Below are positions 1-64,000 of a DNA stretch of 64,000 nucleotides, piece after piece. The notes beneath the pieces are model-generated. The model saw only the letters and a list, made by a program, of their open reading frames with translations, had not been told where the DNA came from and made no database searches. Each line of letters starts with the position of its first letter. Position 1 is the first letter of the stretch. Made by a program: the position numbers and the translations under genes. The stretch comes from Geodermatophilus telluris (GTDB lineage: Bacteria > Actinomycetota > Actinomycetes > Mycobacteriales > Geodermatophilaceae), in the NCBI RefSeq assembly GCF_900102745.1, contig NZ_FMZF01000004.1:124001-188000 (forward strand), read 5' to 3'.

Positions 1-352
1 CGCCAACGTGGCCGCCGGCCTCACCGCGGTGCAGATGAACCTGCTGACCGAGTACTGGGTCGGCTGGGAGCACGGCGCCTACGCCGGCACCCGCGGCTGG
101 TCACCGGAGGCGATGGCCGCCGCCGACGCCGACCTCGAGCGCCGCGGGCTGGTCGCCGACGGGCGGCTCACCCCCGAGGGACGGCGGCTGCGCGACGACG
201 TCGAGGCGCGCACCGAGGCCGCCACCGCACCCGCTCTCGACGCGCTCGGGGCCGACCTCCCGGAGCTGACGCGGCAGCTGGACGCGTGGTCGGCGGCCGT
301 CGTGGCCGGCGGGGCGGCACCTCCCGATCTCTACAAGCGGATCAGCGGTTGA
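1..352 (+). CDS. SCO6745-family protein, C-terminal fragment
   Basis: The reading frame is open from the left edge, so the start lies outside the window; only about 116 C-terminal residues are visible. The fragment reads ANVAAGLTAVQMNLLTEYW near its beginning and ends in PDLYKRISG. Composition and pattern resemble the C-terminal half of the actinobacterial SCO6745 (formerly SalK-like) family, whose members carry a winged-helix-like region of unknown function. It converges on rhaB with only 18 bp between stop codons, so it is probably not part of the rhamnose operon. The family call rests on a partial sequence and is moderate. Confidence 0.55.
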   Translation, partial: ANVAAGLTAVQMNLLTEYWVGWEHGAYAGTRGWSPEAMAAADADLERRGLVADGRLTPEGRRLRDDVEARTEAATAPALDALGADLPELTRQLDAWSAAVVAGGAAPPDLYKRISG

Positions 353-370
353 CGCGAGGGGGCCGGCCCG

Positions 371-1840
371 TCACGACAGGCGGGCCTCGGCGGCGTCCCA
401 GGCGGCGGCCGAGCCCGCGGGCCGGTACTCCACCAGCGCCTGCGTGCCGCGCAGCAGCCGCCGCATCTCCCCGAGGCCGCCCTCGATCCCGCCGAGGGCC
501 CGCGCCTGCACCAGCGCGTTGCCCAGCGCCGCGGCCTCGACCGGCCCGGCGAGCACCGGCAGGCCGCAGGCGTCGGCGGTCAGCTGGCACAGCAGTGCGT
601 TGCGCGCTCCCCCGCCGACGACGTGGACGACCTCGACCTCGCGCCCGGACAGCTCGACGGCGCGGCGGACGGTCCGCCGGTAGGCCAGCGCCAGGCTGTC
701 GACGATGCAGCGCACCGTCTCGGCCTGGCCCTGGGGCGGCGCCTGGCCGGTCGCGGCGCAGGCCAGCGCGATCCGGCTCGGCACGTCACCGGGCGGCAGG
801 AAGCGCGGGTCGTCGACGTCGACCACCGCGGTGAACGCCGGCACCCGGGCCGCCGCGGCGAGCAGGTCGGGCAGGTCGGCAGGCAGGCCCGCCGCCGCCC
901 AGGTGCGCAGCGACTCCTGCAGCAGCCACAGGCCCATGACGTTGTGCAGGTGGCGCACCGTGCCGTCGACGCCGAGCTCGTTGGTGAACCCCGCCTCCCG
1001 GCTCGCCGCGGTGAGCACCGGCTTCTCCAGCTCCACGCCCACCAGCGACCAGGTGCCGCAGGAGACGTAGGCGAACCGGTCGCCCTCCGCGGGGACGCCG
1101 ACCACCGCCGAGGCCGTGTCGTGCGACCCGACGGCGACCACCGGGACCTCGCCCAGCCCGGTCTCCGCGCGCACCTCGGCGGTCAGCCGGCCGATCTCCT
1201 CCCCCGGCTGCACCAGCGCGGGCAGCAGGTCGCGGGGCAGGTCGAGCCGGTCGAGCAGGCCGGTCGCCCACTGCCGCGTCGTCGCGTCGAGCAGCCCGGT
1301 GGTGGAGGCGTTGGTGACCTCCGCCCGGCGCGCCCCGGTGAGCCAGTAGGCCAGCAGGTCGGGCACCAGCAGCGCCTGCCGGGCGGCGGCGAACCGCGCC
1401 GTCCCGCGCATCGCGGCGAGCTGGAACACCGTGTTGAACGGCAGGTGCTGCAGGCCGTTGACGGCGTAGAGCTCGTCGGGCGGGACGAGCGCGTGCACCC
1501 CCGGCACCGCGGTCTCGTGCCGGGCGTCGCGGTAGTGCACCGGGTTGCCCAGCAGCGCGCCGTCGGCGTCGAGCAGGCCGACGTCGACCGCCCAGCTGTC
1601 GATGCCGACGCCGTCGACCGCGCCGCCGTTGGCCTCCCGCCCGGCGGCGCGCAGCCCGTCGAGCACCCCGGCGTAGAGGCCGAGGACGTCCCAGTGCAGC
1701 GTGCCCGCCGTGCGCACCGGCCGGTTGGGGAACCGGTGCACCTCGGTGAGGTCCAGCCGCCCGGGGCCGACCCGCGCGGCCATCACCCGGCCGCTCGAGG
1801 CGCCCAGGTCGACAGCCGCGAGGGTCAGCTCGCGGGTCAT
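371..1840 (-). CDS. rhaB: rhamnulokinase RhaB (FGGY kinase)
   Basis: Predicted cytosolic kinase phosphorylating L-rhamnulose to rhamnulose-1-phosphate with ATP. It is 489 residues, the usual length. The N-terminal phosphate-binding motif VDLGASSGRVM is at about residues 10-20, the GIDSWAVD sugar-contact segment at 79-86, and the probable catalytic base is D241 in GSHDTAS. A second-domain ATP-site motif VVGGGARN lies near the C-terminus. The ATG overlaps the rhaD stop by 4 bp (ATGA), which supports the start and suggests translational coupling. It is the last gene of the rhaT-P-Q-S-M-I-D-B operon. The RhaB subgroup call rests on N-terminal pattern and context. Confidence 0.93.
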   Translation of the reverse strand: MTRELTLAAVDLGASSGRVMAARVGPGRLDLTEVHRFPNRPVRTAGTLHWDVLGLYAGVLDGLRAAGREANGGAVDGVGIDSWAVDVGLLDADGALLGNPVHYRDARHETAVPGVHALVPPDELYAVNGLQHLPFNTVFQLAAMRGTARFAAARQALLVPDLLAYWLTGARRAEVTNASTTGLLDATTRQWATGLLDRLDLPRDLLPALVQPGEEIGRLTAEVRAETGLGEVPVVAVGSHDTASAVVGVPAEGDRFAYVSCGTWSLVGVELEKPVLTAASREAGFTNELGVDGTVRHLHNVMGLWLLQESLRTWAAAGLPADLPDLLAAAARVPAFTAVVDVDDPRFLPPGDVPSRIALACAATGQAPPQGQAETVRCIVDSLALAYRRTVRRAVELSGREVEVVHVVGGGARNALLCQLTADACGLPVLAGPVEAAALGNALVQARALGGIEGGLGEMRRLLRGTQALVEYRPAGSAAAWDAAEARLS

Positions 1841-3873
1841 CGCAGGAAGGCCGCGGCGACGCCGGAGTCGACCGGGACGTGCAGGCCGGTCGTCCGGGTG
1901 AGGTCGCCGCCGGTGAGGGCGAAGACGGCGTCGGCGACGTGCTCGGGCAGCACCTCGCGCTTGAGCAGGGTGCGCTGGGCGTAGAACTGGCCCAGCTCCT
2001 CCTCGGGCACCCCGTAGACGGCGGCGCGCTGGGCACCCCAGCCGCCGGCGAAGATGCCCGACCCGCGGACCACGCCGTCGGGGTTGATGCCGTTGACCCG
2101 GATCTGGTGCTCGCCGAGCTCGGCGGCCAGCAGCCGCACCTGGTGCGCCTGGTCGGCCTTGGTCGAGGAGTAGGCGATGTTGCTCGGGCCGGCGAAGACC
2201 GCGTTCTTCGAGGAGATGTAGACGAGGTCGCCGCCGAGGCCCTGCTCGATCATGATCCGGGCCGCCTCGCGGGAGACGAGGAAGCTGCCCTTGGCCATGA
2301 CGTCGTGCTGCAGGTCCCAGTCGGCCTCGGTGGTCTCCAGCAGCGGCTTGGAGATCGACAGGCCGGCGTTGTTCACCACCAGGTCCACCCCGCCGAAGGC
2401 CAGGCAGGCCTCGCGGAAGGCGGCGGCCACGGCCTCGGCGTCGGAGACGTCGGCGGCCACGCCGATCGCGACGTCGGCCGAGCCGATCTCCGCGGCGGCG
2501 GCCTGCGCCCTGGCCAGGTCGAGGTCGGCGACGACGACGCAGGCGCCCTCGCCCGCCAGCCGCTCGGCGATCGCCCTGCCGATGCCGCTGGCCGCGCCGG
2601 TGACCAGGGCGACCCGGGTGGCCAGCGGCTTGGGCTTCGGCATCCGCTGGAGCTTCGCCTCCTCCAGCGCCCAGTACTCGATGCGGAACTTCTCGCTCTC
2701 GTCGATCGGGGCGTAGGTGGAGACCGCCTCGGCGCCGCGCATCACGTTGATCGCGTTGACGTAGAACTCGCCGGCCACGCGGGCGGTCTGCTTGTTCGCG
2801 CCGAAGCTGAACATGCCGACGCCGGGCACCAGCACGATCGCCGGGTCGGCGCCGCGCATGGCCGGCGAGTCGGCGGTGGCGTGCCGCTGGTAGTAGGCGG
2901 CGTACTCGGCGCGGTACTCCTCGTGCAGCGCCTTCAGCCGGGCGACGACGTCCTCGACCGGCGCGGTGGCCGGCAGGTCGACGACCAGCGGCCGCACCTT
3001 GGTGCGCAGGAAGTGGTCGGGGCAGGAGGTGCCCAGCGCCGCGAGGGGCGCCAGCTGCTCGCGCGACAGGAAGTCCAGGACGACGTCGGAGTCGGTGAAG
3101 TGCCCGACCTGCGGCTTGTCGGTGCTCGCGAGCCCGCGGACGACGGGCGCGAGGACGGCGGCCCGGTGCCGGCGCTCGGCCGCCGGCAGCGGCTCGAAGC
3201 CGGGGACGACGGCGCCGAACGGCTCCGGCTTCCCGCGCTCGGCCAGGAACGCCTCGGCAGTGCGGATGATCTCCAGCGAGTGGGCCTCGGCCTCCTCGCT
3301 GGTGGCGCCCCAGGCGGTGATGCCGTGCCCGCCGAGGACGCAGCCGATCGCCTGCGGGTTCTTGTCCTTGATCGCGGCGATGTCCAGGCCGAGCTGGAAG
3401 CCCGGGCGCCGCCACGGCACCCACACGACGCGGTCGCCGAAGCACTCGCGGGTCAGCGCCTCGCCGTCGGCCGCCGTCGCCAGGGCGATGCCGGAGTCGG
3501 GGTGCAGGTGGTCGACGTGCGCGGCGTCGACCAGGCCGTGCATCGCGGTGTCGATCGACGGCGCGGCGCCACCGCGGCCGTGCAGGCAGAAGTCGAACGC
3601 GGCGACCATCTCGTCCTCGCGCTCGACGCCCGGGTAGACGTCGACCAGCGAGCGCAGCCGGTCCAGCCGCAGCACGGCCAGGCCGGACTCGGTCAGGGTG
3701 CCGAGGTCGCCGCCGGAGCCCTTGACCCACAGCAGCTCGACGGGGCGGCCGGTGACCGGGTCGGTCCCGGTGCCCGTCGCGGAGGTGTTGCCGCCGGCGT
3801 AGTTGGTGTTGCGCGGGTCGGCGCCGAGCCGGTTCGACCGCGCGAGGAGGTCACTGACCACGGGGTTGGTCAC
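1837..3873 (-). CDS. rhaD: bifunctional rhamnulose-1-phosphate aldolase / lactaldehyde dehydrogenase
   Basis: Fusion of a class II aldolase (about residues 1-415) and a short-chain dehydrogenase (about 423-678). The aldolase half has NYAGGNTSA and the probable zinc-ligand segment DHLHPDSG. The dehydrogenase half has the Rossmann motif TGAASGIG, the NNAG motif and the catalytic YSSTK (YxxxK). In this known fusion family the aldolase splits rhamnulose-1-P to DHAP and L-lactaldehyde and the second domain oxidises lactaldehyde to L-lactate. The GTG at 3873 is chosen because GGAAGG lies about 10 bases before it; an upstream ATG at 3924 falls inside the palindromic repeat and has no ribosome site. 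At 678 residues it is full length, and its stop overlaps the rhaB start. Confidence 0.92.
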   Translation of the reverse strand: MTNPVVSDLLARSNRLGADPRNTNYAGGNTSATGTGTDPVTGRPVELLWVKGSGGDLGTLTESGLAVLRLDRLRSLVDVYPGVEREDEMVAAFDFCLHGRGGAAPSIDTAMHGLVDAAHVDHLHPDSGIALATAADGEALTRECFGDRVVWVPWRRPGFQLGLDIAAIKDKNPQAIGCVLGGHGITAWGATSEEAEAHSLEIIRTAEAFLAERGKPEPFGAVVPGFEPLPAAERRHRAAVLAPVVRGLASTDKPQVGHFTDSDVVLDFLSREQLAPLAALGTSCPDHFLRTKVRPLVVDLPATAPVEDVVARLKALHEEYRAEYAAYYQRHATADSPAMRGADPAIVLVPGVGMFSFGANKQTARVAGEFYVNAINVMRGAEAVSTYAPIDESEKFRIEYWALEEAKLQRMPKPKPLATRVALVTGAASGIGRAIAERLAGEGACVVVADLDLARAQAAAAEIGSADVAIGVAADVSDAEAVAAAFREACLAFGGVDLVVNNAGLSISKPLLETTEADWDLQHDVMAKGSFLVSREAARIMIEQGLGGDLVYISSKNAVFAGPSNIAYSSTKADQAHQVRLLAAELGEHQIRVNGINPDGVVRGSGIFAGGWGAQRAAVYGVPEEELGQFYAQRTLLKREVLPEHVADAVFALTGGDLTRTTGLHVPVDSGVAAAFLR

Positions 3874-3904
3874 GGAGGTGGTTCCTTCCGGGTTCTGCCG
3901 CGTC

Positions 3905-3962
3905 GAGATCCCGGGATCTCGCACGGTCGAGCGAGCTGGTGTGGACGAGATCGCGGGATCTC
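3905..3962. repeat. pair of GAGATC-type palindromes between rhaI and rhaD
   Basis: Two 16-bp units: the perfect palindrome GAGATCCCGGGATCTC at 3905-3920 and the one-mismatch GAGATCGCGGGATCTC at 3947-3962, spaced 42 bp start to start (four helical turns). Both are embedded in GTCGAGATC/GATCTCGAC-like flanks. They fill the 124-bp gap that breaks the otherwise overlapping operon. They may be an operator pair, an mRNA-processing hairpin pair or an intergenic repeat family; the sequence alone does not decide. Confidence 0.6.
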
Positions 3963-3997
3963 GACGGGTGGGGTGCGGGAACGGCCGGGCGCCTCGT

Positions 3998-5170
3998 TCA
4001 CGCGCCCCAGGAGGCCTGGGTGCCGCCGACGCGCTCGCGGGCGATGCGCTCCTGGTGGCCCGAGCGGGCGTAGGCGGCGTAGGGGTCGGCGTCGAGCCCC
4101 GTGCTCTCCCGCAGCTCGGCCAGCAGCGGGCGGACGTCGGTGGAGAAGGCGTCGGTCAGCGCGCCGTGCGCGGCGAGCACGTCACCGGACTGCTGGGCGG
4201 CGGTCAGCGCGTCGCGGTCGACCAGCAGCGCCTTGGCCGTGGCCTCCTGCACGTTGAGCACCGAGCGGATCTGGCCGGGGATCTTGGGCTCGATGTTGTG
4301 GCACTGGTCGAGCATGAAGTTGACGCCGGAGTCGGGCCGCAGCGCGTCGGCGGCGACGATCTCGTTCATGATCCGGAACAGCTGGAACGGGTCGGCCGAG
4401 CCGACGATGAGGTCGTCGTCGCCGTAGTAGCGCGAGTTGAAGTCGAACGCGCCGAGCCGGCCCACCCGCAGCAGCTGCATGACGATGAACTCGATGTTGG
4501 TGCCCGGCGCGTGGTGGCCGGTGTCGAGGACGACGGTGGCCTGCTCGCCGAGGGCCAGGCAGTGCAGCAGCGAGGTGCCCCAGTCGGGGATGTCCATCGC
4601 GTAGAAGTAGGGCTCGTAGAACTTGTACTCCAGCAGCAGCCGCATGCCGGGGTCGAGCAGCGCGTAGACCTGCTGCAGGGAGTCGGCGAGGCGGTCCTGC
4701 CGGGCGCGCAGGTCGTCCTGGCCGGCGTAGTTGGTGCCGTCGGGCAGCCACAGCTTCAGGTCGGTCGAGCCGGTGGCGCGCATGACGTCGACGCACTGCG
4801 CGTGGTGGGCGATCGCCTTGTCCCGGACCCGCTTCTCGGGGTGGGTGAGGGAGCCGAGCCGGTAGTCGTCGTCCTGGAACAGGTTGGAGTTGATCGCGCC
4901 GATCGAGACGCCGAGGTCGGCGGCGTGCGCGGCGAGCTTGCCGAAGTCGTCGACGAGGTCCCACGGGACGTGCAGCGACACCCGCGGCGCGACGCCGGTG
5001 AAGCGGTGCACCTGCGCGGCGTCCTCGATCTTCTCGAAGGGGTCGCGGGCCACGCCGGGCTGGCCGAAGACCTTGAACCGGGTCCCGGAGTTGCCGAACG
5101 CCCAGGAGGGCAGCTCGATCGTCTGCTCGGCCAGCGCGGCGAGGGCGCGGGTGCGGAGGTCGGTGGTCAC
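3998..5170 (-). CDS. rhaI: L-rhamnose isomerase
   Basis: Interconverts L-rhamnose and L-rhamnulose in the cytosol. The 390-residue protein is a xylose-isomerase-like TIM barrel of the actinobacterial/rhizobial RhaI type, not the E. coli RhaA type. Metal-binding segments include LLLEYKFYEPYFYA (Glu), VVLDTGHHAPGTN (Asp, His) and the GAFDFNSRYYGDDD loop. Its ATG overlaps the rhaM stop by 4 bp. It is separated from rhaD by the palindrome-containing gap, where operon expression may be tuned. Confidence 0.94.
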   Translation of the reverse strand: MTTDLRTRALAALAEQTIELPSWAFGNSGTRFKVFGQPGVARDPFEKIEDAAQVHRFTGVAPRVSLHVPWDLVDDFGKLAAHAADLGVSIGAINSNLFQDDDYRLGSLTHPEKRVRDKAIAHHAQCVDVMRATGSTDLKLWLPDGTNYAGQDDLRARQDRLADSLQQVYALLDPGMRLLLEYKFYEPYFYAMDIPDWGTSLLHCLALGEQATVVLDTGHHAPGTNIEFIVMQLLRVGRLGAFDFNSRYYGDDDLIVGSADPFQLFRIMNEIVAADALRPDSGVNFMLDQCHNIEPKIPGQIRSVLNVQEATAKALLVDRDALTAAQQSGDVLAAHGALTDAFSTDVRPLLAELRESTGLDADPYAAYARSGHQERIARERVGGTQASWGA

Positions 5171-5529
5171 GAGAGGTCTCCCGATGGTGCGGTGGTGGGC
5201 TCCTCGAGGGCCCTCAGCTGGGCGTCGAGGTCGAAGACGAGCTCCAGCTCGGCCTTGCCGCGGCCGTTCCCGGTCGCGAAGAAGGGGGCCATCGAGGCCT
5301 CCCAGCGGGCGCTCACCTCGGTGGCGTCCACGGCGGCCTGGGCGGCGGTGAGGTCGTCGGTCTCCACGACGCCGACGAGCAGGCCGTCGTCGCGGAGGAA
5401 GAGCTGGTAGTCGCGCCAGCCGGCGTCGCGCAGCGCGCGCAGCATGTCCGGCCAGACGACGGCGTGCCGCTCGCGGTACTCGGCCAGCCGCTCGGGGCGG
5501 ACCTGGAGGGTGAAGACGGCACGGGGCAC
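5167..5529 (-). CDS. rhaM: L-rhamnose mutarotase
   Basis: Small dimeric alpha/beta-barrel protein that speeds interconversion of rhamnose anomers, feeding the isomerase. At 120 residues it is slightly longer than the usual ~104. RhaM hallmarks are the YRERHAVVWPDM segment with its conserved His, the GWRDYQLFLRDDGLLVGVVE strand region and RWEASMAPFF. The GTG at 5529 is preceded by AGGAG at good spacing; an in-frame ATG upstream would put the start inside the GC-rich hairpin after rhaS. Its stop is coupled to rhaI (ATGA overlap). Confidence 0.92.
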   Translation of the reverse strand: MPRAVFTLQVRPERLAEYRERHAVVWPDMLRALRDAGWRDYQLFLRDDGLLVGVVETDDLTAAQAAVDATEVSARWEASMAPFFATGNGRGKAELELVFDLDAQLRALEEPTTAPSGDLS

Positions 5530-5549
5530 GGTGGTCTCCTGGTGGTGGT

Positions 5550-5584
5550 CCCCCGCCGCCGGCCGGGCGGGCCGGCGGCGGGGG
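5550..5584 (-). terminator. GC-rich hairpin between rhaS and rhaM
   Basis: A perfect 15-bp stem (CCCCCGCCGCCGGCC and its complement) with a 5-base loop lies just after the rhaS stop. There is no U-tract. Such hairpins after a binding-protein gene commonly stabilise that part of the mRNA or partially terminate transcription, giving more binding protein than downstream enzymes; that role is inferred here. Confidence 0.6.
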
Positions 5585-5590
5585 GACGAC

Positions 5591-6679
5591 TCAGAAGTCG
5601 AAGTCGTCGATGTTGTCGGCGCTGAACACGGTGGGCTCGCCGAGCACGACGACGCCGTCGGCGCCGACCTCGTACTCGCCGAGGTCACCGGCCTCGAAGG
5701 TCTCGCCCTCCTCGCCGGTGATCTGGCCGGCGGCCAGCGCGGCGCCGGCGTAGGCGGCCAGGTAGCCGAGGTCCTCGGGGTTCCACAGCGCGAAGGCGGT
5801 GACGGTGCCGTCCTGGACGAACTCGCGCATCTGGTTCGGGGTGCCCAGGCCGGTCAGCGCGACCCGGCCCTTGTACTCCGAGCCGGACAGGTAGCGCGCC
5901 GCGGCCGAGATGCCCACGGTGGTCGGCGAGATGATGCCCTTGAGGTCGGGGTAGGTCTGCAGCAGACCCTGGGTCTCCTGGAAGGACTTCTCGTCCTCGT
6001 CGTCGCCGTAGACCGTCGTCACGATCTCCATGTCGGGGTACTCCTGGGCGGCGTACTCCGTCATGAGCTCGATCCAGGTGTTCTGGTTCGTCGCGTTCGC
6101 CGTCGCCGACAGGATCGCCACCTGGCCCGCGCCGCCGATCTGGTCGGCCATCGTGTCGATCTGGGTCTGCGCGATGCCCTCGGCCGTGGCCTGGTTGATG
6201 AACAGGTCGCGGCACTCGGGGTCGGTGTCGGAGTCGAAGGTGACCACGCTGGCGCCGCCGCTGCGGGCCTGGTCCAGCGCGCTGCAGATGGCGTTGGGGT
6301 CGTTGGCCGAGGTCAGGATGACGTCGGCGCCCTGCTGGGTCAGCGTGTTGATGTAGCTGACCTGCGAGGAGGCGCTGGCCTCCGACGGGCCCACCTGGCT
6401 GAACTCGCCGTCGATCTCGCCGACGGCCCGCTCGGAGCCGGTGGCGGCGACGTCGAAGTAGGGGTTGTTGAGCTGCTTGGGCAGGAAGGCGACGGCGAGG
6501 TCGGCGGGGATCTCGGCGTCCGGGTCCGCGGACGCGCCGGCCGCGTCGCCGCCGGAGCTGCTGCCCTCGTCCTCCCCGCGGGTGGTACCGCCGCAGGCGG
6601 CCGTGGTGAGCACCATGGCGGCCACCGCCAGGCCGGTCAGGCCACCGCGCACGCGGCGGCTGGTCAGGAACAGCGACAT
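5591..6679 (-). CDS. rhaS: rhamnose ABC transporter substrate-binding lipoprotein
   Basis: Extracytoplasmic sugar-binding protein of the ribose/galactose-binding type, 362 residues. The N-terminus has RR near residue 8, a hydrophobic stretch and a lipobox LTTAAC with the lipidated Cys at residue 29, followed by an acidic Gly/Ser-rich linker. Periplasmic-binding-protein 4 features include VAFLPKQLNNPYF, ILTSANDPNAIC and FDSDTDPECRDLFI. It lies downstream of the two permease genes and upstream of the rhaM-I-D-B enzymes, as expected in rhaT-P-Q-S systems. Confidence 0.93.
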   Translation of the reverse strand: MSLFLTSRRVRGGLTGLAVAAMVLTTAACGGTTRGEDEGSSSGGDAAGASADPDAEIPADLAVAFLPKQLNNPYFDVAATGSERAVGEIDGEFSQVGPSEASASSQVSYINTLTQQGADVILTSANDPNAICSALDQARSGGASVVTFDSDTDPECRDLFINQATAEGIAQTQIDTMADQIGGAGQVAILSATANATNQNTWIELMTEYAAQEYPDMEIVTTVYGDDEDEKSFQETQGLLQTYPDLKGIISPTTVGISAAARYLSGSEYKGRVALTGLGTPNQMREFVQDGTVTAFALWNPEDLGYLAAYAGAALAAGQITGEEGETFEAGDLGEYEVGADGVVVLGEPTVFSADNIDDFDF

Positions 6680-6733
6680 CGGGGTCCCTCTCTTCGGGTG
6701 GGTGGGGGTGGTGCGGTGGTGCGGTTCGGGGGG

Positions 6734-7744
6734 TCAGGCGGGGGCCCGGCGGCGCCGGCCCCGGACCCGGGCGGCGACCTGCGGCGCGACGACCGCGGTG
6801 ATCAGCAGCACGCCGGTGACGATGTTGAGGACGTCGGAGGGCACGTTGACCAGCTGCAGCGCGTTGCGGACCGAGCCGAGCAGCAGCGCGCCGGCGATGA
6901 CGCCGAGCAGCCCGCCGCTGCCGCCGAAGATCGACACCCCGCCGAGCAGGATCGCCGCGATGACCTGCAGCTCCAGGCCGGTGGCGTTGTCCGCGCGGGC
7001 GCTGCCGTAGCGCAGCGTCCAGTAGACGCCGCCGAGGGCGCTGACCACGCCGGTGACGACGAACAGCCACAGCTTCGTGCGGGCGACGTCGATGCCGCTG
7101 AACCGGGCGGCGTCCTCGCTGTTGCCCATGGCGTAGAGCGAGCGGCCGATCGGCGTGGCGTGCAGGACGACGGCGGTGACCGCGATCAGGACCAGCAGCG
7201 GGACGACGACGGTCGGGATGCCGGTGGAGCCGATCGAGCTGATCGCCCAGGTGGTCCAGGCCCGCGGGAAGTCGGCCACCGCCTGGTCGCCCAGGACGAC
7301 GAACGCCAGCCCGCGGTAGAGCGCCAGCGTGCCGATGGTCACCGCCAGCGAGGGCAGGCCCAGCCGGGTCACGAGGAACCCGTTGACCGCGCCGAGCACG
7401 CCGCCCAGCACGAGCACCAGCGGGACGATCGCCTCCAGCGGCAGCCCGGCCACCCACAGCTGGCCCATGACCGCGCTGCACAGGCCGACGGTGCTGGCCA
7501 CCGACAGGTCGATCTCCCCGGTGACCACGATCAGCGTCAGCGGCAGCGCGATGAGCGCGATGACGACGACGTCGAGCAGCAGGAAGCCGGCGTTGCGGGT
7601 GCTGGCGAAGCCCTCGACCGAGAACGCGGCGACGACCAGGAACAGCACCAGGAACGTGGTGATGACGCTGCCCGCGGGCAGGGTCCGCTCGCGGCGGGCG
7701 GGCGCGGCGGCCGGGGCCGGTGCGGGAGCGGTGTCAACGGTCAC
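6734..7744 (-). CDS. rhaQ: rhamnose ABC transporter permease RhaQ
   Basis: Polytopic inner-membrane permease of the BPD_transp_2 (ribose-type) family, 336 residues with about 8-10 hydrophobic segments. Family signatures include VTGEIDLSVAS, GLPSLAVTIGTLALYRGLAFV and the EAA-like loop GNSEDAARFSGIDV. The GTG start lies inside the end of rhaP (11-bp overlap), implying coupling. It pairs with RhaP to form the membrane channel energised by RhaT. Confidence 0.92.
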   Translation of the reverse strand: MTVDTAPAPAPAAAPARRERTLPAGSVITTFLVLFLVVAAFSVEGFASTRNAGFLLLDVVVIALIALPLTLIVVTGEIDLSVASTVGLCSAVMGQLWVAGLPLEAIVPLVLVLGGVLGAVNGFLVTRLGLPSLAVTIGTLALYRGLAFVVLGDQAVADFPRAWTTWAISSIGSTGIPTVVVPLLVLIAVTAVVLHATPIGRSLYAMGNSEDAARFSGIDVARTKLWLFVVTGVVSALGGVYWTLRYGSARADNATGLELQVIAAILLGGVSIFGGSGGLLGVIAGALLLGSVRNALQLVNVPSDVLNIVTGVLLITAVVAPQVAARVRGRRRRAPA

Positions 7745-8813
7745 GGCGGGCGTTCCTCCCCCGGAGTCGGGCGGCCAGGCGCAGCTGCAGCGCGCGGTCG
7801 AGGGCGATGGCGGCGAGGATCAGCGCGCCGACGGCGGCGTCGCGCCAGAAGGGGTCCAGGCCGAGCTGGGGCAGCGCGGTGCCGATCGTGGTGAGCAGCA
7901 GCGCGCCGAGCGCGGCGCCGTAGACCGAGCCGCTGCCGCCGAAGATGGCCACCCCGCCGACCACCGCGGCGGCCACGACGAACAGCTCCTGGCCGGTGCC
8001 GGCGGTGGTGTCCAGCGTCTGGAAGCGGGCGGCGTAGAGGACGCCGGCCAGCCCGGCGAGGGCGCCGTTGACGACGAACGCGGTGAGCACCCGCCGGCCG
8101 ACCGGGATGCCCGACAGCCGCGCGGCCTCGGGTGCCGAGCCGATGCCGTAGAGCTCGCGGCCGCTGCGGAAGGTGCGCAGGTACCAGCCGACCAGCAGCA
8201 CGACGGCGACGGCCACGAGGAACAGCACCGGGACGCCGAGCAGCCGCGCGCCGCCGAGGGCCTTGAAGCCCGCGGGGAGGTCGGCGGCGTTGATCTGCAG
8301 CCGGTCGGCGCTGGACGCCCACAGCGAGTCCAGGCCGCGGAAGGCGTAGAGCGTGCCGAGGGTGACCACCAGCGAGGGCACCCCGGCGGCGGCCACGACC
8401 AGGCCGTTGACCAGGCCGCACACCGCGCCGACCGCGGTGCCGGCGAGCACCGCGACGACCACCGGCGTGCCCGGCGCGACCACCAGCAGCGTGCCGGTGG
8501 CGTAGGCCGACAGGCCCAGCACCGAGCCGACCGAGAGGTCGACGTTGCGGGTGACGATCACCATCGTCTGGCCCGCGGCGAGCACGGTGAGGATCGCGGC
8601 CGACAGCAGCAGGTCGCGGACGTTCTGGCCGGACAGGAACCGCGGGTTGGCGACCACCGTGACCAGCACCAGCAGCACCAGCGCGGCGAGGATGCCGAGC
8701 TCGCGCACCACGAACAGCCGGTGCACGAGGGCCGAGCCGCGGCGGCCGGTGCGCTCGGGGGCGGCCAGCTCCTCGGGCAGCGCGGCGGGGCTCTTGGTCG
8801 CCGGGGCGCTCAC
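7734..8813 (-). CDS. rhaP: rhamnose ABC transporter permease RhaP
   Basis: Second permease of the importer, 359 residues. Shared family signatures are [31 protein letters not shown] and [15 protein letters not shown] hydrophilic cytosolic N-terminus of about 35 residues precedes the first membrane helix. The GTG start is read from the GTGA overlap with the rhaT stop (8810-8813). RhaP and RhaQ are homologous to each other but clearly diverged, consistent with a heterodimer. Confidence 0.92.
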
Positions 8814-10348
8814 CGGGCCGCCCCGGCGCTCGGGGCGCCCTGGCCGGTCGCGGCCAGCATCACGCTGTCCTCGTCGGCGCGGGCGCGCGGGATGTCGTCG
8901 ACGAGGCGGCCCTCGGAGACGACGAGGACGCGGTCGGCCATGCCGAGCACCTCCGGCAGTTCGCTGGACACCATCACGACGGCCAGGCCCTCGGCGGCCA
9001 GTTGCGAGAGCAGCCGGTGCACCTCGGACTTGGTGCCGACGTCGATGCCGCGGGTGGGCTCGTCGACGATCAGCACCCGCGGCTCGGTCGACAGCCACTT
9101 GGCCAGGACGACCTTCTGCTGGTTGCCGCCGGACAGCGTGGACACCGGGTCGCTGAGCTTCCCGGCCTTGACCTGCAGGCGCGTCGACCACTCGGCGGCC
9201 TGCGCGCGCTCGGCGCGGGAGCTGAGCAGGCCGGCCCTCGCCAGCTGCCAGCGGCGGGTGAGGGTGGCGTTGCGCTCCACCGACAGCTCCATGACCAGGC
9301 CCTGCTGGCGGCGGTCCTCGGGGACCAGCGCGATGCCGGCGGCCATCGCCGCGGCCGGGTCGCCCTTCCGCAGCGCCTTCCCCGAGACCCGGACGGTGCC
9401 GGCGTCGTAGGTGTCGACGCCGAAGACCGCGCGCACGATCTCGCTGCGCCCGGCGCCGACCAGGCCGGCCAGCGCGACGATCTCGCCGGCCCGCACGTCG
9501 AAGGAGACGTCGGAGAACACGCCGCGGGTGGTCAGGCCGCGCACCTCGAGCACGACGTCGCCGGGCTCGACGTCGACCTTCGGGAACAGCGAGGAGACCT
9601 CGCGGCCGACCATCCGGCGGACCACCTGGTCGACGGTGAGGTCGCGGGCGAGGTCGGTGGAGACCCACTGCCCGTCGCGCATGACGGTGATCCGGTCGCA
9701 GAGGTCGAACACCTCGTCGAAGCGGTGGGAGATGAACAGCACCGCCGCGCCGGAGTCGCGCAGCGAGCGGGCGACGGCGAACAGCCGCTCCACCTCCACG
9801 CCCGACAGGGTCGCCGTCGGCTCGTCCATGACCAGCACCCGCGCGTCGAACGACAGCGCCTTGGCGATCTCGACCATCTGCTGGTCGGCGATGGACAGGC
9901 CGCGCGCCGGGCGGTCGGGGTCGAGCGCCACGCCGAGCCGGTCGAACAGCTCGCGGCAGCGGCGGGCCAGCGTCCGGCGGTCGATCCGGCGGCCGGGCAG
10001 CAGCGGCTGGCGGCCCATGAAGATGTTCTCGGCGACCGACAGGTCGGGGAACAGCGTGGGCTCCTGGTAGATGACCGCGATGCCGGCGGCGCGCGCGGCG
10101 GCCGGGTCGGCGAGGGTCACCGGCTGCCCGTCGAGCAGCACCCGCCCGGTGTCGGGGCCGTGGACCCCGGCCAGGATCTTCACCAGCGTCGACTTGCCGG
10201 CGCCGTTCTCGCCCACCAGCGCGTGGGCCTCCCCCGCGTGCAGCTCCAGCCGCGCGCCGCGCAGGGCGGCGACCGCGCCGAAGCTCTTGCCGACGTCCTC
10301 CAGGGCCAGTACGACCCGGCCGGGCGCCGACGACGACGCGTGGTCCAC
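8810..10348 (-). CDS. rhaT: rhamnose ABC transporter ATP-binding protein
   Basis: Double-ABC ATPase of sugar importers, 512 residues. The first domain has Walker [10 protein letters not shown], Walker [10 protein letters not shown] and a degenerate signature (LSIADQQ). The second has a reduced Walker A (GLVGAGRSE), canonical LSGGNQQK and Walker [13 protein letters not shown]. This asymmetry is normal for the family. The GTG at 10348 is preferred because GGAGG lies eight bases upstream; the alternative GTG at 10357 overlaps that ribosome site. First gene of the operon, directly downstream of the rha promoter/operator region. Confidence 0.93.
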
Positions 10349-10366
10349 GGTGACCACCTCCGATGC

Positions 10367-10378
10367 TGAAACGATTCA
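10367..10378 (-). promoter_or_regulatory. putative LacI-type operator O1
   Basis: TGAAACGATTCA, a near-palindrome matching the TGAnACGTnTCA pattern seen twice more in this intergenic region. It lies in the 5' leader of the rhaT operon, about 20 bp before the GTG, where bound repressor would block elongation. Confidence 0.6.
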
Positions 10379-10395
10379 CAGGCCCTGTGGCGCAG

Positions 10396-10425
10396 ACCAT
10401 AGGGCTCGCGCCTGAGACGTGTCAA
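10396..10425 (-). promoter_or_regulatory. putative rhaT operon promoter
   Basis: On the minus strand TTGACA (10425-10420) and TATGGT (10401-10396) are separated by 18 bp, a good vegetative-type promoter. Its -35 box overlaps operator O2. Transcription would begin roughly 40 bp before the rhaT start codon. Confidence 0.65.
10413..10424. promoter_or_regulatory. putative LacI-type operator O2
   Basis: TGAGACGTGTCA, one mismatch from the perfect palindrome TGACACGTGTCA. It overlaps the -35 hexamer of the rhaT promoter, a classic repressing position. Confidence 0.65.
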
Positions 10426-10477
10426 CGACCACTCCGGTGCCCGGTAACGAGTGCGGGCTGGCGGACTGCTGGGCGGT

Positions 10478-10489
10478 TGACACGTTTCA
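10478..10489. promoter_or_regulatory. putative LacI-type operator O3
   Basis: TGACACGTTTCA, again the TGAnACGTnTCA pattern, overlapping a TTGACA hexamer upstream of the regulator gene on the plus strand. It suggests autoregulation of the lacI-lutABC unit. A TAGGGT at 10495-10500 could be a -10 element but its spacing from TTGACA is poor. Confidence 0.6.
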
Positions 10490-10557
10490 GGGCATAGGGT
10501 GACGATCGCCGCACGGCGTCCGCCCCGGGCGCCTCCCCCGGCCTGCGAGGAGGCGCC

Positions 10558-11583
10558 GTGCCCGCGAGCATCCGCGACGTCGCCGAGTCCGCCGGCGTCT
10601 CGGTCGGCACGGTCAGCAACGTGCTCAACCGGCCGGAGGTGGTCAGCGCGGCCACCCGCGAGCGGGTGCTCGGCGCCATCGCCGCGCTGGGCTTCGTGCG
10701 CAACGAGTCGGCCCGCCAGCTGCGCGCCGGCTCCAGCCGCACGGTGGGGCTGGTCGTGCTCGACATCGCCAACCCGTTCTTCACCGACGTGGCCCGGGGC
10801 GTGGAGGACGTCGTCAACCCCGCCGGGCTCGCGCTGATCCTGTGCAACTCCGACGACCGCCCCGAGAAGGAGTCCGCACACCTCGACGTGCTGGCCGAGC
10901 AGCGGGTGCAGGGGGTGCTCATCACCCCGACCGCCGAGCTCACCCCGCACCTGCAGACGCTGCGCCGGCGCGGCGTCCCGGTGGTGCTCGTCGACCGCCG
11001 CGCGCCCGGGCCCGACCAGTGCGCGGTCGCCGTCGACGACGTCCTCGGCGGGCGGCTGGCCGCCGAGCACCTGCTCGAGCGCGGGCACCGGCGGATCGCC
11101 TTCATCGGCGGCGCCTCGGGCCTGCCGCAGGTGCAGGAGCGGCACGACGGCGTCGAGGCGGCGGTGCGCGAGGCCACCGGCGCCGTCGACGAGCTGCTCA
11201 CCCTCTCCCCCGAGGCGCTCACCGTCGCGGGCGGGCGCGAGGCCGCCGCCCGGATCGTGGGCATGCCCGCGTCCCGCCGGCCCACCGCCGCGGTCTGCGC
11301 CAACGACCTCATGGCCCTGGGCGTGCTGCAGGAGATGGTCCGCCAGGGGGTGCGGGTGCCCGACGAGTTCGCCATCGTCGGCTACGACGACATCGACTTC
11401 GCCGCGGCCGCCGCGGTCCCGCTCACCTCGGTGCGCAAGCCGCGCCAGGAGCTCGGGTCCCGCGCGGCGGAGTTGCTGCTGGACGAGGCGCGGGGCGAGG
11501 GTCACGTACACGTCCAGGAGGTCTTCGAGCCGGTGCTCGTCGTCCGTGAGTCCAGCCGCGTCCGCCGCACCGGCGGGCAGTGA
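10558..11583 (+). CDS. rhaR: LacI-family rhamnose regulator
   Basis: DNA-binding repressor, 341 residues. The N-terminal LacI helix-turn-helix and hinge (SIRDVAESAGVSVGTVSNVL, residues 4-23, then ARQLR) is followed by a periplasmic-binding-protein-like effector domain (TVGLVVLDIANPFF to the C-terminus). The GTG start is preceded by GAGGAGG. Its position, divergent from the transporter operon and cotranscribed with lutABC, and the three TGAnACGTnTCA palindromes support control of both units by rhamnose or a pathway intermediate. The symbol is assigned from context. Confidence 0.88.
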   Translation: MPASIRDVAESAGVSVGTVSNVLNRPEVVSAATRERVLGAIAALGFVRNESARQLRAGSSRTVGLVVLDIANPFFTDVARGVEDVVNPAGLALILCNSDDRPEKESAHLDVLAEQRVQGVLITPTAELTPHLQTLRRRGVPVVLVDRRAPGPDQCAVAVDDVLGGRLAAEHLLERGHRRIAFIGGASGLPQVQERHDGVEAAVREATGAVDELLTLSPEALTVAGGREAAARIVGMPASRRPTAAVCANDLMALGVLQEMVRQGVRVPDEFAIVGYDDIDFAAAAAVPLTSVRKPRQELGSRAAELLLDEARGEGHVHVQEVFEPVLVVRESSRVRRTGGQ

Positions 11584-11592
11584 GGGGGTTCC

Positions 11593-12366
11593 ATGAGGGT
11601 CGCGCTCTTCGCCACCTGCCTGGTGGACACGGTGGTGCCGCAGGTCGCCCGGGCGACCGCGGCACTGCTGGAGCGGCTGGGCCACGAGGTGGTCGTGCCC
11701 GCCGGGCAGGCCTGCTGCGGGCAGATGCACGTCAACACCGGGTACCGGCGCGAGGCGGTGCCCATCGTGGCCAACCACGTGCGCGCCTTCGCCGGCGCCG
11801 AGGCCGTCGTCGCGCCGTCGGGGTCGTGCGTGGCCTCGATCCACCACCAGCAGGCGATGGTGGCCCGCCGGGCGGGCGAGCACGCGCTGGCCGCCGACGC
11901 CGAGGCGCTGGCCGAGCGCACCTACGAGCTGTCGCAGTTCCTCGTCGACGTCCTCGGCGTGACCGACGTCGGCGCCTACTACCCGCACCGGGTGACCTAC
12001 CACCCGACCTGCCACTCGCTGCGGCTGCTGAAGGTGGGCGACCGGCCGCTGCGGCTGCTGCGCGCGGTGCGCGGGCTGGAGCTGGTCGAGCTGCCGGGCG
12101 CGGAGTCGTGCTGCGGGTTCGGCGGCACGTTCTCGGTGAAGAACGCCGACACCTCGACCGCGATGCTCACCGACAAGATGGCCAACGTGCTGTCCACGCA
12201 CGCCGAGGTCTGCACCGCCGGCGACTCCTCCTGCCTGATGCACATCGGCGGCGGGCTGTCGCGGCTGCGCTCGGGCACCCGGACGGTGCACCTAGCCGAG
12301 ATCCTCGCCTCGACGGAGGACGCCGTGACCCCGCACCAGACCACCCGCCCGGCGGTGACCGCGTGA
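11593..12366 (+). CDS. lutA: L-lactate oxidation iron-sulfur subunit LutA
   Basis: Subunit of the LutABC L-lactate dehydrogenase complex, 257 residues with two CCG (cysteine-rich) domains: ACCGQMH near residue 41 with following SGSC, and SCCGFGG with a later SSCLMH. It starts 9 bp after the regulator stop and its TGA overlaps the lutB GTG. In this operon it would oxidise L-lactate made from lactaldehyde by RhaD to pyruvate. Confidence 0.92.
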   Translation: MRVALFATCLVDTVVPQVARATAALLERLGHEVVVPAGQACCGQMHVNTGYRREAVPIVANHVRAFAGAEAVVAPSGSCVASIHHQQAMVARRAGEHALAADAEALAERTYELSQFLVDVLGVTDVGAYYPHRVTYHPTCHSLRLLKVGDRPLRLLRAVRGLELVELPGAESCCGFGGTFSVKNADTSTAMLTDKMANVLSTHAEVCTAGDSSCLMHIGGGLSRLRSGTRTVHLAEILASTEDAVTPHQTTRPAVTA

Positions 12367-13892
12367 CCACCACCCCGCAGGACCTGCGCACCGACCAGAC
12401 CCCGCTCGCGCCCGGCGCGCCGCGGTCGGGGACGACGTTCCTCGGCCTGCCCACCGCGCCCCGCGGCGTCGGCCACCTGCGCGGCGACCGGTCCTTCCCC
12501 GACGCCGCCCGCGACGCGCTGCGCGACGGCCAGCTGCGCGCCAACCTCGGCCACGCGACCCAGACGATCCGCGGCAAGCGGGCCCGGGTCGTGGCCGAGC
12601 TGCCCGACTGGCAGCAGCTGCGCGCGGCCGGCAGCGCCCTGAAGACCGCGACGATGGCCCGCCTCGACGAGCACCTCGAGGAGCTGGAGCGACAGGTGAC
12701 CGCGCGCGGCGGCACGGTGCACTGGGCGCGCGACGCCGGCGAGGCCAACCGCATCGTCACCGACCTGGTGCGGGCCACCGGCAGCGACGAGGTGGTCAAG
12801 GTCAAGTCGATGGCCACCCAGGAGATCGGCCTCAACGAGGCGCTCGAGGCCGCGGGCATCACCGCCCACGAGACCGACCTCGCCGAGCTGATCGTGCAGC
12901 TCGGCGACGACGCGCCCAGCCACATCCTGGTGCCGGCGATCCACAAGAACCGCGCCGAGATCCGCGAGATCTTCCTGCGCACCATGCCGCGGGTGGACGC
13001 CGACCTCACCGACGAGCCGCGCCGACTGGCGATGGCCGCCCGGGCGCACCTGCGGGAGCGGTTCCTGCGGGCCCGGGTGGCGATCAGCGGGGCGAACTTC
13101 GCCGTCGCCGAGACCGGCACCCTCGCCGTGGTCGAGAGCGAGGGCAACGGCCGGATGTGCCTGACCCTGCCCGAGACGCTGATCACCGTCATGGGCATCG
13201 AGAAGCTGGTGCCCACCTGGCGCGACCTGGAGGTGTTCCTCCAGCTGCTGCCCCGCTCCTCCACCGGCGAGCGGATGAACCCCTACACCTCGACGTGGGC
13301 CGGGGTGACGCCCGGCGACGGGCCGCAGGACTTCCACCTGGTGCTGGTCGACAACGGCCGGACGGCGGTGCTCGCCGACGAGGTGGGCCGCCAGGCGCTG
13401 CACTGCATCCGGTGCTCGGCCTGCCTCAACGTCTGCCCGGTGTACGAGCGCACCGGCGGGCACGCCTACGGCTCGGTGTACCCGGGGCCGATCGGCGCGG
13501 TGCTCTCGCCGCAGCTGACCGGCGTCGAGGACAACGCCTCGCTGCCCTACGCCTCGTCCCTGTGCGGCGCCTGCTACGACGTCTGCCCGGTGGCGATCGA
13601 CATCCCCTCGATCCTGGTGCACCTGCGCGCCGAGCACGTCGAGGCGCAGGAGCGGCCGACCGCCGAGTCGGTCGCGTTCAGGGCGCTGGCGCGGGCGATG
13701 TCGCACCCGCGGCTGTGGCGGCTGGCGCAGCGGGCGGCCGGGCTGGGCCGCCTCGTCGCCCGGGGCCGGCCCACGATGCCGGCCGCGCTGCCCTTCCCCG
13801 CCTCGGCGTGGACCCGCAGCCGCGACCTGCCGACCCCGCCGGCGGAGAGCTTCACCGCCCAGTGGGTGCGCGAGCACGGGGGCCGGTCGTGA
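12363..13892 (+). CDS. lutB: L-lactate oxidation protein LutB
   Basis: 509-residue LutB with an N-terminal LUD domain and a C-terminal ferredoxin-like domain. The iron-sulfur motifs are CIRCSACLNVCP and CGACYDVCP. The segment VAETGTLAVVESEGNGRM is typical of the LUD domain. The GTG start comes from the GTGA overlap with lutA; the frame continues upstream but that part is antisense-like and overlaps lutA. It couples to lutC through a second GTGA overlap. Confidence 0.93.
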   Translation: MTTTPQDLRTDQTPLAPGAPRSGTTFLGLPTAPRGVGHLRGDRSFPDAARDALRDGQLRANLGHATQTIRGKRARVVAELPDWQQLRAAGSALKTATMARLDEHLEELERQVTARGGTVHWARDAGEANRIVTDLVRATGSDEVVKVKSMATQEIGLNEALEAAGITAHETDLAELIVQLGDDAPSHILVPAIHKNRAEIREIFLRTMPRVDADLTDEPRRLAMAARAHLRERFLRARVAISGANFAVAETGTLAVVESEGNGRMCLTLPETLITVMGIEKLVPTWRDLEVFLQLLPRSSTGERMNPYTSTWAGVTPGDGPQDFHLVLVDNGRTAVLADEVGRQALHCIRCSACLNVCPVYERTGGHAYGSVYPGPIGAVLSPQLTGVEDNASLPYASSLCGACYDVCPVAIDIPSILVHLRAEHVEAQERPTAESVAFRALARAMSHPRLWRLAQRAAGLGRLVARGRPTMPAALPFPASAWTRSRDLPTPPAESFTAQWVREHGGRS

Positions 13893-14515
13893 GTGCGCGC
13901 GAGGAGGTGCTGGGCCGCATCCGCACCGCGCTCGGCGAGACCCGCGCGCCGGTGCCGGAGGTGGTGCGCGACTACCGCACGACCGACGACCGGCCGGTCG
14001 CCGAGCTGCTCGACGTCCTCGTCGACCGGCTCGAGGACTACAAGGCCTCGGTGCTGCGCTGCGGGCCCGAGGACGTCGCCGGCACCGTGACCGCCGCGCT
14101 GGACGCCGGGCTCGGCACCGGCTGGGCGCCGGGGTCGGTGGTGGCCGCGCCGGGGCTGCCGGCCGCGTGGCGCCCCGACGGTCTCGACACCGACGACGAC
14201 CGGCCGCCGGTGCAGCTGGCCGAGCGCGCCGCCTCGGTGACCGCCGTCGCGGTGGCCATCGCCGAGACCGGCACGCTGGTGCTCGACGGGACGCCGCCGT
14301 GCGGCCGGCGGGCGCTGTCGCTGCTGCCCGACTGCCTGGTCTGCGTGGTCACCGCCGACCAAGTCGTGGGCGGGGTGCCGGAGAGCCTGGGCCGGCTGGA
14401 CCCGCTGCGCCCGCTCACGATGATCAGCGGGCCGTCGGCCACGAGCGACATCGAGCTGGAGCGGGTGGAGGGCGTGCACGGCCCCCGGACGCTGGTCGTC
14501 GTCCTCGTCTCCTGA
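13889..14515 (+). CDS. lutC: L-lactate oxidation protein LutC (LUD domain)
   Basis: 208-residue LUD-domain protein, third subunit of the lactate complex. Characteristic segments are VAIAETGTLVLDG and RALSLLPDCLVCVV. The GTG at 13889 overlaps the lutB stop. It ends the rhaR-lutABC unit; the palindromic element at 14529-14587 follows. Confidence 0.92.
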   Translation: MSAREEVLGRIRTALGETRAPVPEVVRDYRTTDDRPVAELLDVLVDRLEDYKASVLRCGPEDVAGTVTAALDAGLGTGWAPGSVVAAPGLPAAWRPDGLDTDDDRPPVQLAERAASVTAVAVAIAETGTLVLDGTPPCGRRALSLLPDCLVCVVTADQVVGGVPESLGRLDPLRPLTMISGPSATSDIELERVEGVHGPRTLVVVLVS

Positions 14516-14528
14516 GGGGCCGCGCGAT

Positions 14529-14587
14529 GACCAGGGAACCTGATCGTGGCGTGTCCCACCCGACCGTGGGACGTCGGGTGGGACGCG
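14529..14587. repeat. palindromic intergenic element, copy 1 (truncated)
   Basis: A 12-bp perfect stem (14553-14564 with 14573-14584) closes the 8-base loop CGTGGGAC. The left flank CCTGATCGTG is the same as in the element at 33398-33479, whose inner stem differs by two paired (compensatory) changes but whose loop is identical. The right outer arm is missing here. It lies between the converging lutC and thioredoxin-like genes and may act as a bidirectional terminator. Confidence 0.7.
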
Positions 14588-14623
14588 CTGCGGTGCGGTA
14601 GGACGGCGTGCGGGGTCAGCGCC

Positions 14624-14989
14624 TCAGCGCGGGTCGACCGGCTCGGGGAACAGCGCGCGCACCGCGGGCATGTCGAGCTCGCGCACCGTGGCGACGAGCA
14701 GGTCGAGGGAGTCGCCGGGCAGGTAGCCGGGCTCGGCGTACACCGGCACGCCGTCGCGGAACACCATCAGCGTGGGCGCCGAGCGCACCCCCACCCGCGC
14801 GGTCAGCGCGACCTCGGCCTCGGTGTCGACCGAGGCGAACACCAGCCCCGGGTGCCGCCCCGCCGCGGCGGCGAACTCGCGGGTGAACGCCCGGCTCGAC
14901 CCCGACCGGGCAGCGCGGAAGTCGACCAGCACGATCCCCGGCGCGGACACCGTCGCCGCGTAGTCGGCCTCGGTGAGCACGACGGTCAC
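14624..14989 (-). CDS. thioredoxin-fold protein lacking the CxxC
   Basis: 121-residue protein with the thioredoxin pattern: IVLVDFRA strand, redox-loop position, VDTEAEVALTARVGVRSAPTLMVFRDG with the cis-proline (SAPT). The usual WCGPC is replaced by ARSGSSR, so both catalytic cysteines are absent. It cannot do normal dithiol chemistry; a binding or chaperone-like role is possible. The stand-alone gene is downstream of the MHS transporter, separated by a terminator hairpin. Confidence 0.75.
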   Translation of the reverse strand: MTVVLTEADYAATVSAPGIVLVDFRAARSGSSRAFTREFAAAAGRHPGLVFASVDTEAEVALTARVGVRSAPTLMVFRDGVPVYAEPGYLPGDSLDLLVATVRELDMPAVRALFPEPVDPR

Positions 14990-15020
14990 CCGCCCAGTGT
15001 GCTCCGGGACGCGGACGCGT

Positions 15021-15051
15021 GCGGGCCCCGGCCGATCCGGCCGGGGCCCGC
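15021..15051 (-). terminator. terminator-like hairpin after the MHS transporter
   Basis: Perfect 13-bp stem GCGGGCCCCGGCC with loop GATCC, 18 bp downstream of the transporter stop. No U-tract, as is common in high-GC actinobacteria. Confidence 0.7.
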
Positions 15052-15068
15052 GGGACGAGGGTGCGCGG

Positions 15069-16457
15069 TCAGGCGCGGGTGAGCGTCTTCTGGCGCGCCG
15101 CCGCCCGGGTGTGGACGTCGCCGAGCTGCTCGAGCGGCACGTGCGCGGTCTCGCGGGCGGTCAGCGCGCACAGCCCGGCCACCGTGGCGGCGCCGGCGGT
15201 CAGCAGCGCCACCGGCACCCAGCCGCCGGGCCCCTCACCGACGATGGCCGCGGCGATGGCCGGCGAGAAGCCGCCGAGCGCGAAGCCGATCTGCGTGCCG
15301 ATGGCCGTGCCGGAGTAGCGCACCCGCGTGCCGAACATCTCGCCGTAGAACGACGGCCAGATGCCGTTCGCCGCCGAGTAGACGACCCCGAACAGGGCGA
15401 CGCCGAAGACGACGACCAGCGGGCCGCTGCCCTGCTGCAGCGCCCAGAGGAACGGGAAGGCCAGCGCGGCCGACCCCAGCGCACCGAGGGCGAACACCGG
15501 ACGGCGGCCGACCCGGTCGGACAGCCGGGCCCACAGCGGCAGGACGCCCAGCGCGACGACGTTGGCCAGGATGACCATCCACAGCAGGGTCGAGCGCTCC
15601 ATGCCGACGACGTTGGTGCCGTGCGCCAGCGCCCAGGTGCTGACGATCGTGCTGACCACCGAGACCAGCGCGCAGAGGACCACCCGCAGCACCGAGGCCC
15701 AGTGGTCGCGGAACAGGACGGCGACCGGCAGCTTGGCGACCTGCTCCTCCTCGCTGGCCCGCTCGAACTCCGCCGTCTCCGGCAGCGAGCGGCGCACCCA
15801 GTAGCCGACGGCGACGACGACCGCGGACAGGAAGAACGGGATCCGCCAGCCCCAGGTGAGCAGCTGGTCCTCGGGCAGCAGCGCCACCAGCAGGAAGACG
15901 ACGTTGGCCAGGATCAGGCCGGCCTGGGTGCCCGACAGCGTGAAGCTGGTGAAGAAGCCGCGCCGCCCCTCGGGGGCGTGCTCGAGCGTGAGGGAGTTGG
16001 CGCCGCTCTGCTCGCCGGCCGCCGAGAGCCCCTGCAGCACGCGCAGCACGACCAGCAGCACCGGGGCGGCCACGCCGATGGCGGCGTAGGAGGGCAGCGC
16101 GCCGATGAGGAACGTCGAGACGCCCATCAGCAGCAGGGTGAGCACGAGCATCCGCTTGCGGCCGACGCGGTCGCCGAAGTGGCCGATGACCACGGCACCG
16201 AGCGGCCGGGCGACGTAGGCGACGCCGAAGGTGGCGAGGGAGATCAGCGTGCCGGTCGAGGGGTCGGACTCGGGGAAGAACACCTGCGGGAAGACCAGGC
16301 CGGCGGCCGCGCCGTAGATGAAGAAGTCGTAGTACTCGAGCATGCTGCCGACGAAGCTCGCCAGGGCGGCCTTGCGCGGCAGGCGCTCGTGGGCGGTACC
16401 GCCGGGGGCGGTACCGCCGGGGGCGGGGGTGCCACCCGGGACGGTGGGCTGGCTCAT
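15069..16457 (-). CDS. MHS-family MFS transporter, probably for shikimate/quinate
   Basis: 462-residue, 12-helix major facilitator of the metabolite:H+ symporter (ShiA/ProP-like) group. It has the N-terminal FVGSMLEYYDFFIYG signature, GHFGDRVGRKRM between helices 2 and 3, and SDRVGRRP in the second half. The cytosolic N-terminus contains a small PGGTA repeat. Context (QsuB, shikimate dehydrogenase, TetR and a shared operator-like box) points to uptake of shikimate, quinate or dehydroshikimate; substrate is inferred, not visible. Confidence 0.85.
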   Translation of the reverse strand: MSQPTVPGGTPAPGGTAPGGTAHERLPRKAALASFVGSMLEYYDFFIYGAAAGLVFPQVFFPESDPSTGTLISLATFGVAYVARPLGAVVIGHFGDRVGRKRMLVLTLLLMGVSTFLIGALPSYAAIGVAAPVLLVVLRVLQGLSAAGEQSGANSLTLEHAPEGRRGFFTSFTLSGTQAGLILANVVFLLVALLPEDQLLTWGWRIPFFLSAVVVAVGYWVRRSLPETAEFERASEEEQVAKLPVAVLFRDHWASVLRVVLCALVSVVSTIVSTWALAHGTNVVGMERSTLLWMVILANVVALGVLPLWARLSDRVGRRPVFALGALGSAALAFPFLWALQQGSGPLVVVFGVALFGVVYSAANGIWPSFYGEMFGTRVRYSGTAIGTQIGFALGGFSPAIAAAIVGEGPGGWVPVALLTAGAATVAGLCALTARETAHVPLEQLGDVHTRAAARQKTLTRA

Positions 16458-16540
16458 GGTCGGTCTCCTGGAGGGCCGGTGGCGCGGTGGAGGGTGCCGG
16501 CGATCGGCGGCGGGGCCCGGTGCGGTGCGCCGGGCGCTTA

Positions 16541-16570
16541 TGTACCAGTTGGTTACGTACCAGATGGTGA
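16541..16570. promoter_or_regulatory. tandem TetR-type boxes at the MHS transporter promoter
   Basis: Two adjacent 15-bp direct repeats, TGTACCAGTTGGTTA (16541-16555) and CGTACCAGATGGTGA (16556-16570). Each contains ACCAnnTGGT, a near-palindromic core. The same box occurs in inverse orientation before the shikimate dehydrogenase gene, so both are probably bound by the TetR regulator encoded between them. Confidence 0.7.
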
Positions 16571-16650
16571 GGTGATCGCGGTCACCGTGTCAACCCGTCC
16601 TAGCGGACGACCCCGTCCCGCTCCGCCCGGCCGCGCGCCACGATGCGGGC

Positions 16651-17052
16651 GTGGACGAACGCGAGCTCCGCGCCTGGCACGCGGGCTACCTGCACGACTT
16701 CGCCGCCCTCGGCCGGGGTGACGTCGACGACGTCGAGCGGCTGCTCGCCTGGTACGGGGTGCCGCTGGTGCTGAGCACCGACTCCGGCTGCGCCGTGCTG
16801 GCCGACGCGGCCGAGGTGCTCGCCGCCGCCCGGCAGCAGGTCGGGGCCCTGCGCGCGGCCGGCTACGACCGGAGCGTGCCGCTCTCCTCCGCCACCACGG
16901 TCGTCAACCGCACCGGCGCCCTGCACCGGGCGGCCTTCGCCCGCGTCCGGTCCGACGGCGTCGAGATCGGCCGCGTGGACACCACCTACGTCGTCGTCGA
17001 GGGGCCGGCCGGGCGCCGGATCACCGCCCTGCTCGTCCACCCGGCCGCCTGA
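16651..17052 (+). CDS. SnoaL/NTF2-like protein (DUF6841-type)
   Basis: 133-residue soluble protein with the helix-rich start (DERELRAWHAGYLHDFAALGR) and later strands (RTGALHRAAFARVRSDG, IGRVDTTYVVV) of NTF2-like folds. The GTG start lacks a strong ribosome site, and the gene begins about 80 bp from the TetR boxes, so it may be under the same control or leaderless. Its TGA forms the left arm of a terminator shared with the TetR gene. No catalytic role can be assigned. Confidence 0.65.
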   Translation: MDERELRAWHAGYLHDFAALGRGDVDDVERLLAWYGVPLVLSTDSGCAVLADAAEVLAAARQQVGALRAAGYDRSVPLSSATTVVNRTGALHRAAFARVRSDGVEIGRVDTTYVVVEGPAGRRITALLVHPAA

Positions 17053-17076
17053 CCCGCCGCCGGGGCGGCCGGGTCA
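17050..17076. terminator. bidirectional terminator containing both stop codons
   Basis: TGACCC...GGGTCA pairing with a GC-rich interior. The TGA of the SnoaL-like gene and the TCA (minus-strand TGA) of the TetR gene form opposite ends of the same stem. Confidence 0.55.
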
Positions 17077-17748
17077 GCCCTGGCTGGCGGTCAGGTGGGC
17101 GACGACGAGGTCGGCGAGCAGCCGCCGCTGGTGGTCGCGGCGGGCCGGGTCGAGCATGTCGCGGCCGAAGATGGCGCCGAAGGTGTGCCGGTTCGCCGTC
17201 CGGAAGACGCAGAAGGCGCTGATCACCTGGTGCACGTCGAGCGCGTCGACGTCGTCGCGGAACACACCGGCGTCCCAGCCGCGCTCGAGGATGCGGCCGA
17301 GCACGTCCAGCGCGGGGTTGGCCAGCCCGGACAGCGCCTCGGAGCGGGCGATGTGCTCGGCGCGGTGGATGTTCTCGATGCTGACCAGCCGGATGAACTC
17401 CGGGTGCGCCTCGTGGTGGTCGAAGGTCAGGCCGGCCAGCTCGCGGATCGCCTCGACCGGGTCGAGGTGCTCGACGTCGACCTGCTGCTCGAGGCTGCGG
17501 ATGCGGCTGTAGGCCTGCTCCAGGACGGCGACGTAGAGCTGTTCCTTGCCGCCGAAGTAGTAGTAGATCATCCGCTTGGTGGTGCTCAGCTTGTCGGCGA
17601 TCTCGTTGATCCGGGCGCCGGCGTAGCCGCGGTCGGCGAACTCGGCGGTGGCCACCGCGAGGATCTCCGCGCGGGTGCGGTCGGCGTCGCGCGTCCGCTC
17701 GGGCGCACCGGAGCGTCCGGCCGGCGGCTCGGGGTGCTGGGCGGTCAC
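17074..17748 (-). CDS. TetR-family regulator of the quinate/shikimate genes
   Basis: 224 residues. The N-terminal TetR helix-turn-helix runs ILAVATAEFADRGYAGARIN then DKLSTTKRMIYYYFGGKEQL, followed by a variable ligand-binding domain. The GTG at 17748 has AGGAGG about 6 bases upstream and removes an unsupported long N-terminal extension. It is divergent from the dehydrogenase gene and lies between the two sets of GTACCAGnTGGTnA boxes. Aromatic-compound sensing is inferred from context. Confidence 0.85.
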   Translation of the reverse strand: MTAQHPEPPAGRSGAPERTRDADRTRAEILAVATAEFADRGYAGARINEIADKLSTTKRMIYYYFGGKEQLYVAVLEQAYSRIRSLEQQVDVEHLDPVEAIRELAGLTFDHHEAHPEFIRLVSIENIHRAEHIARSEALSGLANPALDVLGRILERGWDAGVFRDDVDALDVHQVISAFCVFRTANRHTFGAIFGRDMLDPARRDHQRRLLADLVVAHLTASQG

Positions 17749-17894
17749 GACGTCCTCCTGGCTCGACGGCCGACCCCGGCAGCCTAGGTCTCCCGCGCCG
17801 GAGCCCCGCGCGCCCGGGGCGCGGGGTGCCACGGTGGCCCGGATCACGCCGGGGGCTGGCCTTCCGCCGCGGGGTGTGGTCCCCTGGAACCAAC

Positions 17895-17909
17895 TCACCA
17901 CCTGGTACA
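17895..17909 (-). promoter_or_regulatory. TetR-type box before shikimate dehydrogenase
   Basis: Minus-strand TGTACCAGGTGGTGA, matching 13 of 15 positions with each of the boxes at 16541-16570. It ends 16 bp before the dehydrogenase ATG, overlapping the expected promoter of that gene and possibly of the TetR gene. Confidence 0.7.
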
Positions 17910-17925
17910 TAGATGGGGGCGGTCC

Positions 17926-18816
17926 ATGACGTCCGGCGCGCAGAGCTTCCTCGTCGGCCTGGTCGGCAGCGGCATCGGGCCGTCGCTGACCCCGCCGATG
18001 CACGAGCGGGAGGCCGACGAGCTCGGCCTGCGCTACCTCTACCGGCGGCTGGACCTCGACGTGCTCCGCCGCCCGGCGACGGCGGTCGGCGAGGTGCTGG
18101 CCGCGGCCCGGCTGACCGGGTTCGACGGGCTCAACGTCACCCACCCGTGCAAGCAGCTGGTCATCCCGCACCTCGACGAGCTCTCCCCCGACGCCGCGGC
18201 GCTCGGCGCGGTGAACACGGTGGTGCTGCGCGCGGGCCGGGCGGTCGGGCACAACACCGACTGGTCGGGGTTCGCCCGGGCCTTCGACCGGGGGCTGCCC
18301 GAGGCCGGCCTCGACGAGGTCGTCCTGCTGGGCGCAGGCGGTGCCGGCGCCGCCGTGGCGCACGCGCTGCTCACCCTGGGCACCCGCCGGCTGACCGTGC
18401 TCGACGTCGACGCGGCGCGGGCCGACCGGCTGGCCGGCGAGCTGGGCGAGCGGTTCGGCGCGGCCCGCGCCACCGGCCGGGACGCCGGGTCCGTGGCCGC
18501 CGCACTGGCCGGCGCCGACGGGCTGGTGCACGCCACGCCGACCGGCATGGCCGCGCACCCGGGCCTGCCGCTGGACGCGGACCTGCTGCGCCCCGGCCTC
18601 TGGGTAGCCGACATCGTCTACCGGCCGCTGGAGACCGAACTGGTGCGCACCGCCCGGGCCCGGGGGTGCCGGGTGCTCGACGGCGGCGGCATGGCGGTCT
18701 TCCAGGCCGTCGACGCGTTCCGCCTGTTCACCGGCGTCGAGCCCGACGCCGACCGGGTGGTCGCGCACTTCGCCGAGCTCGTCGCCGACCCGGGGCCCGA
18801 CGTCCGTGTCCCCTGA
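17926..18816 (+). CDS. quinate/shikimate dehydrogenase (AroE/QsuD-like)
   Basis: 296 residues. The substrate domain has NVTHPCKQ with catalytic Lys76 and NTDWSGF with Asp112. The nucleotide domain has GAGGAG at 137-142, and the following strand ends in VLDVD: acidic residues there favour NAD over NADP and therefore a catabolic role. Clustered with the dehydratase and transporter, it most likely oxidises shikimate/quinate to the 3-dehydro forms rather than serving biosynthesis. Its end overlaps the start of the next gene by 11 bp. Confidence 0.88.
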   Translation: MTSGAQSFLVGLVGSGIGPSLTPPMHEREADELGLRYLYRRLDLDVLRRPATAVGEVLAAARLTGFDGLNVTHPCKQLVIPHLDELSPDAAALGAVNTVVLRAGRAVGHNTDWSGFARAFDRGLPEAGLDEVVLLGAGGAGAAVAHALLTLGTRRLTVLDVDAARADRLAGELGERFGAARATGRDAGSVAAALAGADGLVHATPTGMAAHPGLPLDADLLRPGLWVADIVYRPLETELVRTARARGCRVLDGGGMAVFQAVDAFRLFTGVEPDADRVVAHFAELVADPGPDVRVP

Positions 18817-20665
18817 GCGGCCGCGGCGGTCGATCGCCACCGTCTGCCTGTCCGGCACGCTGGAGGACAAGCTCACCGCGGCCGCGGCCGCGGGCTTCGA
18901 CGGCATCGAGGTGTTCGAGCCCGACCTGGTCGCCGCGCCGTGGTCACCGGCCGAGCTCGCCGCCCGCTGCGCCGACCTCGGCCTGTCGATCGACCTCTAC
19001 CAGCCCTTCCGCGACCTGGACTCCACCGACCCCGACCGCTTCGCCCGCAACCTGCGCCGGCTCGACCGCAAGCTCGACGTGGTGGCCGCGCTCGGCGTCG
19101 ACACCGTGCTGGTCTGCTCGTCGGTGGCGCCCGACGCCGTCGACGACGCCGACGTCCTGGCCGGGCAGCTGGCCGCCGCCGCGGCCCGGGCCGCCGAGCG
19201 CGGGGCGCGGATCGCCTACGAGGCGCTGGCGTGGGGCCGGCACGTCTCCACCTGGGAGCGGTCGTGGGACGCCGTCCGCCGGGCCGACTCCCCCGCCCTC
19301 GGGCTGTGCCTGGACAGCTTCCACGTGCTCTCCCGCGGCGGGGACCCCGCCGGCCTGGCCACGGTCCCCGCCGAGAAGCTCTTCTTCCTCCAGCTCGCCG
19401 ACGCCCCGGCGCTGCGGATGGACGTGCTGCAGTGGAGCCGCCACCACCGGCTGTTCCCCGGCCAGGGCGCCTTCGACCTGCCGCGCTTCGTCGGGTGCGT
19501 GCTCGACGCCGGCTACACCGGGCCCCTGTCGCTGGAGGTGTTCAACGACGTCTACCGGCAGGCCGACCCGGCCCGGACGGCGGTCGACGCGGTGCGCTCC
19601 CTGCAGTGGCTGGAGGAGGCGCTCGCCCTGCGCCGCGCGCGGCCGGGCCCCACGCCCCCGGCGGCACCCGCGCTGTCGGGCTGGTCGTTCACCGAGCTCG
19701 CCGTCGACGGCGTCTCCGGCCCGCAGCTGGCCGGGGTGCTCGACGCGCTCGGGTTCACCCACACCGGGCAGCACCGGTCCAAGCCGGTGCAGCTGTGGGA
19801 GCAGGGCACCGCGCGCGTGCTGCTCAACGCCTCGGTGACCCGGCCGACCGCGGTCGGGGTGGCGTCGGTGACCGCGCTCGGGCTGGAGAGCACCGACCCG
19901 CGCCGGTCGGCCGCGCGCGCCGAGGCCATGAGCGCCCCGGTGCTCCCCCGGGCCCGCGGCACCGTGGAGGCCGAGCTGGCCGCCGTCGCCGCCCCGGACG
20001 GCACCCAGGTGTTCTTCACCCGCACCGGGCCGGACGGGTGGCCGGCCGACTTCCTGCCCACCGGCGCGCGCCCCGGGCCGGGCACCGGGATCACCGGCAC
20101 CGACCACGTGGGGCTCACCCAGCCCTTCGACGCCTTCGACGAGGCGGGTCTGTTCTACCGGGCGGTGCTGGGCCTGGAGCCACAGGAGGTCACCGAGCTG
20201 GCCGCGCCCTTCGGCCTGGTGCGCACCCGGGCGGTCACCGGGCCCGACCGCGCGGTGCGGCTGGCGCTGTCGGCCTCCGCCCTGCGCCGCGGCGGGTGGG
20301 CGCCCGGCGTCCCCGAGCCGCAGTACGTCGCGCTGGCCACCGACGACCTGGTGGCCACCGCCCGCGCGCTGCGGGCCGCCGGGGCGCCGCTGCTCCCGGT
20401 GCCGGCCAACTACGCCGACGACCTCGAGGCGCGCCTCGACCTGCCCGGGGAGCTGCTCGACGCCGTCCGCGAGCACGGTCTGCTGTACGAGGAGGACGCG
20501 CACGGCGGCTACCTGCACCTGGCCACCGACGTCCTCGGCGACCGGGTGTTCTTCGAGGTCGTGCAGCGCCTCGGCGGCTACGACGGCTACGGCACCGCCG
20601 ACACCCCGGTGCGGATGGCCGCCCACCGCCGCCGTCGCCAGACGCGGACGGCCGGGAGAGGGTGA
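18806..20665 (+). CDS. qsuB: 3-dehydroshikimate dehydratase, QsuB-like fusion
   Basis: 619 residues in two domains. An N-terminal sugar-phosphate-isomerase-like TIM barrel (about 1-275; metal-ligand regions YEALAWG, LCLDSFH, LEVFNDVY) converts 3-dehydroshikimate to protocatechuate. A C-terminal 4-hydroxyphenylpyruvate-dioxygenase-like vicinal-oxygen-chelate region (about 290-610) has DHVGLTQPFD with a His ligand and FFEVVQR with a Glu ligand. This architecture is that of known QsuB/DSD proteins. GTG start inside the preceding gene. Protocatechuate-ring-cleavage genes are not in the window. Confidence 0.88.
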   Translation: MSPERPRRSIATVCLSGTLEDKLTAAAAAGFDGIEVFEPDLVAAPWSPAELAARCADLGLSIDLYQPFRDLDSTDPDRFARNLRRLDRKLDVVAALGVDTVLVCSSVAPDAVDDADVLAGQLAAAAARAAERGARIAYEALAWGRHVSTWERSWDAVRRADSPALGLCLDSFHVLSRGGDPAGLATVPAEKLFFLQLADAPALRMDVLQWSRHHRLFPGQGAFDLPRFVGCVLDAGYTGPLSLEVFNDVYRQADPARTAVDAVRSLQWLEEALALRRARPGPTPPAAPALSGWSFTELAVDGVSGPQLAGVLDALGFTHTGQHRSKPVQLWEQGTARVLLNASVTRPTAVGVASVTALGLESTDPRRSAARAEAMSAPVLPRARGTVEAELAAVAAPDGTQVFFTRTGPDGWPADFLPTGARPGPGTGITGTDHVGLTQPFDAFDEAGLFYRAVLGLEPQEVTELAAPFGLVRTRAVTGPDRAVRLALSASALRRGGWAPGVPEPQYVALATDDLVATARALRAAGAPLLPVPANYADDLEARLDLPGELLDAVREHGLLYEEDAHGGYLHLATDVLGDRVFFEVVQRLGGYDGYGTADTPVRMAAHRRRRQTRTAGRG

Positions 20666-20669
20666 CGGC

Positions 20670-21461
20670 GTGCCTGCTGCCAACCGCCTGGCGGTCCACC
20701 AGTCCCTGGTCCACCCGCGCGACGCCCTCGAGCTGACCGAGGCGCTGCCCGGCACCGGCTGGCACTCCGTCGGCCTGCACGTGGGCGGCGCCGCGGAGGT
20801 CGAGCCGTGGTGGCACGGCGGCGCGGGCGAGCGCAACCTGGCCCGGCTGGTGGCGCTGCTGCTGGAGACGCGGGTGACCGTGCTCGACGTCGGCCGGGTG
20901 CAGCTGGGCGCCGACCTCCCGCGCGACGACGTGCACGCCGCGCACGGGCGGGTGCTCGACCTGGGCGCCCGCTTCGGCGCCCGGTACGTCACCGCGCGCC
21001 TGCTCACCCCGGACCGCGCCCGGGGCGCCGACGTCTTCGCCCGGCTCGCCGAGCAGGCCCGCCCCTACCGCCTGGTGCCCCTGCTCGCGCCGGTGCCGGC
21101 CGACCGGCCCGACCTGGTCGAGGACGCCGTCGCGGTGGTCGCGCCCAGCGGGGGCGGCGTCGTCCTGGACGTACCGGTGGGGTCGGGCACGCCCGAGGGC
21201 GTCGAGGCGGTGGTCGACGCGCTCGGCGACGCGCTGGGCTACGTCCGGCTCAGCGCCCGGCAGGTGGCCGCCGCCGGGGAGGCCGCCGCCGGGCTGCTGG
21301 CCACGCTGCCGCCCCACGTGCCGGTCGCGCTGGGCGGGGACGACTCGGCGGGCTCCCTGGACGGCGACCTGCGCGCCCGGCTGGCCGAGCTGCACGGGCG
21401 GGTCGACGCGCTGCTGGAGCACCCGCGGGCGCGCGCCCGGCGCCTGGCCGCCCGCGGCTGA
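20670..21461 (+). CDS. unknown protein of the quinate cluster, TIM-barrel-like
   Basis: 263 residues starting at GTG 20670, 4 bp after the qsuB stop, so cotranscribed. Alternating hydrophobic strands (WHSVGLHVGG, VTVLDVGRVQLG, ARYVTARLL, YRLVPLLAPV, GGVVLDVPVGSG, GYVRLSAR, PVALGGDDS) suggest a TIM barrel distantly like the xylose-isomerase-like epimerases. The Glu/Asp/His metal ligands of that family are not evident. It may be an auxiliary isomerase, a lactonase-type enzyme or non-catalytic. Confidence 0.65.
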   Translation: MPAANRLAVHQSLVHPRDALELTEALPGTGWHSVGLHVGGAAEVEPWWHGGAGERNLARLVALLLETRVTVLDVGRVQLGADLPRDDVHAAHGRVLDLGARFGARYVTARLLTPDRARGADVFARLAEQARPYRLVPLLAPVPADRPDLVEDAVAVVAPSGGGVVLDVPVGSGTPEGVEAVVDALGDALGYVRLSARQVAAAGEAAAGLLATLPPHVPVALGGDDSAGSLDGDLRARLAELHGRVDALLEHPRARARRLAARG

Positions 21462-21499
21462 CCGGGCCCGGCGGGCGGCGGCGTCCCTACGATCGGGGG

Positions 21500-21991
21500 G
21501 TGCCCGCCTCCGACGCCGACCTCCTCCGCGCCGACCCGCTCGCCCTCGAGCGCCAGGTCTGCTTCGCGCTGTCCGTGGCCGCACGCAACGTCGTCGCCGT
21601 CTACCGGCGCTTCCTCGAGCCCATGGGGCTCACCCACCCGCAGTACCTGGTGATGCTGGCGCTGTGGCAGCACGGCCCGCTGTCGATCAAGGACCTCAGC
21701 CGGCTGCTGCAGCTCGACCCCGGCACCCTGTCGCCGCTGGTGAAGCGGCTCGCGGCGGCCGACCTGGTCCGGCGCGACCGGGACCCCCGGGACGAGCGGG
21801 CGCTGACCATCACCCTCACCGACCGGGGCCGCGCCCTGCGGGCCGAGGCCGAGGCCGTCCCGGCCGGCATCAGCGCGCACCTGGGCATGCCCGTGGAGGA
21901 GCTGCAGGACCTGCACGCGTCCCTGACCAGGGTCATCGACGCCGCGCAGCACGCGCTCGACGACGACGCCGTGGCGGACGCGACAGATTGA
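21500..21991 (+). CDS. MarR/OhrR-like regulator
   Basis: 163-residue winged-helix regulator. The segment QVCFALSVAARNVVAVYRRF with LEPMGLTHPQYLVMLALW follows the OhrR organic-hydroperoxide sensor pattern, including the N-terminal redox Cys. The recognition region is LSIKDLSRLLQLDPGTLSPL and the wing is DRDPRDERAL. No ohr gene is adjacent, and the partner gene downstream is a membrane protein. GTG start with a GGGG-type ribosome site. The short 38-bp upstream gap suggests readthrough from the quinate operon. Confidence 0.82.
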   Translation: MPASDADLLRADPLALERQVCFALSVAARNVVAVYRRFLEPMGLTHPQYLVMLALWQHGPLSIKDLSRLLQLDPGTLSPLVKRLAAADLVRRDRDPRDERALTITLTDRGRALRAEAEAVPAGISAHLGMPVEELQDLHASLTRVIDAAQHALDDDAVADATD

Positions 21992-21997
21992 TTGGGG

Positions 21998-22012
21998 CAC
22001 CAATGGTTGGTG
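21998..22012. promoter_or_regulatory. inverted repeat after the MarR gene
   Basis: CACCAA-TGG-TTGGTG, perfect 6-bp arms, 7 bp after the MarR stop and 30 bp before the DUF5313 gene. It could be the MarR regulator's operator at the downstream promoter; the sequence is unlike the AT-rich consensus of known OhrR sites. Confidence 0.45.
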
Positions 22013-22041
22013 TGCTTGATATCGCGGTGTAGACAGGGCAC

Positions 22042-22494
22042 GTGCAGCCGCCCCCGGACACCGGTCCCCCCAGTCAGCGCGTCCGGCCCGGCGTCCTCCG
22101 GTGGCTCGGGTACGCGATGGGCGCGGGCCTGCCGCCCCGCCACCGCACCTGGGTGCTGCACGACACGACGACGGGCACCTGGGTGCTGCGGCACGTGGCC
22201 CGCAGCCTCGCCCAGCTCGCCGTGCCGATCGCCCTGGTGCTGCTGCTGGTGCCCGGGCCGTTCTGGATCCGCGGGGTGGCGGCGCTGGGCGGGCTGATCC
22301 TCGGGCTGGCGTTCTCCATCGCCTACATGCCCGAGGCCACCGAGAACCGGGTGAAGAAGGCCGGCTACCCGCCGGGCACCGCCCAGGCGGTCCGCGACCG
22401 CAGCTCGGCGCAGCGGCAGGCGCGCGACACCGAGCGGCGCCGCGCCGCGGCCGCCCGCCGGGCGGCCCGCTACCGCGACCGGCGGTCCGGCTGA
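22042..22494 (+). CDS. DUF5313 membrane protein
   Basis: 150 residues. The segment WLGYAMGAGLPPRHRTWVLHDTTTGTWVLRH, then two hydrophobic helices (LAQLAVPIALVLLLVPG and VAALGGLILGLAFSIAYM), then a basic tail rich in Arg/Ala match the actinobacterial DUF5313 family. Function unknown. The ATG/GTG choice is secure from the conserved start and the preceding gap. Confidence 0.8.
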   Translation: MQPPPDTGPPSQRVRPGVLRWLGYAMGAGLPPRHRTWVLHDTTTGTWVLRHVARSLAQLAVPIALVLLLVPGPFWIRGVAALGGLILGLAFSIAYMPEATENRVKKAGYPPGTAQAVRDRSSAQRQARDTERRRAAAARRAARYRDRRSG

Positions 22495-22584
22495 CCCGCC
22501 GGCACACCGGCGCCGCCCCGTCGCTCCCGTAGGCTTCCCCGGCCAGCGCCCGGTCGCCCGACCGGCGCCCGACCTGGAGCCGAG

Positions 22585-23871
22585 GTGCCTGGACCGACCG
22601 CCGAGCAGGCCGAGCACGACCGCGTGCGCTTCCTCGCCGGGGTGACCGACTCGCTGGCCGAGCTGCTCGACACCGGCGCGGCCGCCGACCGGCTCGCCCG
22701 CCTGGTGGTGCCGCGGCTGGCCGACTGGGCCACGGTCACCGTCCTGGCCGGCGACGGCGCCCCGGGCCGCACGGCCCGCGCGCACCGCGACCCCGGCCTG
22801 CTCGCCGACGTCGACACCTACCTCGCCGGGCGGGTCACCGCGCCCCGCGACCAGGTCGCGCTGACCACCGCCCTGCGGTCCGGCGAGCCGGTGCGGCTGG
22901 ACCGGGTGGACCCCGACCTCGGCCCCGAGTCGCTCCCCGAGGGCGCGGTGCGCGAGGCGTGGCGGCGGCTGGACCCCAGCTCGAGCCTGCTGGTGCCCCT
23001 GCAGGCGCGCGGCTCGGCGTTCGGCGTCCTGTCGCTGGTGTGCAGCGGCGACCGGCCGCCGCACACGCCCGAGGAGGTCGACCTCGCGATGGAGGCCGCC
23101 CGGCGCGGGGCGCTGGTGCTGGACAACACCCGCCGCTACGGCCGGCAGCTGCGGGTGGCCGAGACCCTGCAGCACAGCCTGCTCACCCCGCCGCCGGAGC
23201 GCGAGGGGCTGGAGATCGCCGTCCGCTACCGCCCCGCGGGCTCGCACGCCCTGGTCGGCGGGGACTGGTACGACGCGGTCGCCCAGCCCGACGGCGCGAC
23301 GCTGCTGGTGATCGGCGACGTCACCGGGCACGGCGTCGAGGCGGCCGCGGCGATGGCCCAGCTGCGCAGCGCCGTCCGCACGCTGGCCTACGACTCCCCC
23401 GACAGCCCGGCCCGCACCCTCGACCGCGTCGACCGGGTGCTCTCCGGGCTGCACACCGGCACGCTGGCCACCGCGCTGGTCGCCCGGCTGGAGCTGCCCG
23501 CCGCCGACGGCGGCCGCCGGCTGCGCTGGTCGTCGGCGGGGCACCTGCCGCCGCTGCTGGTCGCGCCGGACGCCGCGGTGCGGGTGCTCTCCTCCCCCGC
23601 CGAGCGGCTGCTGGGCACCCAGGAGCCGGCCCGCCGCAGCGACCAGGAGACCGTGCTGCGGCCCGGGGACACGGTGCTGCTGGTCACCGACGGGCTGGTC
23701 GAGGTGGGCCGGCAGGACGTCGACACCGGGATGGCCCGGCTGGTCGAGGCGCTGCGCGGGCTCGGCGGGCTGCCGGCCGACGCGGTGTGCGACCGGCTGC
23801 TGACCCGCGTGGTCCCCGACGGCACCGACGACGACATCGCCGCGCTCGCCGTCCGCCTGCTGCCGGCCTGA
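22585..23871 (+). CDS. GAF-domain PP2C/SpoIIE-type serine phosphatase
   Basis: 428 residues. An N-terminal GAF-like sensor (about 15-190) is followed by a SpoIIE/RsbU phosphatase domain (about 200-428). Metal-binding motifs are VGGDWYDAV, IGDVTGHGVEAAA, SAGHLPPLL, TDGLVE and DDIAALAV. Proteins of this type dephosphorylate anti-sigma-factor antagonists to activate stress sigma factors. No anti-sigma or antagonist gene is nearby. GTG start with GAGG close upstream. Confidence 0.9.
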   Translation: MPGPTAEQAEHDRVRFLAGVTDSLAELLDTGAAADRLARLVVPRLADWATVTVLAGDGAPGRTARAHRDPGLLADVDTYLAGRVTAPRDQVALTTALRSGEPVRLDRVDPDLGPESLPEGAVREAWRRLDPSSSLLVPLQARGSAFGVLSLVCSGDRPPHTPEEVDLAMEAARRGALVLDNTRRYGRQLRVAETLQHSLLTPPPEREGLEIAVRYRPAGSHALVGGDWYDAVAQPDGATLLVIGDVTGHGVEAAAAMAQLRSAVRTLAYDSPDSPARTLDRVDRVLSGLHTGTLATALVARLELPAADGGRRLRWSSAGHLPPLLVAPDAAVRVLSSPAERLLGTQEPARRSDQETVLRPGDTVLLVTDGLVEVGRQDVDTGMARLVEALRGLGGLPADAVCDRLLTRVVPDGTDDDIAALAVRLLPA

Positions 23872-23907
23872 CCCGACCGGCACCGGACCGGGACCGGACC
23901 GGGACCG

Positions 23908-23966
23908 CCCGGTGTCGACCTGCTGCGGTGTCCCGGGCGCCGGGACGACGACAGGTCGACACCGGG
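23908..23966. terminator. nested hairpin after the phosphatase gene
   Basis: Perfect 15-bp outer stem (CCCGGTGTCGACCTG and complement, 23908-23922/23952-23966) enclosing a 7-bp GTCCCGG/CCGGGAC inner stem. It follows a short tandem run of GGACCG units. Probable terminator between phosphatase and amylosucrase. Confidence 0.65.
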
Positions 23967-24010
23967 CGCACGAGGGGCGGGGCGCACCGGTGTCCTCCTA
24001 AGGTGCAGCC

Positions 24011-26032
24011 GTGGCAGGCGGGGACACCGACGCGACGGCGACCACGACGGGCACGGGCGGGGTCGGCGGCCCCGGCGACCTCCGGGAGGGCGCCACCCGC
24101 GCGTGGTCGGCGCTGCGGCGGCGGCTGTCGGACGAGGCCACCGCGGCGCTGGGCGAGGACGAGGCCGACGCCTTCCTCACCCGCGTCGACCTGGCGCTCG
24201 TCGACGTCCACGGGCCACTGGCGCAGCTGTACGGCGACCGCGCCGACGACCTGTTCGCCCGGGTGCTGCGCACCGCGCTCGCCGCGGCGGCGGCCCGGCC
24301 GCGGGCGCTGCGCCGCCTCGACCGCCGCCGCGAGCTCGACCCCGGCTGGTTCCAGCGCACCCGCCTGCAGGGCTACGTCTGCTACGTCGACCGCTTCTGC
24401 GGCACCCTCGACCGGCTGCCCGGGCACCTCGACCACCTCGCCGAGCTCGGCACCACCTACCTGCACCTGATGCCGCTGCTGCGCCCCCGGGAGGGCGAGA
24501 ACGACGGCGGGTACGCGGTGGCCGACTACCGCGCCGTCGACCCGCGGCTGGGCACCATGGCCGACCTGGAGGCGGTGGCCGGGGCGCTGCACGAGCGCGA
24601 CATGGCCCTGTGCATCGACCTGGTGCTCAACCACACCGCCCGCGAGCACCCGTGGGCGCAGGGCTGGCTGGCCGGCGACCCCGCGTACGCGGGTTTCTAC
24701 ACCGCCTTCCCCGACCGGACGCTGCCCGACGCCTACGACGCGACCATCCCCGAGGTCTTCCCCGACCGCGCCCCCGGCTCGTTCAGCTGGGTGCCCGAGG
24801 CCCGCGGCGGCGCCGGCGGCTGGGTGTGGACGACGTTCTGGCCCTACCAGTGGGACCTCGACTACACCAACCCCGAGGTCACGCTGGCGATGCTCGGCGA
24901 GATCACCTGGCTGGCCAACCGCGGCGTCGACGTCTTCCGCATGGACGCCGTGCCGTTCATGTGGAAGCGGATGGGCACCACCTGCCAGAACCAGCCCGAG
25001 GGGCACACGCTGCTGCAGCTGCTGCACGCGGTGACCCGGCTGGCCGCGCCCGGCGTGGTGTTCAAGGCCGAGGCGATCGTCGCCCCCGACGACCTCGTGC
25101 AGTACCTCGGCGCGCACGAGCGCTTCCGCCCGGAGTGCGAGCTGGCCTACCACAACCAGCTCATGGTGCTGCTGTGGAGCAGCCTGGCCACCGGCGAGGT
25201 CCGGCTGGCCCGGCAGGCGCTGCGCCGGATGCGGCCGATCCCGCCGTCGACGTCGTGGGTGACCTACGTGCGCGGCCACGACGACATCGGCTGGGCGATC
25301 ACCGACGCCGACGCCGCCGCGGTCGGCCTCGACGCCTTCGCCCACCGGCGCTTCCTCAACGACTTCTACTCCGGCCGCTTCCCCGGCTCCTTCGCCCGCG
25401 GCGCGCTGTTCCAGGAGAACGAGGTCACCGGCGACGCCCGGGTCTCCGGCTCGGCGGCCTCGCTGTGCGGCATCGAGGACGCCCTGGCACGGGACGACGC
25501 CGCCGCGCTCGAGGCCGGCACCCGGCGGCTGCTGCTCCTGTACTCGGTGGCCTACGCCTTCGGCGGCATCCCGCTGCTCTTCATGGGCGACGAGCTGGCC
25601 CTGCGCAACGACACCGGCTACCTCGAGGACCCCGCGCGGGCGCCGGACAACCGCTGGATGCACCGCCCGCCGATGGACTGGGCCGCGGCGGCCCGGCGCA
25701 CCGACCCGGAGAGCCTGGAGGGCCGCGTGTTCGCCGGCGTCCGGGAGCTCGGGCGGGTGCGCCGCTCCCTGCTGGCGCTGCGCGGCGGCACCGAGCCGGA
25801 GGTGCTCGACGCCGGCAGCGACGCGGTGTTGGTGTGGCGGCGGCGGCACCCGCGCAGCGGCGCCTTCGTCGGCGTCGCCAACTTCTCGCCGCGCCCGCAG
25901 GAGGTCGACGCCGACACCGTCACCGGGTTCGGCAGCTTCGTGCAGGTGCACGGCAGCGACGGCCGGCTCGGGGTGCGCGGCGGCCGGCTGACCGTCCCCG
26001 GGCTCGGCTCCGCCTGGTTCGCCGAACCCTGA
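24011..26032 (+). CDS. amylosucrase (GH13)
   Basis: 673 residues. The helical N-terminal domain, (beta/alpha)8 barrel and C-terminal beta domain match amylosucrase, which builds alpha-1,4-glucan from sucrose and releases fructose. The nucleophile is D312 (FRMDA), the acid/base E354 (KAEA) and the transition-state stabiliser D425 (HDD). The segment MWKRMGTTCQNQPE and HDDIGWAI are typical of amylosucrase rather than generic amylase. GTG start. No sucrose transporter is adjacent; trehalose synthase is the main alternative but fits these motifs less well. Confidence 0.88.
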   Translation: MAGGDTDATATTTGTGGVGGPGDLREGATRAWSALRRRLSDEATAALGEDEADAFLTRVDLALVDVHGPLAQLYGDRADDLFARVLRTALAAAAARPRALRRLDRRRELDPGWFQRTRLQGYVCYVDRFCGTLDRLPGHLDHLAELGTTYLHLMPLLRPREGENDGGYAVADYRAVDPRLGTMADLEAVAGALHERDMALCIDLVLNHTAREHPWAQGWLAGDPAYAGFYTAFPDRTLPDAYDATIPEVFPDRAPGSFSWVPEARGGAGGWVWTTFWPYQWDLDYTNPEVTLAMLGEITWLANRGVDVFRMDAVPFMWKRMGTTCQNQPEGHTLLQLLHAVTRLAAPGVVFKAEAIVAPDDLVQYLGAHERFRPECELAYHNQLMVLLWSSLATGEVRLARQALRRMRPIPPSTSWVTYVRGHDDIGWAITDADAAAVGLDAFAHRRFLNDFYSGRFPGSFARGALFQENEVTGDARVSGSAASLCGIEDALARDDAAALEAGTRRLLLLYSVAYAFGGIPLLFMGDELALRNDTGYLEDPARAPDNRWMHRPPMDWAAAARRTDPESLEGRVFAGVRELGRVRRSLLALRGGTEPEVLDAGSDAVLVWRRRHPRSGAFVGVANFSPRPQEVDADTVTGFGSFVQVHGSDGRLGVRGGRLTVPGLGSAWFAEP

Positions 26033-26060
26033 CCCGACCCGTCGGCCCCGAGGAGGACGC

Positions 26061-27005
26061 ATGGCACGGATGGACCTGCGGGTGCGGTTGCTCGGCCGCG
26101 CCCTGGCCCGGCTGTCGGTCGCGACGATGGACGCCGAGCAGCTGCGCCGCGCCCAGAGCCGGCGCGTCGGCCACGGCCCGGTGACCGACCTCCTGCTGGG
26201 CGGCGTGGCCCGCGGAGTCGGCCTGACCGACGGGACGGCGCGCGGCGAGGCGGGCCCGGTGCCCGTCCGCAGCTACCGGCCCGTGGGCGCGGCCGGCACG
26301 CTCCCGCTCGTCGTCCACTTCCACGGCGGCGGCTGGACGCTCGGCAACCTGGACTCCGGCGACTGGCTGTGCAGCAACGTCGCGGCGACGGTCGGCGCCG
26401 TCGTCGTCTCGGTGGAGTACCGGCTGGCGCCGGACCACCGCTGGCCGGCGGCGGCCGAGGACTGCTACGCGGCGCTGGTCGACGTCGTCGAGCGGGCGGG
26501 CGAGTTCGGCGCGGACGCCGGCCGGGTGGCGGTGATGGGCGACAGCGCCGGCGGCAACCTGGCCGCCGTCGTCAGCCTGGTGGCGCGGGAGCGGTCGGGC
26601 CCGCGGATCGCGCACCAGGGGCTGGTCTACCCGTCGGTCGACCTCACGATGAGCAGCCCGTCGATCGAGGAGAACGCCTCCGCGCCGATCCTCACCCGGG
26701 CCGACTGCCTGGCCTTCCGCGACCACTACCTCGGCGGGCAGGACCCGCGGGAGCCGCACGCCTCACCACTGTTCGCCGCCGACCACTCCGGGCTGCCGCC
26801 GGCGCTGGTCCAGGTGGCCGAGCACGACCCGATCCGCGACGACGGGTACCGCTACGCCGAGGTGCTGCGGGCGGCCGGCGTGCCGGTCCGCCTGACGCAG
26901 TACGTCGGCATGCCGCACGGCTTCCTCGCCTTCCCGCGGCTGTGCCGCTCGGCGCCCCAGGCGCTGGCCGAGCTGTGCGCCGAGCAGGCCGCCGCGCTGG
27001 CCTGA
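26061..27005 (+). CDS. HSL-family alpha/beta hydrolase (esterase)
   Basis: 314 residues. The oxyanion motif HGGGW is at 88-92, the nucleophile S162 in GDSAGG, the acid in EHDPIRDDG and the His in MPHGF. It has no signal peptide and is likely a cytosolic carboxylesterase. It begins 28 bp after amylosucrase behind GAGGAGG and is probably cotranscribed; a metabolic link is not evident. Confidence 0.88.
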   Translation: MARMDLRVRLLGRALARLSVATMDAEQLRRAQSRRVGHGPVTDLLLGGVARGVGLTDGTARGEAGPVPVRSYRPVGAAGTLPLVVHFHGGGWTLGNLDSGDWLCSNVAATVGAVVVSVEYRLAPDHRWPAAAEDCYAALVDVVERAGEFGADAGRVAVMGDSAGGNLAAVVSLVARERSGPRIAHQGLVYPSVDLTMSSPSIEENASAPILTRADCLAFRDHYLGGQDPREPHASPLFAADHSGLPPALVQVAEHDPIRDDGYRYAEVLRAAGVPVRLTQYVGMPHGFLAFPRLCRSAPQALAELCAEQAAALA

Positions 27006-27065
27006 GCGGCCGGCGCGGCGGGGGTGCGGTCGGCGCCCGGGAGGGTCGGCTGACAGGGTGGGGGC

Positions 27066-27776
27066 ATGGCAGACGTCGAGCAGGCCAGCGGCTCCCGGAC
27101 CCCCGCCGTCTCCAGCTACAAGGGGCACGGCATCCACGCCGCGCCCGGCGTGCACGAGTACGCGCTGGAGCTGGTGCGGGCCGCGCTCCCCGACGGCGGG
27201 CGGGTGCTGGAGGTGGGCTCGGGCTGCGGTGCCCTGGCGCTGCGGCTGCGCGACGCCGGCCTCGACGTCGTCCCCACCGACCTCGACCCGCCGCACGACT
27301 GGATCGCCCGGCTCGACCTCGACGACCCCACCTGGACCGACGACACCCGCGGGCCCTTCGACCTGGTGGTCTGCGTCGAGACGCTGGAGCACGTGGAGAA
27401 CCCGCGGCAGGTGCTGCGGTCGATCCGCGGGCTGCTGCGGCCGGGCGACCGGCTGGTGGTGAGCACGCCGAACGTGACGCACCCGCACTCGCGGCTGCTC
27501 ACCCTGCTGCGCGGCGCGCCCTACGTCTTCGGGCCGCGCTTCTACCACGCGCCGGGGCACATCACGCTGCTGCCGGACTGGGCGCTGACCGAGCACGTCC
27601 GGCTGGCCGGGTTCGGCGACCTGCGGGTCAGCACCGGCGGCGACCACTTCTACCGGGGCGCGATGCGGCTGGCCTTCCGGCTGGAGATGGCGGTGCTGGC
27701 GCTGCTGGGCATCCGCACCCGCCGCCCCCGCTCCGGCGACGGCGTCTGCACGTTCGTCACCGCCACCGCGGTGTGA
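27066..27776 (+). CDS. class I SAM-dependent methyltransferase
   Basis: 236 residues. The SAM motif I VLEVGSGCGALAL lies at about 47-59, the acidic motif II end at DVVPTDLD, and FDLVVCVETLEHVENP is typical of UbiG/Methyltransf_11-type enzymes. A hydrophobic, basic C-terminal segment (FRLEMAVLALLGIRTRRPR) might attach it to the membrane. Substrate unknown. A perfect palindrome separates it from the next, converging gene. Confidence 0.85.
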   Translation: MADVEQASGSRTPAVSSYKGHGIHAAPGVHEYALELVRAALPDGGRVLEVGSGCGALALRLRDAGLDVVPTDLDPPHDWIARLDLDDPTWTDDTRGPFDLVVCVETLEHVENPRQVLRSIRGLLRPGDRLVVSTPNVTHPHSRLLTLLRGAPYVFGPRFYHAPGHITLLPDWALTEHVRLAGFGDLRVSTGGDHFYRGAMRLAFRLEMAVLALLGIRTRRPRSGDGVCTFVTATAV

Positions 27777-27780
27777 GGTG

Positions 27781-27812
27781 CGGCCCGGTGGTCCCGCGGG
27801 ACCACCGGGCCG
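27781..27812. terminator. perfect 32-bp palindromic terminator
   Basis: 16-bp arms (CGGCCCGGTGGTCCCG and its complement) with no spacer, 4 bp after the methyltransferase stop and 7 bp from the end of the converging lyase gene. Bidirectional terminator. Confidence 0.75.
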
Positions 27813-27819
27813 GCGGGGC

Positions 27820-28653
27820 TCAGGCGGGCTGGACGCCGAAGGTCTCGGCCAGCCGGGTGATCTTGCGGGCGCGGGCCAGCCGGGGCAGGTCGCTGCCGTC
27901 GCGGATGACCTGGCCGCGGGCGTCGAAGTCGGCCAGGAAGTCCTGCGCCCAGGCGACGTCGGACGGCGCGGGGCTGATGATCTCGTTGAGCACCGGCGCC
28001 TGGTCGGGGTCGAGGCAGAGCTTGCCGGTGAGGCCCAGCGACACCGTCACCGCGCTCTGCTCGCGCAGCACCGGCAGGCTGTGGGTGACCGTGGGCCCGT
28101 CGATGGGGCCGGGCAGCTCGCCGATGCGGCTGGCCACGACCAGCCGGGAGCGCGGGTAGGCCATCGCCAGGTCGTCGGCGCTGGTGCCGGTGTCGCGGCG
28201 GTAGTCGCCGCTGCCGAAGGCCAGCCGGAAGGTGCCGCGGGCGCGGGCGATGCCCACCGACTCCTCGATGCCCAGCGCCGACTCCACCAGCGCGAGCACC
28301 GGCGTGGCGCCGCCGAGGCGGTCGTACGTCTCCGTCACGTGCTCGGCGGCCTCGGTCTTGGCCAGCATGACGCCGAGCAGCCCGGGGACACCGGCGAGCG
28401 CGGCGACGTCGTCCTCCCAGTACGGGGTGGAGTGGTCGTTGATCCGCACCCACGCCGACCGCTCGCCGTCGGACAGCCACTCGACCACCCCGGCGCGCGC
28501 CTCGTCCTTGCGCGCGGGGTCGACGGCGTCCTCGATGTCGAGCACCACCTGGTCGGCGCGCGACCCGTGCGCGGGGTCGAACAGCTCGGGGCGGGCGCCG
28601 TTGACCAGCAGCCACGAACGGGCGTCCTCGGGACCGACTCTCCTGCGTGCCAT
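27820..28653 (-). CDS. CitE-like HpcH/HpaI aldolase/lyase
   Basis: 277 residues from ATG 28653, chosen over an ATG 12 bases upstream because GGGGG is well placed for it. Family motifs: RSWLLVNGARPELFDPA, VVLDIEDAV (metal Asp/Glu), RINDHSTPYW, VLALVESALGI and LAFGSGDYRRDTG. Such proteins cleave or hydrolyse CoA thioesters such as malyl-CoA or citramalyl-CoA, or aldol products. Divergent from the asparaginase. Substrate not predictable. Confidence 0.85.
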   Translation of the reverse strand: MARRRVGPEDARSWLLVNGARPELFDPAHGSRADQVVLDIEDAVDPARKDEARAGVVEWLSDGERSAWVRINDHSTPYWEDDVAALAGVPGLLGVMLAKTEAAEHVTETYDRLGGATPVLALVESALGIEESVGIARARGTFRLAFGSGDYRRDTGTSADDLAMAYPRSRLVVASRIGELPGPIDGPTVTHSLPVLREQSAVTVSLGLTGKLCLDPDQAPVLNEIISPAPSDVAWAQDFLADFDARGQVIRDGSDLPRLARARKITRLAETFGVQPA

Positions 28654-28781
28654 CACGACCCCCATCCTCGCGGTGTGCGGCGGGCCACAGCCGACCCGGT
28701 GCCGACGCCGCCCCCCGGCGGGCGGCGCGCAGGGCCGTTACGGTGGCCGGTGTCACACCGGCGACCACCGGAGGCGCGTCC

Positions 28782-29765
28782 GTGTCCCTCGTGACGGTGC
28801 TCGCGACCGGCGGCACGATCGCCACCCGCACCGACGAGCGCGGCGTGTCCACCGCGCGGGACAGTGGGGCCGACCTCCTCTCCCGCCTCGGCGCCGGCGC
28901 GCTCCCCGAGGTGCGGGTCCGCGACGTGCTGCGCGTCGGCAGCTACCGCATGACGCTGGCCCAGGCCACCGAGGTCGCGCGGGCGGTGGCCGGGGAGCTC
29001 GCCGACCCGGAGGTCGACGGCGTCGTCGTCACGCACGGCACCGACACCACCGAGGAGACCGCCTTCCTCCTCGACCTCTTCCACGCCGACCCGCGCCCGG
29101 TCGTGCTCACCGGCGCCCAGCGGCCCGCCGACGCGCCCGACGGCGACGGCCCGCGCAACCTGGCCGACGCGGTCACCGTGGCCGCCGCCGCGGCCGCCCG
29201 GGACCTCGGCGTCCTGATCGCCTTCGGCGGGCAGCTGTTCCCCGCCCGCGGGACGCGCAAGAGCCACACCCTGGCCCCGGACACGTTCGCCGCGCCGGAC
29301 GCCGGCCCGCTGGGGCGGGTGGACGGCGCGACGGTGCGCGTCGAGCGGCGGCCGGTGCGCCGCCCGCCGTTCGACCTGGCGGCCTTCGACCCGGCCGGGG
29401 TGCGCGTCGACGTCGTCGCCTGCCACCCCGACGCCGACGCCACCGCGCTGCACGCCTTCGCCGCGGCCGGCGCCCGCGGCCTGGTCCTGCAGGCGACCGG
29501 CGCGGGCAACGCCAACCCGGTCGTCTGCCGGGCGGTCGCCGAGCTCACCGCCGCCGGGGTCGTCGTCGTCACCTCCACGCGGGTGGCGGCCGGCCCGGTG
29601 GCCGCGCTGTACGGCGACGGCGGCGGCACCGACCTGCTGGCCGCCGGGGCCCTCCCGGCCGGCCTGCTGCGCCCCTCCCAGGCGCGGGTGCTGCTGGCGG
29701 TCCTGCTCGGCCTGCACGGCGACCCCGACCGGGTGCGGGCCGGCTGGCGGGAGGCCGCCGGCTGA
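28782..29765 (+). CDS. L-asparaginase
   Basis: 327 residues. The first nucleophile Thr12 is in TGGTI and the second catalytic cluster is THGTDT at 84-89, with a Lys in ARGTRKSHT. There is no signal peptide, so it is cytosolic (type I-like location). The GTG at 28782 has GGAGG at proper spacing. It begins a plus-strand run with the PgdA/imidase-like gene and a small unknown gene. It releases ammonia and aspartate; a related amide substrate is possible given the nitrogen-catabolic neighbours. Confidence 0.9.
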
Positions 29766-29817
29766 CCGACCCGGCACCACCCGAGGCCCCACGGAGGCCC
29801 CACGAGAGGAGAAGGGC

Positions 29818-30699
29818 ATGCCCAAGGAGATCCTGTGCGCCTTCGGTGTCGACGTCGACGCGGTCGGCGGCTGGCTCGGGTCCTACGGGGGTGAGGACTC
29901 CCCCGACGACATCTCCCGCGGCCTCTTCGCCGGCGAGGTCGGGGTGCCCCGCCTGCTCGAGCTGTTCGCCCGCCGCGGCATGCCGAGCACGTGGTTCTGG
30001 CCGGGGCACTCCGTCGAGACCTTCCCGGAGCAGTTCGACGCCTGCGTGGCGGCCGGCTGCGAGATCGGCGTGCACGGCTACAGCCACGAGAACCCGATCG
30101 CCATGAGCCGCGAGCAGGAGGCGGCCGTGCTCGACCGCTGCATCGGGCTCATCGAGGAGCGCGCCGGCCGCCGCCCCACCGGCTACGTCGCCCCGTGGTG
30201 GGAGTTCTCCCCCGTCACCAACGAGCTGCTCCTCGAGCGCGGCATCAGGTACGACCACTCGCTCATGCACCGCGACGTCGAGTGCTACCGCGTCCGGGTC
30301 GGCGACCGCTGGACGAAGATCGACTACTCGCAGCCGGCCGAGACCTGGATGAGGCCGCTGGTCCGCGGCGAGGAGACCGACCTCATCGAGATCCCGGCGA
30401 ACTGGTACCTCGACGACCTGCCGCCGATGATGTTCGTCAAGAGCAGCCCGAACAGCCACGGCTTCGTCAGCCCCCGCCACCTCGGCGAGATGTGGACCGA
30501 CCAGTTCGACTGGGTCTACCGGGAGATGGACCACGCGGTGGTCACCTTCACGATCCACCCCGACGTCTCCGGCCGCCCGCAGGTGCTGCTCATGCTCGAG
30601 CGGCTCATCGCGCACGTCGACACCCACGCCGGCGTGCGCTGGTGCACGTTCGACCAGATCGCCGACGACTTCGCCGCGCGCTCGCCGCGCCGGTCCTGA
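29818..30699 (+). CDS. HpPgdA/cyclic-imidase-type polysaccharide deacetylase family protein
   Basis: 293 residues, no signal peptide. The start [51 protein letters not shown] and [18 protein letters not shown] are those of the Helicobacter PgdA/cyclic-imide-hydrolase group. Metal ligands D14, H86 and H90 are present. Family members either deacetylate peptidoglycan or open cyclic imides such as succinimide or maleimide. With asparaginase next door and no export signal, a cytosolic imidase is the more attractive reading (inference). Confidence 0.85.
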
Positions 30700-30706
30700 C
30701 CGCGGC

Positions 30707-31423
30707 GTGTGCGGCGCCTGCGGCGGCTCCCCGGCCGAGGACTGGGCCTCGCCCGTCCTCGGCTCGCGCCCGGCACGCGCGGCCGCGGCGGCGGTGCTCG
30801 CCGCCGCGTCCCCCCGGGGGACGGCGGTGCGCGCCGTCCCCGGCGGGTGGACGGTGCGCCGCCCGACCGGGGCCGCCGTCGTGGTCGGCACGCTGAGCGG
30901 CCTGCTCACCGCCGCGGCACCCGACCCCGACGCCGACGCCGGGCTGCCACCCGCCCCCGGTGCGCAGCCGCCCCCGCCCGACCGCCGGCGGCCCGTCACG
31001 CTGGTGCACGGGGACGGCGACGGCGCGGTCGACACCCGTGACACCGGCTGGCCCGACCGTCTCCCGCCGTCCGGTCCGCCGCTCCTGCTGGCCGCCCCCG
31101 AGGAGCCCACCGCCGTCCTCGACCGGCTGCTCAGCGACCCGCTGCGCCGCTGGCTGCGGGTCGCCGGCCTCGTCGGGCGGGTCTTCGGCCCGGCCGTCCC
31201 CGCCCGGCTGCCCGGCGTGCCCGGCGCGGTGGCCGCCGACCGGGTGCCGGCACTGGCCGCGCTGCTGGCCCTGCGCCTGGCCGGCCGGTCGCCGCACGAG
31301 CGGACCCGCACGGCGGTCGACGTCGACGGGACCACGGTGGTCCTCGAGGCGCTGGGCCGGCGGGTGCTCTCCTTCGCCGCCGCCGCCGCCCCCGCCGCCG
31401 CCGCCCCCGCCGCGGGGTGGTGA
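30707..31423 (+). CDS. conserved actinobacterial protein with N-terminal CxxC
   Basis: 238 residues, GTG start 7 bp after the previous stop. It begins MCGACGG and continues through an Ala/Arg-rich region with GGWTVRRPTG; this MCGxCGG...W opening recurs in uncharacterised actinobacterial proteins. The middle is Pro-rich (about 75-105) and the end is Ala/Pro low-complexity. No catalytic motif is recognised. It converges on the permease gene with 4 bp between stops. Confidence 0.55.
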   Translation: MCGACGGSPAEDWASPVLGSRPARAAAAAVLAAASPRGTAVRAVPGGWTVRRPTGAAVVVGTLSGLLTAAAPDPDADAGLPPAPGAQPPPPDRRRPVTLVHGDGDGAVDTRDTGWPDRLPPSGPPLLLAAPEEPTAVLDRLLSDPLRRWLRVAGLVGRVFGPAVPARLPGVPGAVAADRVPALAALLALRLAGRSPHERTRTAVDVDGTTVVLEALGRRVLSFAAAAAPAAAAPAAGW

Positions 31424-31427
31424 GCGG

Positions 31428-32978
31428 TCAGGCCTCCGCGGGCGCCGCCGTCACCAGCGCGTGCTCGGGCAGCACGCCGGTGCGGTGCCGCTGGCGCAGC
31501 AGGTAGTAGGCCAGCCCCACGGCCGCGATGGCGCCGATGAACACGAACGCGCCCCACTGGAGGTACCAGCGGTGCGGCTCGGTGGCGTTGTAGACCTCGC
31601 GCCGCGGCCAGGCGAGGTTGAGCGCCATGCCCGCCCCCCAGAGCACCGCCAGCGCGTTGACCGGCAGGCCCCAGCGGCCCAGGGAGAACCACCGCCGGTC
31701 GCCGGGCGCCTCGGGCCCGGGCCAGCGCCCCCGCAGCCGGGCGACGAGCATCGGGACGGTGACCAGCAGGTAGGCCAGGTACACCATGATGATCGCGATG
31801 CTGGTCAGCACCGTGAAGATCTGCGGCTGCCGGATGTTGAGCAGCAGGATCGACACCGCGAGCACCCCGGTGACCACGGCCGGCACCACCGGCGTCTTGC
31901 GCCGCGGGTCCACCCGCGCCAGCCGGCTGCTGAAGGGCAGGTTGTTGTCGCGGGCCATCGCGAAGGCCATCCGGATGGTGGCGGTGTGCACCGCGAGGCA
32001 GCACACGGTGATCGCGACGACGATGCAGACGAGGAACGCCTTGCCCAGGCCCGGTCCGGCCGCCTGCAGCAGCACGTACTGCAGCCCGCCGGTGCTCGAG
32101 GACAGCGCCGGGTCGCCCAGGTCGCGCACCGCCATGAGCCCGAACAGGAGGATCAGCCCGCCGAGGACGAAGGACGCGGTGACCGCCCGCAGGATCGCCC
32201 GCGGCGCGGTGCGGCGCGGCTCGATCGTCTCCTCGCCCAGCGAGCTGGCGGTGTCGAAGCCGTACATCACGTAGGCCGAGGCCAGCGCCGCGACGAGGAA
32301 CGCGCCGAGGTAGCCGCCGTCCTCCCCCGCGCCGCGGCCGCCGGTGTCGGTGAGCACCTCGACCGGGCTGCGGGTCACCGCGAGCGCCAGGATGACGACG
32401 ATCAGCACGGCGGCGACCAGCTCGATGAAGACCCCGGCGCTGTTGATCCGCGCCATCAGCCGGACGCCGTAGGCGTTGACCAGCGTGGTGAACAGGATGA
32501 GCGCGCTGCCCAGGACGACCGCGTTGACGGCGAAGTCGTAGGTGCCGGTGCCGTCGCCGACCAGCTGGAAGCCCGACCACAGCTGCGGCAGCGTGATCTG
32601 GTAGGCGAGCACGGTCGCCGACAGGGTGACGACCGACGCGGTGAGCATCATCCAGCCGGTCATCCACGCCGTCGTCCGGCTGCCCAGGCGCTTGGTCCAG
32701 TTGTAGAGCGAGCCGGCCACCGGGTAGCGGGCGGCCAGCTCGGCGAAGCACAGCGCCACCATCAGCTGCCCGAGGAAGACCATCGGCCAGGACCAGACGT
32801 AGGCCGCGCCGCCGGCACCGAAGCCGAAGTAGAAGAGCTGGAACGTGCCGGTCAGGATGGAGATGTAGCTGACCCCGGCGGCGAAGCTGGAGAACCCGCC
32901 GATGCTGCGGTCGAGCCGCTGCTGGTAGCCCAGCTGGGCGAGGTGGGAGTCGGCGTCGTGCGGGTGCTGCGCGCTCAT
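31428..32978 (-). CDS. APC-superfamily amino-acid/GABA permease (ACT-type)
   Basis: 516 residues with 12 predicted membrane helices. The start DSHLAQLGYQQRLDRSIGGFSSFAAGVSYISILTG is the signature of the amino acid/choline transporter branch (GABA permease, BAT1-like). Other markers are the GSLYNWTKRLG loop and FGFDTASSLGEET. The similar permease at 55.7-57.3 kb belongs to the same branch. Likely imports GABA, choline, ethanolamine or an amino acid. Nearby amine and amide catabolic genes fit. Confidence 0.88.
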   Translation of the reverse strand: MSAQHPHDADSHLAQLGYQQRLDRSIGGFSSFAAGVSYISILTGTFQLFYFGFGAGGAAYVWSWPMVFLGQLMVALCFAELAARYPVAGSLYNWTKRLGSRTTAWMTGWMMLTASVVTLSATVLAYQITLPQLWSGFQLVGDGTGTYDFAVNAVVLGSALILFTTLVNAYGVRLMARINSAGVFIELVAAVLIVVILALAVTRSPVEVLTDTGGRGAGEDGGYLGAFLVAALASAYVMYGFDTASSLGEETIEPRRTAPRAILRAVTASFVLGGLILLFGLMAVRDLGDPALSSSTGGLQYVLLQAAGPGLGKAFLVCIVVAITVCCLAVHTATIRMAFAMARDNNLPFSSRLARVDPRRKTPVVPAVVTGVLAVSILLLNIRQPQIFTVLTSIAIIMVYLAYLLVTVPMLVARLRGRWPGPEAPGDRRWFSLGRWGLPVNALAVLWGAGMALNLAWPRREVYNATEPHRWYLQWGAFVFIGAIAAVGLAYYLLRQRHRTGVLPEHALVTAAPAEA

Positions 32979-33072
32979 GGCCGTCCGTCCGGTCGTGAGG
33001 TGCGGGCGCCCCTCGGCACGGGACCCCTGGTCGGCGCGGACCGTAACCCAGACCGGGACGTCCGGCAGCCGG

Positions 33073-33369
33073 TCAGCCGGGCTCGGCCAGCAGGTCGCTG
33101 GCGATCACCATGGTGGTCGCCCCGAGGTGCTCGGCGACCGCCTCGGCCATCATCCGCTCCCCCTCGCCCTCCCCGTGCCGGCAGCGGTCGCGGGTGGCGG
33201 CGTCCGGCCAGCGGGCGTAGGCGACCCACGTCCCGTCGTCCGCGCGGTGCAGGCGGGAGCCGTAGCTGCCGCAGGTGGCGTGGATGGCGCGGGTGACCCG
33301 CTGCCAGCCCTCGACGAAGGAGTCCTCGGCGCCGGGGTGCAGGCGCCAGCGGTACACGACGGCGAACAC
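33073..33369 (-). CDS. antibiotic-biosynthesis-monooxygenase (ABM) domain protein
   Basis: 98 residues with the dimeric ferredoxin-like ABM pattern: FAVVYRWRLHPGAEDSFVEGW, then GSYGSRLHRADDGTWVAYARW, then LGATTMVIASDLL. It may be a small heme- or quinone-active monooxygenase or a structural homologue. It is separated from the permease upstream by the 82-bp palindromic element. Confidence 0.75.
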   Translation of the reverse strand: MFAVVYRWRLHPGAEDSFVEGWQRVTRAIHATCGSYGSRLHRADDGTWVAYARWPDAATRDRCRHGEGEGERMMAEAVAEHLGATTMVIASDLLAEPG

Positions 33370-33397
33370 GGACGTCCTCCTCGGGCGGGGGCGGCGG

Positions 33398-33479
33398 TGA
33401 TCAGGTGACCTGATCGTGGAGCGTCCTACCTGACCGTGGGACGTCAGGTAGGACGCTCGGGGATCAGGTCACCTGATCA
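33398..33479. repeat. 82-bp nested palindromic element, copy 2 (complete)
   Basis: Outer arms of 18 bp (TGATCAGGTGACCTGATC and its exact complement), 3-base spacers, inner arms of 16 bp (GAGCGTCCTACCTGAC and complement) and the 8-base loop CGTGGGAC. Every stem base pairs. Each outer arm is itself almost palindromic, so an alternative cruciform is possible. The loop is identical to that at 14565-14572. It lies in the gap between two minus-strand genes. Confidence 0.75.
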
Positions 33480-33496
33480 TCGCGGAGCCCCCCAGC

Positions 33497-35029
33497 TCAC
33501 TCGTCGAAGACCAGCGAGGGGGTGTCCACCCGCAGCGTCTCGCCACGGAAGAACTCCGGGTGCCGCGCCCGCCAGACGAACATCAGCACGGCGCCCAGCA
33601 GCAGCAGCCCGATGCCGATCACGAACACGCTGCCCAGGCCGAACACCGAGGAGCCGCTGCCGTAGGCGGGGTCGAGGGTGTCGACGGCGGTCTGCACGAA
33701 CACCGCGGTGAGCATGAGCGCGCCCAGCAGCGGCAGCACGCCCTTGAACACCAGGTCGCGGGCGCTACGGGTCAGCTCGCGGCGGAAGTACCAGACGCAG
33801 GCGTAGGCGGTGAGGCCGTAGTAGAAGCAGATCATCAGGCCGAGCGCGTAGATCGTGTCGATGAGGACGTTCTCGCTGATGATCGTCATCCCGACGTAGA
33901 ACACCGCGGTCGCGGCCCCGGCCACCAGGGTCGCCGTCGACGGCGCCTTGTGGCGCGGGTGCACCTCGGCCAGCCGCTGCGGCAGGGCCCCGTAGGTGCC
34001 CATGGCCAGCATGGTGCGGGTGGTCGGCAGGAACGTGGTCTGCAGCGACGACGCGGAGCTGGCGACGACGGCGAGGAAGAGCAGGAACGCCAGGCCCGGG
34101 CCGAGCACCGGTCCGGCCAGCGCGGCGAACACGTTGTCGCTGGTGTCGGGGTTGCCCAGGCCGGTGCCCTCGGTGCCGACGCCGGCGTACATCTGCACGG
34201 CGATCGCGACGCCGACGTAGGTCACGATGATCACCAGCATGGTCAGCAGCGCCGCGCGGCCCGGGGTGCGGTCGCTGCCGGCGGTCTCCTCGTTGACCGT
34301 CAGGCAGGTGTCCCAGCCCCAGTAGATGAACAGCGACAGCGAGAGCCCCGCGGTGAAGGCGCTGAAGGAGGACACCGCGGTCGGGTCGAGCCAGGACAGC
34401 TCGAAGTCGATACCGCCCGGGGCCGAGCCGGCCTTGGCCAGCGCCAGGACGGCGAACACCAGGAGCACGACCATCTGGAAGCCGACCAGCACGTACTGCA
34501 CGCGCTTGGTGGCCTCCACGCCCCGGTAGGTGATCCAGGTGGCGATGGCGACGAACGCCACGCAGGTGAGGGCGTTGACCACCGCGTTGTCCCCGAGGGT
34601 GGCGACCGACTCCGACCCGGTGATCTCCCCGAGCAGCAGGTAGAAGAAGGAGACCGCGACGCCGGCGAGGTTGGACAGCACGATGACGGTGGCCAGCAGC
34701 GCCCCCCAGCCGCACAGCCAGCCGACGTAGGGGTTGAACGCCTTCGTCGTCCAGGTGAAGGAGGTGCCGCAGTCCGGCGCCACCCGGTTGAGCTCCCGGT
34801 AGGCGTAGGCCACCAGCAGCATCGGCAGGAAGCCGGCCAGGAAGATGGCCGGCATCTGCAGGCCCACCTCGGTGACCGTGGGCCCGAGGGTGGCCGTCAG
34901 CGCGTAGACCGGCGCGATGCTCGAGACCCCCAGGACGATGCTCGCCACCAGGCCGACGGAGTTGCCCGCCAGCCCCTTGGCCCGCAGGTCGGCCTCGGGC
35001 CGGTGCCCGGTTCCCTGTTCGACCGCCAC
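33497..35029 (-). CDS. APC-superfamily amino-acid permease
   Basis: 510 residues with 12 helices. Typical features are SVGLVASIVLGVSSIAPVYALTA, the GTSFTWTTKAFNPYVGWLCGW loop and WGWDTCLTVNEETA. The GTG at 35029 has GAGGAGG 7 bases upstream; the frame stays open further upstream without start support. It is divergent from agmatinase/amine oxidase across a 402-bp gap and could supply agmatine, putrescine or another amine or amino acid to them (inference). Confidence 0.87.
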   Translation of the reverse strand: MAVEQGTGHRPEADLRAKGLAGNSVGLVASIVLGVSSIAPVYALTATLGPTVTEVGLQMPAIFLAGFLPMLLVAYAYRELNRVAPDCGTSFTWTTKAFNPYVGWLCGWGALLATVIVLSNLAGVAVSFFYLLLGEITGSESVATLGDNAVVNALTCVAFVAIATWITYRGVEATKRVQYVLVGFQMVVLLVFAVLALAKAGSAPGGIDFELSWLDPTAVSSFSAFTAGLSLSLFIYWGWDTCLTVNEETAGSDRTPGRAALLTMLVIIVTYVGVAIAVQMYAGVGTEGTGLGNPDTSDNVFAALAGPVLGPGLAFLLFLAVVASSASSLQTTFLPTTRTMLAMGTYGALPQRLAEVHPRHKAPSTATLVAGAATAVFYVGMTIISENVLIDTIYALGLMICFYYGLTAYACVWYFRRELTRSARDLVFKGVLPLLGALMLTAVFVQTAVDTLDPAYGSGSSVFGLGSVFVIGIGLLLLGAVLMFVWRARHPEFFRGETLRVDTPSLVFDE

Positions 35030-35431
35030 GCGGCCCTCCTCTCGTCGCACCGCCGTCGGCGGCCTCCTCGGCCCGGCGGGTGTGCCGGGCCTCACAGGGG
35101 AACAGGAGGCCACCCGCCCGCCGGACGGGGAAGAGGCCGACCTGTACACCCGGCCCGGGCTCCGTCGACAGTCCGGCACTGGCAGCGCCACGGATCCGAG
35201 CGCGAGGAGCATGCACCACGACTGTTTCGCGTGCGTGTCGGCTCACCGCGACGTCTTTCCGTCGCGCCGCCCGACCCGACCGGGGGAGAGCCGTGCCGGA
35301 CCCGCCGCGACACTTGGCATCACGGAAACCGTCGTCTACCGTGTCCTGCGACACGGATTCCGTCGTCCTGACGGCTCGGGAGCGTTCCGACTCGCCGTCC
35401 CCCATCGCACACCCGATCGGACCACGACGTC
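35030..35431. other. 402-bp divergent regulatory gap
   Basis: No convincing gene is present. G+C is slightly below the surroundings. It holds a hairpin CCGTGTC-ctgc-GACACGG at 35339-35356 and the direct repeats listed separately. Promoters for the permease and for agmatinase must lie here, but no unambiguous -35/-10 pair was found. Confidence 0.6.
35322..35367 (+). promoter_or_regulatory. direct repeats ACGGAnnCCGTCGTC upstream of agmatinase
   Basis: ACGGAAACCGTCGTC at 35322-35336 and ACGGATTCCGTCGTC at 35353-35367, 31 bp apart (three helical turns). Each begins with an ACGGAnnnCCGT-type palindrome. They look like a two-site operator for an unidentified regulator of agmatinase/amine oxidase. 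Confidence 0.5.
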
Positions 35432-36475
35432 ATGACCCGCTACGGCGCCCAGTTCGGGCCGGACATCACCTACCTCGGTGTCGACCGCTGCGACCTCGAC
35501 GACCCGGCCTCCTTCGCCGGCGCCGACGTCGTCGTGCTCGGCGCACCCTTCGACGGCGGCACCTCGCACCGCCCCGGCACCCGCTTCGGCCCGCAGGCGA
35601 TCCGGATGACCGACTACCTCCCGCACGACGGGTCGCGGCCGAGCCTGGCGCTGCGCACCGACGGGCTGCGCGACCTGCGCGTGCTCGACGCCGGCGACGT
35701 CGAGATGTACTCCGGCGACATCGAGACGGCGCTGCCGGCGCTCGAGGCCGCGGTGGAGACCGTCGCGCGGTCCGGGGCTGTCCCGGTCGTGCTCGGCGGG
35801 GACCACTCCATCGCCTTCGCCGACGCCAAGGGCGTGGCCAACGTGCTCGGCCACGGCCGGGTGTCGATGATCCACTTCGACGCACACGCCGACACCGGCG
35901 ACATCGAGTTCGGGTCGCTGTGGGGCCACGGCCAGCCGATGCGCCGGCTCATCGAGTCCGGTGCGCTGCGCGGCGACCGGTTCCTGCAGGTCGGGCTGCG
36001 CGGCTACTGGCCGCCGCCGGAGACGCTGGACTGGATGGCCGCGCAGCGGATGCGCTCCTACGAGATGACCGAGATCGGCCACCGCGGGCTCGACGCGTGC
36101 CTCACCGAGGCCTCGGCGATCGCCACCGACGAGTGCGACGGCGTCTTCCTCTCGGTCGACATCGACGTCTGCGACCCCGGGCACGCGCCGGGCACCGGGA
36201 CGCCGGAGCCCGGTGGGCTGACGGCCCGCCAGCTGCTCGACGCCGTCCGCCGGCTGTGCCTGGAGCTGCCGGTGGTCGGCATCGACGTCGTCGAGGTCAG
36301 CCCGCCCTACGACCACGCCGACATCACCGCGGCGCTGGCCAACCGCGTCGTCCTCGAGGCGCTCTCGGCGCTGGCCCGCCGCCGGCGCGACGCCCGCGAC
36401 GGCACCCGCTGGGACCCCGCCCTCCCCCTGCTCGCGAACCGCCCCGACACCCCCACCCAGGAGAACCCGTCATGA
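35432..36475 (+). CDS. speB: agmatinase-family ureohydrolase
   Basis: 347 residues. The manganese ligands are in GGDHS (D124, H125), DAHAD (150-154) and SVDIDVCDPGHAPG (D243, D245). The substrate loop GTGTPEPGG is typical of agmatinase and related ureohydrolases. It would hydrolyse agmatine to putrescine and urea; guanidino acids are alternatives. Its TGA overlaps the ATG of the amine oxidase, so product and next enzyme are translationally coupled, supporting a putrescine-forming role. Confidence 0.88.
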   Translation: MTRYGAQFGPDITYLGVDRCDLDDPASFAGADVVVLGAPFDGGTSHRPGTRFGPQAIRMTDYLPHDGSRPSLALRTDGLRDLRVLDAGDVEMYSGDIETALPALEAAVETVARSGAVPVVLGGDHSIAFADAKGVANVLGHGRVSMIHFDAHADTGDIEFGSLWGHGQPMRRLIESGALRGDRFLQVGLRGYWPPPETLDWMAAQRMRSYEMTEIGHRGLDACLTEASAIATDECDGVFLSVDIDVCDPGHAPGTGTPEPGGLTARQLLDAVRRLCLELPVVGIDVVEVSPPYDHADITAALANRVVLEALSALARRRRDARDGTRWDPALPLLANRPDTPTQENPS

Positions 36476-38412
36476 CCGAGCCCGCGACGTCCTGCCACGC
36501 CTCCGGCTCGGCCGGCCGGTCGGCGGCCGCCGGCACCCCGCACCCGCTCGACCCGCTGGGGCCCGACGAGTTCCGCGCCGCCGCCGCGATCCTGCGCCGG
36601 GACAGGGGGGTCGACGAGCGCTGGCGGTTCGCCTCCATCGAGCTGCGCGAGCCGGCCAAGGACGTCGTCCGCGCCTTCTCCCCCGGTGACCCGATGCGCC
36701 GCGAGGCCCGGGTGACCGTGTGGAGCCGCGACGAGGGCACGCCGTACAAGGCGGTCGTCTCGCTCACCGACGACGCCGTCCTCTCCTGGGAGGCGGTGCC
36801 CGGCGAGCAGGCGAACATGACCCTCGACGAGTGGCACGAGGCGCACGAGGTGCTCATCCAGCACCCCGACGTGGTCGCGGCGCTGGGCAAGCGGGGCATC
36901 ACCGACCTCGACCTGGTGCTCATCGACACCTGGGCCTACGGCCACTCGCTCATCCCGCAGGGCCTGCAGGACCGCCGCGTCGGCTGGACCGACGTGTGGC
37001 GCCGCTCGGAGCCGAACGGCAACCCGTACGCCAACCCGGTCATGGGCCTGCACTTCGTCGTCGACCTCAACACGATGGAGCTGCTGCAGGTCGAGGACAC
37101 CGCCCCGCCGCCGCAGCCCGCCGTGATGGGCGAGTACGTCCCCGCGCTCGTGCCGGGCCTGCAGCAGCGCACCGACGTGAAGCCGCTGGAGATCACCCAG
37201 CCCGAGGGCGTGTCCTTCGAGCTCGACGGCCACGAGCTGCGCTGGCAGAAGTGGTCGATGCGGCTGGGCTTCAACCACCGCGAGGGCCTGGTCATCCACC
37301 GGGTGTCCTACGACGGCCGCCCGGTGGCGCACCGGATGTCGTTCGCCGAGATGGTGGTGCCCTACCGCGACCCGAGCCCCGACCACCACCGGCGCACCGC
37401 GTTCGACATCGGCGAGTGGGGCCTGGGGTTCATGACCACCTCGCTCAAGCTCGGCTGCGACTGCCTCGGCGACATCACCTACGTCGACGCCGTCCTGCAC
37501 GACACCCGCGGCGAGCCGTACACCATCGAGAACGCCCTCTGCCTGCACGAGGAGGACGACGGCGTGCTGTGGAAGCACGTCGACGAGCAGGCGGGCTCGG
37601 AGGTGCGGCGGTCGCGGCGGATGGTGGTGTCGTTCCACGCCACCGTGGCCAACTACGAGTACCTGACCTACTGGCGCTTCTACCAGGACGGCACGATCCA
37701 GTGCGAGGTCCGCGCCACCGGGATCATGGTGACCAGCGCCTACCAGGACACCCCGCCGGCCTACGGCACCGTGGTCGACGAGCGCACCTACGCGCCGATC
37801 CACCAGCACTTCATCGTCGCGCGGCTGGACATGGAGGTCGACGGCCCGCAGAACACCGTCGTCGTCACCGAGAGCGAGGCGCTGCCGGTGTCCGACGACA
37901 ACCCGTACGGGCTCGCCGTCGTGACGAGGAGCCGGCCGGTGGAGCGGGAGTCGGAGGGGCGGCTCGACGTCGACTTCGCCACCCAGCGGTCGTTCAAGGT
38001 GGTCAACCGGACCAAGCCGAACCGGCTGGGGACGGCGCCGGGCTACAAGCTGTACCCGAACGCGGCGCTGCCCTCGCTGGCGCACCCGGACGCGCCGTTC
38101 CGGCAGCGGGCGCAGGTCATCGACCACCCGGTGTGGGTGAGCCGGTTCGACGAGGAGCAGCGCTGGCCCTCGGGCGAGTTCTGCAACCAGAGCCGCCGCG
38201 ACGCGGGCCTGCCGGTGTGGCAGGAGGCCGACCGCCCGCTGGTGGACACCGAGGTCGTGCTCTGGCACGTCTTCGGCATCCACCACGTGCCACGGCCGGA
38301 GGACTGGCCGGTCATGCCGGTCGACGTCGTGAGCTTCGACCTCAAGCCGGTGGGCTTCTTCGACCGCAACCCGGCCCTCGACGTTCCCCCGGCCCCCGGC
38401 ACGTGCCACTAG
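36472..38412 (+). CDS. copper amine oxidase (topaquinone-dependent)
   Basis: 646 residues, usual length for bacterial primary-amine oxidases. The topaquinone precursor is Y395 in TVANYEY; copper ligands are H444 and H446 (IHQHF) with a third at H604/H605; the catalytic base is D312 in FDIGEWG. It oxidises primary amines to aldehydes, H2O2 and ammonia. There is no signal peptide. ATG overlaps the agmatinase stop by 4 bp. Putrescine, agmatine, histamine or tyramine are candidates; coupling to agmatinase favours a diamine or guanidino-amine. Confidence 0.93.
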   Translation: MTEPATSCHASGSAGRSAAAGTPHPLDPLGPDEFRAAAAILRRDRGVDERWRFASIELREPAKDVVRAFSPGDPMRREARVTVWSRDEGTPYKAVVSLTDDAVLSWEAVPGEQANMTLDEWHEAHEVLIQHPDVVAALGKRGITDLDLVLIDTWAYGHSLIPQGLQDRRVGWTDVWRRSEPNGNPYANPVMGLHFVVDLNTMELLQVEDTAPPPQPAVMGEYVPALVPGLQQRTDVKPLEITQPEGVSFELDGHELRWQKWSMRLGFNHREGLVIHRVSYDGRPVAHRMSFAEMVVPYRDPSPDHHRRTAFDIGEWGLGFMTTSLKLGCDCLGDITYVDAVLHDTRGEPYTIENALCLHEEDDGVLWKHVDEQAGSEVRRSRRMVVSFHATVANYEYLTYWRFYQDGTIQCEVRATGIMVTSAYQDTPPAYGTVVDERTYAPIHQHFIVARLDMEVDGPQNTVVVTESEALPVSDDNPYGLAVVTRSRPVERESEGRLDVDFATQRSFKVVNRTKPNRLGTAPGYKLYPNAALPSLAHPDAPFRQRAQVIDHPVWVSRFDEEQRWPSGEFCNQSRRDAGLPVWQEADRPLVDTEVVLWHVFGIHHVPRPEDWPVMPVDVVSFDLKPVGFFDRNPALDVPPAPGTCH

Positions 38413-38852
38413 AAGGACCCCCCTGCCCCCCACCACTCGCAGGCTCGCGGCGGGCCCCTGCAGGGGAGCCGCCACTGCCGCTCGGTCCGGCGGCCCTGCC
38501 GCGGTTCCTCGCGCACAGCGCGGCGGGGGCCGCGGCGGGGTGCGCCGCCGTGCACGGCCTGGCCCTCCTCGCCGCGCCGCACGCAGGGACGGCGCTGCTG
38601 TCGGCGGCCTGCCTGCTGTGCGCGGTGCACCTGTGGCGGCGGCCGGGCCGGGCGGCGTGGGCGGCGCACGTCGTGCTGACGACGGCGATGCTGCTCGCCC
38701 ACCCGCCGGTCGCCGGCGGGCACGTGCACGCCCCCGCGACCGGCCTGGCCGTGTGGGCCGCGCCGGTCGCGGGCCTGCTGGCGGTGGTGGCGCTGCTGCT
38801 GGCCGCCGTCCGCGCGCTGGGTGCGGTCGGACCGGCCCTGCGCCGTCTCTAG
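38403..38852 (+). CDS. small unknown membrane protein
   Basis: Open frame of up to 149 residues with three or four hydrophobic segments (FLAHSAAGAAAGCAAVHGLALL, TALLSAACLLCAVHLW, AAHVVLTTAMLLAH, AVWAAPVAGLLAVVALLLAA) and a His-containing loop GGHVHAPA. The start is uncertain: GTG 38403 overlaps the oxidase stop, GTG 38550 gives 100 residues; neither has a clear ribosome site. The His-rich loop next to a copper enzyme is suggestive but unproven. Confidence 0.45.
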   Translation: MPLEGPPCPPPLAGSRRAPAGEPPLPLGPAALPRFLAHSAAGAAAGCAAVHGLALLAAPHAGTALLSAACLLCAVHLWRRPGRAAWAAHVVLTTAMLLAHPPVAGGHVHAPATGLAVWAAPVAGLLAVVALLLAAVRALGAVGPALRRL

Positions 38853-39009
38853 CGGAGCAGCCGGACGCGGATTAGCAGGCCGAGGTCGAACTATGCCCAG
38901 CCAGCGATGAGACGGGTCCGTTGTATGCGGCTTCTTGGGCGGACCAAGGGCCGCTTGTCCGGCGCGACCCCTCCTGCGGGAGGCTTGGACAACGTCTTAG
39001 AGTAGCCAC

Positions 39010-40425
39010 ATGGCTACAGATGGTTCGGGCGCGCTGAAGACGGCCGCCTTTCAGCAACCGCTCAGCAACTTTTTGGCAGGCATGGAAGCTGTTGAGGAAT
39101 TGGCAACGTTCGCGCGGGAGCATGCCCATCCTCTTGACGATGAGGAACGAGTGATACAGCAGGCGCTGTCCTCGCGCGTGAAGGCAACCCCAGAGCAAAA
39201 TATGGCCGCATACGCGGCAGTGCGTCGAATGATGGAAGGGATTACTGACGCGCTCTCAGAAAAGGGACAAGCGAGCGAAGATGCCAGTGCCGAGTCCCCA
39301 GAGGGAGTCGACGCCGCCGTCCGCCCCGCTGTGGAAGAAGCCATTGAAGTCATCCGAGAAGTATCAACTGACACCAGCGTCATGGCGCATTACATCATGG
39401 TGTACTCGAAGAACCGGGCGCGCGTTGCACGACTCGGGACCTTAAACGCTTCACTGCTGACATCCGCCGTCAGCAACTTTGAAGTCCTCATCTCGAATCT
39501 GATCAAACAATTTCTCCGAGAGAGGCCGGATGCACTGCGAGGCGACGACAGTAAGTACTCGCTCGCAGAGGTGTCCGCCTATGAGTCGCTTGAGGAGTTT
39601 CGAGACTACGCGGCAGATCGGTATGCGGAAGGCGTGCTGCGTGGTAGCTTCGATGATTGGATGAACTGGTTCGACAAACAACTGAAGATCAAATTGCACG
39701 ACGTATCAGCCACTTCATCTGGCCTAAGGGAGGTCTTCCAGCGTCGCCATCTTTTTGTTCACAACGGCGGCAGAGTGAACAGGCTGTACCTGAGTAAGCT
39801 GCCGGAGCTCAAGAGTCCCCCCGCGATTGACACTCAACTCAACGTGGATCCAGCCTACTTGTCCTCGGCGATAGATGATCTGACTGCTGCAGGAACGATT
39901 CTTACGACGCTCATTGTTCGCAAGCTGTTCACCGCCGTTGATCATGAGCATCCGGCCGACAGCATGGCCAGCGACGTGGCATACGAGTTCCTGCGAAGCG
40001 CCCGCTGGTCAGTTGTAATCACGCTGACGTCAGCCTTGTCCGATGCCTGCACATCCGATTACACGCGATACGTTATGAAGGTCAACGGATGGATCGCTCG
40101 GAAGCGGCTCAATGGAGTGGAAGCAATTCGTTCCGAAGTAGATGCCTGGCAGGTTTCCGCTCTGGCCCCCCGTTTTCGACTTGCTCGACTTGCGCTACTA
40201 GATAGGACTGAAGAGGCGCACGATTTGGCTCAGACCCTTCTAGAACAGAATGAGCTCGAACAAGCAGCCTGGGAGAGCTGGCCGCTGTTGCAAGAGATTC
40301 GAGACTTCGCCGCCACAACGCGAGCTCAATCGGAAGTGAAGCAGGAGTTGCAGTCGGCCACTGCGGTTCCACATACAGACACTCTCGGTGCTACTGGGGA
40401 GCTAAACAGTCCACAGGACGACTGA
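39010..40425 (+). CDS. HEPN-domain protein of atypical base composition
   Basis: 471 residues. The stretch from about 205 to 262 ends in EVFQRRHLFVHNGGRVNRLYL, containing R246-H-x3-H251, the Rx4-6H motif of HEPN ribonucleases; the following NxGxVN/YL pattern recurs in HEPN proteins linked to phage defence. The N-terminal half is helical and acidic (90-120). The C-terminal third is helical, ending in low-complexity polar sequence. Base composition is about 55% G+C with AT-ending codons, unlike all neighbours, suggesting recent transfer. No cognate antitoxin or nucleotidyltransferase is adjacent. Possible leaderless start: TAGAGT lies just before the ATG. Target and role unknown. Confidence 0.75.
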   Translation: MATDGSGALKTAAFQQPLSNFLAGMEAVEELATFAREHAHPLDDEERVIQQALSSRVKATPEQNMAAYAAVRRMMEGITDALSEKGQASEDASAESPEGVDAAVRPAVEEAIEVIREVSTDTSVMAHYIMVYSKNRARVARLGTLNASLLTSAVSNFEVLISNLIKQFLRERPDALRGDDSKYSLAEVSAYESLEEFRDYAADRYAEGVLRGSFDDWMNWFDKQLKIKLHDVSATSSGLREVFQRRHLFVHNGGRVNRLYLSKLPELKSPPAIDTQLNVDPAYLSSAIDDLTAAGTILTTLIVRKLFTAVDHEHPADSMASDVAYEFLRSARWSVVITLTSALSDACTSDYTRYVMKVNGWIARKRLNGVEAIRSEVDAWQVSALAPRFRLARLALLDRTEEAHDLAQTLLEQNELEQAAWESWPLLQEIRDFAATTRAQSEVKQELQSATAVPHTDTLGATGELNSPQDD

Positions 40426-40841
40426 TGCACAGCCCTGTTGCGCGGCTAGCTTGAGGTGCCTTAAGCGTTAGATGGGCACCATCCCTTCAACTCACCTGTG
40501 CACCGCGGTCCAGCTCGCGCACTGAGCGTGGCTGGACCGCGGTGGACAGGTGAGTGATATGTGATGCATCAGCCTGGGGAGGCGCGCGGGGCGCGTCTAT
40601 CGAACTCACCTCCAGGACCAAGGAGTGTCCGGGTGTGTGCTCACCGAATTGGTGAACGACTCCACGCCGCGTTGAGCAGCGTCGGCATCGTGCCCTCGAC
40701 CCAGACGACGAACCTGATGAGGTCTTCGGCAAGAAGATCCGCTCACGATCGTCGCGCCGGTGCTCGTTGTCGCCACCGGTCAGCGGTGGGAGCCTCTGCC
40801 CGGAGCGACCCGCCGTCGCCGGGCCGCGCGGAGGTCGGGCG
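40426..40841. other. 416-bp gap of intermediate composition between HEPN and TIR genes
   Basis: Contains the inverted repeat at 40491-40554 and short open frames without recognisable domains. One frame near 40690-40745 reads DPDDEPDEVFGKKIRS, which could be a degraded coding remnant. G+C falls between the HEPN gene and the typical genome, with the switch to native composition around 40760. Confidence 0.5.
40491..40554. terminator. inverted repeat after the HEPN gene
   Basis: Arms CTCACCTGT + ACCGCGGTCCAGC and their complements, separated by 2-base mismatched joints, give 22 paired bases around a 16-base loop. It lies 65 bp after the HEPN stop. Probable terminator, or one end of an acquired segment. 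Confidence 0.55.
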
Positions 40842-41882
40842 GTGCGGATCTTCCTGAGCTACCGGCGCAGCGACGTCGGCGGGTACGCCGGCCGGCTGGC
40901 CGACGGGCTGCGCGGCGGCGTCGGCGCGGACAACGTCTTCCAGGACGTGCTGACCATCGCCCCGGGTGAGGACTACACGGCGGTCATCGACCGCGCCCTC
41001 GACGACAGCGACGTGCTGCTGGCCGTCATCGGGCCCGGCTGGCTCACGGCGACGGCGCCGGACGGGTCCGCCCGGCTGGCCCAGGCCGACGACTACGTGC
41101 GGCTGGAGGTCGTCCGGGCGCTCGACCGCGGGGTGCGGGTCGTCCCGGTGCTCGTCGGCGGCGCCCGGCTGCCGGCGGCCGGCGAGCTGCCCGAGGACCT
41201 GCGGCGGCTGGCGCAGCGGCAGGCCGTGGTGCTGCGCGACGAGTCCTGGCACCAGGACGTCGACGGGCTCCTCCGGTCGCTGCGGGGCGAGGCGGCGGCA
41301 CCCACCGGCCGGCGCCGCCGCCGCGGACCGGTCCTGCTCGCCGTCGCCGTCCTGCTGGTCGTCCTCGGGGCGGGGGCCTGGTGGCTGGCGCGGCCGGCCG
41401 GCGGCGGAGGCGGCGACCCGGCCGCGGCGACGGAGACGGCTACAGAGGAGGACTCGGAGGAGGACATCGCGTCGTGCACCCCGCCGGCCGGCGACGGGTG
41501 GAGCACCCTCCCCCTCAGCGCCGACCCGACCGGCGAGGAGCAGGTCGACGGCGGCCGGCTCGACTTCGCGGTGGCCGCCGCCCACTGGCGCGCGGACCGG
41601 GCCGCCTGGCAGGTGGTCCTCGAGACGAGCATGACCGCCGACGTGCCCGAGGGCGCCTACCACGGCTCCTGGCGGTACGACTCCCTCGTCGTCGGGCAGC
41701 GGGCGTTCCCGCCGACGTGCTTCTCCCCCACCCCCGACTTCGTGGACCCCGACACGGTCGGCGACGCGCTGGTCGGCTTCGACGTCACCTGCGAGCCGGC
41801 CGGCTACGTCGAGCTCCGGCTGGAGGACGACGCCGATCGCATCGACGTCACCCCGCCCGACCTCGGTCCCGGGGACTGCTGA
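40842..41882 (+). CDS. TIR-domain protein with one transmembrane helix
   Basis: 346 residues. An N-terminal TIR domain (about 1-145) has RIFLSYRRSD, FQDVLTIAPGEDY, DSDVLLAVIGPGWL and the probable catalytic/structural E89 in DYVRLEVVRAL. A basic stop-transfer RRRRR (157-161) and helix 162-183 follow; a Gly/acidic linker leads to an extracytoplasmic domain of about 130 residues with four cysteines. TIR domains of this type can be NAD-consuming or act in scaffolding. GTG with GGAGG 7 bases upstream. Composition is native, unlike the HEPN gene. Its outer domain may sense a surface signal. Confidence 0.82.
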   Translation: MRIFLSYRRSDVGGYAGRLADGLRGGVGADNVFQDVLTIAPGEDYTAVIDRALDDSDVLLAVIGPGWLTATAPDGSARLAQADDYVRLEVVRALDRGVRVVPVLVGGARLPAAGELPEDLRRLAQRQAVVLRDESWHQDVDGLLRSLRGEAAAPTGRRRRRGPVLLAVAVLLVVLGAGAWWLARPAGGGGGDPAAATETATEEDSEEDIASCTPPAGDGWSTLPLSADPTGEEQVDGGRLDFAVAAAHWRADRAAWQVVLETSMTADVPEGAYHGSWRYDSLVVGQRAFPPTCFSPTPDFVDPDTVGDALVGFDVTCEPAGYVELRLEDDADRIDVTPPDLGPGDC

Positions 41883-41925
41883 GGACCACCGGGCCACCTC
41901 GGCCGGGCAGGGTGCGCGGCGCCTC

Positions 41926-41955
41926 CCGGGCCGGTTCCGTGCTCTGCCGGCCCGG
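41926..41955. terminator. terminator region between converging TIR and monooxygenase genes
   Basis: CCGGGCCGG/CCGGCCCGG stem with a 12-base loop. An alternative stem CTCTGCCGGC (41943-41952) with GCCGGCAGAG (41981-41990) overlaps it, so two folds compete. Confidence 0.55.
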
Positions 41956-42011
41956 TCCGACCCGGAGGGGACGGAACGAGCCGGCAGAGGTGCGCCCGGC
42001 CGGCTGGCGGC

Positions 42012-43712
42012 TCAGTCCTCGGGCAGGCGCACCGGGGCGAGCTCGTCGAACAGGTCGCCGGGGCCCGGGTTGTCCGGGTGGCTGCGCCCGCCGAGGTGGT
42101 GCACCACGCCCCACACCGCGTTGAGCGCCGTCTGCACCGCGCCCTCGGCCCAGCCGGCGGTCCAGGAGATGTCGTCGCCGGCGAGGAACAGCCCGCGGTA
42201 CTGCTCGGGCAGGTCGTCCTGCTTGAAGTGGGTGAACAGCCGCCGCTGGTAGCGGTAGTGGCCGGGCAGGTTGGCCTTGAACGCGCCCATGAAGTCGCGC
42301 TCGGACTCCCACGACACCGTCACCGGCGAGGCGATGACGTGCCGGCGCAGGTCGACGTCGGGGTAGATCTCGCGCAGCGAGGCGAGCATGACCTCCATCC
42401 GCTCGGTGGCCGACAGCGGCAGCCACTTGAGCGAGTCGTCGGCCCAGGTGTAGCTCAGGCAGATCAGCCCGGGCTTCCCCTCGCCCTGGTCGAGCAGGTA
42501 CGTGCCGCGGGTCATCCGGTCCGACAGGGTCATGCTCATCCGGTGCCGGCCGGTCCGCGGGTCGACGTCCTTCCAGAACGGCCGGTCGACCAGGCAGAAC
42601 AGCTTCGTCGAGCCCATGTAGTGGGTGCGCTCGATCGCCGTCCAGTGGTCGATCGGGAACAGGCTCTCGTCGCAGGCGATCCGGGAGAGCAGGTTCCAGC
42701 TCTGCGCGGTGAACACCGCCGCCCGGAAGGTGCGGATGCCGCCGGCGGAGTCGGTGACGGTGAGGCAGTTGGGCGCCGTGCGGTGCAGCCGGGTCACGCC
42801 GGGCAGCGGGCGCCCGCCGGCGTGCAGCGAGGCCAGGCTGGTGCCGGCCGGCCAGTGCACCGGCTCCTCGACCGCGTGCCGCCACAGCCCCACCGGGAGC
42901 TGCTGGGAACCGCCCACGATCGACAGGTGGTCGTCGTCGGCGGCGGTGTAGACCACCCGCAGGATCTCCAGCATCGAGTTCGGGTAGTCGGTGTCCCACC
43001 CGCCGGTGCCGAAGCCGACCTGGCCGAACACCTCGCGGTGCCGGAAGGAGCGGAAGGCCGGCGAGGCGGCGAGGAAGCCGTAGAAGGTGGTGTCGTCGAG
43101 CTGCTCGACCAGCTCGTCCCAGATCGCCTTGATCGTCTTGACGTCGCGGTCGCGGATGGCGGTCTGCATCTCCGCCAGCCGCGCCCCGTGCGCCAGCGTG
43201 TCGTGCCAGGCGTCGGCCACCTCGCGGTAGAGCGGCGGGAGGTCGTCGAGGGTCTGCGCGTAGTGGGTCTCGCCCTTGAGGTCGACCACCGTGCTCGGGG
43301 TGGCCACGTCGAGCGGGTTGGGGAAGCGCGTCGTGCGCAGGCCCAGCTGCCGCACGTAGGAGAAGAAGGACGTCGACGACGGCGGGAAGCGCATCGCGCC
43401 CATCTCGGCGACCACGCCGGGGTGCCCCTCGAACGGCGTGGAGCGCAGCCGGCCGCCGATCTCGTGGGCCTCGTACACGACCGGCCGCAGGCCCAGCTTC
43501 ATCAGCTCGTGGGCGGTGACGATGCCCGACAGGCCCCCGCCGATGACCGCGACCTCGGTGCCGTGCTCGCTCTCGGGCACCTCGCCCAGCCCGGCGGGGT
43601 GGGCCAGCCAGTCGTCGTAGGCGAAGGGGAAGTCCGGGCCGAACATCGTCAGCGGCCGGGCCGGGCGCTCCTCGCCCGGCTCGTGGGTGGCGACGGGGAT
43701 GGCGGAGGTCAT
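42012..43712 (-). CDS. flavin amino-acid 2-monooxygenase (lysine/arginine/tryptophan type)
   Basis: 566 residues. The start TMFGPDFPFAYDDWLAHPAG and end FLAGDDISWTAGWAEGAVQT closely resemble L-lysine 2-monooxygenase (DavB) and relatives that oxidatively decarboxylate amino acids to amides. The FAD motif is VAVIGGGLSG at about 54-63, with ELMKLGLRPVVYEA. Coupled by ATGA to an amidase gene that would hydrolyse the amide. The adjacent guanidinobutyrase-like gene makes L-arginine a stronger candidate substrate than lysine, giving 4-guanidinobutanamide (inference). Confidence 0.85.
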   Translation of the reverse strand: MTSAIPVATHEPGEERPARPLTMFGPDFPFAYDDWLAHPAGLGEVPESEHGTEVAVIGGGLSGIVTAHELMKLGLRPVVYEAHEIGGRLRSTPFEGHPGVVAEMGAMRFPPSSTSFFSYVRQLGLRTTRFPNPLDVATPSTVVDLKGETHYAQTLDDLPPLYREVADAWHDTLAHGARLAEMQTAIRDRDVKTIKAIWDELVEQLDDTTFYGFLAASPAFRSFRHREVFGQVGFGTGGWDTDYPNSMLEILRVVYTAADDDHLSIVGGSQQLPVGLWRHAVEEPVHWPAGTSLASLHAGGRPLPGVTRLHRTAPNCLTVTDSAGGIRTFRAAVFTAQSWNLLSRIACDESLFPIDHWTAIERTHYMGSTKLFCLVDRPFWKDVDPRTGRHRMSMTLSDRMTRGTYLLDQGEGKPGLICLSYTWADDSLKWLPLSATERMEVMLASLREIYPDVDLRRHVIASPVTVSWESERDFMGAFKANLPGHYRYQRRLFTHFKQDDLPEQYRGLFLAGDDISWTAGWAEGAVQTALNAVWGVVHHLGGRSHPDNPGPGDLFDELAPVRLPED

Positions 43713-44512
43713 GCGCGGGTCTCCGTGGGGTAGAGCTCGGGACGGCGGTCGGTGAGGTGGGTGTTCACCGCGCGGGACGCGGCGAGGACGGCGGGGTCGA
43801 CGTCGGCCAGCAGCAGCTCCTCGCCGCGGCCGGCGCGGGCGAGCTCGGTGCCCTCGGGCGAGACGACGCAGCTGGCGCCGCAGTAGACGAACGCGCCCTC
43901 GGTGCCGGTGCGGTTGGCGTAGGCGACGTAGAGCTGGCTCTCGTAGGCCCGGGCCGGCACCAGCACCGTGCCCACGTGGCCGTAGGGGTCCATCAGCCCG
44001 GTGGGGACGACGAGCAGCTCGGTGCCGGCCAGCGCGTGGGCGCGCACGGCCTCGGGGAACTCGACGTCGTAGCAGACCAGCAGGCCGACGGTGAGGTCGT
44101 CGAGCCGGAACTGCACCACGCCGACGTCGCCGGGCACGAACGCGTCCCGGTCGACGTCGCCGTAGAGGTGGGCCTTGGCGTAGGTGGCCAGCAGGCTGCC
44201 GTCCCGCTCGAGGACGGCGACGGTGTTGGCCACCCCGGCCGCGGTGCGCACCGGCAGCCCGACGGCGATCGCCAGCCCGTGCTCGGCGGCGATCGCGGCC
44301 ACCCGGTCGGAGAGCGGACCGGGCACCGGCCCGGCCAGCTCGGCCACCCGGTCGGCGCCGATGGCGTAGCCGGTCAGCGACATCTCCGGGGTGACCAGCA
44401 ACCGGGCGCCGGCCGCCGCGGCCCGACGGGCGGCGTCGGCGACCGCCGCCAGCCCGGCCTCCGGGTCGGGCGTGTGCGCCGGGCCCTGCAGCAGCGCGAT
44501 CCGCACGGTCAC
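43709..44512 (-). CDS. nitrilase-superfamily omega-amidase
   Basis: 267 residues from the GTG that overlaps the permease stop (GTGA); a GTG two codons later is possible. Catalytic triad E43 (TPEMSLTGY), K113 (AKAHLYGDVDRDAF) and C147 (VCYDVEFPE). Sequence pattern resembles 5-aminovaleramidase (DavA). With the monooxygenase it would convert the amide to the acid: 4-guanidinobutanoate if arginine is the substrate, 5-aminovalerate if lysine. Middle gene of the permease-amidase-monooxygenase operon. Confidence 0.88.
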   Translation of the reverse strand: MTVRIALLQGPAHTPDPEAGLAAVADAARRAAAAGARLLVTPEMSLTGYAIGADRVAELAGPVPGPLSDRVAAIAAEHGLAIAVGLPVRTAAGVANTVAVLERDGSLLATYAKAHLYGDVDRDAFVPGDVGVVQFRLDDLTVGLLVCYDVEFPEAVRAHALAGTELLVVPTGLMDPYGHVGTVLVPARAYESQLYVAYANRTGTEGAFVYCGASCVVSPEGTELARAGRGEELLLADVDPAVLAASRAVNTHLTDRRPELYPTETRA

Positions 44513-45954
44513 GCGCCCGTGCGCAGGGCCGAGCGGCGGTACCCGTAGCCGGAGTAGACGGCCAGGCCGAGCAGCATCCAGCCGACGAACACGACCCAGG
44601 TCGAGGCGCCCAGGCCGAACATCAGCAGGACGCAGAACAGCACGCCGAGCACCGGGGTGATCGGGTAGAGCGGCGTGCGGAAGGTGCGCGGCAGGTCGGG
44701 GCGGGTGCGGCGCAGCAGCACGACGCCCACGTTGACCAGCGCGAAGGCGAACAGCGTGCCGATGCTGGTGGCGTTGGCCAGCTCGCCGAGCGGGATCAGC
44801 CCGGCCAGCAGCGCGATGAGCACGCCGACGATCACGGTGTTGGCCACCGGGATCCGCCGGCGGGCGCTCACCTTCGAGAAGACCGGGGGCACCAGCCCGT
44901 CGCGCGACATCGCGTAGAGGATGCGGGTCTGCCCGTAGAGCACGGTGAGCACCACGCTGGCGATCGCGATGACGGCGCCGATCGAGAGCAGCACCGCCGT
45001 CCAGGTCTGGCCGGTGGCCAGGGACAGCACGTCGGCCAGGGCCGCCTCCGAGCCGCTGATCTGCGGCCACGGCACGGCGCCGACGGCGGCCAGCGCGACC
45101 AGGCAGTAGACGACGGTGACCACCAGCAGCGACAGCATGATGGCGCGCGGCAGGTCGCGGCGGGCGTCGCGGGCCTCGTCGCCGGCGGTGGAGGCGGCGT
45201 CGAAGCCGATGTAGGAGAAGAAGGCCTGCGAGGCCGCCGCGGTCACGCCGGCGACGCCCATCGGCAGGAACGGCGCGAGGTTGCCGGCGCGGAAGGCGGT
45301 GAAGGCGACCACGCAGAAGAACAGCAGCACGCCGACCTTGAGCACGACCATGGCGGCGTTGACCCGGGCGCTCTCGCTGGTGCCGCGCAGCAGCAGCACC
45401 ATCGCCAGGAGGACGACCACGATCGCCGGGACGTTGACCACCCCGCCGTCGCCGGGCGGCGCGGACAGCGCGGCGGGCAGCACCGCGCCGACGGTGTTGG
45501 CGGCGAGGTCGTCGATGTAGGCGCCCCAGCCGACGGCGACCGCGGCCACCGAGACGCCGTACTCGAGCATCAGGCACCAGCCGCAGACCCAGGCGACCAG
45601 CTCGCCCATGGTGGCGTAGGTGTAGGAGTACGAGGAGCCCGAGACCGGGATGCTGCCGGCGAGCTCGGCGTAGGACAGCGCCGAGAACAGCGCGGTCACG
45701 GCGGCGAGCACGAAGCCGAGGACGACGGCGGGGCCGGCCAGCGGGACCGCCTCGCCGAGGATGACGAAGATGCCGGTGCCCAGCGTGGCGCCGATGCTCA
45801 GCGCGGTCAGCTGCCACAGGCCCATGGAGCGGCGCAGCCCGTGCCCGCCCGTCTCCTCGTGCTGGGCGACGATGGCGTCGACCGGCTTGAGCCTCAGCAG
45901 CTGGCTGCGCCCCGTCCGGGCGGCGGTGCCCGGCTCGGACCTGGTGGTTCCCAC
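44509..45954 (-). CDS. APC-superfamily cationic-amino-acid-type permease
   Basis: 481 residues, 12 or more helices. The start KPVDAIVAQHEETGGHGLRRSMGLWQLTALSIGATLGTGIF, SGSSYSYTYATMGELVAWVCGW and FFSYIGFDAASTAGDEA match the CAT (cationic amino acid transporter, YfnA-like) group. First gene of the operon with amidase and monooxygenase. Arginine or lysine uptake is the expected role and agrees with the enzyme set. Confidence 0.88.
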   Translation of the reverse strand: MGTTRSEPGTAARTGRSQLLRLKPVDAIVAQHEETGGHGLRRSMGLWQLTALSIGATLGTGIFVILGEAVPLAGPAVVLGFVLAAVTALFSALSYAELAGSIPVSGSSYSYTYATMGELVAWVCGWCLMLEYGVSVAAVAVGWGAYIDDLAANTVGAVLPAALSAPPGDGGVVNVPAIVVVLLAMVLLLRGTSESARVNAAMVVLKVGVLLFFCVVAFTAFRAGNLAPFLPMGVAGVTAAASQAFFSYIGFDAASTAGDEARDARRDLPRAIMLSLLVVTVVYCLVALAAVGAVPWPQISGSEAALADVLSLATGQTWTAVLLSIGAVIAIASVVLTVLYGQTRILYAMSRDGLVPPVFSKVSARRRIPVANTVIVGVLIALLAGLIPLGELANATSIGTLFAFALVNVGVVLLRRTRPDLPRTFRTPLYPITPVLGVLFCVLLMFGLGASTWVVFVGWMLLGLAVYSGYGYRRSALRTGA

Positions 45955-46051
45955 GTGCGCTCCTCCGTGCCTGTGCGGCGTCTCCGCCCAGGGTCCTCCG
46001 CGGACTCCTGTGGCGTGGGTCGCAGGGGAGCATCACCATCGGTTGCCCTGT

Positions 46052-46068
46052 TGTCAACCACGGTTTCC
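46052..46068 (-). promoter_or_regulatory. GGAAACN4GTTGACA box before the permease operon
   Basis: Minus strand GGAAAC-CGTG-GTTGACA. Its TTGACA can serve as the -35 of the permease-amidase-monooxygenase operon, so a bound regulator would control initiation. The same box is at 46740-46756. Confidence 0.6.
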
Positions 46069-46682
46069 TAGGACGACGGCGACGCGGCCGCCCTCCCCTC
46101 GGAGAGCGCGGGCGCGAACACCCAGAGCACCCGGGTGACCCCGTCGGTGCGCAGCGAGCGGAAGCCGTGCTCGGCGCCGGGCGAGAAGGTGAACGCGTCC
46201 CCGGGCCCGAGCGCGGTGACCTCGCCGGCCACGGTCACCTCGAGGTCGCCCTCCAGGACGAAGACGAACTCCACCTCGGCCGGCAGCGCGTAGGTCTCCG
46301 CGCCGCTGCCGCCGCCCGGCGCCACCTCCGACAGCAGCGCCTGCACCCGGCGCTCGCCGGAGGGCGTGAGCAGGTACTCGGTCAGGCCCCGGCCGCCGAA
46401 GGAGATGGGCGGGTAGCTGCCGGCCCGGACGACCTCCCCGCTCGGCGCGGCCTCGAACAGGCTGCCGGGAGAGATGCCCAGCGCGGCGCAGACGCGGACC
46501 AGCGCGGCCACCGAGGCGCTCGCCTGGTCGCGCTCGAGCTTGCTGAGGAACCCCTTGGTCAACCCGCTGGCCCCGGCCACGTCGGTCAGGGTCAGCCGGC
46601 GCGCCTGCCGGACGGCCTTGAGCCGCGCCCCGATCCGCGGCACGCCGTCGTCGGGCACCGCCCGGTCCTGCACCGCCTCCAC
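46068..46682 (-). CDS. XRE-type regulator with cupin domain
   Basis: 204 residues. The helix-turn-helix is at about 18-72 ([33 protein letters not shown]), followed by a C-terminal cupin (about 125-195: [34 protein letters not shown]). The GTG at 46682 is chosen since GGGGAGG precedes it; a GTG two codons earlier overlaps that site. It sits between the permease operon and the ureohydrolase, and identical boxes flank it. XRE-cupin proteins commonly control amine and amino-acid catabolism with the cupin as sensor. Confidence 0.85.
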
Positions 46683-46739
46683 CGCCACCTCCCCGGTCCC
46701 CCGCGACCCTAGTTCGCCGCGCCGGGGAGTTGACAAGTG

Positions 46740-46756
46740 GGAAACACGAGTTGACA
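46740..46756 (+). promoter_or_regulatory. GGAAACN4GTTGACA box before the ureohydrolase
   Basis: GGAAAC-ACGA-GTTGACA between the divergent regulator and ureohydrolase genes; a second GTTGACA lies 21 bp upstream at 46729-46735. It matches the box at 46052-46068 and is placed to control the regulator gene, the ureohydrolase gene, or both. Confidence 0.6.
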
Positions 46757-46812
46757 GTGACCGGCGACCCGGACGGGGGAGCCCGTCACCGCACCGTCCC
46801 GGAGGAGCACCC

Positions 46813-47769
46813 GTGCCCGAGCAGACCCCGATCGGCCCCGTCGACGCCACCCGCGTGCCGCGCTACGCCGGCCCCGCCACCTTCGCCCGGCTGCCCCGGC
46901 TCGAGGAGGTGTCCCGCGCCGACGTCGCCGTCCTCGGGGTGCCCTTCGACTCCGGCGTGAGCTACCGGCCCGGCGCCCGCTTCGGCCCGGGTCACGTGCG
47001 CGCCGGCTCCAAGCTGCTGCGGCCCTACAACCCGGCGCTGGACGCCACGCCGTTCGGCACCCAGCAGGTGGCCGACGCCGGCGACATCGGCGTCAACCCC
47101 TTCGACCTCGGCGAGGCGATCGAGACGATCGACCGCGAGGTGACCGCGCTGCGCGCCGACGGGGCCCAGCTGCTCACCATCGGCGGCGACCACACGATCG
47201 CGCTGCCGATCCTGCGGTCGCTGGCCCGCGACCACGGGCCGGTCGCCGTGCTGCACTTCGACGCCCACCTCGACACCTGGGACACCTACTTCGGCGCCCC
47301 CTACACGCACGGCACGCCGTTCCGCCGCGCCAGCGAGGAGGGGCTGATCGACATGGAGCGCTCGCTGCACATGGGCATCCGCGGCCCGCTGTACAGCAAG
47401 CAGGACCTCGAGGACGACGCCGTCCTCGGCTTCCAGGTGATCCGCTCCGACGACTACGAGGTCGACGGCGTGCGCAGCATCGTCGAGCGGATGACGCGGC
47501 GGCTGGCCGGCGGGCCGGTGTACGTGTCGGTCGACATCGACGTGCTCGACCCCGCGCACGCCCCGGGCACCGGCACGCCGGAGGCCGGCGGGCTGACCAG
47601 CCGGGAGCTGCTCAACACGCTGCGCGGGCTGGTCGGGCTCGACGTCGTGGGCGCCGACATCGTCGAGGTGTCCCCGCCCTACGACCACGCCGAGCTGACC
47701 GGGATCGCCGCGGCCCACGTGGGCTACGAGCTGCTGTCGGTGCTCGCGCTCAACCGCGCCGGGGCCTGA
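46813..47769 (+). CDS. guanidinobutyrase/agmatinase-like ureohydrolase
   Basis: 318 residues. The manganese motifs are GGDHT (D126, H127), [10 protein letters not shown] and [14 protein letters not shown]; also [23 protein letters not shown] and [13 protein letters not shown], close in style to 4-guanidinobutyrase (GbuA). It would split 4-guanidinobutanoate to GABA and urea, exactly the step after the monooxygenase and amidase. Agmatinase is the main alternative. GTG with GGAGGAG. It is paralogous to the ureohydrolase at 35.4 kb. Confidence 0.87.
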
Positions 47770-47776
47770 CCACCAC

Positions 47777-47832
47777 CCCGCGGCAGGTCGTGCTCTGCCC
47801 ACAGGTGTGGGCAGAGCACGACCTGCCGCGGG
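47777..47832. terminator. 27-bp perfect-stem bidirectional terminator
   Basis: Perfect inverted repeat with 27-bp arms and a 2-base centre, lying between the converging ureohydrolase and Lrp genes. It is the longest perfect stem in the window. No U-tract. Confidence 0.75.
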
Positions 47833-47851
47833 AGGAGGGCCGGCCTCCGGC

Positions 47852-48349
47852 TCAGAGGCCGGGAGCGGCGGGCGCGGGCCCCTGCGGGCCGCGGGTGCCC
47901 CACGCGTAGGTCTGCTTGGCCAGGCCCAGGTAGACGTGGGTCTCGGTGGACTCCACGCCCTCCACACCGCGGATGCGGGCGACGACGTCGAGCAGCTGGT
48001 CGTCGTCCTCGCAGACCACCTCGACGAAGAGGTCCACCGACCCCGCGGTGATGACCACGTAGTCGACCTCGGTGAAGGCGGCGATCCGCTCGGCGGCGGT
48101 GCGGGCGTCGCCGCTGGTGCGCACGCCGACCATCGCCTGCCGGGAGAAGCCCACCTGCAGCGGGTCGGTGACGCCGACGATCTGCATGACGCCGGCGTCG
48201 AGGAGCCGCTGCACGCGCTGCCGGACGGCGGCCTCCGACAGCCCGACGGCCGTCGCGATGCGCGCGTAGGGACGGCGGCCGTCCTCCTGCAGCTGCTCGA
48301 TGATCGCCCGCGAGACGTCGTCCAGCACGAACTGCCGACGGATGGTCAC
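47852..48349 (-). CDS. Lrp/AsnC-family regulator
   Basis: 165 residues. The helix-turn-helix (DDVSRAIIEQLQEDGRRPYA, VGLSEAAVRQRVQRLLDAG) is followed by a RAM/AsnC effector domain (VDYVVITAGSVDLFVEVVCE). GTG 48349 is preferred to an upstream ATG since it matches the family start length. It lies 97 bp downstream of the NAD-glutamate dehydrogenase gene, in the same direction, and likely responds to an amino acid of the arginine/glutamate pathway. Confidence 0.88.
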   Translation of the reverse strand: MTIRRQFVLDDVSRAIIEQLQEDGRRPYARIATAVGLSEAAVRQRVQRLLDAGVMQIVGVTDPLQVGFSRQAMVGVRTSGDARTAAERIAAFTEVDYVVITAGSVDLFVEVVCEDDDQLLDVVARIRGVEGVESTETHVYLGLAKQTYAWGTRGPQGPAPAAPGL

Positions 48350-48446
48350 CCGGGAGCCCTCCCGCCTCGGTCGCCTCGACCCGGCGGCCCCGGGCTCCCG
48401 GATGGTAGCGACCACCCGGGGGCCCGGCGCCCTCCCTCGGAGGGGG

Positions 48447-51400
48447 TCAGCCCACCGCCTCGACGAGCCGGCGCAGCTCCGCGACCACCACGCAGGCCCG
48501 GCCCAGCACGTCGTCGCGCGCGGACCCGGCCCGGTCGCGGACGGCGGTGAAGCGGGCCAGCGCCGCCCCGTGCCTGCCGGTGAGCACGGCGGGGTCGCGC
48601 AGCACCGCGGCCACCAGCGCCCAGTGCATCCGGTCGACCTCCTCGCGCAGCGCGGCGCGGGCGGCCACCACCCAGTGCGAGTCGCCGGCCTGCTCCAGCG
48701 TCCAGGCGTGCACCCGCGGCAGGCCGAGCAGCCGCTCCACCTCGGCGTCGGCGGCCAGCACGCGCCCGGCGTCGGCGGCGCCGCCCACCCGGGCCAGGTC
48801 GACCACGTCGGCCTGGCAGCCCAGCACCGCCACCCGCTCGGCCAGCTCCGCGCCGGCGCCCGCCGCGGCGAGCTCCGCGGCCAGGGCCCGCGCCCGCTCC
48901 CCCGCCGCGCCCGGCCGGGCCAGCCACCCGGCCCGTTCCAGTCCGGCGACGACGGCGGCCAGCGCCGGTGCCGCGGCCGTGAGCGCCGCCGGGTCCCGGT
49001 GGGCGGCCAGCAGCCGGTCGGCCACCCGCTCGGTGGCCGCCTGCAGCTCCGGCAGCGCCAGCCGCTCCACGGCCAGCGGCACCTCGCTGCCCGCGACGCC
49101 GTCGACCAGGGCCCACAGCGGGTCGAGGTCGAGCACCCGGGTGGCCACCGTGTAGGCGCGGGCGGCCACCGCGGTGGGGACGCCGTGGCGCTCCTCCAGC
49201 CGCAGCAGAAAGCCCGGGCCGACCCGGTTGACCAGGTCGTTGGCCAGCTGGGTGGCGGTGATCTCGCGGGCCAGCGGGTGGGCGGCCACCCGGTCGGGCC
49301 AGCGCTCGCGCACCGCCCGCGGGAAGTAGGCCGCCAGCACGCCGGCCACCGACGGGTCGTCGGGCAGGTCGCTGGCCAACAGCTCCTGGCGCACCAGGTT
49401 CTTCGAGTGCGCCAGCAGCACCGCGGCCTCGGGCCGGGTCAGCCCGGCACCGGCCTGGCGCAGCCGCTCGACGGCCGCCTCCGACGGCAGCCCCTCCAGG
49501 TCGCGGTCGAGGCCGTGCCGCTCGAGGTCGCCGATGAGCTGGGCGTGCCGGTCGAGCAGGAACGGCGCCTGCTCGGCGCACACCGACAGCGCCCGGGCCT
49601 GCAGCGCGTTGTCGACCAGCACCGCGGCGGCCACCTCGTCCTCGACCGCCCGCAGCACCGCGTCCCGCTCGGCGCGGGGCACCCCGGACAGCGCGATCTT
49701 GAGGTTGACCTCGCGGTCGGAGGTGTCCACCCCGGCGGAGTTGTCGATGAAGTCGGTGTTGAGCGCGACCCCGGCCCGAGCGGCGGCGGTGCGGGCGCGC
49801 TGGGTCAGGCCCAGGTTGCCGCCCTCCCCCACCACGCGGCAGCGCAGCTCCTCGGCGGTCACCCGGACCGCGTCGTTGGCCCGGTCGCCCACCTGCGCGT
49901 CGGTCTCGTCGGCGGCGCGGACGTAGGTGCCGATGCCGCCGTTCCACAGCAGGTCCACCGGCGCCCGCAGCACCGCCCGCACCAGCTCCGCGGGCGGGAG
50001 CTCCTCGGCGTCCACCCCGAGCCGGGCGCGCACCTGCGGCGACAGCGGCACGCTCTTGGCGTCGCGGCGGTACACGCCCCCGCCGGCCGACAGCGCCGTC
50101 CGGTCGTAGTCGTCCCACGAGGAGCCGGGCAGCGCGAACAGCCGCCGCCGCTCGGCCGCCGACCGCGCGGGGTCCGGGTCGGGGTCGAGGAACACGTGCC
50201 GGTGGTCGAAGGCGGCCACCAGCCGCAGCCGGTCGGACAGCAGCATCCCGTTGCCGAAGACGTCGCCGGACATGTCGCCGACGCCGACCGCGGTCAGCTC
50301 GCCGTCGGGGTCGACGCCGAGCTCGCGCAGGTGCCGGCGCACCGACACCCAGGCGCCGCGGGCGGTGATGCCCATGGCCTTGTGGTCGTAGCCGCTCGAG
50401 CCGCCCGAGGCGAACGCGTCGCCCAGCCAGAAGCCGCGGCTCTCGGCGACCTCGTTGGCCAGGTCGGAGAACGTCGCCGTCCCCTTGTCGGCCGCCACCA
50501 CCAGGTAGGGGTCCTCGCCGTCGTGCACCACGGTGCGCGCCGGGTGCACGACCGTGTCGCCGTCGCGGTCGTCGGTGACGTCGAGCAGCGCGCCGACGAA
50601 CGTGCGGTAGGCGGCGGCCACCCGCTGCTGTACCGCCGGGCGGTCGAGGCCGCGCAGGTCCTCCCGGACGACGAAGGCGCCCTTCGCCCCGGCCGGCACG
50701 ATGACGGCGTTCTTCACCATCTGCGCCTTGACCAGGCCGAGCACCTCGGTGCGGAAGTCCTCCGGCCGCTCCGACCAGCGCAGCCCGCCGCGGGCCACCT
50801 TCGCGCCGCGCAGGTGCAGGCCCTCGACGGACGGCGAGCAGACGAAGGTCTCCACCTCCGGCCGCGGCGCGGGCAGCAGGTCCAGCTGCGCCGAGGCGAT
50901 CTTCAGCGCCAGCGCCGGCCGGGGCGCCCCGGCGGCGTCGGTCTGGTAGCGGTTGGTGCGCACCACGGCGGCCAGCACGTCGCGCAGGCCGCGCAGGATG
51001 CGGTCCTGGTCGAGGCTGGTCGTGCGGGTGAGCAGCTCGGCGAGGTGCTCGGCCGCCGAGGCCGCGGCCGCGGGGTCGGCGGCGTCCGGGTCGTGCCGGG
51101 CGGCGAAGTGCGCCAGCAGCGCCCGGGCGAACTCCGGCGCGGCGAGCACCGTCTCCTCGACGTAGCCGCGGGACAGGCCCAGCCCGACCTGCGCCAGGTA
51201 GCGGCAGGCGGCGCGCAGCACGGCGACGTCGCGCACCGGCAGGCCGGCGCCGACGGTCAGCCGGGACAGCCCGTCGAGCTCGGTCTCCCCCGCCCACGCG
51301 GCGGCCAGCGCCTGCTCCAGCCGGGGCAGCGCCGCGTCGGGCGCCGTCCCGGCCGGCAGCAGCAGCTCCAGCCGGGTGGCCGGCGCGTCGCCGTCCCCGG

Positions 51401-51575
51401 GGACCGCGACGGCGTCGGCCACCCGCACGCCGAGCCGGTCGAGGACCGGCACGACGTCGGCCAGCAGCGGGCGGTCGGCCGGCCAGGTCACCAGGCCGCC
51501 GACCCGGCCGCCACCGGCCGGGCCCTCCGGTCGCAGGGTCAGCCGGCGCCGTGCGCCGGCGGCCGGGGCGCTCAC
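48447..51575 (-). CDS. gdh: NAD-dependent glutamate dehydrogenase, short large-type form
   Basis: 1042 residues. The catalytic core has KVARGGLRWSERPEDFRTEV, GLVKAQMVKNAVIVPAGAKG (catalytic Lys), VVAADKGTATFSDLAN, GYDHKAMGITARGAW and VGVGDMSGDVFGNG, typical of the bacterial NAD-GDH family. Known GDH-180 enzymes are about 1600 residues, so this lacks most of the N-terminal regulatory region and is nearer a 115-kDa-type form. GTG overlaps the gabT stop (GTGA). It would return glutamate made by GabT to 2-oxoglutarate and ammonia, closing the GABA transamination cycle. Confidence 0.88.
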   Translation of the reverse strand: MSAPAAGARRRLTLRPEGPAGGGRVGGLVTWPADRPLLADVVPVLDRLGVRVADAVAVPGDGDAPATRLELLLPAGTAPDAALPRLEQALAAAWAGETELDGLSRLTVGAGLPVRDVAVLRAACRYLAQVGLGLSRGYVEETVLAAPEFARALLAHFAARHDPDAADPAAAASAAEHLAELLTRTTSLDQDRILRGLRDVLAAVVRTNRYQTDAAGAPRPALALKIASAQLDLLPAPRPEVETFVCSPSVEGLHLRGAKVARGGLRWSERPEDFRTEVLGLVKAQMVKNAVIVPAGAKGAFVVREDLRGLDRPAVQQRVAAAYRTFVGALLDVTDDRDGDTVVHPARTVVHDGEDPYLVVAADKGTATFSDLANEVAESRGFWLGDAFASGGSSGYDHKAMGITARGAWVSVRRHLRELGVDPDGELTAVGVGDMSGDVFGNGMLLSDRLRLVAAFDHRHVFLDPDPDPARSAAERRRLFALPGSSWDDYDRTALSAGGGVYRRDAKSVPLSPQVRARLGVDAEELPPAELVRAVLRAPVDLLWNGGIGTYVRAADETDAQVGDRANDAVRVTAEELRCRVVGEGGNLGLTQRARTAAARAGVALNTDFIDNSAGVDTSDREVNLKIALSGVPRAERDAVLRAVEDEVAAAVLVDNALQARALSVCAEQAPFLLDRHAQLIGDLERHGLDRDLEGLPSEAAVERLRQAGAGLTRPEAAVLLAHSKNLVRQELLASDLPDDPSVAGVLAAYFPRAVRERWPDRVAAHPLAREITATQLANDLVNRVGPGFLLRLEERHGVPTAVAARAYTVATRVLDLDPLWALVDGVAGSEVPLAVERLALPELQAATERVADRLLAAHRDPAALTAAAPALAAVVAGLERAGWLARPGAAGERARALAAELAAAGAGAELAERVAVLGCQADVVDLARVGGAADAGRVLAADAEVERLLGLPRVHAWTLEQAGDSHWVVAARAALREEVDRMHWALVAAVLRDPAVLTGRHGAALARFTAVRDRAGSARDDVLGRACVVVAELRRLVEAVG

Positions 51576-52927
51576 TTCCCGACGTGCGCGTCGAAGGCGG
51601 CGTCGAGGACGTCGAGGCCCTCGGTGAGCAGGTCGCGCCCGATGACCAGCGGGGGCAGGAAGCGCAGCACGTTGCTGTGCGTGCCGGCGGTCAGCGTGAT
51701 GACGCCCTCGGCGTGGCAGGCCTTGGAGACCGCGTTGGTCAGCGCGGCGTCGGGCTCGGTGGTGCCCGGCTTGACCAGCTCGACGGCCAGCATCGCGCCG
51801 CGGCCGCGCACGTCGCCGACCACGCCGGTGCGCTCCTTCAGCGCGTGCAGGCGCGGCAGCATGGTGGCCTCGATGTCGCGCGCGGCGGCGTTGAGGTCGA
51901 GCTCGCGCATGGTGCGGATGCTGGCCAGCGCGGCGGCGCAGGCCACCGGGTTGCCGCCGTAGGTGCCGCCCAGGCCGCCGGTGTGCACGGCGTCCATGAG
52001 CTCGGCGCGGCCGGTGACGCCGGCCAGCGGCATGCCGCCGGCGATGCCCTTGGCGGTGGTGACCAGGTCGGGGACGACGCCCTCGTGCTCGGCGGCGAAC
52101 CAGGCGCCGGTGCGGCAGAAGCCGGTCTGCACCTCGTCGGCGATGAACACCGCGCCCGAGCGGCGGCACCACTCGCTCAGCGCCGGCAGGAAGCCCGGGG
52201 CCGGGACGACGAAGCCGCCCTCACCCTGGATCGGCTCGATGAGCACGGCGGCCACGTTGTGCGCGCCGATCTGCGTCTCGATGAGGTCGAAGGCCCGCGC
52301 GGCGGCCTGCTCGCCGGTCATCCCGGGCGCGTCGCGGTACGGGTAGGACATCGGCACCCGGTAGACCTCGCCGGCGAACGGGCCGAAGCCGTTCTTGTAC
52401 GGCATGTTCTTCGCCGTCAGCGCCATCGTGAGGTTGGTGCGGCCGTGGTAGGCGTGGTCGAACACGACGACGGCGGAGCGGCCGGTGGCCACCCGGGCCA
52501 CCTTGACCGCGTTCTCCACGGCCTCGGCCCCGGAGTTGAACAGCGCCGAGCGCTTCTCGTGGTCGCCGGGGGTGAGCCGGTCGAGCTCCTCGGCGACGGC
52601 GACGTAGCCCTCGTACGGGCCGACCATGAAGCAGGTGTGGCTGAACGCCGCGACCTGGGCCTGCACGGCGGCGACCACCTCGGGGGCGGCGTGGCCCACG
52701 TTGGTGACGGCGATACCCGAGCCGAGGTCGATGAAGGAGTTGCCGTCGACGTCGACGACCACGCCACCGCTGGCGCGCTCGACGTAGACCGGCAGGACGC
52801 TGCCCACGGCGGAGGTCACCGCGGCCGACCGGCGGGCGGCCAGCTCGCGCGAGCGGGGGCCGGGCAGCTCGGTGACGAGGCGCCGCTCCTGCGCGACGGT
52901 GTCCGGGCCGGGAAGCAGGGTGGTCAT
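51572..52927 (-). CDS. gabT: 4-aminobutyrate-2-oxoglutarate transaminase
   Basis: 451 residues, class III PLP enzyme. The PLP lysine is K293 in TTAKGIAGGMP; the ring-stacking Asp is in FIADEVQTGF; NSGAEAVENAVK binds phosphate. It converts GABA to succinate semialdehyde with 2-oxoglutarate as acceptor. ATG with GAGGAGAG upstream. It is coupled to glutamate dehydrogenase and divergent from a PucR regulator. In context it consumes GABA from the guanidinobutyrate and putrescine routes. No clear succinate-semialdehyde dehydrogenase is in the window. Confidence 0.92.
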   Translation of the reverse strand: MTTLLPGPDTVAQERRLVTELPGPRSRELAARRSAAVTSAVGSVLPVYVERASGGVVVDVDGNSFIDLGSGIAVTNVGHAAPEVVAAVQAQVAAFSHTCFMVGPYEGYVAVAEELDRLTPGDHEKRSALFNSGAEAVENAVKVARVATGRSAVVVFDHAYHGRTNLTMALTAKNMPYKNGFGPFAGEVYRVPMSYPYRDAPGMTGEQAAARAFDLIETQIGAHNVAAVLIEPIQGEGGFVVPAPGFLPALSEWCRRSGAVFIADEVQTGFCRTGAWFAAEHEGVVPDLVTTAKGIAGGMPLAGVTGRAELMDAVHTGGLGGTYGGNPVACAAALASIRTMRELDLNAAARDIEATMLPRLHALKERTGVVGDVRGRGAMLAVELVKPGTTEPDAALTNAVSKACHAEGVITLTAGTHSNVLRFLPPLVIGRDLLTEGLDVLDAAFDAHVGK

Positions 52928-53066
52928 GGCTCTCTCCTCGCGGGTCGGTCTCCCCCGACGGGGGACGTCCTCGGCCTCCAGGGTGGGTGAGGCACGTCTC
53001 TCCCGGTACCGTCCGGACCGGCACCCCGGAGGCGTCCGGGTGTCCACTTCGTCGAGAGGTCCCGCC

Positions 53067-54575
53067 GTGCCGGTCACCGTCGCGACCCTGCTGGGGACGG
53101 CGTCGCTGGAGCTGGCGCTGCACACCCGCCGCGCGCCGGTGGACCGCGCCGTCTCCTGGGTGCACGTCAGCGAGCTGGCCGACCCGACGCCGTTCCTCGA
53201 GGGCGGCGAGCTGCTGCTGACCACCGGCCTGGCGCTGACGCCGGGCGACGCCCCCGCCTACGTGCGGCGGCTGGCCGGTGCCGGCGTGGTGGGCCTGGGC
53301 CTGGGCACCGGGCTGAGCCACGCGCGGGTGCCCGACGAGCTCGTGTCCGCCGCCGACGAGTCGGGGCTGGCGGTGCTCGAGGTGCCCCGGCAGACGCCGT
53401 TCATCGCGCTGTCGCGGACGGTCTCCACCGCGCTGGCCGCCGAGGAGTACGCCGCGGTGTCCCGCACGTCGACGGTGCAGCGGGAGCTCACCCGCGCCGC
53501 GGTCGGGCCGGGCGCCCCGGGCACCGTCGTCGACCGGCTGGCCCGCCACCTCGGCGGCTGGGCGCTGCTGCTGGACGCCGCCGGCACGCCGCTGGAGGCC
53601 GCCCCGGCCGGGGCCCGCTCGCGGGCGGGGGCCCTGGCCGGCCCGGTCGACCGGCTGCGCACCACCCGCCCGCCGGCCGGTGCCGCGCTGACCCAGCCCG
53701 GGGAGACGGTGCTGCTGCAGTCGCTGGGCACCGGGTCACGGGTGCGCGGCTTCCTCGCCGTCGGCCGCCCCGGCCCGTTCCCGGCCGGTGACCGGCACGT
53801 GGTCAACGCCGCCGCGCTGCTGCTCACGCTGCGGCTGGAGCAGTCCCGCGCGCTGGACTCGGGCACCGCGGCGCTGCGCGCGGCGATCCTGCAGCTGCTG
53901 CTGGCCGGGCAGACCGCCGCGGCCGAGCCCGTGGTGGCGGCCCTGGGCGAGCGGCTGCCCGGCGAGCCGGTCGCGGCGGTGGCCGTGCTGGGCAGCGCCG
54001 AGCAGCGCGCCGCCGCCGTCGACGTCGCCGCCGACGCGGCCGCCGCCACCCGCGAGCCGGTGCTGTCGGCGGAGGTCGAGGACACCCTGGTCGTGCTGGT
54101 GCCCGCCGGCGGGGCGCTGGCCGGCCGGCTGGCCGACCTCCCCGACCGGGTGCCCGGCACCGTCCTGGGCACCGCCGGCCCGGTGCCGTGGCAGCGGCTG
54201 GCCGACGGCGTGCGGCAGGCCCGCCAGGCCGCCGGGCACGGCCGCGCCGCCGGGCGGCCGGTGACCGCGTTCGCCGACCTGGCCGGCCGGGGGCTGTCCG
54301 CGCTGCTCGACCCGGCGGCCACCACCGCCTTCGCCGAGGCCGCGCTCGCGCCGCTGGCCGCCGCCGACCGCGCCGGTCCGGGCGACCTGGTCGAGTCGCT
54401 GCGCGTCTGGCTGGCCGCGCACGGCCAGTGGGAGCCGGCCGCGGCGCGGCTGGGTGTGCACCGGCACACGCTGCGCAAGCGGATCCGCCGGGCCGAGGAG
54501 CTGCTGGGCCGCGACCTGGACTCCCCCGGTGTCCGGGCCGAGCTCTGGCTGGCCCTGCACCCGCCCACCACCTGA
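53067..54575 (+). CDS. PucR-family regulator
   Basis: 502 residues. The N-terminal PucR domain (VATLLGTASLELALH to about 130; SELADPTPFLEGGELLLTTG) leads to a GAF-like middle and a C-terminal helix-turn-helix (AAARLGVHRHTLRKRIRRAE). The GTG at 53067 follows GAGAGG; a GTG at 53040 is less supported. Divergent from gabT across 139 bp, and PucR activators adjacent to gabT are known in actinobacteria, so GABA- or glutamate-linked activation is likely. Confidence 0.87.
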   Translation: MPVTVATLLGTASLELALHTRRAPVDRAVSWVHVSELADPTPFLEGGELLLTTGLALTPGDAPAYVRRLAGAGVVGLGLGTGLSHARVPDELVSAADESGLAVLEVPRQTPFIALSRTVSTALAAEEYAAVSRTSTVQRELTRAAVGPGAPGTVVDRLARHLGGWALLLDAAGTPLEAAPAGARSRAGALAGPVDRLRTTRPPAGAALTQPGETVLLQSLGTGSRVRGFLAVGRPGPFPAGDRHVVNAAALLLTLRLEQSRALDSGTAALRAAILQLLLAGQTAAAEPVVAALGERLPGEPVAAVAVLGSAEQRAAAVDVAADAAAATREPVLSAEVEDTLVVLVPAGGALAGRLADLPDRVPGTVLGTAGPVPWQRLADGVRQARQAAGHGRAAGRPVTAFADLAGRGLSALLDPAATTAFAEAALAPLAAADRAGPGDLVESLRVWLAAHGQWEPAAARLGVHRHTLRKRIRRAEELLGRDLDSPGVRAELWLALHPPTT

Positions 54576-54582
54576 GCGCGCA

Positions 54583-54656
54583 GCCGGGCCCGGCCCCGAC
54601 GGGGGACCGGGCCCGGCGACCGACCTCCACGGCTCGGTGCAGGGGCCCGCACCGAG
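54583..54656. terminator. double hairpin between converging PucR and LLM genes
   Basis: First hairpin 54583-54617: GCCGGGCCCGG arms with CCCC/GGGG extension. Second 54633-54656: CTCGGTGC/GCACCGAG with loop AGGGGCCC. Probable bidirectional terminator. Confidence 0.65.
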
Positions 54657-54688
54657 CGGAGCGAGGCGTGGGGGGCACCGAGGTCCTT

Positions 54689-55732
54689 CTAGAAGGCGGG
54701 CATCACCTCGTCGTGGATCAGCTGCAGCTGCTCCTCCACCGAGGCCACGCCGGGCAGCTCGCGGCCGGTGAAGGTCTTGACGATCGAGGCGTCGGTGATG
54801 GCGGCGATCAGGTGGTTGACGCCGGTCGGCTCGATCTCCTTGATCTTCGCCGTCACCTCCTCCGGCGTGCCGGCGAACGACAGCTTCTCGGTGAGCTCGG
54901 GGCTGGTCAGCTCGATGCCCCGCGCGAGGTCACCGCCGGCGATGGCGTCGACGATCGGCTTCAGCTCCGCCGCGTCGACGCCGTGCCGCTCGAGCTGCTC
55001 GGCCGGCATGGACGAGGCGTAGATGCCGACCATGCTGCGCGCGGCGTCCTTCGCGGCCGCGGAGTCCCGGCCCACCGCGACGACCACCCAGGCCCCGAAG
55101 TCCAGCGTCGTCCAGTCCTTGCCGGCCCGCTCCGCGCCGATCCGCAGGTGCTCGGCGGCGTACTCGTAGGCCTCCCGGCTGTAGCTGAGCGCGTGGTGGC
55201 AGCCGTCGGAGTGCTCCGCGGCGGCCTCGAACGACTTCGGGCCGCGCATCGCGCCCATCTTGACCGGCAGCCGCTCCTGCACCGGTCGGGCGAAGGTGAA
55301 CAGGCCCTCGTAGCGGAAGAACTCGCCGTCGTAGGTGATCGCGCCCTCGTCGAGCATGGTCCGGACGACGTGCACCGCCTCGACGACCCGCGACAGCGGC
55401 TTGGTCGTCGTCCAGTCGGTCTTGTACTGGGCCAGCAGCCCGAAGTTGCCGCTGGACAGCACGACCTCCGCGCGCCCCCCGGTGAGCTCGTCGAGGGTGG
55501 CCGCGGCCTGCGCGATGAGGGTGGGCTCCCGCAGGGTCACCGGCGACACGCTCGGTCCCATCCGGATCCGCGAGGTCTGGGCGGCCGCGGCGGCGAAGAG
55601 CAGCCACAGGTCCTTGTGCCAGGTCTCGTCGGCGGCGTAGACCGCGTGGAAGCCGAGCTCGTCGGCCAGCCTGATCGCCCGCAGGCACTCCTCCAGGGAG
55701 TAGTCGGGCAGCATCGCGTAGCTGAACTTCAT
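54689..55732 (-). CDS. LLM-class flavin-dependent oxidoreductase
   Basis: 347 residues, bacterial luciferase-like TIM barrel. It starts MKFSYAMLPDYSLEECLRAI, then LADELGFHAVYAADE, SRIRMGPSVSPVTLREPTLIAQAAATLDELTGGR. FMN and F420 types look alike here; the FAAAAAQTSRIRMG region and mid-protein length fit F420-dependent enzymes such as Mer- or Adf-like proteins. ATG overlaps the permease stop by 4 bp, so it probably acts on the transported compound. Confidence 0.85.
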   Translation of the reverse strand: MKFSYAMLPDYSLEECLRAIRLADELGFHAVYAADETWHKDLWLLFAAAAAQTSRIRMGPSVSPVTLREPTLIAQAAATLDELTGGRAEVVLSSGNFGLLAQYKTDWTTTKPLSRVVEAVHVVRTMLDEGAITYDGEFFRYEGLFTFARPVQERLPVKMGAMRGPKSFEAAAEHSDGCHHALSYSREAYEYAAEHLRIGAERAGKDWTTLDFGAWVVVAVGRDSAAAKDAARSMVGIYASSMPAEQLERHGVDAAELKPIVDAIAGGDLARGIELTSPELTEKLSFAGTPEEVTAKIKEIEPTGVNHLIAAITDASIVKTFTGRELPGVASVEEQLQLIHDEVMPAF

Positions 55733-57267
55733 CGGATCTCCTCACTCACCGGGACACCGGCGTCCCGCCGGATCTGCTGGAGCTGTGCGGCCACCTCGCG
55801 GGCATCGCCCTCGGGGACGTGCGCAGAGTGCCGGTCCGGCCGGGCGAGGACCAGGTACAGCAGCCCGGTGCCGGCCACGATCGCCAGGCCGATGGCGACG
55901 ATCCAGCGGTCGAGGAAGGTCTCGGTGCCCGGCGCCGGCTTGAGCAGCAGCACGATGGCGAAGACGCCGTAGGCGAGGGCCAGGACGTTGACCACCAGGC
56001 CGGCGGAGCCGAGGTTCCACAGGCCCGCCGGGCGCCAGCCCCGCAGCCGCTGCCGCAGCGCGGCGAGCACGACCGCCTGGAAGGCGATGTAGATGCCGAG
56101 CACCGCGAAGGCGGTGACGCGGGCGAGGGAGTCCGGCTGCCAGAAGACGAACAGGCAGATGAGCGCCGGGACGACGCAGACGACGAGCAGCGCGTTGGTC
56201 GGGACGGCGTGCCGCTCGGACACGTGCGAGAGCCAGCCGCTGGCCGGGAGCATCCGGTCGCGGGCGAAGGCGTAGAGCAGCCGGCTGCCGGCGGCCTGCA
56301 GCGAGAGCACGCAGGAGACGAACGCGGTGACGGCGACGACGAGGAACACCTTGGAACCCGCGGTGCCCAGCGCGCTCACCAGGATCGCCGGGATGGGGTC
56401 GACGTCCTCCCCCGCCATGATCGCCTGCAGCTGGGCGTCGGGCGCGGCCAGGACGTAGCCGGCGTAGGACATCAGGCCCGAGACGCCGCCGACGAGGATG
56501 GTCAGCATCATCGCCCGCGGGATCCGGCGGGTCGGGTCGGCGACCTCCTCCGCGACGTCGCCGCAGGCCTCGAAGCCGTAGAAGAGGAACAGCCCGGACA
56601 GCGACGCGGCCAGGAACGTGCCGAGGTAGCCGTCCCCGCCGCCGGCGCCGAGGGTGTCGAAGAAGACCGAGAAGGACTGCTCGCGGCGGAACAGCAGCAG
56701 GAACAGGCCGAGCGCGATGACGCCGACCAGCTCGGCGGCCAGGCCGATCTTGGCGATGCGGGCCAGGGCGCGGGTGCCGCTGTAGTTGATGACGAAGGCG
56801 AGGACCAGCAGCCCCACCGCGGTCGCCAGCGCCACGCCCGGCGTGGCCGTGATCCCGAAGAGCGCCGCGACGAAGCCGCCGCCGAACTCCGCGACCGCGG
56901 TGACGGTCACGATGATCGCCCAGATGTAGACCCACGAGACGATCCACGCGTAGCGCCGGTTCCACAGCCGCCGCGTCCACGGGTAGATGCCGCCGGCCAG
57001 CGGGTACTGCGACACGACCTCGCCGAAGACCAGCGAGACGAGGAACTGCCCGACGCCGACGATCACGATCCACCAGATCGAGGGCGGGCCGCCGATGGAG
57101 AGGCTGTAGGCGAACAGCGAGTACACGCCCACGAGCGGGGACAGGTACGTGAAGCCGAGGGCCATGTTGGCCCACAGCCCCATGCTGCGGTGGAACTGGC
57201 CGGTGTAGCCCAGCGCGGCGAGCTGGGCGTCGTCGGCGGTACCGGCGTGCGGTCCGGGTGGTGTCAC
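55729..57267 (-). CDS. APC-superfamily permease (ACT-type)
   Basis: 512 residues, 12 helices. The start DAQLAALGYTGQFHRSMGLW and QYPLAGGIYPWTRRLWNRRY, then FYGFEACGDVAEEVADPTRRIPRA define the amino acid/choline/GABA transporter branch, as in the permease at 31.4 kb. GTG 57267 has GAGGAGAC before it. Transcribed with the LLM oxidoreductase and downstream of the Cache-like and GntR genes. Confidence 0.88.
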   Translation of the reverse strand: MTPPGPHAGTADDAQLAALGYTGQFHRSMGLWANMALGFTYLSPLVGVYSLFAYSLSIGGPPSIWWIVIVGVGQFLVSLVFGEVVSQYPLAGGIYPWTRRLWNRRYAWIVSWVYIWAIIVTVTAVAEFGGGFVAALFGITATPGVALATAVGLLVLAFVINYSGTRALARIAKIGLAAELVGVIALGLFLLLFRREQSFSVFFDTLGAGGGDGYLGTFLAASLSGLFLFYGFEACGDVAEEVADPTRRIPRAMMLTILVGGVSGLMSYAGYVLAAPDAQLQAIMAGEDVDPIPAILVSALGTAGSKVFLVVAVTAFVSCVLSLQAAGSRLLYAFARDRMLPASGWLSHVSERHAVPTNALLVVCVVPALICLFVFWQPDSLARVTAFAVLGIYIAFQAVVLAALRQRLRGWRPAGLWNLGSAGLVVNVLALAYGVFAIVLLLKPAPGTETFLDRWIVAIGLAIVAGTGLLYLVLARPDRHSAHVPEGDAREVAAQLQQIRRDAGVPVSEEIR

Positions 57268-57332
57268 CGGGTCTCCTCGGCTCGGTGGTGGAGCTCCCGA
57301 CGGGCGTCGGTGTGCCCCAGGCCACAAGGTCG

Positions 57333-57346
57333 CCGGGAAACCTATA
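57333..57346 (-). promoter_or_regulatory. TATAGGTTT-type box before the permease
   Basis: Minus strand TATAGGTTTCCCGG. TATAGG may be the -10 of the permease/LLM promoter. It shares ATAGGTTT and CCGG with 58976-58990 upstream of the Fe-S gene, so both may be bound by the GntR regulator. Confidence 0.4.
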
Positions 57347-57417
57347 GAGCCAGAGTTCACAGGACAAGACGCCCCGCGCCACGATCGGGTTGCGGCGTGC
57401 CGCCGGACCCGGACGGG

Positions 57418-58134
57418 TCAGCCGACGAGACGGTGCTCGTCGCGGACGGGCACCAGCCGCCAGGGCGCCCCGGGGATGCCGGTCCCCGCCTCGGGGAGCC
57501 GGGTGCCCGGGGGCAGCAGGCTGCCCACGAGGAAGCGCGGCGCGGTGGAGAGCACCACCCGGTCCTCCTCGTTGAGCAGCAGGAACGGCCCCGGCAGCGC
57601 GCCGAGGGCCCGGAGCAGGTGGGTCTCGAACCGCCGCACCGGGACGTCGGCCCCGGCCACCCCGACGAACCCGCTGCCGGCGGCCACCGGCTCGGTGAAC
57701 GTCAGCACGTAGCGGCCGGTGCCGTGGACGTCGACGTGCGGGCCGAAGGCGTGCCGCCGCCCGGTGCGCCGCGGGACGTCGAACCACTCGGTGGTCGTGT
57801 AGTCGTAGTAGCCCAGGCTCGTCGGCCGCAGGTCCGGCTCCAGCGTGTGGAGCTCCCCGTTCCCCGGGTCGACCTGCCACCACTCGAGCCGCTGCCGCAG
57901 GCCCTGCTCGGGCCGGGGTGCGACCACCAACCCCAGGCCGACGGCGAGCTGCCCGGGCTCGCGCAGCAGCTCCTGCACGCCGTCGGGCAGCACCCACCGC
58001 CCCGCCCGGAACCCGTCCCGCTCCACCGAGCGCAGCACCGCCCCGCGCACCCCGGCGACGGTGACGAACACCTGCTCGACCAGCCCGGACACCGCGGCCG
58101 CGACCCCGGCGAGCTCGTCTGCCCCGCCGGTCAC
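57418..58134 (-). CDS. free-standing Cache-like sensory domain protein
   Basis: 238 residues. The segments FRAGRWVLPDGVQELL, WWQVDPGNGELHTLEPDLRP, YYDYTTTEWFDVPRRTG and GRYVLTFTEPVAAGSGFVGVAGADVPVRRFE follow a Cache fold, normally an extracytoplasmic ligand sensor. Here there is no signal peptide, no membrane helix and no output domain. GTG overlaps the GntR stop (GTGA), so sensor-like protein and regulator are made together; it may present or sense the inducer in the cytosol. Confidence 0.75.
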   Translation of the reverse strand: MTGGADELAGVAAAVSGLVEQVFVTVAGVRGAVLRSVERDGFRAGRWVLPDGVQELLREPGQLAVGLGLVVAPRPEQGLRQRLEWWQVDPGNGELHTLEPDLRPTSLGYYDYTTTEWFDVPRRTGRRHAFGPHVDVHGTGRYVLTFTEPVAAGSGFVGVAGADVPVRRFETHLLRALGALPGPFLLLNEEDRVVLSTAPRFLVGSLLPPGTRLPEAGTGIPGAPWRLVPVRDEHRLVG

Positions 58135-58907
58135 GAGACCTCCCTGCGGACGTCGGCCGCGGCGAGGCCCAGCCGCTGGAGCCGCAGCTCGATGGCCCAC
58201 AGCGTGCGGGTCTCGACGTGCGCTTCCGTGAGCGCCCGCGCGCGGGCCGGGTCGCGGTCATCGATCGCGTCGACCACCGCCCGGTGCCCGGCGACCATGA
58301 CGTCGAGCAGCCCCGGGGCGTGCGCCGGCGGCCACGGCAACTGGCCCAGCTCCAGGTGCAGGTCCATCTCCTGCATGGTCAGCCGGACCGACTGCGCGCA
58401 GGCGGCCAGCTCGATGTACCAGCGCCCGTCGGTGCGCCGCTGGCCGGTCACCGACCCGGCCGAGGCCAGCCGGTCGACGATGTCCCGCAGCCGGGCGATC
58501 TCCGTGCGGGAGGCGCGGGAGGCCGCGAGCCGGGCCGCCGCCGCCGCGACCGCGCTGTGCACGTCACCGAGCTCGCGCAGGTCGGTGCTCCCGAGCTCGG
58601 CCAGGCGCGCGTCGGCGAGCTCGGCGAGCACGTCCTCCCGCGACCGCGCGAAGGAGCCGCCGCCGCGACCCCGGCGGGTCTCGACCAGGCCGAGCTTGCG
58701 CAGCTCGGCCAGCGCCTCCCGCAGGGTCACCGTGGAGACCCGGAGCATCGAGGCCAGGTCGCTCTCCGACGGCAGCTGCTCGCCGTCGGAGAGCAGGCCC
58801 AGGGCGATGGCGCTGCCGACCCGCCGGACGACCGCCTCGCTGCGCAGCGCGCCGTCGTCGAGGGGGGCGAAGACGGCGCGGCGGGCGTCACCGCTGAGCA
58901 GTTGCAC
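58131..58907 (-). CDS. GntR-family (FadR-type) regulator
   Basis: 258 residues. The N-terminal winged helix (VVRRVGSAIALGLLSDGEQL, SDLASMLRVSTVTLREALAEL) is followed by an FCD effector domain (LRELGDVHSAVAAAAARLAA to the end) with His-containing metal-site helices. GTG 58907 has AGGAGG 5 bases upstream; the longer frame from an upstream ATG is unsupported. Divergent from the Fe-S/FAD oxidase genes, which it most likely controls in response to a carboxylic acid. Confidence 0.87.
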   Translation of the reverse strand: MQLLSGDARRAVFAPLDDGALRSEAVVRRVGSAIALGLLSDGEQLPSESDLASMLRVSTVTLREALAELRKLGLVETRRGRGGGSFARSREDVLAELADARLAELGSTDLRELGDVHSAVAAAAARLAASRASRTEIARLRDIVDRLASAGSVTGQRRTDGRWYIELAACAQSVRLTMQEMDLHLELGQLPWPPAHAPGLLDVMVAGHRAVVDAIDDRDPARARALTEAHVETRTLWAIELRLQRLGLAAADVRREVS

Positions 58908-58968
58908 GGTCGCCTCCTGTGACCGGGGTGGCCCCGAGTCTCGCACCTGCGCGTCGCCGACATGAACG

Positions 58969-58997
58969 TTGATCCCATAGGTTTTACCGGCTAGCGT
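58969..58997 (+). promoter_or_regulatory. putative promoter of the Fe-S/FAD oxidase operon
   Basis: TTGATC (58969-58974), 17 bp, TAGCGT (58992-58997). The spacer holds CATAGGTTTTACCGG, a candidate GntR site shared in part with the permease promoter. Confidence 0.6.
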
Positions 58998-59035
58998 GAC
59001 CCGGACCCCCGCAACCTGTGACGAGGAGCACGCAC

Positions 59036-60526
59036 GTGACCCAGGTCCAGCCCGGGCGGGCGCCGGGAGCCGACGCCCTCTCCGAGCCGTTCACCCCCGG
59101 CGCCCCGTCCAACCCGCCGGAGCTCGCCGACTACCCGGAGACGCTCGCCGGCCCGGTCCCCCCGCCGGTCGCCGACCCGAAGACCGCCGCCTTCGTCGAG
59201 CAGTGGCGCAACACCTCGTACAACTGCTTCTCGTCGGGCCACAAGTTCTGCCGCGAGGTCTGCCCGGTCACCCAGGTCGAGCGCAACGAGTCGTGGACCC
59301 CGACGGCCTTCCACGCCAACGTCGTGGCGATGGAGCGCGGTGAGCTCGGCATCGAGGACGTCGCCGCCGACTACGTCAACTGCACCCAGTGCGGCGCCTG
59401 CGAGCTGCGCTGTCCCAACACGCTGTTCACCGGCGACTTCTACCGCTTCCGCACGCGCACCGTCGACGTCGTCAAGGCCGTCCGGTCGCTCGCCGTCGAG
59501 AGCGGCGTGCACCAGCCCAACTGGCAGAGCTGGAACGAGCGCACCGACCTGCGCACCCACGAGCCCGTCCTCGGCGAGACCCCCGTCAGCCAGGAGAAGG
59601 TGCGCGACTGGGCCGAGGGCCTCGACATCCCGATCGGCGGCGAGACGGTCCTCTTCGTCGACTGCGAGGCCGCCTTCTACCGCACCTCGGTGCCGCGCGC
59701 GGTGGCGCAGGTGCTGCAGATGGCCGGCTACGAGTTCGGCCTCATGGGCGAGCAGTGGTGCTGCGGCGGCCCGGCCGCCGAGATGGGCTACGCCGACCAG
59801 GCCGAGCGCTTCGCCCGGCACAACCTCGACAACTGGCGGGCCACGGGCACCAAGCGCGTCCTGGTGCTCGACCCGCACGACTACATCAGCTTCACCGAGG
59901 ACTACCCGAAGTACTTCGGCGAGGAGTTCGACATCGAGGTCGTCCTCGTCATCGAGGTCCTGGCCGAGCTGCTGCGCGAGGGCCGGCTGACGCCGAGCGT
60001 CCCGGTGGACCGGGCGATCACGTACCACGACCCGTGCCGGCTCAACAAGCGCAAGGGCATCTGGCAGGAGCCGCGCGAGCTGCTGCGCGCCATCCCCGGC
60101 CTGCGCTTCGAGGACGTCGACCGGGTCACCCAGTGGTCCTACTGCTCCGGCGGCGGGGGCGGGTTGCCCATCGAGAAGCCCGAGCTGACCGCCAGGATCA
60201 GCGCGATGCGCCTGGAGCGGGCCGCCGAGCTCGACGTCGACACGCTCGTCAGCGCCTGCCCGTGGTCGGAGCGGCCGCTGTCGGAGGCCGGCGACGCGGA
60301 GGACATCGACGTCGTCGACCTGCACGAGCTGTTCGCCCAGTCGCTCGGCATCACCGTCGGCGGCTCGCGCGGCGACGTCGGCGACCGCCGGCTGGCCCAG
60401 GAGCGCACCGGCGTCCCGGGCCGGGCCCGGCGCGCCCACGGCAGCTCGCGCGGCGGCTGCGGTGGCGGCGGCTGCGGCGGCGGGTGCGGGAACGGTTCCG
60501 GCGGCTGCGGGTGCGGAGGGCACTGA
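59036..60526 (+). CDS. heterodisulfide-reductase-like iron-sulfur oxidoreductase with Gly/Cys tail
   Basis: 496 residues from GTG 59036, with GAGGAG upstream (an earlier GTG at 59018 lies before that site). It has two cysteine clusters: C64/C72/C76 (CFSSGHKFCREVCP) and C116-x2-C119-x2-C122-x3-C126 (CTQCGACELRCP). Two CCG-type domains follow: WCCGGP at 241-246 and YCSGGGGG. The last ~25 residues are almost only Gly and Cys (six Cys), ending in His. GlcF/LutA-like proteins pass electrons from a flavin oxidase; the next gene is such an oxidase. The tail is unusual and could bind an extra metal. Confidence 0.85.
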   Translation: MTQVQPGRAPGADALSEPFTPGAPSNPPELADYPETLAGPVPPPVADPKTAAFVEQWRNTSYNCFSSGHKFCREVCPVTQVERNESWTPTAFHANVVAMERGELGIEDVAADYVNCTQCGACELRCPNTLFTGDFYRFRTRTVDVVKAVRSLAVESGVHQPNWQSWNERTDLRTHEPVLGETPVSQEKVRDWAEGLDIPIGGETVLFVDCEAAFYRTSVPRAVAQVLQMAGYEFGLMGEQWCCGGPAAEMGYADQAERFARHNLDNWRATGTKRVLVLDPHDYISFTEDYPKYFGEEFDIEVVLVIEVLAELLREGRLTPSVPVDRAITYHDPCRLNKRKGIWQEPRELLRAIPGLRFEDVDRVTQWSYCSGGGGGLPIEKPELTARISAMRLERAAELDVDTLVSACPWSERPLSEAGDAEDIDVVDLHELFAQSLGITVGGSRGDVGDRRLAQERTGVPGRARRAHGSSRGGCGGGGCGGGCGNGSGGCGCGGH

Positions 60527-60528
60527 CC

Positions 60529-62094
60529 ATGACGACCACCGAACCCACGCTCGGCACCGCGCCGTTCACCCGCGAGCCCCTGGGGGACGCCGAGCTCGCC
60601 ACGCTGGTGACGGCGCTGCGCCGGGTGCTCGCCGACGACCAGCTCCTGCTGGCCAAGACCGACCGCTACAACCGGGCCCGGGTGCCGGCACCCTTCCCCG
60701 TGCACCGCTGGTCGGAGCGGGTGCCCGACGTCGTCGTGCTGCCGACGTCGACCGAGCAGGTGGCGGCGGTCGTGCGGATCGCCAACGAGCTACGGGTCCC
60801 CGTCGTCCCCCGCGACGGCGGCACCGGCCTGACCGACGGCGCCGTGCCCATGCGCCGCGGCATCGTCGTCGACGTCAAGCGGATGAACCAGATCCACGAG
60901 CTGGACCTCGTCAACCGGACCGTCACGGTCGGGACCGGGATCAGCATGCTGAAGCTCAACGAGCGGCTGGCCCAGCACGGGCTGTTCTACCCGGACGACC
61001 CGGCCTCCTACCCCTGCTCCCTGGTCGGCGGGCGGATCGGCACCAGCGGCTGGTCGCTGATCGGCTCCCGGTACGGGCACACCCGCGACCTGGTGCTCAG
61101 CTTCGACCACGTGCTGCCCACCGGCGACGTGCTGCACGTCGGCGACGGCATCGGCCAGAAGATCAGCAAGAGCTCCAGCGGCTACCAGCTCAAGCACCTG
61201 TTCATGGGCCACCAGGGCACCCTCGGCATCGCGACGAGGGCGACGCTCAAGCTGTTCCCCAAGCCGGAGGCCGAGCTCTCGCCGTTCTGGGCGTTCGACG
61301 ACTACGAGGCCGCCCACGCCTGCACCGGCGCGCTCGCCCGGGCGGGGATCGCCACGTTCGCCGGCGCGGTGCTCTTCGACGAGCACAAGGTCGCCTACCT
61401 GCGTCGCGACGACGAGGCCTACATCCCGCAGCCGGCCGACGTCCGCGCCCTGGTCTGCGCGGTCGCCTACGGCTACGAGGACGAGGTCCGGGCCGGCGGG
61501 AAGCGGCTGTTCCGCATCGCGAAGGAGCACGGCGCCCGCTACCTCGGCGACGAGATCTCCGAGGGCGACTGGGCCGCGCGGCACGACCGCTACGCCACCC
61601 CGCTGCACGGCCGCACCAAGGACGGCCAGGTCATCCCGATGTCCTGGCACTGCGAGGACGCCGCGGTCAACTTCTCCAACGTGCCGGCGGTCAGCCGCGC
61701 CTGGCACGAGATCCTGGCCGACCTGCGCCGCAAGACCGACGTCTTCGACGACTGGGGCATGTTCGCCTACACGTCGGCCAGCACCGGCGTCGACTACCTC
61801 ACCGAGATCGACGTCGGCATCTGGGAGCAGCGCCTCGACGACGCCGCCTGGGCGGCCTGGGTGCAGGCCAAGCGCGACATCGCCGCGGTGGCGATCGCGC
61901 ACGGCGGCTCGATGAGCGCCTGCCACGGGTCGTGCCGGGAGGGCGAGGTGGACCTGCTGCCGCAGGAGCTCGGCAAGGGCTTCGACGTGATGCTCGAGGT
62001 CAAGCGGGCGCTGGACCCCCACAACGTCATGAACCCGGGCAAGTACCTGCTCGACCGGGCCTACGGGAGGGACACGACCGATGAGAACCGATGA
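60529..62094 (+). CDS. FAD-linked oxidase (GlcD/D-lactate dehydrogenase-like)
   Basis: 521 residues. PCMH-type FAD domain: PDVVVLPTSTEQVAAVVRIA, VPRDGGTGLTDGAVP, GGRIGTSGWSLIGSRYGHT, LFMGHQGTLGIAT. C-terminal substrate-cap domain with HGGSMSACHGSCR and the end ALDPHNVMNPGKYL. Family members oxidise D-2-hydroxy acids such as D-lactate or glycolate and donate electrons to an Fe-S subunit, here the preceding gene. It overlaps the next small gene by 14 bp. Confidence 0.88.
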   Translation: MTTTEPTLGTAPFTREPLGDAELATLVTALRRVLADDQLLLAKTDRYNRARVPAPFPVHRWSERVPDVVVLPTSTEQVAAVVRIANELRVPVVPRDGGTGLTDGAVPMRRGIVVDVKRMNQIHELDLVNRTVTVGTGISMLKLNERLAQHGLFYPDDPASYPCSLVGGRIGTSGWSLIGSRYGHTRDLVLSFDHVLPTGDVLHVGDGIGQKISKSSSGYQLKHLFMGHQGTLGIATRATLKLFPKPEAELSPFWAFDDYEAAHACTGALARAGIATFAGAVLFDEHKVAYLRRDDEAYIPQPADVRALVCAVAYGYEDEVRAGGKRLFRIAKEHGARYLGDEISEGDWAARHDRYATPLHGRTKDGQVIPMSWHCEDAAVNFSNVPAVSRAWHEILADLRRKTDVFDDWGMFAYTSASTGVDYLTEIDVGIWEQRLDDAAWAAWVQAKRDIAAVAIAHGGSMSACHGSCREGEVDLLPQELGKGFDVMLEVKRALDPHNVMNPGKYLLDRAYGRDTTDENR

Positions 62095-62398
62095 CCAGCC
62101 CACCGGCCCCGCGGCCACCGCGCCGTACCGGTTCGCCGAGCAGCACACCCCGCCGGCGCCGCTGCGCGCCAGCGAGGTGGCGCAGACGACCTTCGAGCAC
62201 GTCTACGAGGTCGACCCGCGGCTGATGCAGGTGCACGTGCTCCAGCAGGTGTTCCCCAACTGGGACACGCTGCGGATCATGCGCAGCCGGCACGACCACC
62301 TGGCCTGGATGCACCGGCACTTCGCCGAGCGGGTGGTCACCGGGTCCGAGCTGCTCGCCGAGGTGGAGGCCGAGGCGGCCGAGCGGGACCCGCACTGA
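62081..62398 (+). CDS. small unknown protein linked to the FAD oxidase
   Basis: 105 residues, no signal peptide or membrane segment. The central part TTFEHVYEVDPRLMQVHVLQ with PNWDTLRIMRSRHDHLAWMHRHF is rich in His/Arg/aromatics and looks helical. The 14-bp overlap with the oxidase gene marks it as part of that operon; it may be a complex subunit or assembly factor. No family was recognised. Confidence 0.65.
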   Translation: MRTDDQPTGPAATAPYRFAEQHTPPAPLRASEVAQTTFEHVYEVDPRLMQVHVLQQVFPNWDTLRIMRSRHDHLAWMHRHFAERVVTGSELLAEVEAEAAERDPH

Positions 62399-62423
62399 GC
62401 GGCCCGACCCGGGCGCCCACCAC

Positions 62424-62460
62424 CTGAGCGCCCCCTCCCCGCGCGGGAGGGGGCGCTCAG
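62424..62460. terminator. bidirectional terminator
   Basis: Perfect 16-bp stem CTGAGCGCCCCCTCCC with a 5-base loop, extendable by CCACCA/TGGTGG. The stop codon of the converging SnoaL-like gene lies within its right arm. Confidence 0.75.
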
Positions 62461-62903
62461 CGCGTGGTGGCGGGGACCAGCTGCACGAGGCCGAGCGCGC
62501 TGAGGGCGCCGAGCTCGTCGGCGACCATCACGATCTCGCTGATCCGGCCCCCGGTGAGGGTCAGCACGTCGATCACCCGCAGCTCGAGATCCCGGCCGGT
62601 CGGCGGCACCGGCCCGGCCGAGCTCTCGTAGGGACCGACGTGCCGGCCGCCCATCCGGAAGGCCACGGCCACCCGGTCGCCGTCCTCGACGACGGCGACC
62701 ACCTCCCGGCGAACCTGCTCGAAGGTCCCCCGCACGGCGCGGGCGCGGGCCACCAGGTCGGCGGCGGTGAGCACCCGGCCGTTGACGGTGACCGGGTCGG
62801 TGTAGACGGTGCGGAAGGCGTCCTCGGCGGCGGGCCCGTCGGGCAACGGGTCGGACCACAGCCGCAGCAGGCGCTCGACGTCGAAGGTGGTGGGAGCGGC
62901 CAC
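62457..62903 (-). CDS. SnoaL/NTF2-like protein
   Basis: 148 residues: FDVERLLRLWSDPLPDG, FRTVYTDPVTVNGRVLTAADLV, GDRVAVAFRMGGRHVG, RDLELRVIDVLTLTGGRISEIVMVAD are the SnoaL/polyketide-cyclase-like pattern. GTG 62903 is chosen because a GTG at 62936 lies inside a terminator hairpin. The family includes isomerases, cyclases and non-enzymes; no specific role is evident. Confidence 0.75.
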   Translation of the reverse strand: MAAPTTFDVERLLRLWSDPLPDGPAAEDAFRTVYTDPVTVNGRVLTAADLVARARAVRGTFEQVRREVVAVVEDGDRVAVAFRMGGRHVGPYESSAGPVPPTGRDLELRVIDVLTLTGGRISEIVMVADELGALSALGLVQLVPATTR

Positions 62904-62911
62904 CGCCCCAG

Positions 62912-62937
62912 GGTGGCCCTCCCGCAGGAGGGCCACC
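62912..62937 (-). terminator. hairpin after the aldehyde dehydrogenase gene
   Basis: Perfect 11-bp stem GGTGGCCCTCC/GGAGGGCCACC with loop CGCA, 36 bp downstream of the aldehyde dehydrogenase stop and just before the SnoaL-like start. Confidence 0.65.
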
Positions 62938-62973
62938 AGGGGCGTCGGCCCCCGGGCCGGACCCGGTCCTGCG

Positions 62974-64000
62974 TCAGACGGCGATGCCGGTGAGCACGAG
63001 GACGCGCTCCTCGGTGAGGTCCTCCATCGCCGCGTGCACGCCCTCGCGGCCGGTGCCGGAGTCCTTGACCCCGCCGTAGGGCATCTGGTCGGCGCGGAAG
63101 CTCGGCACGTCGCCGACGACGACGCCGCCGACCTCGAGCACCTGCGCGGCGCGGAAGGCCACCTGCAGGTCGCGGGTGAACACCCCGGCCTGCAGCCCGA
63201 AGCGGCTGTCGTTGACCCGCGCGAACGCCTCGTCCACCGAGTCGACGGTGTCCAGGACGACGACCGGCCCGAACACCTCCTCGCAGGACACCTTCGCGTC
63301 GGCGGGGACGTCGGTGAGCACGGTCGGCGCGTAGGAGGCGCCGTCGCGGGTGCCGCCGGTGAGCAGCCGGGCGCCGGCGGCCACGGCCTCGTCCACCCAG
63401 CTCTCCACCCGGCGGGCGGCGGCCTCGTCGATCAGCGGGCCGACGTCGGTGGCGTCGTCGGTGGGCTCGCCGGTGACCAGCTTGCCGACGGCCTCGACGA
63501 CCCGGTCGGTGAGCTGCTGGGCGACGGCGCGGTGGGCGAACACCCGCTGCACCGAGATGCAGGACTGCCCGGCCTGGTACATCGCGAAGGTGGCGATGCG
63601 CGAGGCCGCCCAGTCCAGCCCCGCCTCGTCCTGGTCGGGGGCGACGACGGCCGCGGCGTTGCCACCCAGCTCGAGGGTGACGTGCTTGCGCGGCGCGGAC
63701 TCCCGGATCGACCAGCCCACCGGCACCGAGCCGGTGAAGGAGACGACCGGCAGCCGCGGGTCCTGCACCAGCTGCGCGGCCACCTCGTTGGGCACCGGCA
63801 GCACCGACCACGCGCCGGCCGGCAGGTCGGTCTCGGCCAGGAGCTCGCCGAGCAACAGCGCCGTCAGCGGCGTGGCGGGGGCGGGCTTGAGCACGATCGG
63901 CGTCCCCACGGCGATCGCGGGGGCGACCTTGTGGGCGACCAGGTTGAGCGGGAAGTTGAACGGCGCGATGCCCAGCACCGGGCCGCGCGGCACCCGCCGC
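62974..64000 (-). CDS. NAD(P)-dependent aldehyde dehydrogenase, C-terminal part
   Basis: The frame runs off the right edge, so the N-terminus is missing; about 342 residues are visible. Motifs: GIAPFNFPLNLVAHK, VLKPAPATPL, FTGSVPVG, catalytic Glu in LELGGNAAAVV, catalytic Cys in GQSCISVQRV, EEVFGPVV and PYGGVKDSGTGREG. The pattern is near lactaldehyde/GAPN-like dehydrogenases rather than typical succinate-semialdehyde dehydrogenase. A role with lactaldehyde, aminobutanal or another aldehyde made in this region is possible. Confidence 0.88.
   Translation of the reverse strand, partial: RRVPRGPVLGIAPFNFPLNLVAHKVAPAIAVGTPIVLKPAPATPLTALLLGELLAETDLPAGAWSVLPVPNEVAAQLVQDPRLPVVSFTGSVPVGWSIRESAPRKHVTLELGGNAAAVVAPDQDEAGLDWAASRIATFAMYQAGQSCISVQRVFAHRAVAQQLTDRVVEAVGKLVTGEPTDDATDVGPLIDEAAARRVESWVDEAVAAGARLLTGGTRDGASYAPTVLTDVPADAKVSCEEVFGPVVVLDTVDSVDEAFARVNDSRFGLQAGVFTRDLQVAFRAAQVLEVGGVVVGDVPSFRADQMPYGGVKDSGTGREGVHAAMEDLTEERVLVLTGIAV

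Follow-up and report, generated by a model that had tools for sequence, protein, structure and literature searches.

An XRE-cupin protein as the likely local repressor of probable arginine-route genes through three-half-site operators in Geodermatophilus telluris

PuuR of Escherichia coli is an XRE-cupin repressor that responds to putrescine. The XRE-cupin proteins of Pseudomonas aeruginosa whose regulons have been determined are described, in the parts of the source that treat these regulons (PMC7901475), as inhibitors that act mostly at core promoters, at least one of these beside the regulator's own gene; with the exception of PauR, they have one or two targets, and the motifs that could be derived for them are palindromic. 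On the metabolic side, the account of azalomycin biosynthesis in Streptomyces, as given in part of PMC5082578, has an arginine monooxygenase followed by a 4-guanidinobutyramide hydrolase. The titles and abstract openings covered by a literature search named no regulator of this pathway in Actinobacteria.

Here we describe an XRE-cupin gene of Geodermatophilus telluris that lies between a permease-amidase-monooxygenase operon and a ureohydrolase gene (Table 1), within a stretch of 64,000 nucleotides that was analyzed as a whole (the window). From sequence comparison, we consider it likely that the protein is a local repressor of the operon, of the ureohydrolase gene, and of its own gene, acting through two operators, and that the genes it controls belong to an arginine route.

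Table 1. Genes, predicted promoters, and predicted operators of the locus (positions in the window)
Feature	Positions	Strand	Basis or sequence
Flavin amino acid monooxygenase, probably arginine 2-monooxygenase	42012..43712	-	Nearest solved structure 3we0
Carbon-nitrogen hydrolase, probably 4-guanidinobutyramide amidase	43709..44512	-	Pfam CN_hydrolase; substrate inferred
APC-type amino acid permease	44509..45954	-	Annotation, domain search
Predicted operon promoter	46029..46057	-	TTGACA 46057-46052, N17, GATGCT 46034-46029
Operon-side operator (predicted)	46042..46068	-	GGAAAC-N4-GTTGAC-N5-GGCAAC; kept in 12/12 orthologous loci
XRE helix-turn-helix and cupin regulator	46068..46682	-	Pfam HTH_31/HTH_3, Cupin_2; start GTG 46682 from ortholog alignment
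Predicted regulator promoter	46706..46736	-	TTGTCA 46736-46731, N19, TAGGGT 46711-46706; read by eye from alignment
Ureohydrolase/regulator-side operator (predicted)	46729..46756	+	GTTGAC-N5-GGAAAC-N4-GTTGACA; kept in 12/12 orthologous loci
Predicted ureohydrolase promoter	46730..46758	+	TTGACA 46730-46735, N17, GACAGT 46753-46758
Ureohydrolase, probably 4-guanidinobutyrase	46813..47769	+	Nearest solved structure 3nio

Boxes, half-sites, and promoters around the regulator gene

A sequence-only reading of the window had proposed that the box GGAAACN4GTTGACA stands on both sides of the XRE-cupin gene, and this holds, with an exact minus-strand copy at 46052-46068 and an exact plus-strand copy at 46740-46756; the gene layout that it described (operon on the minus strand, ureohydrolase on the plus strand, XRE-cupin gene between them) matches the annotation. 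The operon-side copy overlaps the stop codon of the regulator gene (46070-46068) by a single base. In the 64-kb window, the two boxes are the sole matches at up to two mismatches, compared to a mean of 0.22 matches in dinucleotide shuffles of the window, where two were reached in 2 of 100 shuffles. The same reading had named a random frequency of the motif in the genome as the outcome that would speak against it and had called for a search for further sites: at up to one mismatch, a scan of the whole genome (4.8 Mb in 12 contigs) returned these two places and no third copy, with zero for the reversed-pattern control, and no exact box arose in four 4.8-Mb genomes simulated with an order-3 model of the window. 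Chance alone as the origin of the boxes was rejected on the basis of the shuffles, the genome scan, the simulated genomes, and the family-wide search described below.

The sequence GGAAAC-N4-GTTGAC is an inverted repeat of a half-site GTTKMC (reverse complement GKMAAC), a form that the sequence-only reading had missed, and comparison of the loci identifies the box as the core of a wider predicted operator of three alternating half-sites, GTTKMC-N5-GKMAAC-N4-GTTKMC. The third half-site lies 5′ of the box on the ureohydrolase side and 3′ of it on the operon side, so that on each side half-sites of the same sense stand 21 bp, or two helical turns, apart. Across the 12 orthologous loci, the GTTGAC half-sites are invariant, and GKMAAC is matched in 8 loci on the ureohydrolase side and, on the operon side, in 11 at the first position and 5 at the outer one, every misfit being in the first base. 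In its exact form, the three-half-site pattern occurs in the genome only at the two local operators. Two mismatches add four further places, namely, the upstream region of a paralog, an overlapping register of the operon site, and one place each on contigs 4 and 5, while up to three mismatches give 44 places compared to 39 for the reversed control, so that matches at this level are noise. A wider regulon with gabT (52930-51572) or glutamate dehydrogenase, for which the three-mismatch matches stay at control level, is unsupported.

The TTGACA of each box had been proposed as a −35 element, which stands on the operon side but not on the ureohydrolase side. There, the box TTGACA (46751-46756) is followed by no hexamer with A2 and T6 at 16 to 19 bp and overlaps the predicted −10, so that it was rejected; the better −35 is the TTGACA at 46730-46735, 21 bp upstream, which fits in 12/12 orthologs, and only with this element do the operon and ureohydrolase promoters align with each other. 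A 17-bp spacer together with A2 and T6 of the −10 is seen in 23 of the 24 promoters of the 12 loci (ureohydrolase, 12/12; operon, 11/12), the exception being the operon promoter of L033 (N18, GAAGCT). The −10 hexamers are poor (3/6 consensus bases), and CGACCC follows 5 to 6 bp past the −10 in all 12 ureohydrolase promoters and in 8 of the 12 operon promoters, with CGAT variants in the other four. The predicted regulator promoter, with an invariant −10 TAnnGT (12/12) and a spacing of 16 to 19, is weaker than the other two; it is divergent and would use the ureohydrolase-side operator, which probably places the regulator's own gene in the regulon as a third transcription unit.

Two further elements were seen in the flanks of the ureohydrolase gene. 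Just 3′ of its predicted −10, the sequence CGACCCGGACGGGG (46765-46778) is invariant in 12/12 orthologs, a conservation as strict as that of the operator. The gap between the ureohydrolase gene and the Lrp-type gene holds a long inverted repeat (47760-47849; 44-nt arms, 82% complementary), perhaps a two-way terminator; because a 20-base segment taken from its arm is matched at 16 places in the genome at up to two mismatches, compared to 0 for the control, the repeat is part of a repeated element.

Conservation of the operators and co-occurrence with the regulator

Orthologs of the regulator were found in 12 of the 112 genomes of the family, G. telluris included, at 82 to 100% identity, with the next matches at 53%; nine of the orthologous loci belong to Geodermatophilus or Blastococcus. 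Both boxes are present with zero or one mismatch in all 12 regulator-bearing genomes. The exact sequence GAAACN4GTTGACA occurs at 28 places over the 112 genomes (control, 0), of which 24 are the local boxes, 1 is at another position in a genome that bears the regulator, and 3 lie in other genomes; expressed by genome, it is found in 12/12 with a regulator ortholog and in 3/100 without. The proposal that one XRE-cupin regulator governs uptake, oxidation, and ureohydrolysis together is thereby well supported, as far as comparison of sequences can speak to regulation. The four stray places are in G005, G044, G068, and G092.

Because the 12 genomes are closely related, counts over them are not independent. 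Kinship alone would nevertheless be a poor explanation of the conservation, since the other noncoding columns of the 12-locus alignment are much less conserved: invariant columns make up 26/31 of the operator and 40/99 of the other noncoding sequence on the ureohydrolase side, and 17/27 compared to 15/89 on the operon side. It is also countered by the persistence of the site at about 54 to 68% regulator identity.

By the same kind of comparison, the box tracks the regulator and not the enzymes. A ureohydrolase of at least 95% identity occurs in twelve family genomes, exactly those that bear the regulator, and nine further family genomes with an 88 to 89% identical ureohydrolase have neither a regulator ortholog nor an exact box. 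G005 is the only genome that has an 87% identical monooxygenase without a regulator ortholog, and the three-half-site pattern is absent, at up to three mismatches, from the 12 kb around that monooxygenase. The genes behind the box are themselves variable: in L011 it precedes amidase and monooxygenase genes, and no permease match was found there, and in L085 (G008) it precedes an amidase remnant and a monooxygenase gene. The remnant (L085:2882-3250) is a 63-residue amidase match in a 122-residue frame, between box and monooxygenase.

Probable pathway, mode of action, and alternatives

Among solved structures, the best match of the monooxygenase is 3we0 (770 bits), an L-amino acid oxidase/monooxygenase that, according to the sections of PMC5832979 that deal with its substrates, accepts Lys, Orn, and Arg, whose side chain is held by Asp238. 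This aspartate, which binds the basic side chain, is conserved in the monooxygenase described here and is compatible with both arginine and lysine. The carbon-nitrogen hydrolase matched no curated NCBIfam equivalog at or above cutoff. For the ureohydrolase, the best solved structures are guanidinobutyrase 3nio (288 bits) and then 3-guanidinopropionase 3nip (278 bits). Taken together, the enzymes fit a predicted route from L-arginine to GABA and urea by way of 4-guanidinobutyramide and then 4-guanidinobutyrate, in which the permease would import arginine and the monooxygenase, amidase, and ureohydrolase would carry out the conversion. This ties the monooxygenase-amidase-ureohydrolase set to probable arginine breakdown, and a ketoarginine-decarboxylase-like enzyme near related regulators likewise points to arginine.

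Two other groups of genes touch on this route. A 4-aminobutyrate transaminase beside a divergent PucR-type regulator (51572-54575), without the shared operator, is expected to be the next GABA step; in G005, relatives of this pair stand beside relatives of the monooxygenase and amidase. A second monooxygenase group, 58 to 60% identical, is present in 10 family genomes, 7 of them without a strong ureohydrolase match, and may be a lysine (5-aminovaleramide) enzyme; its loci (L180-L186, L189) lack the box, amidase relatives stand beside the monooxygenase in the three whose neighborhoods were inspected (L183, L184, L189), and in L184 gabT is beside it as well.

As for the mode of action, we infer that a dimer of the regulator would recognize the inverted repeat GKMAAC-N4-GTTKMC and that the third half-site, two turns off, would extend the operator and seat a second dimer. 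On both sides, the operator would overlie the −35 together with the spacer or the −10, and the bound protein would thereby exclude RNA polymerase from the three units. Release of the repressor would follow when its cupin domain binds a pathway compound, be it arginine, 4-guanidinobutyramide, or 4-guanidinobutyrate.

The regulon could be right and the substrate another, that is, lysine by the 5-aminovaleramide route, or agmatine/putrescine, which we regard as unlikely. Lysine is suggested by the nearest characterized monooxygenase, for which the kinetic part of PMC5832979 gives a preference for lysine and ornithine over arginine (kcat/Km of 74 and 200 compared to 24), and by L017, where a monooxygenase and an amidase, with no ureohydrolase match, lie beside the regulator; agmatine is suggested by the ureohydrolase, which also scores above the NCBIfam agmatinase cutoff. 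However, a ureohydrolase adjoining a monooxygenase and an amidase makes sense for arginine, the closest solved structure of the ureohydrolase is a guanidinobutyrase, and in L076 the regulator is accompanied by a ureohydrolase and by an enzyme whose best match is a 5-guanidino-2-oxopentanoate decarboxylase.

The remaining alternatives leave the genes as they are and change the regulation. That the same regulator, on the same operator, acts as a pathway activator, or as activator and repressor both, seems quite improbable: one operon-side half-site does stand immediately 5′ of the −35, a position open to activators, and the −10 hexamers are as poor as those of promoters that need help, but the operon and ureohydrolase promoters have a full TTGACA −35, the ureohydrolase-side operator lies wholly between −35 and −10, and the P. 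aeruginosa proteins cited above are, in the material on their regulons (PMC7901475), all inhibitors. Still more improbable, in our view, is that the box serves a different regulator, for example the Lrp-type protein (47852-48415), or is only a strong promoter shared by the genes. In 7 of 9 orthologous loci, a relative of the Lrp-type gene lies close to the ureohydrolase, and TTGACA is a −35 consensus, so that what is conserved is in part a promoter; yet GGAAAC and the outer half-sites are no promoter elements, the site is kept in distant loci where no Lrp relative was found (L013-L016, L074-L077), and the pattern recurs upstream of an XRE-cupin paralog, beside other genes. We retain local repression by the XRE-cupin protein as the preferred reading.

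Related regulators and known systems

The paralog, on contig 3, is 52% identical to the regulator and has the three-half-site pattern, with two mismatches, about 100 bp upstream. It is divergent from a cytosine/purine-type permease (L078:4060-7070; contig 3, about 378559-381569), with the pattern between the two genes; in the relatives L080, L081, and L083, the paralog set includes a ureohydrolase. In 11 relatives, the pattern occurs at up to two mismatches at 58 places compared to 31 in the control and is therefore not clean in this wider form; 22 of the places are the local operators, and another 6, one in each of six genomes, stand at most about 130 bp 5′ of the counterpart of the paralog. 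Among nine paralog-type regulators (L019, L078-L084, L086), the pattern is directly upstream of three (L078, L081, L086) and missing there in six; in L080 it precedes the divergent permease instead of the regulator.

Beyond the family, relatives of the regulator are sparse (12 of 394 genomes of the class at E 1e-40 and 16 of 298 genomes of the order at E 1e-45, family members included in both). We searched 300 bp upstream of 12 distant regulators of about 52 to 69% identity (L012-L018, L073-L077) for the three-half-site pattern at up to three mismatches, with 200 shuffles each; L020 and L021 (32% and 24% identity) were left out, L012-L016 and L073-L077 were each counted once, and shorter copies of several (e.g., L052-L055, L066-L068) were not counted. 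The pattern was found upstream of 9 of the 12, and the match was equaled in 0/200 shuffles for eight of these and in 2/200 for L015. L073 retains the two-half-site core only, and L017 and L018 have no site within 300 bp upstream of the regulator at this threshold, L017 having a three-mismatch box between regulator and amidase. A scan of whole loci (GTT-N11-AAC-N4-GTT or the core) matched 30 of 47 and left 17 without a match, a count that includes copies and has no chance control.

The commonest neighbor of the distant regulators is a ureohydrolase, in 9 of 12 loci (L013-L016, L073-L077), L012 and L018 ending early at contig ends. The transporters vary, with an APC permease in L075 and L077, a cytosine/purine-type permease in L014-L016, a sodium:solute symporter in L076, and a family-3 binding protein in L012 and L013. 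L012, L013, and L076 have a thiamine enzyme, for which 5-guanidino-2-oxopentanoate decarboxylase is the best NCBIfam match in L076 (481 bits, below the cutoff of 500) and the second match, also below cutoff, in L012 and L013. A tentative extension, which we hold to be possible rather than probable, is that these proteins form an actinobacterial subfamily of XRE-cupin repressors, reaching to ∼50% identity, that share one three-half-site code with 21-bp spacing, seat more than one dimer, are released by 4-guanidinobutyrate or a close relative, and are dedicated to arginine routes that form 4-guanidinobutyrate. If so, the enzymes of the route (monooxygenase and amidase, or ketoarginine decarboxylase) and the transporter would be interchangeable.

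An unstudied actinobacterial regulator gains predicted target genes, a predicted operator, and a handful of candidate ligands, and a guanidino-responsive regulator could serve as a biosensor. The 52% identical paralog seems to have retained the half-site code, so that operators of related regulators may be predictable.

Compared to PuuR, the regulator has the same domain order and has PuuR as its best full-length NCBIfam match, but its target genes are different, and because it scores 53.1 bits against a cutoff of 211 (NF007408), it is not a PuuR. The azalomycin pair of Streptomyces has, as far as the account in PMC5082578 goes and at the level of enzyme activity, the same two activities that are predicted here, leading to 4-guanidinobutyrate. 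There, this compound is activated to a polyketide starter unit (same part of PMC5082578), whereas here the ureohydrolase would yield GABA and urea from it, and a permease and a dedicated regulator are present.

The closest likeness is to the P. aeruginosa XRE-cupin proteins, which the regulator fits on each feature that sequence can address. It has an N-terminal XRE-type helix-turn-helix and a C-terminal cupin domain (HTH_31, HTH_3, and Cupin_2 above Pfam cutoffs), a predicted palindromic site (GKMAAC-N4-GTTKMC) in the intergenic region on both sides of its gene, predicted −35 and −10 elements that overlap the operator on both sides, and few, nearby targets, with two exact operator places in the genome. 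ErfA, PsdR, PauR, PA0535, and others, as presented in the relevant parts of PMC7901475, likewise combine XRE and cupin domains, have genes beside their few targets, bind at core promoters with palindromic motifs where these were derivable, and have metabolic neighbors, some of them in polyamine or arginine metabolism. What differs here is the actinobacterial host, the three alternating half-sites, the target genes, and a motif derived by comparison instead of by DAP-seq. Because the P. aeruginosa XRE-cupin proteins are proven local repressors, as reported in the same parts of PMC7901475, the regulator of G. telluris would be a new representative of an established kind of repressor.
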